From the NCBI GenBank assembly GCA_023382755.1, contig JAHDWR010000006.1, forward strand, positions 1 through 38,107: a stretch of 38,107 nucleotides of DNA, read 5' to 3'. The notes below the pieces were generated by a model. The model was not told the origin of the DNA. It made no database searches and was given only the letters and a program-made list of their open reading frames with translations. A program made the position numbers and the translations under genes. Below, in pieces: positions 1 to 38,107 of the stretch. Position 1 is the first letter of the stretch, and the number at the start of each line of letters is the position of its first letter. The DNA comes from Dehalococcoidia bacterium (lineage in GTDB: Bacteria > Chloroflexota > Dehalococcoidia > Tepidiformales > Tepidiformaceae).

Positions 1-369
1 CGCCAATCCGGCCATGATCGCGGGCACGCGCCGCAGGGTCGCCGTCCGTACCATGGCCGGGAGCAGCCCCAGTTGCTGCACCATCCCCATCTTCCACTTC
101 CCGGGCGGCGCCCAGAATGCGCCACCCTGGACGCCGTCGGTCGTGTAGATCTCGTCGTTGCGCGCGGTGATCTTCAGCCCCACGGTCATGAAGTCGTGGA
201 TGCGCCGCGCCCGTTTTGAGTCCTGCGCCGCGAACCAGTTCGCGATGGGGTCATCATCGAAGGCTCTCGCCATCACGGCCGTGAGCTGCGCCCCCTCGTT
301 GGCGGTGTACTTGCGCACGTTCACGTGCAGGGGCTCTCGCTCTCGGGTGGACTGCTGTACCTGGGTCAT
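1..369 (-). CDS. GNAT-family N-acetyltransferase, N-terminal part (runs off window start)
   Basis: Reverse-strand reading from ATG at 369: MTQVQQSTREREPLHVNVRKYTANEGAQLTAVMARAFDDDPIANWFAAQDSKRARRIHDFM..., open to base 1. The 'ARAFDDDPIANWF' segment is typical of GNAT N-termini. Confidence 0.75.
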   Translation of the reverse strand, partial: MTQVQQSTREREPLHVNVRKYTANEGAQLTAVMARAFDDDPIANWFAAQDSKRARRIHDFMTVGLKITARNDEIYTTDGVQGGAFWAPPGKWKMGMVQQLGLLPAMVRTATLRRVPAIMAGLA

Positions 370-461
370 GTGAACTCCCTCCTATGTCCCGCAGTCATGG
401 TACTCACCCGCGCAAGAGGGTGCGTGAGGCGGCTCGCGCCCGCAGCCGCTACGATCCGCCC

Positions 462-1640
462 ATGCCCACCACTCCCTCCTTCAACCCCCCAACTCGCATC
501 CTCATGGGCCCGGGCCCCAGCGGTGCCCACCCGCGCGTCCTCAAGGCAATGACCGCGCCCATCCTCGGCCACCTCGACCCCGAGTTCCTCCGCATCATGG
601 ATGACTGCAACGAGATGCTTCGCCAGGTGATGCGTACCGCCAACCGGATCACGCTGGCCACGCCCGGGACCGGCACGAGCGGCATGGAAGCGGCAGTGAT
701 GAACCTGGTCGAGCCCGGCGACAAAGTGGTCGTGGGCATCTGCGGCTACTTCGGCGAACGCATCGCCGTCATGGCCGAACGCGCGGGCGGCCAGGTCACC
801 CGCGTGCCGGCGCCGTGGGGTTCGCCCACCGACTTCGCCGGTGTGGAAGCCGCCATCCGGGCCGCCGGAAACGTCAAGGTTCTCGGTATCGTCCACGCAG
901 AGACATCCACCGGCGCACAGACCCCCGTCGAGCCCTTCGCGAAGCTCGCGAAGGAATCCTGCGCGCTCCTCCTGGTCGATTGCGTCACCTCCCTCGGCGG
1001 CGTCCCCGTCACGGTTGATGCGTGGGGCGCCGATGCCGTCTACTCGGGCACCCAGAAGTGCCTGAGCGCGCCTCCCGGCATGGCCCCGCTCACCATGTCG
1101 CCACGCGCCTGGGATGCCATCAAAGCCCGCGAAGTGCCCTGCAACAGTTGGTACCTCGACCTCAGCCTCCTCGAGGCCTACTGGGACGAGCGGCGCGCCT
1201 ACCATCACACCGCGCCAATCTCGATGGTGTACGCGCTTCACGAAGCGCTCGCGCTCGTCCTCGATGAGGGCCTGGAACGCCGCTGGGCACGGCACGAGCG
1301 CAACGGCCGGGCACTCCAGGCCGGCCTCGAAGCCATGGGCCTCGTCCTCCACGCCGATGCCGGTTACCGGCTTCCCGTACTGACCACGGTCCGCATACCC
1401 GAGGGCGTGAATGACGCGGAGGTCCGCGGTGCGCTCCTGGACCGGAACGGCATCGAGATCGGCGGCGGCCTGGGCGATCTCCGCGCGAAGGTGTGGCGCA
1501 TCGGCCTCATGGGCGAAAGCTCCACCCCGGGCAACGTCCTGCTCGTGCTCAACTCCCTCGGCAAGGTTCTCCGCGAACAGGGATTCTCGGCAGACATCCG
1601 CGCCGCTGTCGAGACCGCCGCCGCGAGACTCGGCTCTTAA
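462..1640 (+). CDS. Class V aminotransferase, alanine/serine-glyoxylate aminotransferase-like
   Basis: MPTTPSFNPPTRILMGPGPSGAHPRVLKAM..., PLP-lysine context 'YSGTQKCLSAPPG'. The ORF-track start at 384 is probably too long; MPTTPSF at 462 fits the family N-terminus. Confidence 0.9.
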   Translation: MPTTPSFNPPTRILMGPGPSGAHPRVLKAMTAPILGHLDPEFLRIMDDCNEMLRQVMRTANRITLATPGTGTSGMEAAVMNLVEPGDKVVVGICGYFGERIAVMAERAGGQVTRVPAPWGSPTDFAGVEAAIRAAGNVKVLGIVHAETSTGAQTPVEPFAKLAKESCALLLVDCVTSLGGVPVTVDAWGADAVYSGTQKCLSAPPGMAPLTMSPRAWDAIKAREVPCNSWYLDLSLLEAYWDERRAYHHTAPISMVYALHEALALVLDEGLERRWARHERNGRALQAGLEAMGLVLHADAGYRLPVLTTVRIPEGVNDAEVRGALLDRNGIEIGGGLGDLRAKVWRIGLMGESSTPGNVLLVLNSLGKVLREQGFSADIRAAVETAAARLGS

Positions 1641-1656
1641 CGTTCGTTCCCTGCAG

Positions 1657-1685
1657 TTGAACCTTTTCGTGATTGTCGATAGAGT
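1657..1685 (+). promoter_or_regulatory. Putative sigma70-type promoter of the sulfur operon (TTGAAC -17 bp- TAGAGT)
   Basis: TTGAAC at 1657-1662, 17-bp spacer, TAGAGT at 1680-1685, followed by GAGGGGG and ATG at 1713. Confidence 0.55.
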
Positions 1686-1699
1686 TTGTCAACAATCAC
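1669..1699. promoter_or_regulatory. 8-bp perfect inverted repeat GTGATTGT-N15-ACAATCAC (candidate operator)
   Basis: Arms at 1669-1676 and 1692-1699 overlap the spacer and -10 of the predicted promoter. Confidence 0.45.
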
Positions 1700-1712
1700 T
1701 GAGGGGGCGTCA

Positions 1713-2951
1713 ATGCAGGCTGGCGCGACAACTGCCGCGGCCTCACCGCGTTTCCCCGCGAATACCTTCACCATCGCGGGGGCGCTGCTCTTCATCGTCG
1801 TGGCCGCAGTCTTCACGGGTCAGAAGGACTTCGAGCTTGGCGCCTTCTGGCTCGTTGGCATCGCCTTCGGCGTCATCGTCCAGCGCAGCCGCCTCTGCTT
1901 CGCCGGCGCGTTCCGCGACCTCATCATGTCCGGCGATGGCCGCCTCATGCGCGCCATCATCCTCGGGCTTGCGGTCACCACGCTCGGCTTCGGCATGCTC
2001 ATGGCCCGGTTCGTGCCGGACCCGTCGTTCAACGTGCTCCCGCCCGGCGCCCACATCCAGCCAGTGGGGTTCGCCACCGTCGTCGGCGGCGTGATGTTCG
2101 GCATCGGCATGGTCCTTGCCGGGGGCTGCGTCTCGGGGACGCTCTGGCGCATGGGCGAGGGCTACCTCAACTCCTGGGTCGCCATGATCGGTATCCTCTT
2201 TGGCCTCTGGGGAGCCTCGAAGACCTGGAACTGGTGGTACGACAACGACATCAGCAAGCGCGACGCCACCTGGCTGCCGACTGACCTCGGCCTCACTGCC
2301 TCCATTCTTCTCACGCTCGGGCTGTTGGCAGTTGCTTATGTGGCGATCCTCTGGTGGGAACTCCGTTCGCCTCGCCTGCCCGAACCGAAGGCGAAGTCCG
2401 CCCCGCCGGCGTTCACCGTCAGGGACCATCTCGGCAACTCATGGAACCTGGTGTTCGGCGGCCGCGGCTGGAGCTACACGGCCGGCGCGCTGGCACTCGC
2501 CGTGCTCAGTATTGTCGCCTACAACCTCCAGAGCCCCCTCGGCGTAACGGGCGGCCTCGCGCTCTGGGCCGATAACGCGGCCAAAGTGGCCAACGCCGGC
2601 GGCCTGCCGCTCAAAGGCTCGGATCTGCTCGCCGGGTGCTCTTCGGCTGCCGCGGGCGCCGAGTGGCTGACCATTCGCACCACCACCATGACCGGCGTGG
2701 TGATGGGCGCCTTCACCGCCTCGGTCCTGTCCGGTGAGTTCAAGGTGCGGTTCTCCCGCAATGCGGCCCGGTACCCCCAGCTGCTTGCTGGCGGTGCGGC
2801 CATGGGTTACGGCTCCGTCCTCGCGATCGGATGCACCATCGGCGCGTTCTTTTCATCCATCCCCTCGCTCGCGGTTGCGGGATGGCTCTATGCCGCCGCA
2901 CTGGCCGCCGGTGCGTTCATTGGAGTCCAGGTCATCCGCCGCCTGCCCTGA
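1713..2951 (+). CDS. YeeE/YedE family membrane transporter (thiosulfate/sulfur-compound uptake)
   Basis: Multi-TM protein with 'QRSRLCFAGAFRDL', 'AGGCVSGTLWRMGEG' and 'AIGCTIGAFFSS' conserved-Cys motifs of the YeeE/YedE (Sulf_transp) family. Confidence 0.9.
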   Translation: MQAGATTAAASPRFPANTFTIAGALLFIVVAAVFTGQKDFELGAFWLVGIAFGVIVQRSRLCFAGAFRDLIMSGDGRLMRAIILGLAVTTLGFGMLMARFVPDPSFNVLPPGAHIQPVGFATVVGGVMFGIGMVLAGGCVSGTLWRMGEGYLNSWVAMIGILFGLWGASKTWNWWYDNDISKRDATWLPTDLGLTASILLTLGLLAVAYVAILWWELRSPRLPEPKAKSAPPAFTVRDHLGNSWNLVFGGRGWSYTAGALALAVLSIVAYNLQSPLGVTGGLALWADNAAKVANAGGLPLKGSDLLAGCSSAAAGAEWLTIRTTTMTGVVMGAFTASVLSGEFKVRFSRNAARYPQLLAGGAAMGYGSVLAIGCTIGAFFSSIPSLAVAGWLYAAALAAGAFIGVQVIRRLP

Positions 2952-2987
2952 GGCGGCTTTCAGACAGGGGACGAGGAGGTCCACCAC

Positions 2988-3278
2988 ATGCAAATCGACG
3001 TCCGTGGGGAAATGTGTCCCTACCCGGCCATGAAGGCCAGGGAGGCCCTGAAGAAACTCCCTCCGGGAGACAGCCTGGAGCTGATCACCGACCACGCACC
3101 CGCCCTCTCCACGGTCCCATGGGAGGGTGCAAAGCTGGGGTTCCTCTCGGAAATCGCCAGCAAAGCGCCCGGGGAGTGGGTCATCACCCTCGAAAAGGCC
3201 ACCGCCCCGATCGACCAGAGGCAAGTCCTCACCGCCATCGCAGCCCGCGCTGCCGAGCTCGCGCCCGACGAGACGTAG
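2988..3278 (+). CDS. TusA-family sulfurtransferase
   Basis: MQIDVRGEMCPYPAMKAREALKKLPPGDSLELITDH; CPxP motif; directly downstream of the YeeE-like transporter. Confidence 0.88.
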   Translation: MQIDVRGEMCPYPAMKAREALKKLPPGDSLELITDHAPALSTVPWEGAKLGFLSEIASKAPGEWVITLEKATAPIDQRQVLTAIAARAAELAPDET

Positions 3279-3297
3279 GGCCCACAAGGATCCAACC

Positions 3298-4284
3298 ATG
3301 AAGAAACTCAGTCTGCTTGCACTGCTCGTCGTCGCGGCCTTCGCCACCATCCTGGTGGCTTGCGGCGGCGATGACGACGACGCCCCGGCTGCCACGGCAC
3401 CCACCGCGACCTCTGCGCCCTCCGGGGATAGCACCCCGCAGGTCCAGGCCTCGCCCACCACCGACCCGAACGCTTACGCCCGTCCGCAACTCATTGTCGA
3501 GTCTACCCAGCTTCAGAAAGCCCTGGGCGACCCCAACCTGGTGATCGTCGACCTTCGGAAGAAGGAGTCCTACGACGCAGGCCACATCCCCGGCGCCGTC
3601 TGGTATGACTCCGCCTTCCTGAAGGACCCCGACGAGAAGGTCTACGTCATCCGCGAAGAACTCTTTGCCGAAAAGGTCGGCGCCGTCGGCATCGACAACA
3701 CCAAGACGGTCGTCGCCTACGATGACGGCAACGGCCTGATCGCCACCCGCTTCTGGTGGGTGCTCTGGTACTACGGCCACGAAGGCAGCGTCCTCAACGG
3801 CGGCTTCGCCAGGTGGCAGAAGGACGGCCTGGCGGTCTCGAACGAGGCCCCTGCGGTCACCAAAGCCTCGTTCAAGGCCGCCGTGAACGACGAGGTCATC
3901 TGCGCCCTCGACTACGTCGCCGAAAAGTCCGACAAACCGGACCCTAACGTCGTCATCCTCGATGTGCGCTCGCCCGCCGAGTACACCGGTGCCGATGTCC
4001 GCGCTGCCAAGGGCGGCCACGTCCCGAACGCGGTGAACCTCGACTGGACACGCTCGCTCACGGAAGCACAACCCCAGGTCTGGAAGTCCGCCGCGGACCT
4101 CCGTAAGCAGTTCGAAGAGGCCGGCATAAAGCCCGGTGCTCAGGTCATCACCTACTGCCAGACGGGCGTCCGCGCCGCCCACTCGCTCTTCACCCTGTAC
4201 CTGCTCGGCTACGATGGCCTGAAGAACTTCGATGGCTCGTGGCAGGAGTGGGGCAACAACAAGGACACCAAGGTCGCCCGCTAA
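3298..4284 (+). CDS. Tandem-rhodanese sulfurtransferase, predicted lipoprotein
   Basis: MKKLSLLALLVVAAFATILVACGGDDDD (lipobox LVAC) followed by two rhodanese domains; active-site loop 'TYCQTGVRAAHS' in the second. Confidence 0.9.
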   Translation: MKKLSLLALLVVAAFATILVACGGDDDDAPAATAPTATSAPSGDSTPQVQASPTTDPNAYARPQLIVESTQLQKALGDPNLVIVDLRKKESYDAGHIPGAVWYDSAFLKDPDEKVYVIREELFAEKVGAVGIDNTKTVVAYDDGNGLIATRFWWVLWYYGHEGSVLNGGFARWQKDGLAVSNEAPAVTKASFKAAVNDEVICALDYVAEKSDKPDPNVVILDVRSPAEYTGADVRAAKGGHVPNAVNLDWTRSLTEAQPQVWKSAADLRKQFEEAGIKPGAQVITYCQTGVRAAHSLFTLYLLGYDGLKNFDGSWQEWGNNKDTKVAR

Positions 4285-4314
4285 GGTCCACGCTGGTGGC
4301 GGCCACAATCACGG

Positions 4315-4336
4315 GGGGAGGGCATGCGCCCTCCCC
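4315..4336. terminator. GC-rich stem-loop between convergent genes (9-bp stem, 4-nt loop)
   Basis: GGGGAGGGC-ATGC-GCCCTCCCC between convergent stops at 4284 and 4347; no U-tract. Confidence 0.4.
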
Positions 4337-4346
4337 TCCCGTCGTC

Positions 4347-5138
4347 CTAGCGGCCCTTCCACTCCGGTTGCCGGTGTTCCAGGAACGCCTTCACGCCTTC
4401 TCCGAAGTCCTCGCTGGCGAACATCCGGTTGAGCGTTTCGGTGCTGTCCTTCACGTGGTCCACAGCGTCGCGCGTCAGCCCCCGATAGAGCAGGCGTTTC
4501 ACTTCGCCGGCAGCCAGCGGCGAACCCCGCGAAACGGAGTGCGCAAACTGCATCGACCGTTCCACCAGCTCCGCGTCCGGGACGACCTCCTGCACGTACC
4601 CGATCTCCCGCGCCCGGGCAGCGCTGATGATCTCACCCGAGTAGAGCAGGTACGCCGCGTTTTGCAGCCCTACGATCCGCGAGAGCAACCACGTCCCCGC
4701 AGCAGTATCTGGTACCAGGCCGCGGTGCACGAACACCCACCCGAACCGCGCCGACTCTGCCGCGATGCGGAAGTCGCACTGCAGGGTGAACTCCACGCCC
4801 AGCCCGACCGCCGCCCCGTTCACCGCGGCAACCGTCGGCTTGGCGATCGATGCGAACGTCCACGGCGCCGGCCGGGCCGGCTCATAGGCGTTGGCGTAGC
4901 TTTCCGCCCGGCCGGTCGAAGGCGGCTGGCTCGAAAGTTGCTGCAGGTCGGTCCCCGCGCTGAACGCCCGCCCAACCCCCGTGAGCACGACCGCCCGCAC
5001 GCGCTCGTCGCTCCCCGCCCGCCGGATCGCATCCTCGATCTCGGCGAGCATCTCGTAGGTGATCGCGTTCATCTTCTCCGGCCGGTTGAACCGCATCACC
5101 CCTATCTGCCCATCAACCGCGTACTCGAAATCCGCCAT
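4347..5138 (-). CDS. Enoyl-CoA hydratase/isomerase family protein
   Basis: MADFEYAVDGQIGVMRFNRPEKMNAITYEMLAEIEDAIRRA...; crotonase-fold oxyanion segment 'AAVNGAAVGLGVEFTLQCDFRIAAESARFG'. Confidence 0.92.
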   Translation of the reverse strand: MADFEYAVDGQIGVMRFNRPEKMNAITYEMLAEIEDAIRRAGSDERVRAVVLTGVGRAFSAGTDLQQLSSQPPSTGRAESYANAYEPARPAPWTFASIAKPTVAAVNGAAVGLGVEFTLQCDFRIAAESARFGWVFVHRGLVPDTAAGTWLLSRIVGLQNAAYLLYSGEIISAARAREIGYVQEVVPDAELVERSMQFAHSVSRGSPLAAGEVKRLLYRGLTRDAVDHVKDSTETLNRMFASEDFGEGVKAFLEHRQPEWKGR

Positions 5139-5197
5139 GCGAACCCTCCCGATTTCCGTGGCGCCACAATACCCGTGCCACCAAAGCGGTGCACATG

Positions 5198-5213
5198 GCA
5201 CGGTGCACCGTGC
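5198..5213. promoter_or_regulatory. Perfect 16-bp palindrome GCACGGTGCACCGTGC in the divergent enoyl-CoA hydratase intergenic region
   Basis: Self-complementary sequence read directly; lies 13-25 bp upstream of a TAGGCT -10-like box for the + strand gene. Confidence 0.4.
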
Positions 5214-5238
5214 TCGCGGCGACGGTAGGCTACGTTCC

Positions 5239-6006
5239 ATGCCCATCCGAACCGAACGCCGCGACCGCACATTGCTCATCACGCTCGACCGCCCGGGGGC
5301 GATGAACAGCATCGATCCTGAGATGTACCGCCAGCTCGGCGAAGCATGGGACGAATTCGAGCACGATGAGGCCATGCTTGTCGCGGTCGTCACGGGCGCG
5401 GGCGAAAAGGCCTTTTGTTCGGGGCGCGACCTCGTGAAGAGCGCGCAGGATGTCGCCAACGATTGGAGCCAGCAGCGCGGTGGGGGCCGCCTCACTCCCG
5501 AGGGCATCTGGAAGCCGGTCATCGCCGCCATCAACGGCCACTGCCTCGCTGCTGGCCTGGCCCTGGCGCTTGGCTGCGACCTGCGCATCGCGAGCCCCAA
5601 CGCCACCTTCGGCACCATGGCAGCGAAGCGTGGCATCGTCGCCGGCGGCGGTCAGACGCAGCGTCTCGCCCGCTACATCCCCTTCGGCATCGCAATGGAG
5701 ATGATCCTCTTCGCGGAGCGGATGAGCGCCGAGGACGCGCTCCGCCACGGCCTCGTGAACCGCGTTGTCCCCCACGACGAACTCTTGCCGTTCGCACTTG
5801 ACTGGGCCCAGAAGCTCTGTGAAAACGGCCCTCTCGCCATCCAGGCCATGAAGCGTGCGGCCTACGAAGGCGGCTGGGACATGAACTTCCGCGACGGCAT
5901 GCGCCTCGAGGCGCGTCTCTACGCGGAGATCATGAAGACCGAGGACGCAGCCGAGGGCGGCCGCGCCTTCGCCGAGAAGCGCCCCGCGCGTTTCAAGGGC
6001 CGCTGA
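5239..6006 (+). CDS. Enoyl-CoA hydratase/isomerase family protein
   Basis: MPIRTERRDRTLLITLDRPGAMNSIDPEMYRQLGEAWDEF...; 'AAINGHCLAAGLALALGCDLRIASPNATFG'. Confidence 0.92.
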   Translation: MPIRTERRDRTLLITLDRPGAMNSIDPEMYRQLGEAWDEFEHDEAMLVAVVTGAGEKAFCSGRDLVKSAQDVANDWSQQRGGGRLTPEGIWKPVIAAINGHCLAAGLALALGCDLRIASPNATFGTMAAKRGIVAGGGQTQRLARYIPFGIAMEMILFAERMSAEDALRHGLVNRVVPHDELLPFALDWAQKLCENGPLAIQAMKRAAYEGGWDMNFRDGMRLEARLYAEIMKTEDAAEGGRAFAEKRPARFKGR

Positions 6007-6007
6007 C

Positions 6008-7201
6008 ATGAACGGGCCCCTCGATGGCATCCGCGTGCTCGATTTCACCTGGGCGCTCGCCGGCCCATTCGCCACGATGCAACTCGCCGACCTTGGCGCC
6101 GAGGTGGTCAAGGTCGAATACCCCGGGACCCACGAGAAGGAGCGCGGCTTCGGCCCCTACGTCGAAGGCATCTCGACCTTCTTTTTCAGCCCCAACCGCG
6201 GGAAAAAGGGCATCGCCATCGACCTCAAAGCCTCCGAAGGCAAGGACCTCGTCAAGCGACTGGCACGCAGCGCCGATGTGGTTACTGAGAACTTCCGCCC
6301 GGGGACCATGGACCGGCTCGGGCTCGGTTACCAGGCCCTCCGCGAGGAGAATCCCCGGCTCATCTATGCCGCCCTCAGCGGGTTCGGCCAGACCGGCCCC
6401 TACAGCTCCATGGCTGCCGTCGATGCGGTCGCCCAGGCGATGGGCGGCACCATGTCGCTCAACGGCCAGAAAGGCGGTCCCCCGATGCGGGTTGGGGTCA
6501 GCGTGGGCGACATGGTCGCGGGGCTCTACCTCGCCCTCGGTATCGTCGCCGCCCTCCGCGCCCGCGACGTGACCGGCGAGGGCCAGATGATCGATGTTGC
6601 GCTCATGGAAGCCCAGATGGCCCTCTGCGAGAACGCGATCGTGCGCCACTCAGCATTCGACGAGCATCCGACCCGCCAGGGCAGCCGCCACGCGCTCCTC
6701 GCCCCGTTCGGCCCCTTCCCGACGAGCGACGGCTGGATCGTGATCGCCAATGTGAAGGAGTGGGAACTTTTCTGCGCCCTCCTGGGCCGCGATGACATGG
6801 CTCTGGATTCCCGCTTCGCCACCAACCGGGCCCGCCTCGAGAACGTCGACTTCCTCGAGGCGAACCTCTCCGAGGCGCTGGCGGCGAAGACGACCGACGA
6901 ATGGTTCGCCATCCTCGAACCCGCGAACGTCTGTGCCATCGGCAAGGTCAACACCATTGCCGACCTGTTCGACGACCCCCATGTCGCAGCCCGAAACATG
7001 CTGATCGATATCCCGATGCCGTACGGCAAGCCCGGCACGCTGAAGCTCCCTAATTCCCCCCTCCACCTTTCGGGGACGCCCACGGTGGTCGGCCGCCCCA
7101 TGCCCGAACACGGCGGCGACACCAGCGAGGTCCTCGGCAGCTGGGCGGGCATACCTGCCGCAGGCATCGCCGACCTGCGCGCCCGCGGCGTCATCAAGTA
7201 A
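6008..7201 (+). CDS. CaiB/BaiF family (class III) CoA-transferase
   Basis: MNGPLDGIRVLDFTWALAGPFATMQLADLGAEVVKVEYPG...; 'ADVVTENFRPGTMDRLGLGYQALREENPRLIYAALSGFGQTGPY'. Confidence 0.93.
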   Translation: MNGPLDGIRVLDFTWALAGPFATMQLADLGAEVVKVEYPGTHEKERGFGPYVEGISTFFFSPNRGKKGIAIDLKASEGKDLVKRLARSADVVTENFRPGTMDRLGLGYQALREENPRLIYAALSGFGQTGPYSSMAAVDAVAQAMGGTMSLNGQKGGPPMRVGVSVGDMVAGLYLALGIVAALRARDVTGEGQMIDVALMEAQMALCENAIVRHSAFDEHPTRQGSRHALLAPFGPFPTSDGWIVIANVKEWELFCALLGRDDMALDSRFATNRARLENVDFLEANLSEALAAKTTDEWFAILEPANVCAIGKVNTIADLFDDPHVAARNMLIDIPMPYGKPGTLKLPNSPLHLSGTPTVVGRPMPEHGGDTSEVLGSWAGIPAAGIADLRARGVIK

Positions 7202-7361
7202 GCCGACGGTTCCGCCAGCTTCTTCACACTCGTGCCTGGCGAGCCGCGCTATCATGAAGTCGCCAGTTCCGAGCCCACCGGCCCCCCTGGGGAGTCGCGG
7301 AGCACCGGCCACCAAGGAAAGGGCTTCAGCCACCGCCGATCGCGCGGGACGGAGGAGCCCC

Positions 7362-8135
7362 ATGACCAGCCCCTGGGACCCTGCTCAATACGGACGCTTC
7401 AGCAACGAGCGCACCCAACCCTTCCTCGACCTGCTCGCGATGGTCGCGCCCGTCCCCGGCGGCCGCGTCGTCGACCTCGGCTGCGGGACTGGCGAACTCA
7501 CGCGCCTCTTGCACGATCGCACAGCGGCCGCCGAGACCGTTGGCGTCGACAGCTCCGAGACGATGCTCGCGAACAGCGCGCCGTTTGCCGGCGGCGGCCT
7601 CCGCTTCGAACAGGCGGACATCGAAACGTACAGTCCTGGTATCCGGTTCGACGTGGTTTTCTCAAACGCGGCCTACCAGTGGGTGCCGGGCCATGAGACC
7701 CTCATCCCCGGGCTCACGGCGCTCGTCGCCCCCGGCGGTCAGTTCGCCTTCCAGGTCCCGGCGAATGATGACCACGCCTCCCACGTCGTCGCGCGCGAAG
7801 TTGCGGCCGAAGAGCCGTATCGCACAGCACTCGGGGGCCACGCGCGCACCTGGCCCGTGATGAAGCCCGAGTGGTACGCCGAGACCCTCGATGCCCTCGG
7901 GTTCGTCGACCTCAACGTCCGCATGCAGGTCTACGGCCACCACCTGGAGTCGACGGCTTCGGTGGTGGAGTGGGTGAAGGGCACCTACCTCACCGACTAC
8001 GCGCGTCGCATGCCCGCTGAACTCTACGAGCGGTACCTGGTGCGCTACCGCGAGGCGCTCCTGGCCCGGCTTGGGGAGCGCAGCCCGTTCTTCTACACGT
8101 ACAAGCGCATCCTCGTTCACGCCCGCCGCGCGTAG
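7362..8135 (+). CDS. tam: SAM-dependent methyltransferase, trans-aconitate 2-methyltransferase-like
   Basis: MTSPWDPAQYGRFSNERTQPFLDLLAMV...VVDLGCGTGELTRLL; GGAGG RBS just upstream of 7362 (ORF-track start 7254 is less likely). Confidence 0.82.
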   Translation: MTSPWDPAQYGRFSNERTQPFLDLLAMVAPVPGGRVVDLGCGTGELTRLLHDRTAAAETVGVDSSETMLANSAPFAGGGLRFEQADIETYSPGIRFDVVFSNAAYQWVPGHETLIPGLTALVAPGGQFAFQVPANDDHASHVVAREVAAEEPYRTALGGHARTWPVMKPEWYAETLDALGFVDLNVRMQVYGHHLESTASVVEWVKGTYLTDYARRMPAELYERYLVRYREALLARLGERSPFFYTYKRILVHARRA

Positions 8136-8144
8136 ACTGGCGCG

Positions 8145-8618
8145 GTGGACGTCACTATCGAGCCCATCCGCTACGAGGACAAGATGATCCTCCGGCGCTT
8201 GATACAGCTCTACCTTCACGACTTCTCGGAGTTCGAGCCCCTTGAACTCAATGAGCACGGCGAGTTTGACTACCGCTACCTCGACCACTACTGGGCCCCC
8301 GACGATGGCGAAGCGCGCCACGCCTTCTTCATCTGGGTGGATGCCAAACGGGCCGGCTTCGCGCTCGTCCGCGTGGTGAACGGCGTGAATGTCTTCGCGG
8401 AGTTTTTCGTGATGCGGTCTTTCCGCGGCGCTGGCGTGGGCAGCGCCGCAGCGAGGGCTGTCCTTGCTCGGCTGCCAGGTAAATGGCTGGTCCACCAGGT
8501 GCCGGCGAACCTTCCTGCACAGGCGTTCTGGCGCCGCGTCATCTCCGAACTCACCCGCGGCAACTACCGTGAGGAAATCGACGCATCTGGCGTGACCCAG
8601 CGATTCGACCTCGCGTGA
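8145..8618 (+). CDS. GNAT-family N-acetyltransferase
   Basis: GTG start; 'FFVMRSFRGAGVGSAAARAVLARLPGKWLVHQVPANLPAQAFWRRVI' acetyl-CoA-binding motif. Confidence 0.85.
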   Translation: MDVTIEPIRYEDKMILRRLIQLYLHDFSEFEPLELNEHGEFDYRYLDHYWAPDDGEARHAFFIWVDAKRAGFALVRVVNGVNVFAEFFVMRSFRGAGVGSAAARAVLARLPGKWLVHQVPANLPAQAFWRRVISELTRGNYREEIDASGVTQRFDLA

Positions 8619-8687
8619 TGCGCAAAACACCGGGTGCCTTGACAGCCCCCTATACTGGTCATACGCGAAGCAGCAGGAGGTGTGGTT

Positions 8688-9125
8688 GTGTACGGATTCG
8701 TCAGTAGCGTGCTCGCCGAAAAAGGCCGCCAGGTCTATACCATCCCTCGCACCGCCACCGTTTCGGAGGCAGTGCGCGAAATGAACGAGAAGGGCGTTGG
8801 CTCCCTCCTTGTCATGGGCGAACGCCGGCCCGCCGGCATCTTCACCGAACGCGACATCCTCCGCCGCGTCGTCGATGTCGACCGCGACCCGGCCCTCACG
8901 CGGGTTGGGGAGGTCATGACTCGCGATATCGCGATTATCGACCCCGCCTGGCACGTGGAGGACGCCATGCGCCTCATGACTGAGCGCCGCCTGCGCCACC
9001 TTCCCGTCGTCGACGGGGATGAGGTGGTCGGCATGATCTCCATCGGCGACCTGCTCCGCTGGGTCACCATCAACCAGGAAGATCACATCCGGGCGATGAC
9101 CGAATACATCAACGGCCGCGCCTGA
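8688..9125 (+). CDS. CBS-domain-pair protein
   Basis: Two CBS repeats: 'TVSEAVREMNEKGVGSLLVMGERRPAGIFTERDILRRVV' and 'HVEDAMRLMTERRLRHLPVVDGDEVVGMISIGDLLRWV'. RBS GCAGGAGG favours GTG 8688 over GTG 8682. Confidence 0.9.
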   Translation: MYGFVSSVLAEKGRQVYTIPRTATVSEAVREMNEKGVGSLLVMGERRPAGIFTERDILRRVVDVDRDPALTRVGEVMTRDIAIIDPAWHVEDAMRLMTERRLRHLPVVDGDEVVGMISIGDLLRWVTINQEDHIRAMTEYINGRA

Positions 9126-9831
9126 ATCGTCTCGCGCTCCAGAATGCCGCCGCCCCGGCTGCCAGCACACCCGCACCAGCCAGCGCCCACACGGTGGCGC
9201 GCCTGTCTCCGTCCGGTTCCAGCGCGGTTGCGGTGCCGGTCTGGTCGTTCCCATCTCCCCCGGGGTGCTCCCCCGGCTGTTTCGCCGTGGTAATCCCGGT
9301 GGGCGGCACCGGGGGACTGTCGCTCTGGCCGACTAGCTCGCGGATGCCGCCGAGCGTCAGGTCGAACACTCCGCCCGGCCTCGCGTACCAGTCGGTGCGC
9401 AACTTCTCATCGTCGCGGTCCGGCGCAGGGAACGCCGCGAGCCCGAGATACCCGACCTGCCACAGTCCATCGACCTCTTCCTCGAGGAACATCACATACC
9501 GTTCGCCCTTCGCGAACCGGTAGCCCTCGCGGAACGGCTCCTCGTAGGGGCTGCAGGCTACCGCGGTGTAGGTGCCGCGGTTGTCGATCCGGAAGGACTC
9601 GCCCCTGGTGCTGCCCTGGAGGTTCTCTTCCACGATAAAGGTCGCTTCGCGCCGCGCCGACTCGCTGATTCGGCCTATGGCGATGACGGGCGACCTTGCC
9701 ACGGCCAGGCCGATGGTCGCGGTTGAAGGCGGGACGATTGAGCAGGCAGAGGCCTGAGACGGCCCTCCTGCCGCGAGCCCGCCGAGTGCGCCACACGCCA
9801 GGAGCAGCAATGCAAAGAGTGCCCGATGCAT
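9109..9831 (-). CDS. Secreted protein with TIMP/NTR-like Cys-containing domain and C-terminal membrane anchor
   Basis: Signal peptide MHRALFALLLLACGALGGLAAGGPSQASA; 'CSIVPPSTATIGLAVARSPVIAIGRI...ACSPYEEPFREGYRFAKGERYVMFLEEE'; C-terminal hydrophobic helix + RRFRRGR. Confidence 0.6.
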   Translation of the reverse strand: MHRALFALLLLACGALGGLAAGGPSQASACSIVPPSTATIGLAVARSPVIAIGRISESARREATFIVEENLQGSTRGESFRIDNRGTYTAVACSPYEEPFREGYRFAKGERYVMFLEEEVDGLWQVGYLGLAAFPAPDRDDEKLRTDWYARPGGVFDLTLGGIRELVGQSDSPPVPPTGITTAKQPGEHPGGDGNDQTGTATALEPDGDRRATVWALAGAGVLAAGAAAFWSARRFRRGR

Positions 9832-9886
9832 CGTTCCAACCTCCAGGTCGCTTCCTATGGAACGACCGGGACGACCCGAAAGTTCC

Positions 9887-10675
9887 CTAGCGCCCCCGGA
9901 AGACTGGCTCGCGCCGCTCGACGAAGCTCAGCGCGCCCTCTTTGTGGTCTTCGGTGGTAAAGAGGTACGCGAGTGAATTCCCAACGTACTCGCCCATCTC
10001 TTGCATGGAAGCATGCGCCGACTTGCGCAGGCCCTCCTTCATGTAGCGCATGGCGATGGGCGGGTTCGCCGCGATCGTCCGCGCGACCTCCATCGCGGCC
10101 GCGAGCAGATCGTCCGGCGCCACGACCCGCGAGACGAGCCCGATCCGTTCCGCTTCCCGTGCGTCGATGACGTCGCCGGTGAACAGCAACTCCGCCGCTT
10201 TCGAGGGCCCTACCACGCGCGGCAACCGCCACAGGCCGCCTATGTCGGCCACCAGCCCACGCTTGATGAACAGCTCGCCGAACTTCGCGTTCTCCGAGGC
10301 GATCCGGATGTCGCAGAACAGGGTGAGGTCCATCCCCCACCCGACCGCGGGCCCGTTGACGGCCGCGATGACCGGCTTATCGCATTCGAGCACCGCGGCC
10401 GCCGCCGGTGTGGGCCGCGGCCGCACGTCCCGAAGGCGCGTGACGATCTCGTCCCGCTGCTCCCCGAGCATGATCTGCTTGACGTCGTCGCCCGAACAGA
10501 ACGCCCGCCCTGCGCCCGTCAGCACCACACAACGCACTTCCGGGTCGCGGTGGGCGTCCCGGAACGCCTGTTCGAGTTCCGCGTACATCTCGCGGTTGAG
10601 GGCGTTCATCACCTCCGGCCGGTTGAGCGTGATCGTCGCAACGTGGTGGTCGAGTTCAGACGTGATGAACTGCAT
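9887..10675 (-). CDS. Enoyl-CoA hydratase/isomerase family protein
   Basis: MQFITSELDHHVATITLNRPEVMNALNREMYAELEQAFRDA...; 'AAVNGPAVGWGMDLTLFCDIRIASENAKFGELFIKRGLVADIGG'. Confidence 0.92.
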   Translation of the reverse strand: MQFITSELDHHVATITLNRPEVMNALNREMYAELEQAFRDAHRDPEVRCVVLTGAGRAFCSGDDVKQIMLGEQRDEIVTRLRDVRPRPTPAAAAVLECDKPVIAAVNGPAVGWGMDLTLFCDIRIASENAKFGELFIKRGLVADIGGLWRLPRVVGPSKAAELLFTGDVIDAREAERIGLVSRVVAPDDLLAAAMEVARTIAANPPIAMRYMKEGLRKSAHASMQEMGEYVGNSLAYLFTTEDHKEGALSFVERREPVFRGR

Positions 10676-10677
10676 GG

Positions 10678-10956
10678 CTAGTCCCCCGATCCGTGCTCCC
10701 GGCCCCAATTGGTGTTATCGCGGGCACCCGCAAGCAGCCCCGCGACGCTGATGTCCTCATCAAGCTCCGGCCAGTGAATGCCCTCCCCTGGTGCGATGAG
10801 TTCCCATCGGGAGCGCGCCTCCGGCGTGCCCCGCAGCAGTCGCGGGAAGTGCCTCAGGGGCACCCCGACGATCCTGCCGTCCGCAAGCTCCACCCACAGA
10901 CGGTCCTCGTCGCACCAGACGTTGCTCGCCAGGGGTTCAGCGACGGGAATGCTCAT
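10678..10956 (-). CDS. DUF2442 domain-containing protein
   Basis: MSIPVAEPLASNVWCDEDRLWVELADGRIVGVPLRHFPRLLRGTPEARSRWELIAPGEGIHWPELDEDISVAGLLAG matches the DUF2442 pattern. Confidence 0.85.
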   Translation of the reverse strand: MSIPVAEPLASNVWCDEDRLWVELADGRIVGVPLRHFPRLLRGTPEARSRWELIAPGEGIHWPELDEDISVAGLLAGARDNTNWGREHGSGD

Positions 10957-11182
10957 CCCATGCCCTCCGGAAGTCCTCCGCACGGTCCATGATAATCCTC
11001 ATCGCCTGCTGGAGTTCGCGGGCCGATAGTCCGGAGGCCCGGTCGAGCTCGGGCTCCGGATCGAGCCAGACTTTGCGGTACCGGCGCCACGGGCCACATG
11101 AACGTGGCGCGGCTCCCTTGGGCTCCCCTCGTCAGAGTAGAAGAAGAACCGGTAGCCACGCTCTGAGCGGACGGTTGGGCAT
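10937..11182 (-). pseudogene. DUF4160-family gene with two compensating frame disruptions
   Basis: Reverse strand: ATGCC(C)AACCGTC... then frame 2 'PTVRSERGYRFFFYSDEGSPREPRHVHVARGAGTAK', then back to frame 1 'VWLDPEPELDRASGLSARELQQAMRIIMDRAEDFRRAWDEHSRR*'. No single ORF spans it. Confidence 0.65.
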
Positions 11183-11188
11183 CTCGGG

Positions 11189-12835
11189 CTACTTGAACTC
11201 GTAGCCGCCCTTCACTCCGGCGGGCTCGGGGTCCATCAGCACGTTCACGCAGGCTGGCTTGCCGCTGTTGAACGCCCGCTCGATCGCTGCCTTGATCTGC
11301 TCCGGGTGCTCCACGAACTCCCCGTGCCCGCCCAGGCCCTCCACGACCTTGTCGTAGCGCGCGTTGTCTCCGAGCACGGTCGCTGGCGTCCGGCCCGGGC
11401 CGTACTGGGCCTTCTGCCCGACATAAATCTGGTGCCAACAGCGGTCATTCCCGACCACCGAGACGATCGGCATCTTGAACCGCACGAACGTGTCGAAGTC
11501 GAACCCGTTCAGCCCGAAGGTGCCGTCCCCGTTCACCATCAACACCTTCTTGTCCGGCGCGGCCACGCTCGCAGCCATGCAGAAGCCGGTCCCCACGCCC
11601 AGGGTCCCGAACGGGCCCGGGTCCATCCACTGCCCCGGGTTGTTCACGGGCAGAACGCCGGCAGCGAGCGCCACGATGTCGCCGCCGTCCCCGACCACGA
11701 TCGTGTCGTCGTCGACGAACTCCGCGATCTCCTTGCAGAGCCGGAGCGGGTGGATCGGTACGCTATCCGAGTTCATGAACACCTCGCGCTGGGCATCCGC
11801 CTGGCCCTCGAGCCCGCGCAGGTGCTGCATCCATTCAGAGTGGTTGCCCTTGCCGATTTCGCCGGTGAGTTGCAGCAGTGCCTGGCGGATGTTCGCCTCG
11901 ATGCCAATCGCGAAGTCCCTGTTGCGGCCGATGTCACGCGGGTCGATGTCAATCTGGATGATCTTCGCCTCGGGGTTCCAGGCCGGGGGCCGCCCGTACT
12001 TCAGCCGGAAGTCGATCGGCGTCCCCAGGATGACGATGACGTCCGCCTGGGCGAATGCCGGCTTCCGCGAAAGCGAGAAGAAGTTCGGGTTGTCCTGCCG
12101 CAGGGTCCCGCGGCCCATCGCGTTCGTATACACCGGGACGTCCGCCGCTTTGGCGAACTCCGCGAGCTCCTTGTGGGCGCGGTGCCAGAACACGCCGGAC
12201 CCGGCCATGATCATCGGCTTCGCCGCCTTGTTGATCATCTCCGCCGCCTGCTTGATCAGGTTCGGGTCGCCCATGATTTCGCCCGTCGGGCGGTAGGCCG
12301 TTGGCCACTCCACCGAGTCTTCGTCCACCCGCCCGAACAGCACGTCCGAGGGTACCTGGAGGAACGTCGGGCCGAAGCGGCCCGTCATCGCCTCGCGGAA
12401 CGCCATCGCCATGTAGTACGGCAGCCGCCGCGTCTCGTACACCGTCTGCGACCACTTCGTGATCGGCTGCATCACCATGCCCAGCTCGATGTCCTGCAGC
12501 GACCCCATGTCGTACTGGCGCAGCGGCGAGCGGCCGCCGATGACCACCATCGGGCTCGATGCCTGGTACGCATTCGCGACCGCCGTCACGACGTCGGTCA
12601 CGCCCGGCCCGGCCGTCACCACCGCCACCCCCGGCTTGAAGGTGATGCGCGAATACCCGTCCGCCGCGTGCCCGGCGGACTGCTCGTGCCGCGTGTCGAC
12701 GATCCCGATGTCGTTGTTCAGGCAGCCCTCATAGATGTTCTGCACGTGGCCGCCCGAGAGGGTGAAGATGTGGCCGATGCCCTCCTGCTTGATCATGCGC
12801 GCGATGATTTCGCCGCCGTCGATCATGTTTCCCAT
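11189..12835 (-). CDS. Thiamine pyrophosphate-dependent enzyme (acetolactate synthase / 2-hydroxyacyl-CoA lyase-like)
   Basis: MGNMIDGGEIIARMIKQEGIGHIFTLSGGHVQNIYEG...DTRHEQSAGHAADGYSR (catalytic Glu) and TPP motif 'VNGDGTFGLNGFDFDTFVRFKMPIVSVVGND'. Confidence 0.9.
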   Translation of the reverse strand: MGNMIDGGEIIARMIKQEGIGHIFTLSGGHVQNIYEGCLNNDIGIVDTRHEQSAGHAADGYSRITFKPGVAVVTAGPGVTDVVTAVANAYQASSPMVVIGGRSPLRQYDMGSLQDIELGMVMQPITKWSQTVYETRRLPYYMAMAFREAMTGRFGPTFLQVPSDVLFGRVDEDSVEWPTAYRPTGEIMGDPNLIKQAAEMINKAAKPMIMAGSGVFWHRAHKELAEFAKAADVPVYTNAMGRGTLRQDNPNFFSLSRKPAFAQADVIVILGTPIDFRLKYGRPPAWNPEAKIIQIDIDPRDIGRNRDFAIGIEANIRQALLQLTGEIGKGNHSEWMQHLRGLEGQADAQREVFMNSDSVPIHPLRLCKEIAEFVDDDTIVVGDGGDIVALAAGVLPVNNPGQWMDPGPFGTLGVGTGFCMAASVAAPDKKVLMVNGDGTFGLNGFDFDTFVRFKMPIVSVVGNDRCWHQIYVGQKAQYGPGRTPATVLGDNARYDKVVEGLGGHGEFVEHPEQIKAAIERAFNSGKPACVNVLMDPEPAGVKGGYEFK

Positions 12836-12946
12836 GGATGGGGTCCCTCGCGATTTCACTGAAAATGTGGGCCGAGTATAGCGGCGGACCGCCCGGGCGT
12901 CCGGGTTCGCTCCGTGGTAGCCTCTGGCAGGAGGATTGGTCATACC

Positions 12947-13231
12947 ATGAGTCATACGAAGCTTGCCATCTCGCTTCCGGACGAAATCTTCGGGCGTCTT
13001 CGGCAGTATGCCGATGAACACGAGTTGCCAAGGAGCACAGTCGTGGCGCGCGCACTCGCGGCGTATTTCGAGAAGCTCGACGCGGCCGAGTTCGTGCGCC
13101 AGATGGATGAAGCGTGGTCTGGGCTCACGGAGGCTGAGATCGAGGATGAACTCGGCCCACTTCGCGTCGCCGGCCGGCAGATGCACCGCCGCCTTGCTGC
13201 CATGGAGCCCCTGCCGTGGGAGACGAACTGA
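12947..13231 (+). CDS. Ribbon-helix-helix (CopG-type) antitoxin
   Basis: MSHTKLAISLPDEIFGRLRQYADEHELPRSTVVARALAAYFEKLD; AGGAGG RBS; overlaps the downstream toxin gene by 16 bp. Confidence 0.82.
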   Translation: MSHTKLAISLPDEIFGRLRQYADEHELPRSTVVARALAAYFEKLDAAEFVRQMDEAWSGLTEAEIEDELGPLRVAGRQMHRRLAAMEPLPWETN

Positions 13232-13578
13232 AGCAGGGCGAGCTCTGGTGGATAGACGACTCGGAACCGCGAGGCTCAGAGCCCGGGTACCGGCGCCCGT
13301 GGCTGGTCGTCCAGAACAACCGGACGAACGCCACGGCCATTCGAACCGTGCTGATGTGCCCACTCACAACGAACCTGCGCCTCGCCCGGGCCCCCGGCAA
13401 CGTTCGCCTCGGCGACGGTGAGGCTGGCCTCTCACGCGAAAGCGTCGTGGTTGTCTCAGGTCTAAGCGCCCGCGACCGCACGGACCTGGACGAAAGGATT
13501 GGCCAACTCGGCCGCGCCCGTCTCGCCCAGGTACTGTCCGGTATAGTCCTGCTGCTTGACCCGTCTGAGATGCTGTGA
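13216..13578 (+). CDS. PemK/MazF-type toxin (mRNA interferase)
   Basis: 'LKQGELWWIDDSEPRGSEPGYRRPWLVVQNNRTNATAIRTVLMCPLTTNLRLARAPGNV' MazF/PemK core; GTG start overlapping the antitoxin. Confidence 0.88.
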   Translation: MGDELKQGELWWIDDSEPRGSEPGYRRPWLVVQNNRTNATAIRTVLMCPLTTNLRLARAPGNVRLGDGEAGLSRESVVVVSGLSARDRTDLDERIGQLGRARLAQVLSGIVLLLDPSEML

Positions 13579-13582
13579 TGGC

Positions 13583-14302
13583 TTACAGCTTCGCCCGGAG
13601 CCACTCCTCCGCCGCCCGGATGACGTCGGGTCCGATCTCGAAGTGTCCCCCCGGCAGCCACCGAATGTCCTTCTCCCCCGGGATTGCGTCGTAAAGCGCC
13701 TCCGTCCGTTCGCGTGGGATCAGCTCGTCCTGGAGCTTGCCCACGATCCGCACGGCGACCGACCCCAGCCTTGGGACATCGGCCTCGGGACCCTCGATGC
13801 GGCCAACAAGCCCCCCCTCGCCCACCAGGCAGAACGCGGCCGCCTTGAACCGGCCGTCTCGTGCAACTGCGGGGATCCCCAGCATGCTTCCCAGCGAGTA
13901 GCCAACGAACCCGAGCCGGGCCATATCCACCGGCAGGGCCGCCCCAAGCAGGTCCAGCATCGCGGAAACTTCGGCGGCGAATTGCGCCCGGATCGCCGCG
14001 TGGCGCTCCGGCTGCCGGAACAGCGACATCGGGTCGTGGGTTGTGCGCTCGCCGTGCAGTGGTGCATCGAGTCCAACGCAGATCCAGCCGCGCTTTGCCC
14101 AGCCGCGTCCCACCTCGGCGACGAAGTAGTCTTCCTTGCTGCCCATGCCAGGATGCTGGATGAGGACCAGTGGCATCGGGTCGTTGGCACCGGTGGGCAG
14201 GTAGGCGAGGCCGGGTACTGTTTCGCCCGCCGAATCGAAACTGAAGGAGATCTCCCGCAGATCTCCGAGGAGCGCTTCGCGAGTTTGTAATGGTTTTGTC
14301 AT
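13583..14302 (-). CDS. Alpha/beta hydrolase (dienelactone-hydrolase/DUF-type esterase)
   Basis: 'PLVLIQHPGMGSKEDYF...RLGFVGYSLGSMLG' nucleophile elbow GYSLG; C-terminal 'LPGGHFEIG'. Start MTKPLQTREALLG at 14302. Confidence 0.8.
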   Translation of the reverse strand: MTKPLQTREALLGDLREISFSFDSAGETVPGLAYLPTGANDPMPLVLIQHPGMGSKEDYFVAEVGRGWAKRGWICVGLDAPLHGERTTHDPMSLFRQPERHAAIRAQFAAEVSAMLDLLGAALPVDMARLGFVGYSLGSMLGIPAVARDGRFKAAAFCLVGEGGLVGRIEGPEADVPRLGSVAVRIVGKLQDELIPRERTEALYDAIPGEKDIRWLPGGHFEIGPDVIRAAEEWLRAKL

Positions 14303-14545
14303 GAGCTCCCTCAATCTACCGCGGGAAAAGGTGACTTGTCCTGCACCTTGACGCTTGGCCCCGGTAGAGGAACGATGCCCCGCAGCGAAGCAGTTCGCGA
14401 CGCCTAGCCCGCTTCCGCGGGACGGGGGACCCAGTTTTCGGGGCGAATTCGCCATGGTGACCTCCACGGGAGGCCCACGACGGCGAAACGGCTATCTCCG
14501 GCCGTAGCCCGGCAGCTAACCTCGGCGGCGTGGGAAGACCTCGAC

Positions 14546-16315
14546 ATGAGGCCTCCTCGAATGGCCCTCCGGGCTCGCGTTTCCCCTCCGGCGCGGTCCC
14601 ACACCCTCCCGCCTCCCGAACTCGCGGTGTATGCACCGTCGGCGATCGGCGAACGAGTGTGGAACCTCATCCCCCTCTCCCTCTCCCTCCTCCTCATCAG
14701 CTTCATCTTCTGGGGGCCCTTCTACGCGCCCGTGCCCTTCGCCATCCTGAGCCTGGCGTTCTTCGTCTACTGGTTTTTCCGTTCGTATTCGGTTGCCATC
14801 GCCTGCGTCTACGGACTCTCCCGCATCAGACGCTGGAAGCAGACTGACTGGGTAGCCCGGTACGCCGCCGGTCACGCCCATCGCCAGGCAGCCGAAGCCT
14901 GGGACTGGCCCCGGCACATGGTCATCATCCCCAACTACAAAGAAAGCGAGTCCGGCCTCAGCCGAACGCTCGACTCGCTCGCGGCCCAGGCCAACGCCAG
15001 CCAGCTCGTCGTGGTCATGGCCATGGAAGCCCGCGAGGCCGGCGCTGCCGAGAAGGCGGCGCGCCTGGTTGCCCGCTACCGGCCCCGCTTCGCCAACATG
15101 TTCGCCACCTTCCACCCCGAAGGGCTCCCCAACGAAACGCCCGGCAAGGGTTCCAACGAGGCATGGGCAGCCCGCGAAGCTTACCTCCACCTGATCGATG
15201 ACGGCGGCCAGGACATCCGTCGCTACACCGTCACAAGTTGCGACGCCGACGCGGTTTTCCATCCGAACCACTTCGAGGCGCTCAACTACCTCTTCCTCAC
15301 CGCGCGCGACCGTTACCGCACTTTCTGGCAGCCCACCATCTTCAACAGCAACAACATCTGGGATATCCCGGCGCCCCTCCGCATCCCCGATGGACTCTCG
15401 GGCATCAACCGCCTCTCGAACCTGCTCCTCCCTGGCAGCGTGAAGTTCCCGACCAGCTGCTACTCCCTCAGCTGGCAGATGCTCAACGAAGTCGACTACT
15501 GGGACGAAGAAGTCATCCCCGAGGACTGGCACCTGTTCCTCAAGTGCTCCTATTCCCTTGGCGACCGCGTGCATGTCGAGTCGTTGTTCCTTCCACTTGG
15601 CAACGACTGTGTCCTCACCGATGGCTACTGGAAGACGTTGAAGGCCCACTACGCCCAGAGCGTCCGCCATGCCTGGGGCGCCAGCGACATCCCCTACGCC
15701 TGGCGCGGTGCCTTCAACCTCGGGTCACCCCTCCGATGGCCGCGTAAGCTCCTCCTGGCGGCGGCCGTAACCAAGGTCCATGTGCTCTGGGCCGCCCAGT
15801 GGTACATCGTCACGCTCGGCCTGCTCCTGCCATCGAAGATGGCGGGCAGCATGGGCGCCCCTCTGCCACGGTGGTGGACCCACCGCTACCCCGTCCCCGG
15901 GCCCGGGTGGCACCCGGAAAAGCTCATCGACGTTTCGAGCTGGGACAACTTCGACCGTACCGGCCTGGTCGAGCCCACGATGTGGCTCAACCTCCCGGGC
16001 GTGCTGATCGCCCTGTGTATCTTCCCGCTCCTCACCATGATCGGCCTCGAGCTCATCCAGCGAGGCAAGCGCCCGGCCTACGTCTCGCGGTGGACATACG
16101 TCACCGGCCTCTTGATGTGGCCCCTCATGGCCGTCATCACCTTCTTCTTCGCGAGCCTCCCCGCGCTCCACGCGCAGTGGAAACTCGCCAGCGGCCGGGG
16201 CCTCGTGTATCGCGTCGCCGAAAAAGGCAGCCGCAGCGCGCCGGTCGTCCCGCAGATTACCGCCGGCCACGGTGTCGAGGCGGAGGCCATGGGAATCGCG
16301 GGCGGAGGGCAGTAA
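14546..16315 (+). CDS. Membrane-associated family 2-like glycosyltransferase
   Basis: N-terminal TM segments, 'MVIIPNYKESESGLSRTLDSLAAQ', 'VTSCDADAVFHPNHFEALNYLF', C-terminal TM segments. Confidence 0.8.
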   Translation: MRPPRMALRARVSPPARSHTLPPPELAVYAPSAIGERVWNLIPLSLSLLLISFIFWGPFYAPVPFAILSLAFFVYWFFRSYSVAIACVYGLSRIRRWKQTDWVARYAAGHAHRQAAEAWDWPRHMVIIPNYKESESGLSRTLDSLAAQANASQLVVVMAMEAREAGAAEKAARLVARYRPRFANMFATFHPEGLPNETPGKGSNEAWAAREAYLHLIDDGGQDIRRYTVTSCDADAVFHPNHFEALNYLFLTARDRYRTFWQPTIFNSNNIWDIPAPLRIPDGLSGINRLSNLLLPGSVKFPTSCYSLSWQMLNEVDYWDEEVIPEDWHLFLKCSYSLGDRVHVESLFLPLGNDCVLTDGYWKTLKAHYAQSVRHAWGASDIPYAWRGAFNLGSPLRWPRKLLLAAAVTKVHVLWAAQWYIVTLGLLLPSKMAGSMGAPLPRWWTHRYPVPGPGWHPEKLIDVSSWDNFDRTGLVEPTMWLNLPGVLIALCIFPLLTMIGLELIQRGKRPAYVSRWTYVTGLLMWPLMAVITFFFASLPALHAQWKLASGRGLVYRVAEKGSRSAPVVPQITAGHGVEAEAMGIAGGGQ

Positions 16316-16327
16316 CGCGCCCCGTCG

Positions 16328-17392
16328 TCAGCGCGCCTGGTCCGGGTCCGCATCTTCAGCCGCCAGGGCCTGTACCTGCTCCACCCGCACCCGGACCTCC
16401 TGCCCCTCGCTCACTCCGGCCGGAGGCGTCTGGAGCGGGAACTCGAGGCGGCCAGCAGCCGAATCGATCACCAGCCGCGTCAGCCCGCCCAGGAACACAC
16501 GGGCCACAACCACACCGCGGACAACGTTCGGGCCTTCGGCCTCGACCACCGACGAGCCCTCGGACCGCAGGAGGAGCCGGACCGGCCCTTGAGCGCCGCC
16601 GCACGGCCCGAACACCCCCGCCGCCGTCTCAACCATCCCGCGCCCATCCCGGACGCCGGCGACGAGGTTCTCCATGCCGAGGAACCGCGCCACAAACTCG
16701 GTTCGCGGATCGCCGTGGACCTCCGCCGGGTCCCCCACGCGCACGACGCGCCCCTCCCGCATGATGGCGAGCTCGTCCGCCACGGCGAATGCTTCAAATT
16801 GGTCGTGTGTGACATAAATAGCCGGGATCGCCAGCCGGCGCAGGATCCCCCGGAGTTCAACCACCAGGTGCTCGCGCAGCCCCCGATCGAGCGACCCGAG
16901 CGGTTCGTCGAGCATCAGGAGCCGCGGTTCCGGCGCCAGGGCCCGCGCGAGTGCGACCCGCTGCCGCTCGCCGCCCGAGAGTCCGTCGAGTTCCCGCCCG
17001 CCGAACCCACCGAGCCCCACCGTCTCCAACAGCTCGTCCACGCGCCGCGTGCGACGTTCGCCGCCCCATCCAAGCCGGCGCAAGCCGAAATCGACGTTCC
17101 GCTCGACATTCATGTGTGGGAAGAGGGCGTGATCCTGGAACATGAGTCCAAACCCCCGCCGATGCGGTGGGATGCCCACCACGTCCACACCGTCGAACAC
17201 AACCTGTCCGGCGCTCGGCCGTTCAAGCCCCGCGATCACCCGCAGCAGCGTCGTCTTTCCGCATCCGCTCGGGCCCAAAAGAGCGACCGTCTTTCCGGGC
17301 CTTACCACCAGGCTCGCGCTCCGCAGGATGTGGGCCTCCCCGGCGCGAAACTCCACGTTGCGCACTTCAAGTCCGTCAGCCACGGCGCCCAT
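16328..17392 (-). CDS. thiQ: ABC transporter ATP-binding protein (thiamine transporter, ThiQ role)
   Basis: Walker A 'LLGPSGCGKTTLL', signature 'LSGGERQRVALARALA', C-terminal TOBE-like extension; last gene of the riboswitch-led operon. Confidence 0.82.
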   Translation of the reverse strand: MGAVADGLEVRNVEFRAGEAHILRSASLVVRPGKTVALLGPSGCGKTTLLRVIAGLERPSAGQVVFDGVDVVGIPPHRRGFGLMFQDHALFPHMNVERNVDFGLRRLGWGGERRTRRVDELLETVGLGGFGGRELDGLSGGERQRVALARALAPEPRLLMLDEPLGSLDRGLREHLVVELRGILRRLAIPAIYVTHDQFEAFAVADELAIMREGRVVRVGDPAEVHGDPRTEFVARFLGMENLVAGVRDGRGMVETAAGVFGPCGGAQGPVRLLLRSEGSSVVEAEGPNVVRGVVVARVFLGGLTRLVIDSAAGRLEFPLQTPPAGVSEGQEVRVRVEQVQALAAEDADPDQAR

Positions 17393-17412
17393 CCCATCCC
17401 GGCTCGTGCACG

Positions 17413-19050
17413 CTAGAACCCTCCGTACTCACGGTAGCGCAGCCGGTCGATGAGGAAGAACCCGGCGGCCGTCACCGCCATCAGGATGGTCGCCATCGCC
17501 AGGGCCTGGCCATAGTTCACCGCTCCCGGCTGGCCCAGGTACCGGAAGATCGCGAGCGGGATGGTTGGGTATTCGGGCCGCGCAATCAGCAGCGTCGCCC
17601 CGAATTCCCCCATCGAGATCGCGAACGCGAACACGCCGCCAGCCAGCATCGACCGCCATGTCAGCGGCAGGTCGATGGCGATGAACGCCCGCAGCGGGTT
17701 CGCTCCCAGCATCGCCGCCGCCTCCCGCAGCCGCGGGTCCAGCGACCTCAGCTGCGCCGCGACCGCCCGGGCGACAAACGGCATCGCCACGAGCGAATGC
17801 GCGATGACCACCATCGCCGGGCTCCCGCGAAGGTCCAGCGGCGGCCGGTTGAGCGTGATCAAGAACCCCAGCCCCAGTGTCACCGCCGAAACGCCCAGCG
17901 GCAGCTGGACTACCGCTTCCGCAAGCGAGGATCGCAGCCGCACCGCGCCATGGGCCGCCAGCGTGCCGAGCGGCACCGCGATCAGCATCGTCAGCAGGCC
18001 AAAGCTCACCGAGTTCCGCACTGCCGTGATCGGCGCCACGAACAGCACCTGCTGCCGGGCGTTGTCGTCCAGCTGCCGATAGTACTCCAGCGTGTAGCCC
18101 GCGCTGCCGTGCACCGATCGCTCGGCCAGCGCCGCCAGCGGCACGATAGTCACCACCGCGATGGTGCTCACGATCGCTCCAACCGCGATGCCCCGTCTCC
18201 GCGTCCACGGCAGTGCCCGGCGCCGCGTGGCGCCAGGCTGCGCCGTCTGTCGTTGCAGGGCCGCATTGACCCACATCGCCGCGAACGTCGCGACCAGCTG
18301 CACGGCCGCCAGGGTCGCCGCCACCGGAAGCCGGAAGAGGAACAGCGTCTCACGGTAGATCTCGGTCTCCAGCGTGGCGTACTGCGGACCGCCAAGGATG
18401 AGCACCACGCCAAAGCTCGTAAAGCAGAAAAGGAATACCAGCGAGGCAGCGGCCAGGATCGGCGTGCGGAGCAGCGGCAGAGTCACGCGCAGGAACGTCG
18501 TCGTCTTTCCCGCCCCGAGCATCGCCGCCGCGTCCTCCAGCCGGGTGTCGAGCCGCGCCCACGACACGGAGACGATGCGTGCCGCGAGCGCGACGTTGTA
18601 GAACACGTGGGCGATCAGGATCGCCCAGATCGTGTTCAGCAGCCGGACTGGCGGTTCGTCCAGGCCGAAGACGGAACGGAGCGCATCGTTCACCACGCCC
18701 TGCGGCCCCAGGAGCGCCGTAAACGCCACCGCAACGACGATCGTGGGCAGCACGAATGGCACGGTGATGAGCGCTTCGAGCGCCGCCTTCCCCCGGAATT
18801 CGTAACAGGCGAGCACGTACGCGACGGGCAGCGCCAGCACGAGCGTCAGTACGGCCGAGACGGTTGCCTGCCACGCCGTGAACCACGCCCGCTCAACGAA
18901 GTACGTGTCTTCGGTCAGCGGGCCCAAGCCCCCTTCCCGGGCGAACGACTCCCGCAGGATCCCCTGGAGCGGATAGGCAAGGAACACCGCGAGAAAGAGC
19001 AGCGCCGGCGCGAGCAGCGCCAGCGCCGTCCGCCGTTCCCGCAAGGCCAC
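17413..19050 (-). CDS. thiP: ABC transporter permease (double-length, ThiP/FbpB type)
   Basis: Two BPD-type permease modules with ~12 TM segments; 'SVSWARLDTRLEDAAAMLGAGKTTTFLRVTLPLLRTPI' and 'SLDPRLREAAAMLGANPLRAFIAIDLPLTWRSM' EAA loops. GTG at 19050 follows the thiB stop; ORF track gives 19089. Confidence 0.85.
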   Translation of the reverse strand: MALRERRTALALLAPALLFLAVFLAYPLQGILRESFAREGGLGPLTEDTYFVERAWFTAWQATVSAVLTLVLALPVAYVLACYEFRGKAALEALITVPFVLPTIVVAVAFTALLGPQGVVNDALRSVFGLDEPPVRLLNTIWAILIAHVFYNVALAARIVSVSWARLDTRLEDAAAMLGAGKTTTFLRVTLPLLRTPILAAASLVFLFCFTSFGVVLILGGPQYATLETEIYRETLFLFRLPVAATLAAVQLVATFAAMWVNAALQRQTAQPGATRRRALPWTRRRGIAVGAIVSTIAVVTIVPLAALAERSVHGSAGYTLEYYRQLDDNARQQVLFVAPITAVRNSVSFGLLTMLIAVPLGTLAAHGAVRLRSSLAEAVVQLPLGVSAVTLGLGFLITLNRPPLDLRGSPAMVVIAHSLVAMPFVARAVAAQLRSLDPRLREAAAMLGANPLRAFIAIDLPLTWRSMLAGGVFAFAISMGEFGATLLIARPEYPTIPLAIFRYLGQPGAVNYGQALAMATILMAVTAAGFFLIDRLRYREYGGF

Positions 19051-19052
19051 GC

Positions 19053-20099
19053 TCAGCGGAGCACCGCCTTCGTCCACTCGTCGATCCACTTCTGCCGGTT
19101 CGCCGCGATGTCGGCCGCGCTCACTTCCGCCACCGGCACCGTCACCTCGGAGAACTTCTGGAATGCCTCGGGCACCGCGGCGTCCTCGTTCACCGGGAAG
19201 ACAGCCATCTGCCCCGGAATGTCTTCCTGCACCGGCACGCTCAACAGGAAGTCGATGAACTTCCGGGCGAGGTCCCGCTGCTTCGTGCCTTTCAGGATGC
19301 CCGCGTACTCAATCTGCCGGAACACGCCTCCCGGCGGCAGGATGTTGGCCGTGGGAGCGTCCTCCCGGGGCGGGTCGGCGAACAGCTGCTCGAATGCCGG
19401 GCTGGTGGCATAGCTCAGGACGATCGGCTGCTCCCCGCCCTGCAGCGAGAAGTTCGTGTAGTACGCCGTCTCCCAGCCGTCGACCACCACCAGGCCGTTC
19501 GCGCGCATGTCGCTCCACCAGTCCAGGTAGCCGTCCTCGCCGAAGTACGCCACCGTCGCGACAAGAAACGCCAGCCCGGGCGAGGATGAGGCCGGGTTTT
19601 CAACCACCGTCATCCCGCGGTACTTGGCCGTCGTGAGGTCTTCGAGGCTCTTCGGCGGCTCGATCCCCTTCGCATTCAGCGCTGCGATGTCGTAGTTGAA
19701 GTTCACATATCCGTAGTCGATTGGCGTGACGAACCCCTCACCCTCCCCGCGGAACTGCGCGGGTACCTTCTCCAGCAGAGGGGACTCGTACTTCTCGAAC
19801 ACGCCCGCGTCGAGCGCTCGCGAAAGGAATGTGTTGTCGACGCCGAAGGCGACATCACCTTCCGGGCGATCCTTGGTCAGCACAAGGCTGGTCGTCATCG
19901 ACCCGGCGTCGCCCTTGGGAAGCAGCTTCACTGTGGCGTTGTGCTCCTCTTCGAACTGCCGGATCAGGTCTTCGCTCAGGTTGAAAGAATCATGCGTGAC
20001 CACGGTGATGGTCTTTTCGCCCTCGTCACCGCCGCATGCGGAGGCGAGGAGGCTTATGGCTGCGATGAGCCCGATGAGGATGGGGATGCGGATACGCAC
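19053..20099 (-). CDS. thiB: Thiamine ABC transporter substrate-binding lipoprotein
   Basis: GTG start; lipobox 'LLASACGGDEGEKTITVVTHDSFNLSEDLIRQFEEEHNATVKLLPKGDAGSM'; TbpA/ThiB-family pattern; downstream of a TPP riboswitch. Confidence 0.9.
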   Translation of the reverse strand: MRIRIPILIGLIAAISLLASACGGDEGEKTITVVTHDSFNLSEDLIRQFEEEHNATVKLLPKGDAGSMTTSLVLTKDRPEGDVAFGVDNTFLSRALDAGVFEKYESPLLEKVPAQFRGEGEGFVTPIDYGYVNFNYDIAALNAKGIEPPKSLEDLTTAKYRGMTVVENPASSSPGLAFLVATVAYFGEDGYLDWWSDMRANGLVVVDGWETAYYTNFSLQGGEQPIVLSYATSPAFEQLFADPPREDAPTANILPPGGVFRQIEYAGILKGTKQRDLARKFIDFLLSVPVQEDIPGQMAVFPVNEDAAVPEAFQKFSEVTVPVAEVSAADIAANRQKWIDEWTKAVLR

Positions 20100-20145
20100 C
20101 AGACTGTCCTTCCGCCGCCGGGTTCTCCAGGGGCGCCTCCCGGGC

Positions 20146-20176
20146 AACAAAAAGGAGCCCGGAAAGCCCGGACTCC
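20146..20176 (-). terminator. Intrinsic terminator hairpin downstream of the TPP riboswitch
   Basis: Minus strand GGAGTCCGG-gcttt-CCGGGCTCC followed by TTTTTGTT, between aptamer and thiB start. Confidence 0.8.
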
Positions 20177-20202
20177 TCGCATCAAGTGCTCGGCATCCGA
20201 AT

Positions 20203-20281
20203 CGCTTTCCTCCGCACGTATGAACGTGGTCAGGTTCAAGGGGTCTGATCTCAGCCCGGCGAGGGCACCCCCAGCGATCCC
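20203..20281 (-). ncRNA. TPP riboswitch (THI element)
   Basis: Minus strand GGGGGTGCCCTCGCCGGGCTGAGATCAGACCCCTTGAACCTGACCACGTTCATACGTGCGGAGGAAAGCG contains the diagnostic CTGAGA, ACCC, TTGAACCTGA and GCGGAGG(A)AA blocks. Confidence 0.95.
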
Positions 20282-20461
20282 GAACAGCTATGAAATTGTC
20301 GCGCTCTACGCTACACCCGCTCCCCCCGCGCCCGCAATGGCACCATCCACCATTACGTCACGCGACTTACACGTGTATCCACCCCTCCTCGACCCTCACC
20401 GCCCCTGCCATCGTCGATAATCCCCGCGAACGCTCACGCGTACCTCACTGGTCCGGAGAGC

Positions 20462-21343
20462 ATGAACACAGTCCTGCTGCGGTGGCTTCGTGTTCGAACA
20501 GCCTGGCCCGCCGGCGAAAGCGGCCGGGTAGCCGTCATGCGCCGCGCGGCGCTCGCGCTCGCCGCCATCCTCCTGCTGGCCGAGCTGGTCGTCGCCGTCA
20601 GGTATTCAGGCAACATCGGCATCCTCATGATCGTCGCCACCGGCGGCCTTGGGGCGTTCCTCTACCGGGGCCTCACGTCGCTCTCCAGCGGCTCCACCAG
20701 CGATGACGACGTCCTGCGGGCCCCGCTTGTCGATGCCGAGACCCGCCTCCCCACGCGCCAGCACCTGATAGACACGCTCTCCCGCGATATCGCCCGTTCC
20801 CAGCGCTACTCCCACGCCCTCACCCTCGCAATCGTCCGGATCAACCAGTTCGACGAGCTCAAGGGATCCTGGGGCGCAGGCACCGCGAACCAGGCCGTCC
20901 ATCACGTGGCCGAGACCCTTCGCCGCGTCACCCGCGCAAGCGATTTTCTCGCCCGCCTCGATGAGGCGCGGTTCGCTGTCATCCTCCTCCAGTGCAGCGG
21001 CCGCCAGGCAGCCCTCTTCGGCGATCGCCTCACGCTGGCCGTCAGTAACCGGCCCCTGAAGTCGACTGCGAAAGTCAAAGTCCCCCATTACGTCGGCGTC
21101 GAGGTGAGCGCGCTTGAGTACGACGTCTCTCGCTACCGGGGTCCGCTCGAGTTCCTGAGCCTCGCTGGTGGAGATGTCGTCACCGAACGGCCCCGCTCCG
21201 CGCCCGGTCACCGTGCCGCCATGGCAGCGGACCCCCGCAACCTCCGCGAGCAGCTCGTGCGCGACTACTACCCCAACGGCGAGGCCAAGGATTTCGCCGA
21301 TGCCTACCGCGAAGCCCGCAACCGTAACCGGCACGTGGGCTGA
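20462..21343 (+). CDS. Membrane protein with a diverged GGDEF-like domain
   Basis: TM segments (aa ~25-65) then 'DAETRLPTRQHLIDTLSRDIARSQRYSHALTLAIVRINQFDELKGSWGAGTANQAVHHVAETLRRVTRASDFLARLDEARFAVILLQ'; signature loop reads RLDEARF rather than RxGGDEF. Confidence 0.65.
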   Translation: MNTVLLRWLRVRTAWPAGESGRVAVMRRAALALAAILLLAELVVAVRYSGNIGILMIVATGGLGAFLYRGLTSLSSGSTSDDDVLRAPLVDAETRLPTRQHLIDTLSRDIARSQRYSHALTLAIVRINQFDELKGSWGAGTANQAVHHVAETLRRVTRASDFLARLDEARFAVILLQCSGRQAALFGDRLTLAVSNRPLKSTAKVKVPHYVGVEVSALEYDVSRYRGPLEFLSLAGGDVVTERPRSAPGHRAAMAADPRNLREQLVRDYYPNGEAKDFADAYREARNRNRHVG

Positions 21344-21352
21344 CCCGCCCGC

Positions 21353-22243
21353 CTACGGGTTCGGGCGCCCCAGGAGCCGGTTCTTCGCAGTCCGCAGCGC
21401 ATAGGACACTGCGTGGATGCCCAGCCGACCGAGGATCGCGATCCCGGTGAGCACGTCGAGACCGAGGTTTCCGCGCATGTGCCGCCGGTAGTACCGCCAC
21501 ATCCCGCGGTGGTGGGCTGCCATCGCCCGGTATACCGCGTGCCGCGAACTCCCCCCCACCCGGTGACGCACGCTCGCCAATGGGTAGTAAACCACCGCGA
21601 GCCCCGCGTCCCGCACCCGCCGGCAGTAGTCAACGTCTTCGATGCTGAAGAAGTATCCCTCGTCCAGCGTCCCGGCGGCGTCGATCGCACGCTGATGAAT
21701 CAGCATGAACGCACCGGAGACCCAGTCCACCTCGCGCACCTCGTCGTGGCCCCAGCCGGTCATGAGGTAGCGGCTCGACCAACGGTTCCCCGGGAACAGC
21801 TTTGTTGTCAGCGAATGCCGGTTGAAGAAGGCGTTCAAATGCGAAGGGAAGGCCCGCGCACTCGGCTGCAACGACCCGTCCTCGTTCACGATCCGCCCGC
21901 CCATGACGCCGATCCCGGGGTGTTCGTCGAGGTACCTCGCCGCCTCCGTGATATTTCCGTCGAGCAACACGCTGTCCGGGTTCAACAGGCAGATGACCTG
22001 CTCTCCCGCCAGCGCTGCCAATCCCATGTTTACGGCCGTGGCAAACCCGACGTTCCGCTGGTTCTCGATAATGCTCACCACGGGGAATGCCTGGCGGATG
22101 GCCTCCGCCGTGCCGTCTCGCGAGTCGTTATCCACCACCACGGTCTGCGGCAACGCGGCGGGCGCGTGGTTCGCGACCGACTCCAGGCACGTCAGCGCCA
22201 GGTCGCGGCAGTGGAACGTGACAATCACGATGCCAGGTATCAC
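21353..22243 (-). CDS. Glycosyltransferase family 2 (rhamnosyltransferase-like)
   Basis: 'PGIVIVTFHCRDLALTCLESVANHAPAALPQTVVVDNDSRDGTAEAIRQAFP', 'WVSGAFMLIHQRAIDAAGTLDEGYFFSIEDVDYCRRVRDAG'. GTG start overlaps the upstream stop (GTGA). Confidence 0.9.
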   Translation of the reverse strand: MIPGIVIVTFHCRDLALTCLESVANHAPAALPQTVVVDNDSRDGTAEAIRQAFPVVSIIENQRNVGFATAVNMGLAALAGEQVICLLNPDSVLLDGNITEAARYLDEHPGIGVMGGRIVNEDGSLQPSARAFPSHLNAFFNRHSLTTKLFPGNRWSSRYLMTGWGHDEVREVDWVSGAFMLIHQRAIDAAGTLDEGYFFSIEDVDYCRRVRDAGLAVVYYPLASVRHRVGGSSRHAVYRAMAAHHRGMWRYYRRHMRGNLGLDVLTGIAILGRLGIHAVSYALRTAKNRLLGRPNP

Positions 22244-23340
22244 GGGACCAGCTCCCGGTAGACGGCGAGCGTCTCCCCGGCAACCCGTTCCCAGGAGTAC
22301 GTCGCCGCCAACCGTGAGGACATCGCGGACACTTCGGCGCGCCGGGCCGGGCTGCCGAGGAGTTCGCGGGCAGCCCGCGCGATGGCGGCGGGATCGCGGG
22401 GTGGTACGAACAGCGCCGCGCCAGCCAGCACCTCGTCCATCGCCGGCACCTGCGTCGCGATGACCGGCGTCCCGCACGCCATGGCCTCGATCGGCGGCAG
22501 CCCAAACCCTTCGAACAGCGAGGGGAACACGAGAGCTTCCGCCCCGGTGAGCAGCGCCGCCAGGTCATCGTCAGGCACGTATCCGAGGAACTTCACCGCC
22601 CCGGCCACGCCAGCGCGCAGCGCCTCGGCGGCGAGCGCGTTGGAGAGGCTGCCCGGGTTGCCCGCCAGCGCCAGGACAACTCCCGGGTGGCGCTCCCGCA
22701 CCAGCGGCAGGGCCCGAATGGCGTCAACGGCGCGCTTGCCCGGCTCGGCGGTACCCAGGCACAGCAGGTACGGCTGCTCCAGATCGAGGCTCTTCCGCAG
22801 GGCGCTAACCTCGTCGGCCCGGGCCGGGTGCAAGCCCGCGCGCGGTGCCTCCGGTATCACGCGGATGCGGTGCGGCGCCAGGCCCAGGTACCGCACGGCA
22901 TCGGTCGCCACGGCCCGCGATGGCACGATGACCCGCTCGGCCCAGCGCGTGGTGCGCGCGATGGCGCGGTAGTACTGGCGATGCCCGAACCCGTACCGCC
23001 GGGGCAGCCGGAAGAACGTCAGGTCGTGGATGGTCGCCACCCGGGGAGCCGGCAGTGTGCGTGGTGTGTAGAAGTGCGTGCCGTGGTACACGTCGGCATC
23101 GGCCCGTTCGACAGCCTCGCCGAGTGCTCGAAGCTCCCACGCGAACCGCTGCCCGGGCCCGCCGGCGGGCACCGCCACATGCCCGCAGCCGCCGAGCGGC
23201 CGCGGCGAGGCCGCCACAACATCCACCCCCGCGTGGGCCGCCAGCGCCGCCGCCAGTTCCAGCGTGTACACACCCGCCCCGGCTGGCCGCTCCGGGAGCG
23301 ACGACGCGTTCAAGAAGACCCGGATTGGCGGCACATGCAT
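22240..23340 (-). CDS. Glycosyltransferase family 4 (GT1/MtfB-like)
   Basis: 'VFLNASSLPERPAGAGVYTLELAAALA', 'YLLCLGTAEPGKRAVDAIRALPLV', 'FPSLFEGFGLPPIEAMACGTPVIATQVPAMDEVLAGAALFVPPRD'. Confidence 0.93.
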   Translation of the reverse strand: MHVPPIRVFLNASSLPERPAGAGVYTLELAAALAAHAGVDVVAASPRPLGGCGHVAVPAGGPGQRFAWELRALGEAVERADADVYHGTHFYTPRTLPAPRVATIHDLTFFRLPRRYGFGHRQYYRAIARTTRWAERVIVPSRAVATDAVRYLGLAPHRIRVIPEAPRAGLHPARADEVSALRKSLDLEQPYLLCLGTAEPGKRAVDAIRALPLVRERHPGVVLALAGNPGSLSNALAAEALRAGVAGAVKFLGYVPDDDLAALLTGAEALVFPSLFEGFGLPPIEAMACGTPVIATQVPAMDEVLAGAALFVPPRDPAAIARAARELLGSPARRAEVSAMSSRLAATYSWERVAGETLAVYRELVP

Positions 23341-23381
23341 TCGGGCGATCCTAGAGAAGCTGCGACCTATAATCCCGCCTC

Positions 23382-24440
23382 ATGAAGGGCATCGTGCTCG
23401 CCGGAGGGGTTGGCAGCCGCCTCCGCCCGTTTACCTACTCCGGCGCGAAGCAGCTCGTGCCGGTCGCGAACACGCCGGTCCTCCACTTCCCGGTCCGCCA
23501 GCTGGTCGAGGCCGGGATTACCGAGATCGCGCTTGTCGTCGGCGAGACCGAATCCCAGATCCGCGCGGCCATGGGCGATGGCACCACGTTCGGCGCCCGC
23601 TTCACCTACGTGCGCCAGCCGGCGCCCCTCGGCATCGCCCACGCCGCCGGCATGTGCCGTGATTTCGTTGGCGGCGACAGTTTCGTCCTCTACCTGGGCG
23701 ATAACGTCCTCATCGGGGGCGTCACAGGGTTTGTGCAGGCATTTCGCCAGTCTGGCGCCGCCGCCTCGGTCGTGTTGAAGGAAGTCGCCGACCCTCGCGC
23801 CTTCGGCGTTGCTGTCATCCAAGGCGAACGCCTGGTGGGCGTCGTCGAGAAGCCCGCAGAACCGCCCTCGAACCTGGCCGTCATCGGCGTCTATGCATTC
23901 CGGCCACCGGTGTTCGACGTCATCGCCCACCAATCCCCGAGCGCTCGCGGCGAGCTCGAAATCGCTGACGCGATCAACGGCCTCCTCGACCGGGGCCTCC
24001 GCGTCGATACCTCCGTGACCACCGAGCACTGGATCGACACGGGAAAGATGGAGGACATCCTGGCTGCGAACCGCACCGTGCTCGATACCTTCGCCGCTCA
24101 CATCGACCCTTCGGCCACGGTCTCTGCAAGCACCGTCGAAGGGATGGTCAGGGTCGGTCCCGGCGCGTTGCTCGATGCGTGCACGGTCCGAGGCCCGGTC
24201 GTCATCGGTGCCGGTGCCCGCCTCTCCCGCTGCGCCATCGGCCCCTATACCGCGATCGGCGACGGCTGCGAGATAACGGACAGTACCCTCGCCAACACAA
24301 TCCTCATGGAGCAGTCCGTGGTCCGGTCCTCGCCCGGCGTCCGCGACTCGATGATTGGCCGCTTCGCGCTGGTCGCCGGCGCTCCCGCGGGCGCTTGTCT
24401 CACACTCGGCGACCACTCCCGCTTCGAGGCTGGCGGGTGA
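23382..24440 (+). CDS. rmlA: Glucose-1-phosphate thymidylyltransferase (long form with left-handed beta-helix C-terminus)
   Basis: MKGIVLAGGVGSRLRPFTYSGAKQLVPVANTPVLHFPVRQLVEAGI; hexapeptide-repeat C-terminal region. Confidence 0.88.
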   Translation: MKGIVLAGGVGSRLRPFTYSGAKQLVPVANTPVLHFPVRQLVEAGITEIALVVGETESQIRAAMGDGTTFGARFTYVRQPAPLGIAHAAGMCRDFVGGDSFVLYLGDNVLIGGVTGFVQAFRQSGAAASVVLKEVADPRAFGVAVIQGERLVGVVEKPAEPPSNLAVIGVYAFRPPVFDVIAHQSPSARGELEIADAINGLLDRGLRVDTSVTTEHWIDTGKMEDILAANRTVLDTFAAHIDPSATVSASTVEGMVRVGPGALLDACTVRGPVVIGAGARLSRCAIGPYTAIGDGCEITDSTLANTILMEQSVVRSSPGVRDSMIGRFALVAGAPAGACLTLGDHSRFEAGG

Positions 24441-25447
24441 AAGCGCTCGTCACGGGAGGGTGCGGCTTCATTGGCAGCCATGTCGTCCGTGGGCTTCTTG
24501 CCGATGGCTGGCAGGTGACCAACCTCGACAAGCTCACCTACGCGTCGAACCCGGCCAACCTCGGCCACGATGCCGCGCACCCCGCGCTCACCATGGTCCA
24601 GGGCGACATCTGCGACTCGGCCCTCGTCCGCCAACTCTCCGAGGGGGTGGATATCGTCCTCAATTTCGCCGCCGAAACCCACGTCGACCGCTCCCTTCTC
24701 GATCCTGGCGTGTTCGTCCGCACCGATGTCGAAGGTGTCGTGTCTCTCTTGGAAGCGGTCAGGGATCGCCCCGGCGTCGTTCTGGTCCATATGTCGACGG
24801 ACGAAGTCTTCGGCTCGCTCCCGGCCCCCACCGAGGCAACCGAGGACTCCCCGTTTGCACCCAGTTCTCCGTACTCAGCCAGCAAGGCCGCGGCCGAGCT
24901 CATGATCCGTGCCTACTCCGAGACCTACGCGATGCCGGCCACAGTCATCCGCTGCTGCAACGTCTATGGCCCCAACCAGCACCTGGAGAAGTTCATCCCG
25001 CTCTTCACCACCCGGGCGATGGCCGGCGAGCTCATGCCGCTCTACGGCGACGGGCTTCAGGAACGCGAGTGGCTCTTCGTCGCGGACCTCGTCGAGGCCG
25101 TCCGGGTGGTCATTCGCCAGATCTCCGCGGGGCCTGGAGTCCAGGCGGTCCACGTTGGCTCGGGCGAACGCGTCGCGAACATCCACGTCGCCCGCCAGAT
25201 CTGCGCCCTCACCGAGCGGCCCCTCGACCTCGTCCGCCCGGTAAAGGACCGCCCGGGCCACGACCGCCGCTACGCACTCGATTCATCGCGGCTGCGCACG
25301 ATGGGCTGGTCACCGCGGGTCCGGTTCGAAGAAGGCCTCGCCGCCACGGTGCGCTGGTACGCCGAGAACGCCGAAACCTGGGCCCCGGCGGCCGGCGAAG
25401 ACTTCGGCGGCTACTTCGCCCGCCAGTACGGCGAACGCCTGGCCTGA
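24437..25447 (+). CDS. rmlB: dTDP-glucose 4,6-dehydratase
   Basis: VKALVTGGCGFIGSHVVRGLLADGWQVTNLDKLTYASNPANL; 'SPYSASKAAAELMIRAYSETYAMPATVIRCCNVYGPNQHLEKFIPLF'; GTG start overlaps rmlA stop. Confidence 0.92.
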   Translation: MKALVTGGCGFIGSHVVRGLLADGWQVTNLDKLTYASNPANLGHDAAHPALTMVQGDICDSALVRQLSEGVDIVLNFAAETHVDRSLLDPGVFVRTDVEGVVSLLEAVRDRPGVVLVHMSTDEVFGSLPAPTEATEDSPFAPSSPYSASKAAAELMIRAYSETYAMPATVIRCCNVYGPNQHLEKFIPLFTTRAMAGELMPLYGDGLQEREWLFVADLVEAVRVVIRQISAGPGVQAVHVGSGERVANIHVARQICALTERPLDLVRPVKDRPGHDRRYALDSSRLRTMGWSPRVRFEEGLAATVRWYAENAETWAPAAGEDFGGYFARQYGERLA

Positions 25448-25449
25448 CG

Positions 25450-26733
25450 CTACGGCGCGTGTTCCCAGTCGAGCATCATCACGTCGATCTCGTCGCCAGG
25501 GTTCGCCGCCGGCAGGTCCTCAGGGATCACGGTAAGCCCGTTCGCTGCGCTCATGCTCGTGAGGATGCCCGATCCCTGCGGGCCCGTCAGGTCCGCGTAC
25601 CAGCGCCCGTCCTCACCGCGGGTGACGATGCAGCGGGCGAAGAATCGGCGCCCGTCCGCGTTCACCACGCGGTCGCGGGTGATCGCCCGGACGATGGGCC
25701 GCTCCCAATCGCTTCGCCCGAGCATCCTGAAGATCGCGGGCCGCCCGAACAGTTCGAACGACACCATCGAGCTGACCGGGTTTCCGGGCAGGCCAAGGTG
25801 CCCCACGCGCCGGCCATCGGGCGCCGTGAATGCCCCAAACGCCAGGGGCTTCCCCGGCTTCATCCGCACGGTCCAGAAATCGATGGCTCCTTCGCGCGCC
25901 AGCACATCCTTCACCACGTCGAAGTCGCCCCGGGATACGCCGGCGCTCGTGACCAGCATGTCCGCGTCCAGCCCTTCGTGGATCTTGCGCGTCAAGTCTT
26001 CAACCGTGTCCTTCGCGATACCGAGCAGCCGGGGGACGCCTCCGTACTTCTTCACCATGGCCGCGACGCTATGAGCGTTCGAGTCGTAGATCCGGCCCGG
26101 GAGCAGCGGCTGCCCGGGCTCCGTGATCTCATCGCCTGTCGACAGGATGGCGACCACAGGACGGCGGTAGACCGGCACCTCGCTCAGCCCAAGGCTGGCC
26201 AGCACGCCAACCTCCGAAGGCCGCAGCACCCGGCCCGCCGCGATCACGGGCGTGCCCTCCCGCACGTCCTCGGCCCGGAAGCGGATGTTCGCGTGGACGT
26301 CCGCCGCCTTCAGGATGCGGACGGTCGCCCCTTTCCGCGGTGCCTGGTTTGGGCCGCGCAGGGGCTCGTCGGTCTCCTCGAACGGTACCACCGCGTCGGC
26401 TCCTGGCGGCATCGGTGCCCCGGTCATGATGCGCACTGCTTCCCCCGGACCGATCAGCGTGTCATGCACGTACCCGGCCGCCAGGTCGGCCACCACCCGC
26501 AGCTCCACCGGCACCGATTCCGAGGCGCCCGCGGTATCGGCCGCGCGGACCGCATACCCGTCCATTGCGGTGTTATCCAGCGGCGGCACATCGAACGGGG
26601 CGACGATGTCTTCGGCCAGTACCTGGCCCAGCCCATCGAGCAACGGCTTTCGTTCCACCGGCAGGCGGTCGAAGAACGTCAGGATGCGTTGGCGGGCCTC
26701 GTCAACGCTGAGCATCCCGGAGGCAGTGGCCAT
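25450..26733 (-). CDS. moeA: Molybdopterin molybdotransferase MoeA
   Basis: 'MLSVDEARQRILTFFDRLPVE', 'PPLDNTAMDGYAVRAADT', 'GEAVRIMTGAPMPPGADAVVPFEETDE', 'VTSAGVSRGDFDVVKDVL', 'LGLPGNPVSSMVSFELF'. Confidence 0.96.
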   Translation of the reverse strand: MATASGMLSVDEARQRILTFFDRLPVERKPLLDGLGQVLAEDIVAPFDVPPLDNTAMDGYAVRAADTAGASESVPVELRVVADLAAGYVHDTLIGPGEAVRIMTGAPMPPGADAVVPFEETDEPLRGPNQAPRKGATVRILKAADVHANIRFRAEDVREGTPVIAAGRVLRPSEVGVLASLGLSEVPVYRRPVVAILSTGDEITEPGQPLLPGRIYDSNAHSVAAMVKKYGGVPRLLGIAKDTVEDLTRKIHEGLDADMLVTSAGVSRGDFDVVKDVLAREGAIDFWTVRMKPGKPLAFGAFTAPDGRRVGHLGLPGNPVSSMVSFELFGRPAIFRMLGRSDWERPIVRAITRDRVVNADGRRFFARCIVTRGEDGRWYADLTGPQGSGILTSMSAANGLTVIPEDLPAANPGDEIDVMMLDWEHAP

Positions 26734-26881
26734 CTGATTGCCCTCATTTCCGGCGTCGCCGGGGCGGTCGGTGCTCCCGGCGAGTGCCCGTGGTTCTCGT
26801 GGTCCCATCAGCGTACAGGGCCAAACGGCCGCAGGGCACCCGGCCGGGTGCCCTGCGCTCAGGAACAATACAAGCCTTCGG

Positions 26882-27133
26882 TCAGGCCAGGCGGACAGCC
26901 AGACAGGTCGTGGTGCGCTGCACGCCCGACACCTTTTGCACGGCCTCGGTGATGGCGTTGCCCAGGCGGTCCAGGTCGTCCGCTTCGAGCTGCACGATGA
27001 CGTCGTACGGCCCCGTCACGGTATCTACGACCACCACCCGCGCACCGGGGTACGTAAAGTCCTGGATGGCCGCACTCACAGCCTTCGCCTTGCCAACATC
27101 GGTTTCGATCAGGACGTAGCCGCGCACGGCCAT
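26882..27133 (-). CDS. Stand-alone Lrp/AsnC ligand-binding (RAM) domain protein
   Basis: MAVRGYVLIETDVGKAKAVSAAIQDFTYPGARVVVVDTVTGPYDVIVQLEADDLDRLGNAITEAVQKVSGVQRTTTCLAVRLA; no HTH. Confidence 0.88.
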   Translation of the reverse strand: MAVRGYVLIETDVGKAKAVSAAIQDFTYPGARVVVVDTVTGPYDVIVQLEADDLDRLGNAITEAVQKVSGVQRTTTCLAVRLA

Positions 27134-27202
27134 GGGGCTTCCCCTCCAAGGTAAAGTACAGCGCCATCATAGCGCATCGCGCAAGGCTATCCCCCGCGCC
27201 GC

Positions 27203-29266
27203 TCAACCCCCTGCCGGCGGCAACTCGAACGACACGTGCATTTCCGATAGCGACGACGCAGGCGTGACTTCCACCGGCGTATTGAGTTCGAAAATGCCGA
27301 TGAAGCACAGGGCTTCCGCGCCGGTCCGGCAGTAATACGCGGAAACAGTCGCGGTCAGGACGGCCTGGCCCTCGGCCAACACCACGGGTACCGGGAACGA
27401 GACCTCAGTCTCATCCGAGGACCACGTCACCGACTGCTCCCCCAGCTCTACGACCGAATCGTTGGACGCGGCCAGGTCAACACGCGATGGCGCCGAGCCG
27501 TTCAGGTGAAAGTCCGCTGGTGAGGAAATGGTCACGCGCAGGTTGGTCGCCCCGGGGGCCACACGCTGCGGCGGCAGGTCGACCCTCGTGACGCGCCCCG
27601 GGGTCGCCGCGGCGATCGCCGACAGGTTGGTCAACGTCAGTGTCGAAACCGACCCGTTGCCCGGGTCGTACACCCGCACCAGGTGGTTGTTTGTGTCCGC
27701 GATGTACAGCAACCCGCCCGCCGCTGCGAGCCCGCCCGGCTCGTCCAACTTCACCGTCCCCGCCACACCGTCCGACCAGCCGCGCTCCGAACCAGCCGCC
27801 GTGCCGACTTCCCGGGAGGTCGGCTCGTATACCCGGATGCGGTGGTTGTACGTGTCCGCGATGTAGACCGCTTCGTTCAGCAGCGCGACACCCTGAGGAT
27901 GCTGCAGTTGGGCCTGTTTTCCCAGACCATCGCGGTCGCCGTAGTCGAACAGCCCCGTGCCGACCAGTGTCTCCACATTCCCATCGCCTCCGGCGGGCAC
28001 ACGGCGGAGCGCGCTCGATTCGGGGTCGACCCAGTACAGGGTCTCCCCGTCGGTCGCGAGGCCGGAGGGCTGTGCCAGCGTTGCCATGGTCAGCCGGGGG
28101 CCGTCGTCGATGCCTTCGCGGCTGGTGCCGGCAAAAACGGAGATACGCCCGGTTAGCAGGTCCAGCGACCAGATCTGGTGGATTCCCGCCATCGATACGA
28201 AGAGCCGCCCGCCCGTGACCGCCACATCCCACGGCGAAGCCATCGCGGTCTCGCGTGCGGAGGCCTCTCCCACGGGCAGCCGCTGCAGCTGCACACCGGT
28301 CCCGGCGATGGTGCTCGTTTCGCCCGAAGCGAGGTCGATCGCGCGGACTGCATGGTTGCGGGTGTCGGCTACATACAGCGTGCGCCGGTCCGCCGAGAGC
28401 GCGAGCCCGTGCGGTTGCCGGAACGCCGCTTCCCCGGGCGCGCCGTCGGCGAAGCCCTCCTTTCCGGCCCCGAACGATCGCACCAGCGAGCCGTCGAGGG
28501 TTGCTTCCAGCACGCGGTTGTGGCCGGAGTCGGCGATGTACAGCCGGTTGGTCACCTGGTCTGCGAGCACGTTCCCCGGGTACGACAGCACGGCCGTGGC
28601 CGGAGCGGCGGCGAGCGAGATGGGCAGCGGACTCGGTTCCAGTAGCCCCTTTTCGCCGAACTCGGCAACCAGCGATTCCAGGATCGGCTGGAAGAGCGGA
28701 TACACGCCCTCCCCGGCGTGGCCACCCACCAGGTTGCCGGCCGGGTCGATAAGCACCAGCGTCGGCCACGCGCTCGCCCCGAAAGTGCGCCAGACCACGA
28801 AGTCGGGATCGTTGATCACCGGATGCTCAATCCCGAACCGCCGGACCGCTTCCAAAATGCTCTCGTCATCATGCTCGGTCGCGTACTTGCCCGAGTGCAC
28901 TCCGATGACCAGGAGGTTGTCCCCGAACTCGGCCTCCAGCCGCTTCAGGTCCGGGATGATGTGCTGGCAGTTGATGCACCCAAGCGTCCAAAAATCGAGC
29001 AGCACAACGCGGCCCTTCAATTCCTCCAGCGTTAGCGGCCGCTCGACGTTGAACCACGCCACATCTCCGGGGATCGGTGGTGCTGGCTCGCTCCCCGCCC
29101 AGGATCGTCTCGATTCGGGTGTATCCGGCAAGTCAGTCCCTCCGGCCGGTTCTGTCGGCGATCCGTTCCCGCTGCACGCGGCGGCTATGAACATCACTAC
29201 CATCAGGACACATGCGCCCATGATACGGAGCACGGGCGCTGACGTGGGCCGCCGGAATGCGAACAT
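27203..29266 (-). CDS. Lipoprotein with N-terminal thioredoxin-like domain and NHL-repeat beta-propeller (NHLRC2-like architecture)
   Basis: Lipobox 'FIAAACSG'; 'VVLLDFWTLGCINCQHIIPDLKRLEAEFGDNLLVIGVHSGKY'; repeated 'RLYIADSGHNRVL', 'TLYVADTRNHAVR', 'AVYIADTYNHRIR', 'LLYIADTNNHLVR'. Confidence 0.88.
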   Translation of the reverse strand: MFAFRRPTSAPVLRIMGACVLMVVMFIAAACSGNGSPTEPAGGTDLPDTPESRRSWAGSEPAPPIPGDVAWFNVERPLTLEELKGRVVLLDFWTLGCINCQHIIPDLKRLEAEFGDNLLVIGVHSGKYATEHDDESILEAVRRFGIEHPVINDPDFVVWRTFGASAWPTLVLIDPAGNLVGGHAGEGVYPLFQPILESLVAEFGEKGLLEPSPLPISLAAAPATAVLSYPGNVLADQVTNRLYIADSGHNRVLEATLDGSLVRSFGAGKEGFADGAPGEAAFRQPHGLALSADRRTLYVADTRNHAVRAIDLASGETSTIAGTGVQLQRLPVGEASARETAMASPWDVAVTGGRLFVSMAGIHQIWSLDLLTGRISVFAGTSREGIDDGPRLTMATLAQPSGLATDGETLYWVDPESSALRRVPAGGDGNVETLVGTGLFDYGDRDGLGKQAQLQHPQGVALLNEAVYIADTYNHRIRVYEPTSREVGTAAGSERGWSDGVAGTVKLDEPGGLAAAGGLLYIADTNNHLVRVYDPGNGSVSTLTLTNLSAIAAATPGRVTRVDLPPQRVAPGATNLRVTISSPADFHLNGSAPSRVDLAASNDSVVELGEQSVTWSSDETEVSFPVPVVLAEGQAVLTATVSAYYCRTGAEALCFIGIFELNTPVEVTPASSLSEMHVSFELPPAGG

Positions 29267-29368
29267 CACCGGCATCGTAGCTCCCGCAGTGAAACGCTCC
29301 CGTAAGGCAACCTGGCGATGCCGCCTGAACGGACGCTAAGCGCCCCAGACCGTATACTTCGAGGTTCC

Positions 29369-30427
29369 ATGCCTGATCTAGATCCGCAACTCGAGGGCCT
29401 GCGCACCGAGGCGCTGGCGGCGCTCGCCTCGGCTTCCGACGAAGCCGCGCTTGAACAGTGGCGCATCACCTACTTTGGCCGCCAGGATGGCCGCGTTTCC
29501 GCCCTCCTGCGATCGATCAAGGACGTACCTCCCGGTGAGCGTGCCGCCTTTGGCGCTGGCGCGAACGCCGTCAAAGCCGAGCTCGAAAGCGCCTTCGAGA
29601 GCCGCCAGGACGACCTCAAGGCGGCGGCGCTCAGGACGCTCACCACCGCCGCAGCCCTGGATGTCACGCTCCCTGGCCGCCCCCAGCCCCTCGGGCGGCT
29701 TCACCCGGTCACCCGGACCATGCGCGACTGCCTCGCCGCCTTCAAGGAAATGGGCTTCCGCGTCGCCGAGGGCCCCGAAGTGGAGTGGGCTCGCTACAAC
29801 TTCGATGCCGCCCGCATCCCCGAAGACCACCCCGCCCGCGACATGTGGGACACCATCTGGGTCAACACCCTCATCGATGGCCAGCGCAACATGCTCCTCC
29901 GCACCCATACGACCCCGAACCAGGTGCGCGTCATGGAGCGCACGCCCGAGCCTCCGGTCCGCGTCGTCGTTCCCGGCAAGTGCTACCGCCAGGAGGCGAC
30001 CGACGCCACCCACGAGTGGATGCTCACCCAGATCGAGGGCCTCGCCGTCGACGAGGGCGTCCGCATGACCGACCTCAAGGGCGTCCTCTACGGCTGGGCC
30101 CGCAAGATGTTCGGCGCCGACCGCAAGATCATCTTCCACCACAGCTACTTCCCCTTCGTCGAGCCTGGTGTCGAAATGGCGATCGACTGCTTTATCTGCC
30201 GCGGCAGCGGCAGCCAGTGCCATACCTGCCACGGGACCGGCTGGATCGAGATCCTTGGCGCCGGCATGGTCCACCCCGAAATCATCGAGAACGCCGGCTA
30301 CGACTCCTCGAAGGTCACCGGGTTTGCCTTCGGCCTGGGCGTGGAGCGCGTCGCGCTCCTCCGCTGGGGCATCGAAGACATCCGCAACTTCTACGCGAAC
30401 GACCTGCGCTTCTTGAGCCAGTTCTAG
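29369..30427 (+). CDS. pheS: Phenylalanyl-tRNA synthetase alpha subunit
   Basis: 'GRLHPVTRTMRDCLAAFKEMGFRVAEGPEVEWARYNFDAARIPEDHPARDMWDTIW', 'MLLRTHTTPNQVRVM', 'GTGWIEILGAGMVHPEIIENAGYD', 'FGLGVERVALLRWGIEDIR'. Confidence 0.97.
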   Translation: MPDLDPQLEGLRTEALAALASASDEAALEQWRITYFGRQDGRVSALLRSIKDVPPGERAAFGAGANAVKAELESAFESRQDDLKAAALRTLTTAAALDVTLPGRPQPLGRLHPVTRTMRDCLAAFKEMGFRVAEGPEVEWARYNFDAARIPEDHPARDMWDTIWVNTLIDGQRNMLLRTHTTPNQVRVMERTPEPPVRVVVPGKCYRQEATDATHEWMLTQIEGLAVDEGVRMTDLKGVLYGWARKMFGADRKIIFHHSYFPFVEPGVEMAIDCFICRGSGSQCHTCHGTGWIEILGAGMVHPEIIENAGYDSSKVTGFAFGLGVERVALLRWGIEDIRNFYANDLRFLSQF

Positions 30428-30433
30428 GGAGCT

Positions 30434-30461
30434 GCCAGTCGCCAGTCGTTAGTCGTTGGCA
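30434..30461. repeat. 7-bp-period repeat array, left flank (GCCAGTC GCCAGTC GTTAGTC GTTGGCA)
   Basis: Direct reading; consecutive heptads starting 7 bp after the pheS stop. Confidence 0.85.
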
Positions 30462-30486
30462 CTGACCTGGCCGCCCAGAAAGAGTT

Positions 30487-30858
30487 ATGAAACGTTTTCA
30501 GGACTACAAGGTATTCCGGGACTCTCACAGCCTGAACCTCCGTGTCTACGACGCGACCGGCAGGTTTCCGCGGCATGAGCTGTTCGGGCTTACTTCCCAG
30601 ATGCGACGGGCCGCGAGCTCCATCCCCATGAATATCGCAGAAGGTTCTGTGAAGTCCGAACGTGAGTTCAGGCAGTCTCTTCGTATCGGGCTTGGCTCCG
30701 CTGCCGAGCTTGAATATCAGTTACTGATGGCCAGAGACCTCGGGTACATGGATGAGTCCGAACACTCTGACTTGTCCGGCGCGGTGATTGAGATACGCAA
30801 GATGCTCACAGCCTTCATTCGAACCATCGACCGCGCCATCGAGTCGGCTGGGGACTAA
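30487..30858 (+). CDS. Four-helix-bundle protein (S23 / 23S rRNA intervening-sequence protein family)
   Basis: MKRFQDYKVFRDSHSLNLRVYDATGRFPRHELFGLTSQMRRAASSIPMNIAEGSVKSEREFRQSLRIGLGSAAELEYQLLMARDLGYM: hallmark 'FPxxExxGLTxQxRRAAxSIPxNIAEG' and 'GSxxELExQLxxAxxLGY'. Confidence 0.95.
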   Translation: MKRFQDYKVFRDSHSLNLRVYDATGRFPRHELFGLTSQMRRAASSIPMNIAEGSVKSEREFRQSLRIGLGSAAELEYQLLMARDLGYMDESEHSDLSGAVIEIRKMLTAFIRTIDRAIESAGD

Positions 30859-30880
30859 TGACTAATGACTAACGACAGGC
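30853..30880. repeat. 7-bp-period repeat array, right flank (GACTAAT GACTAAT GACTAAC GACAGGC)
   Basis: Direct reading; contains the stop codon of the four-helix-bundle gene and abuts the pheT RBS. Confidence 0.85.
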
Positions 30881-30890
30881 TGGAGGCACC

Positions 30891-33311
30891 ATGAAACTCT
30901 CCCTCAACTGGCTCCGCGAATTCGTCGACGTCGATCTGCCCGTGCCCGAACTCGCCCGCCTGCTCATCGACGCCACCGCCGAGGTCGAAAGCTGGGAGAC
31001 CATCGGCGCCCAGTGGGAGCCGGACAAGGTACGCGTCGCTCGCGTACTCTCCGTCGAACCGCACCCCAACGCCGACCGGCTCCGCCTGGTCACGGTCGAC
31101 GCGGGAAGCGGCCTCCAACAGGTCGTTTGCGGCGCCCCGAACGTTGCTTCCGGCCAGAAGGTCGCCTTCGCCACCGAGGGCGCACGTCTTCGCGACGGCC
31201 ACACCGGTGAGCCGGCAGTCCTGAAGCTCCGGCCGATCCGCGGCGTCGAGTCCGCCGGCATGGTCCTCAGCGAAAAGGAACTCGGCCTCAGCGATGAGCA
31301 CGAGGGCATCCTCGTCCTCCCGGACGACGCACCCGTCGGCCGCCCCCTTGTCGAAGTGCTTGGCGACGTCGTTTTCGACATTTCCACATGGGCGAACCGC
31401 GCCGACCTGCTCGGCGTGCTCGGTTTCGGCCGCGAGACTGCCGCCCTCACCGGCAAGGTGCTCCGCGAGCCCGATCGCACCTACTCCGAGTCCACCCGCA
31501 ACACCGAAGATCTGGTATCGGTCACCATCGAAGCGCCCGACCTCTGCCGCCGCTTCACCGCCTCGGTCATCGAAGGGGTCACCATCGGTCCCTCGCCACG
31601 ATGGATGCAGGAGCGCCTGCAAAAGGCGGGCATGCGGCCCATCAACAACGTCGTCGACATTACGAACTACGTCATGCTCGAGACTGGCCAGCCGCTCCAC
31701 GCCTTCGACTACGACCTCGTTCGCGGCAAGCAGATCGTCGCCCGGCGGGCTGTGCCCGGCGAAAAGCTCGTCACCCTCGATGGCGTCGAGCGCGAGTTCG
31801 ACGGCGAAATGCTCCTGATTTGCGATGGCGGCGGCCCGGTTGGCATCGCCGGCATCATGGGCGGCGGCAACAGCGAAGTGAGCGACTCCACGAAGAACGT
31901 CCTCCTGGAAGTCGCCAACTTCCGCCCCGGGTCGATCCGCCGCACATCCACCCGCCTCAAGCTGCGCACCGAGGCCTCGCTACGGTTCGAAAAGGGCATT
32001 GGCCCGGAGATGGCCGAGTACGCCCAGCGCCGCGCGCTCCACCTCTTCGAGCAGCTCACCGGCGGAAAGGTCGCCACCGGCCTGGTCGATGTCTACCCCG
32101 GCAAACAACCGCGCCGCACGATCCTCGTCGAGGCCGACCGCATCGCCCGCGTCCTGGGCATCGAAGTCCCGGTCGAAGATGTCCGCCGCATCCTCACGGA
32201 CCTCGGCTTCGTCTGCCATTTCACGCCGCCCGGCCGCTACAGCGTCCAGCCCCCGGACTGGCGCCCCGACGTGGAAATCGCCGATGACGTGATCGAGGAC
32301 ATCGGCCGCATCCACGGCTACGACAAGCTCCCCGCGACCATGCTCCGCGGGATGCTGCCAGAACCCGAGCCGAACCCGCTCATGGACTTGCGCGAGGACG
32401 TGCGCGACCTCGCCGTCGCCGCCGGCTTCCAGGAAGTCATCACCTACACGCTCACCGAGAAGGCGAAAATCGAGCGCGTCGTTTCCCCGTCCGACGTGGT
32501 CCGCACGAACCCGCTCGATGTGGTGAACCCGGTCGCCGCTCAGCACTCGTACCTGCGGACGACGCTCCGTGCTTCGGTGCTCGATACCTACGCCGCAAAC
32601 CGTCGCCACGCGGAAACCGGGCTGCGGCTCTTCGAAATCGGTTTCGAATACCTCCCCACCGAGGCGGATCTTCCCCACGAGCGGCCCGTGCTCTGTGCCA
32701 TCCTTGGTGGCCCGCGCGAGACCCGCTGGGGTCGCCCCGGTCCCGAGCGCCTCGACTTCTTCGACGCGAAGGGCGCCGTGGAGGCGATCTTCGACCACCT
32801 GGGTATTGGTGTGACCTTTGCCCCTCGCGTGGAATTCGGCCTGCTCGAAGGGCACACCGCCGAAGTCCGCGCGGGCAGGGAGACGCTCGGCCTGGTCGCC
32901 CAGGTCCACCCGGAGACCGCGGCCGCCTTCGACATCGATGAGCCCGTCTTTGTGGTCGAACTCTGGCTCGAAGACATGGCCCGCCACCTGCCCGAGCGCC
33001 CGGAGTACTTCCCACCCTCGAAGTTCCCCGAGGTGCGCCAGGACCTGGCCCTGATCCTCGATGGCGCGCTGCCCGCCGGCCGTGTCCTCGAAATCGTCCG
33101 CTCCCACCGCAGCAGCGGTGTCCGGATCCGGGCCGACGTATTCGATGAGTACCGGGGGCCGGGTGTCCCCGAGGGAAAGAAGTCGCTCGCCCTCCGCCTT
33201 CGCTTCCAGGCCGAAGACCGGACGCTGACGGATAGCGATGTGGCGAAGATCCAGCAGGGGCTGGTGGTACGCCTTGGCAAGGAGATCGGCGCGGTGGTGC
33301 GCGGCGGCTAA
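30891..33311 (+). CDS. pheT: Phenylalanyl-tRNA synthetase beta subunit
   Basis: MKLSLNWLREFVDVDLPVPELARLL..., 'NADRLRLVTVDAG', 'NNVVDITNYVMLETGQPLHAFDYD', 'KFPEVRQDLALILD', C-terminal FDX-ACB domain. Confidence 0.97.
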   Translation: MKLSLNWLREFVDVDLPVPELARLLIDATAEVESWETIGAQWEPDKVRVARVLSVEPHPNADRLRLVTVDAGSGLQQVVCGAPNVASGQKVAFATEGARLRDGHTGEPAVLKLRPIRGVESAGMVLSEKELGLSDEHEGILVLPDDAPVGRPLVEVLGDVVFDISTWANRADLLGVLGFGRETAALTGKVLREPDRTYSESTRNTEDLVSVTIEAPDLCRRFTASVIEGVTIGPSPRWMQERLQKAGMRPINNVVDITNYVMLETGQPLHAFDYDLVRGKQIVARRAVPGEKLVTLDGVEREFDGEMLLICDGGGPVGIAGIMGGGNSEVSDSTKNVLLEVANFRPGSIRRTSTRLKLRTEASLRFEKGIGPEMAEYAQRRALHLFEQLTGGKVATGLVDVYPGKQPRRTILVEADRIARVLGIEVPVEDVRRILTDLGFVCHFTPPGRYSVQPPDWRPDVEIADDVIEDIGRIHGYDKLPATMLRGMLPEPEPNPLMDLREDVRDLAVAAGFQEVITYTLTEKAKIERVVSPSDVVRTNPLDVVNPVAAQHSYLRTTLRASVLDTYAANRRHAETGLRLFEIGFEYLPTEADLPHERPVLCAILGGPRETRWGRPGPERLDFFDAKGAVEAIFDHLGIGVTFAPRVEFGLLEGHTAEVRAGRETLGLVAQVHPETAAAFDIDEPVFVVELWLEDMARHLPERPEYFPPSKFPEVRQDLALILDGALPAGRVLEIVRSHRSSGVRIRADVFDEYRGPGVPEGKKSLALRLRFQAEDRTLTDSDVAKIQQGLVVRLGKEIGAVVRGG

Positions 33312-33322
33312 CCCGGCCTGGA

Positions 33323-34435
33323 CTACGCCCGCTCTTCGGCCTGCGGGTGACGTCCGCGCAGGCTCAGTACCCGGGCGGAATTCCACATCGATGTCCCGTA
33401 TCCCAGCACCAGGATCAGGAAGACCGCGAAGATCAGCACACCCGCACCAACCACCGCCGAACCGAAGCTCTTGTACCACGCGTGCGCCAACAGAGCGGCA
33501 ACGCAAAACACCGCGGTGAGCACGTACGTCGCCAGCGTTACCTGCAACGGCGCCAGGCCCAATATTCGCTCGATCCTGTCGTGAAAGTGGTCGTGGTCGG
33601 CCTTCATCGGATGCTTCCCATCGAGGAAGCGCCGGAGGAAGGCGACACCGGTGTCGAGCACTGGCAGCCCAAGTGCGACCAGCGGTATGTAGAGCGGCAC
33701 GCGCCCCGTCGAGTCCAGCGCTCCGCCAACGCTGAGCCCGGCGATCGCGAACCCCAGCAGGTACGCTCCAGAGTCCCCCAGGAACCGGCTCGCACGGGTC
33801 AAATTGAACGGAAGGAACCCGAGTGAGGCGCCCGCCAGCGCGGCGAAGAGCATCGCGATCAGGTCATGGCCGAGGTCCCAGGCAACGTACGACATCGTCC
33901 CGGCCACCAGGGCGCCCGCACCGGCCGCCACCCCGTCTCGCCCGTCGATCAGGTTGATCGCGTTCGTCACCAGCACAATCCAGAGCACGGTGACGACCGG
34001 GTCGAGCAGCCCCAGTTCGACCGTCCCGCCCCCGGGGAGCGTCATCTCTCCCACGTGGAACCCGCTGATGTAGAGCACCACCGCCGCGCCTATGTGCGTG
34101 CCCATCTTGATCCGCCAATCGACATCGCGGAAGTCGTCCCGCGCCCCGACGGCGCACACAGCCGCCCCCGTGCCGGCCAGGGCGAGGAATGCACCGAAAT
34201 CGTCGCTGATGAAGTCGCGCGCCTGGCCGGAGAACAGGGCCATGACGAACGGGGCGGCCACGAACGCCGCAAGGATACTCAGGCCGCCGATCTTCGGGAT
34301 GAGCTCACCGCGTCGCCCGGCCTTCGTCGGCAGCCGCAGGAGCGCCGTCAGCGGAAATGCGACGATGAAGGCCACCACTGCTGTCCCGAGTTCGAGGCCC
34401 AAGGAGTGCGCCCTGCGGCAATTGCGCCGTGGCAA
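33323..34435 (-). CDS. MraY/WecA-family undecaprenyl-phosphate sugar-1-phosphate transferase
   Basis: Multi-TM; 'VTNAINLIDGRDGVAAGAG', 'FLPFNLTRASRFLGDSGAYLLGFAIAGLSV', 'DHDHFHDRI'. Start uncertain (TTG 34435 or TTG 34402). Confidence 0.9.
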   Translation of the reverse strand: MPRRNCRRAHSLGLELGTAVVAFIVAFPLTALLRLPTKAGRRGELIPKIGGLSILAAFVAAPFVMALFSGQARDFISDDFGAFLALAGTGAAVCAVGARDDFRDVDWRIKMGTHIGAAVVLYISGFHVGEMTLPGGGTVELGLLDPVVTVLWIVLVTNAINLIDGRDGVAAGAGALVAGTMSYVAWDLGHDLIAMLFAALAGASLGFLPFNLTRASRFLGDSGAYLLGFAIAGLSVGGALDSTGRVPLYIPLVALGLPVLDTGVAFLRRFLDGKHPMKADHDHFHDRIERILGLAPLQVTLATYVLTAVFCVAALLAHAWYKSFGSAVVGAGVLIFAVFLILVLGYGTSMWNSARVLSLRGRHPQAEERA

Positions 34436-34462
34436 GCATCGTACGCGCTTTGCCGCCCCCGG

Positions 34463-35161
34463 TCAGCCCGATGCCGCCAGCTTCCCGCGGACGCTCAACT
34501 CGCCGTCGTGCATCTCGATAATCCGGTCGGCCAGTTCTGCCATCGCCATGTCGTGCGTGACCATGAGACCCAGCTTGCCCCGGCCCTTCACTTCATGGAT
34601 CAGCGACTCCACCACTTGGCGGCCACGGGCCGAGTCCAGGCTGGCCGTCGGCTCGTCCACGAGCACCAGTTCAGGGTCGTTCATCAGTGCCCGTCCGATG
34701 GCCACCCGCTGGCGCTCGCCGCCGCTCAGCTCCGTGGCGACGGCATTCGCCCGCTTCGTCAGGCCGAGTTCCTCCAGCAATTGATCGGCGCGCTGGCGCG
34801 CAGCCCGGCTGTTCGCCCCGGTGATCCGGCTCATGACCAGCAGATTCTCCCGGGCCGTGAGGAATGGCAGCAGGTTGTTCGCCTGGAACACGTACCCCAC
34901 CGACTCTCGCCGGTATGCGGCCTGCTGGCCCCGGTTCAACCCCGCGATGTCCTTGCCGTTGACTTCTATCGCACCCGAAGTCGGCGTGAGGAGCCCTCCC
35001 ACCATCGCCAGCAGCGTCGTCTTCCCCGATCCGCTGGGGCCGACCACCGCCACGAATTCGCCAGGCTCCGTCGAAAAGCTGGCATGTTTGACCGCCAGCA
35101 CGGCCCGCTCGCCGTGCCCGTAGGTCTTCGAAAGGTCGCGGACACTCAGCGTGACGCTCAT
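34463..35161 (-). CDS. ABC transporter ATP-binding protein (LolD/MacB type)
   Basis: Walker A 'VVGPSGSGKTTLLAMVGG', 'LSGGERQRVAIGRALMNDPELVLVDEPTASLD'. Confidence 0.95.
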   Translation of the reverse strand: MSVTLSVRDLSKTYGHGERAVLAVKHASFSTEPGEFVAVVGPSGSGKTTLLAMVGGLLTPTSGAIEVNGKDIAGLNRGQQAAYRRESVGYVFQANNLLPFLTARENLLVMSRITGANSRAARQRADQLLEELGLTKRANAVATELSGGERQRVAIGRALMNDPELVLVDEPTASLDSARGRQVVESLIHEVKGRGKLGLMVTHDMAMAELADRIIEMHDGELSVRGKLAASG

Positions 35162-35170
35162 GGGTGCTCC

Positions 35171-36274
35171 TTACTGCTGCTGGCCAAGCGCGATGATGGG
35201 GTCAACCTTCGCGACTTGCCTGCCCGAGAACATGGCGCCCACCAGTGCCATCAGCACCAGCAACACCGATGTCGTGAGGAACGTCCCGTTGGTGAAGGCG
35301 ATCGGCACCGGGTTCGGTGCCTGCTGGATCAGCCGGTTCGTCAGCCATGTCAACGGGATCGCCACCGCCACCCCAACCACGCTGATGCACAGGACCTGGA
35401 CCATCACCTGCCGGAACAGGAAGAACGAACTCGCGCCCACCGCCTTCAGCATGCCGATCTGTCCGATCTTCTGCAGTGTCAGTACGTAGAAAAACACGCC
35501 GATGACCAGCCCCCCGATCAGGTAGCCAAACGCGCGCAGCGCCTGGACCGTCGACTGTTGCCCCGAGACGCCCTCGATGTTCGCGAACGCCGTCGACTTG
35601 GAGACGGCCTCCCAGCCATCCCCGCTCTTTCCCGCCAGGCCATCGCCCTTGAGCAGCATGATCGAGGCGACCGGCGTCTGCCCGTCCGTCGTCCCGTATT
35701 TCAGCTCCCGCCAGGTGCTCCGCAGGAGGTACACCGAGGGCTGGAAGAAGAACGCCCCTTCGCCGGTTGCGCCGACGATGCGGAAGTCCCGCTCCACCAG
35801 CCGGACGGAAATGGTCACCGTGTCCCCCACTTCCAGGCCCGAGTAGCGCAGGAAGCTCCGGTCTACCAGGAGCCCGTCGGTGTCGGCCACCGTCAGAGCT
35901 TCGCCGTCGACGACTTTCGGTTCAGCGATGCTTCCGGGGTCGAACCCCAGGAAAGCCGCGGATTCGACCTCGCCATCTTCCTTACGGTAGTTGGCGGCCA
36001 TGTAGCCGAGCGGGGCAGCTACCTCCGCGCCCGATTCGCCCGTGATCCGGTCGACCTGCTCCTGGCTCAGTTCCGAGCGGATCACGCTCAGGCCCGCCCG
36101 GCCCGAATATGCAACCGCGTCGGCATCGAAGTTGCGCAGGGCGCTCCCCGCCTGTTCGTTCAGGCCCACACCCAGCCCGTTGATCATCAATACCAGGTAG
36201 CTGATGAGCGTGACGATGAGCGCAATCAGCGCGAACTGGAACTTGCGGCGGCGGATCTCCAGCAAACCGATCAT
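35171..36274 (-). CDS. ABC transporter permease (FtsX/DevC-like)
   Basis: N-terminal TM, extracellular MacB-like domain and C-terminal TM segments; pairs with the adjacent ATPase; 4-bp overlap with the TetR gene. Confidence 0.88.
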   Translation of the reverse strand: MIGLLEIRRRKFQFALIALIVTLISYLVLMINGLGVGLNEQAGSALRNFDADAVAYSGRAGLSVIRSELSQEQVDRITGESGAEVAAPLGYMAANYRKEDGEVESAAFLGFDPGSIAEPKVVDGEALTVADTDGLLVDRSFLRYSGLEVGDTVTISVRLVERDFRIVGATGEGAFFFQPSVYLLRSTWRELKYGTTDGQTPVASIMLLKGDGLAGKSGDGWEAVSKSTAFANIEGVSGQQSTVQALRAFGYLIGGLVIGVFFYVLTLQKIGQIGMLKAVGASSFFLFRQVMVQVLCISVVGVAVAIPLTWLTNRLIQQAPNPVPIAFTNGTFLTTSVLLVLMALVGAMFSGRQVAKVDPIIALGQQQ

Positions 36275-36888
36275 CGTTCGCCTCCCTGCCCCCCAACCGG
36301 GGCCAGGCCCTCGATCAGGATCTTCAAGTACATCGCAACCGACTCCTCGGGCCCGAGCGGGAACCGCTCGGGCATCATCTCGCAGAGCATCCCGTGCGCG
36401 AAGATGGTCGCGATGAGCGCCTGCGCCGCCACCACCGGGTCCACATCCGGGCGGATGAGCCCCCGCTGCCGGGCCGCGGCCAGGTAGCGCTCCACTTCAT
36501 CCGAGACGTAACGGCTGGTACCGGTCAGCCGGTCGTCCAGGGCCGGGTGATGGCCCCACTCGCCCATGCTCGTGCGGACCGCCTGGTTGGCTGTGACGAA
36601 ACCGAACAGCGTGGCTCTCAGGAACCCCGCAAGCTCGCCCCTGATGTCATCCGGCGTCTCTGGCAGGGGCGTCCCCCGCAGCATCGCGATCGAAGCTGCC
36701 ACCTGGCGGTCTACTGCCGCCGCCAGCAGTTCTTCCTTGCTCGCGAAATGCCGGAACAGGGTCACCTCGTTCACCCCCGCCCGCGCCGCAATCTTCCGCG
36801 TTGTCGCCCCGCGAAAACCCTCCTCCGCGAACACCGCGCTCGCGGCGGAGAGGAGCCTGTCGTGCACGCTGTCCACGTCATCCAGCAT
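36271..36888 (-). CDS. TetR-family transcriptional regulator
   Basis: 'DRLLSAASAVFAEEGFRGATTRKIAARAGVNEVTLFRHFASKEELLAAAVD' TetR HTH. Start ATG 36888 or GTG 36876 (the latter fits the promoter better). Confidence 0.93.
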   Translation of the reverse strand: MLDDVDSVHDRLLSAASAVFAEEGFRGATTRKIAARAGVNEVTLFRHFASKEELLAAAVDRQVAASIAMLRGTPLPETPDDIRGELAGFLRATLFGFVTANQAVRTSMGEWGHHPALDDRLTGTSRYVSDEVERYLAAARQRGLIRPDVDPVVAAQALIATIFAHGMLCEMMPERFPLGPEESVAMYLKILIEGLAPVGGQGGER

Positions 36889-36914
36889 ACCATGCAAGTG
36901 CTTGCTTGCAATGA
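36884..36914 (-). promoter_or_regulatory. TetR promoter/operator: TTGCAA-N16-TATGCT with GCAAGCACTTGC dyad between the boxes
   Basis: Minus strand TTGCAAGCAAGCACTTGCATGGTATGCT; perfect 5-bp arms GCAAG-CA-CTTGC plus overlapping TGCAAG...CTTGCA dyad (36893-36910). Confidence 0.6.
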
Positions 36915-36947
36915 CGCGGCAGCCGTCCCCCGGTACCATCGACGCGA

Positions 36948-37454
36948 GTGCTCGAAGACCCCTCAGTCCAGCTCCGCACCGGCCATGATGTCCCCAGGGC
37001 AAGCCTTGTGCTTGCCGCCGGCGAGGCCCACAACCCCCGCACCGAAGTCTGGATGGGTGGCGCGCGCAGCCACATCGGCGAACACGTCAGCGAAACCCTG
37101 GTCAGCGCCTCGTGGCTCGTCGATTGCGCTGGCGACATGCCACCCGCCCACCGCACCGCCGCCGGGCTCTGGGTTGCCTGCGTCTTCGCCGACCACGATG
37201 GCCCCCTTCCCCCGTCGCTCCGCCTGGACGATGTCGTTTCGGATGCGGCCCGCGCCGCCCGTGGCGAACACCCGCACGCGCCACAGCGCATCTACGTCAT
37301 GTGTACCCACGGCATGAACCGCAGCGGGCTCGTGACCGGGCTCATCCTCCGCTCCCTCGGCGTCGATGGCCCCGGCGCGGTCGAGCGCATCCGCCTCGCC
37401 CGGCCCGGAGCGCTCTCGAACCTCCACTTCCGCGACATGCTCCTCTATTCCTGA
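36948..37454 (+). CDS. Dual-specificity/tyrosine protein phosphatase-like protein
   Basis: '[25 protein letters not shown]' CX5R(S) P-loop; GTG start. Confidence 0.82.
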
Positions 37455-38107
37455 GTCCCGTCACCGCGCAGCAGGTCGGGCCGCCGCTCCTCTGTCCGTT
37501 GCAGCCGCTGTTCCTTCTTCCACTTCTCGATCTTCGCGTGGTGCCCGCTGAGCAGCACCTCCGGCACCTCCCACCCCCGGTACTCGGCCGGACGCGTGTA
37601 CTGTGGGTGCTCCAGGAGCCCGCCCGCGAACGACTCTTCCTCCGGCGAGACTTCGTCGCCCAGCGCCCCGGGAATATGCCGCGCCACGGCGTCGATCAGG
37701 ACCATCGCCGGCAGCTCCCCGCCGGTCAGGATGTAGTCGCCGATGGAGACCTCGCGGTCCACGCAGTGCTCCACGAACCGCTCATCCACGCCCTCGTACC
37801 GTCCGCAGACCAGCACAAGACGCTCGTTTTGCGCCAGTTCCCGCACCAGCCGGTCGCTCAGTACCTCGCCCTGCGGCGTGAGATACACGACCAGCCCGGG
37901 CGGCCCATCCTGCTCCTGCACGGACTGGAGCGCCCGGTCGAGCACGTCCACGCGCATCACCATCCCCTGCCCGCCGCCGAACGGGTAGTCGTCCACCGAC
38001 CTGTGCCGGTCGATCGCGTGCTCGCGGATGTCGTGGATCTGGAGGTCGAGGAGCCCGTCCTCGCGCGCCCGCTTGATGATCGAGACATCGAGCGGCCCAC
38101 GGAAGGC
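37445..38107 (-). CDS. trmD: tRNA (guanine-N1)-methyltransferase (partial, runs off window end)
   Basis: Reverse strand [60 protein letters not shown]...[49 protein letters not shown]. Confidence 0.97.

Follow-up and report, generated by a model that had tools for sequence, protein, structure and literature searches.

To our knowledge, no function has been known for decades for the genes of the family PF05635, which encode S23-type (S23/IVP) four-helix-bundle proteins, and mobility of the intervening sequences that carry such genes has been suspected since the 1990s, without a mechanism. In the 23S rRNA of Leptospira and Coxiella, an intervening sequence of this kind consists of a single S23 open reading frame in about 430 bp with complementary, stem-forming ends, and it occurs sporadically at recurrent sites. 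The Coxiella element has GACAGAT heptads before its open reading frame, and their number varies among strains (Warrier et al. 2016, PMC4990558). Heptamers have also been reported as isolated direct repeats, with neither a gene nor a mechanism attached to them, namely TAACTGA and STRR repeats in Beggiatoaceae, Cyanobacteria and Bacteroidetes (PMC4679880) and GGGAATC and GGGGATT in Xanthomonas and Nostoc (PMC4692102). The former report (PMC4679880) makes no use of the terms S23, four helix or intervening, and the latter describes no general association of its heptamers with insertion sequences or transposable elements (PMC4692102). Our search of the open literature, with subscription papers and preprints outside its range, found no paper tying S23 genes to heptad arrays generally; that association is far wider than the locus from which we started.

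The window analysed is a stretch of 38,107 nucleotides from a Dehalococcoidia bacterium, in which a unit of about 450 bp (about 0.45 kb) lies between the essential genes pheS and pheT (Table 1). We group this unit with the S23-encoding intervening elements because it shares with them the gene, the size and the complementary, stem-forming ends, and shares heptads with one of them. It differs from the rRNA elements in its location, which is between protein genes of an operon and not inside a 16S or 23S rRNA gene, and in its ends, which are tandem arrays that match each other and hold about five cores each.

Table 1. Parts of the pheS-pheT unit and its host genes, in coordinates of the window.
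Feature	Coordinates	Strand	Basis
pheS, upstream host gene	29369..30427	+	TIGR00468, 294 bits
Left end array, five 5-nt cores (GGAGC, CCAGT, CCAGT, TTAGT, TTGGC) at 2-nt spacing	30428..30460	+	Sequence; period-7 array; inverted match to right array
S23/IVP four-helix-bundle gene, 123 aa	30487..30858	+	PF05635, TIGR02436; relative of 2gsc and 2rld
Right end array, five cores (GCTGG, ACTAA, ACTAA, ACTAA, ACAGG), inverted relative to left	30847..30879	+	Sequence; inverted match; period-7 array
pheT, downstream host gene	30891..33311	+	TIGR00472, 724 bits

The first-pass annotation had described a four-helix-bundle gene bracketed by inverted heptads, and the description was borne out. The 123-aa product matches PF05635 (E=9.6e-32, 109.8 bits against a cut-off of 33.8) and TIGR02436 (109.7 bits against 24), and it is a sequence relative of the solved structures 2gsc and 2rld. 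The heptads GCCAGTC GCCAGTC GTTAGTC GTTGGCA occupy 30434-30461 and GACTAAT GACTAAT GACTAAC GACAGGC occupy 30853-30880, and the two arms are inverted, with complementarity of 79% over 24 nt and 88% over 17 nt. Six bases separate the pheS stop codon (TAG, 30425-30427) from the left heptads, the S23 gene terminates at a TAA codon (30856-30858) inside the first right heptad, with the right array overlapping its 3' end, and the pheT ATG follows at 30891. With the register set by other members, each arm comprises five cores in 33 nt, the outermost being degenerate in both. Tandem Repeats Finder reports these two period-7 arrays and no others in the 38 kb, and a genome search found no second occurrence of the left heptad pattern. 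A GGAG stands on either side of the unit, a candidate target-site duplication that may simply be ribosome-binding sequence. The profile search found no transposase in the unit, whose sole gene is the PF05635 gene; positions 30300-31000 gave no Rfam match, and no phage match was found.

That inverted heptad arrays might flank other four-helix-bundle genes had been proposed as a check, and arrays proved to be strongly tied to PF05635 across phyla. S23 loci were drawn from the family and class, from the phylum and from a genome collection spanning phyla; further loci came from 24 mixed-phylum genomes, with many of their copies, and from the phyla of Pedobacter and Pseudanabaena. The gene family is very common, 87 of 118 and 35 of 79 genomes sampled from these two phyla, respectively, having PF05635 above cut-off. 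The genome of the window holds five PF05635 genes, and within its family most such genes have inverted heptad arrays, the heptad being particular to each locus; cyanobacterial S23 genes bear arrays of the TTAGTCA type. Counts were made on 322 S23 genes with enough flank, with 621 stretches 700-900 bp away as controls. Period-7 arrays flanked 61% of the genes on the left and 66% on the right, against 3.4% of controls. When period 7 or 8 was admitted, with a slightly different score, 75-81% of S23 sides carried an array, at least one side did so at 296 of the 322 genes (92%) and both sides at 208, against 4.2% of controls. The best period nearly always agreed across the gene, with left/right pairs of (7,7) at 183 loci, (8,8) at 20 and (7,8) at 1. 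Many of these loci are interrelated and the counts are not all independent, although an effect this large does not rest on their independence. The architecture of an S23 gene between inverted arrays is thus general across many phyla.

Several variants accompany the common form. Roughly one tenth of S23 genes have inverted period-8 arrays, with the period matched on both sides (L083, L283, L315, L086, L225, L360 and others). A divergent second class of S23 proteins (FK.RT...GANYRA) occurs in the same genus and family (L036, L040, L042, L044, L047 and L051), with GATT-type heptads that are AT-rich within GC-rich genomes. A minority of PF05635 matches contain internal stop codons, as expected for elements that come and go. 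We also considered that S23 genes lacking heptads might be rRNA insertions, but a check of 49 such loci for eleven 23S rRNA sequence words found none of them, many of these loci carry 8-bp arrays, and the reading was dropped.

In many bacteria, heptamers outnumber all other longer simple repeats; they have been ascribed to polymerase slippage (PMC4679880; PMC4692102), and the arrays of two related plasmids (L440, L441) do differ in length by whole heptads. It is nevertheless extremely improbable that the arrays are ordinary slippage-prone repeats lying near S23 genes by chance, given their excess over controls, the agreement in period between the two sides and the locus-specific match of the arms when inverted. 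The heptad sequence varies by locus while the arms of one locus match, and the inverted arm match averages 17.8 within loci and 8.1 between loci, the best of 2000 permutations reaching 9.97.

The heptads follow the pattern T-N-R-G-Y-N-N, in which both arms share a 5-nt core and the 2-nt spacer is almost unconstrained. This pattern appears on both sides in the expected orientation at 93 loci, in the opposite orientation at 9 and in shuffled flanks at none. Over those 93 loci, arm-to-arm agreement at core positions 2, 3 and 5 is 0.78, 0.83 and 0.87, against 0.32, 0.66 and 0.51 for mismatched loci, and it equals the agreement within arms, though these positions are variable among loci. The spacer positions 6-7 agree poorly (about 0.51 within arms and 0.38 between). 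A protein that reads one core per subunit would select for a core common to both arms and leave the spacer free; pairing between the arms would constrain the spacer too. Arms most often have five cores (80 and 82 of 281, by a counting method that may err by one), each of the two solved S23 structures (2gsc, 2rld) contains five chains, and the S23 protein of X. campestris is described as a homopentamer (PMC4990558). These features suggest, somewhat more strongly than not, that the S23 protein binds the arrays; a pentamer would recognise them with one subunit per 5-nt core, leaving the 2-nt spacer unread, and each unit would then have ends matched to its own protein.

Similarity of cores and similarity of proteins are loosely correlated (Mantel r 0.28). 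The residue aligned with Glu58 of the window protein falls in the stretch NIAEG..R..[D].EF; where it is Asp, 40 of 43 units have C at core position 5, and where it is another residue, 29 of 97 do. The association holds when relatives are thinned at 60% identity (p about 6e-4) and is lost at 50%, and the independent pairs were too few for a test on the tree; a residue-base code can therefore not be taken as established from this strong raw signal. We regard the pairing of Asp with C as a lead towards the binding of five cores per end that we infer for the S23 pentamer.

The arms may instead owe their similarity to pairing in the transcript, where they would form a stem for excision by RNase III with no recognition by a protein. 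RNase III does cut the Coxiella S23 element out of 23S rRNA (PMC4990558), the arm duplexes are strong, with a median of -41 kcal/mol where GC-matched arms of other loci give -18, and folding of the window unit pairs its two ends (z -2.66). However, spacers would have to pair as well as cores, yet their agreement between arms is no better than within arms; when the order of the units is shuffled, identity between the arms falls only slightly, from 0.818 to 0.804, and the duplex excess specific to the register is small, about 2.5 kcal/mol. Base pairing was rejected on these grounds as the chief cause of arm similarity, since shuffling barely lowers either identity or duplex stability. An element explained at the RNA level alone would also leave the tandem arrays of about five and the movement of units without an explanation, and we consider this account unlikely, if the weightiest of the alternatives. 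The earlier suggestion that the arrays pair thus holds in part: a strong stem can form between the arms, yet register-specific pairing accounts for little of their resemblance; pairing in RNA or DNA may still contribute to the shape of the arms.

Comparison of the pheS-pheT junction in relatives bears on whether the unit moves. Within the family the unit is patchily distributed: eleven genomes have a gap of 3-16 nt, three (G012, G013 and G017) one of 30-79 nt and fourteen one of 447-511 nt with an S23 unit, G008 being a fifteenth genome with a unit there. In the genus of the window the site is occupied in G000, G001 and G004, while G002 and G003 have a near-empty gap of 11 nt, the kind of site in close relatives for which the first-pass annotation had proposed to look. 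G000 and G004 have the same unit, with S23 proteins 92% identical. Between G001 and G000 the PheT N-terminus is 95% identical but the S23 protein only 52%, and at the DNA level the end of pheS (92%) and the start of pheT (85%) enclose an insert of 56% identity; the G001 unit has the heptad core TTGGC in place of TTAGT, and its own arms again match each other. A different unit between flanks this much better conserved indicates that the site was refilled or exchanged precisely, which rules out strictly vertical descent at this junction. Vertical inheritance throughout, set out beforehand as the observation that would speak against mobility, is thus contradicted by the near-empty sites and by the exchanged unit in sister species.

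In the tree, the S23 proteins of this site form one clade together with a single outside member, L003, and their identities correlate with those of PheT (r 0.40, p 0.002). It seems that S23 lineages each keep to certain sites. L003 (G002:C31), the sole relative of the clade found elsewhere, resides in a genome whose own pheS-pheT site is near-empty.

The single clade and the correlation with PheT would also suit a regulatory, non-mobile operon gene whose product binds leader repeats and controls itself or its neighbours, descending vertically with losses. The ring of TRAP, an RNA-binding protein, reads one short motif per subunit and leaves spacers of 2-3 nt unread, and a ring protein reading repeats across free spacers would resemble it. 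The S23 protein is unrelated to TRAP, which has an RNA target and a single array and is not mobile, and array binding by S23 is itself putative. Because the right array is inverted, a reader of sense-strand RNA would see one arm only. Near-identical PheT beside dissimilar S23 at the same site in G000 and G001, near-empty sites in sister species and the loss of homology at the arrays in units at unrelated sites all argue against this account, which appears quite improbable.

Homology spanning both arrays was seen in only two pairs of units located at unrelated sites. L137 and L150, in one genome and 88% identical, match from the first left heptad to about the last right heptad; when L150 was used as query together with flanking DNA, the second copy matched only over bases 4-420 of 454, and no target-site duplication is evident at L137. 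In the cyanobacterial pair L164 and L346 (85% identical), homology ends within 2-21 nt of the array edges. A further candidate jump, L126/L128, was dropped for its common downstream flank, and L144/L220 was excluded as lying at a contig end. The presence, absence or exchange of units at a fixed site, together with the association of arrays with the whole family, support the proposal that the compact gene with its inverted arrays behaves as a mobile element, and that the unit is mobile and bounded by its arrays is very probable.

The S23 unit resembles insertion sequences and MITEs in its inverted ends, its compactness and the occurrence of one site both with and without it; it differs in that it is without a transposase and in that its ends are tandem arrays whose core varies by unit. 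The resemblance invites the view that the unit is a MITE-like passenger moved by a separate, trans-acting transposase, with S23 incidental. The unit does lack a recognisable recombinase, and 83 arrays without an adjacent S23 gene occur in the 1.4 Mb of DNA fetched, although some of them adjoin uncounted S23 units. Y1 transposases, the sole candidate tested, were considered as sharing the unit ends in an association of the REP/RAYT type and were rejected: taken as controls in the same genomes, their genes had arrays on 2 of 60 sides, and several S23-bearing relatives are without a Y1 match. Cores that differ from unit to unit would be hard for one trans-acting enzyme to read, and S23 is the constant partner of the arrays over a very wide range of bacteria, which makes an incidental S23 improbable. 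Another mobile system with a distantly related four-helix bundle is that of the diversity-generating retroelements, whose Avd protein is matched by the S23 protein at E=2.8e-5 (bAvd) and E=2.3e-5 (DivGenRetAVD); the score of 24.6 bits is, however, well short of the cut-off of 80, and the neighbours here are pheS and pheT, with no reverse transcriptase.

The reading we favour, and think fairly probable, is that the unit is a minimal mobile element with heptad-array ends that are probably recognised by a pentamer of its S23 protein. The protein would gather both ends for transfer; whether S23 is needed for mobility at all is a point on which we are evenly divided. Cutting and joining would be done by host or trans-acting enzymes, to which we assign these steps because we know of no catalytic activity of S23. 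In the transcript the arms could pair as a stem and RNase III could cut the element out, freeing the pheS and pheT messages, which would make an element tolerable inside operons such as this one; by analogy with the rRNA element, such excision is about equally likely to occur or not.

The observation has a bearing on repeats and genes described elsewhere. The reported heptamer repeats, like the arrays of the unit, are short tandem heptads in intergenic DNA, and TAACTGA reads TCAGT-TA on the other strand, a core of the type seen in S23 arrays; we propose that these repeats derive from S23 units. S23/IVP has been listed as associated with CRISPR adaptation modules. On the plasmid pPg_01 of Pseudanabaena galeata an S23 gene with long heptad arrays (L443) stands between cas6 and cas4, and a unit at this position may explain that listing.

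Taken together, S23 units could constitute a bacterium-wide class of mobile elements with ends of about five heptads or octads, each read by its own pentamer, ends and protein co-evolving as a private end code, with the rRNA intervening sequences a special case and heptameric repeats such as TAACTGA and STRR their footprints, a generalisation for which we see the balance as level. The rRNA elements and the array-ended units may form one new class in which the end code matches the protein, a reading that can be tested. For a family long without a known function, the array-ended unit offers a mechanism open to test, in which a pentamer sits on five cores, and a candidate residue-base code; such units suggest a possible common origin for several long-unexplained heptamer repeats, and they may account for the presence of S23 genes inside unrelated operons, as between cas6 and cas4.
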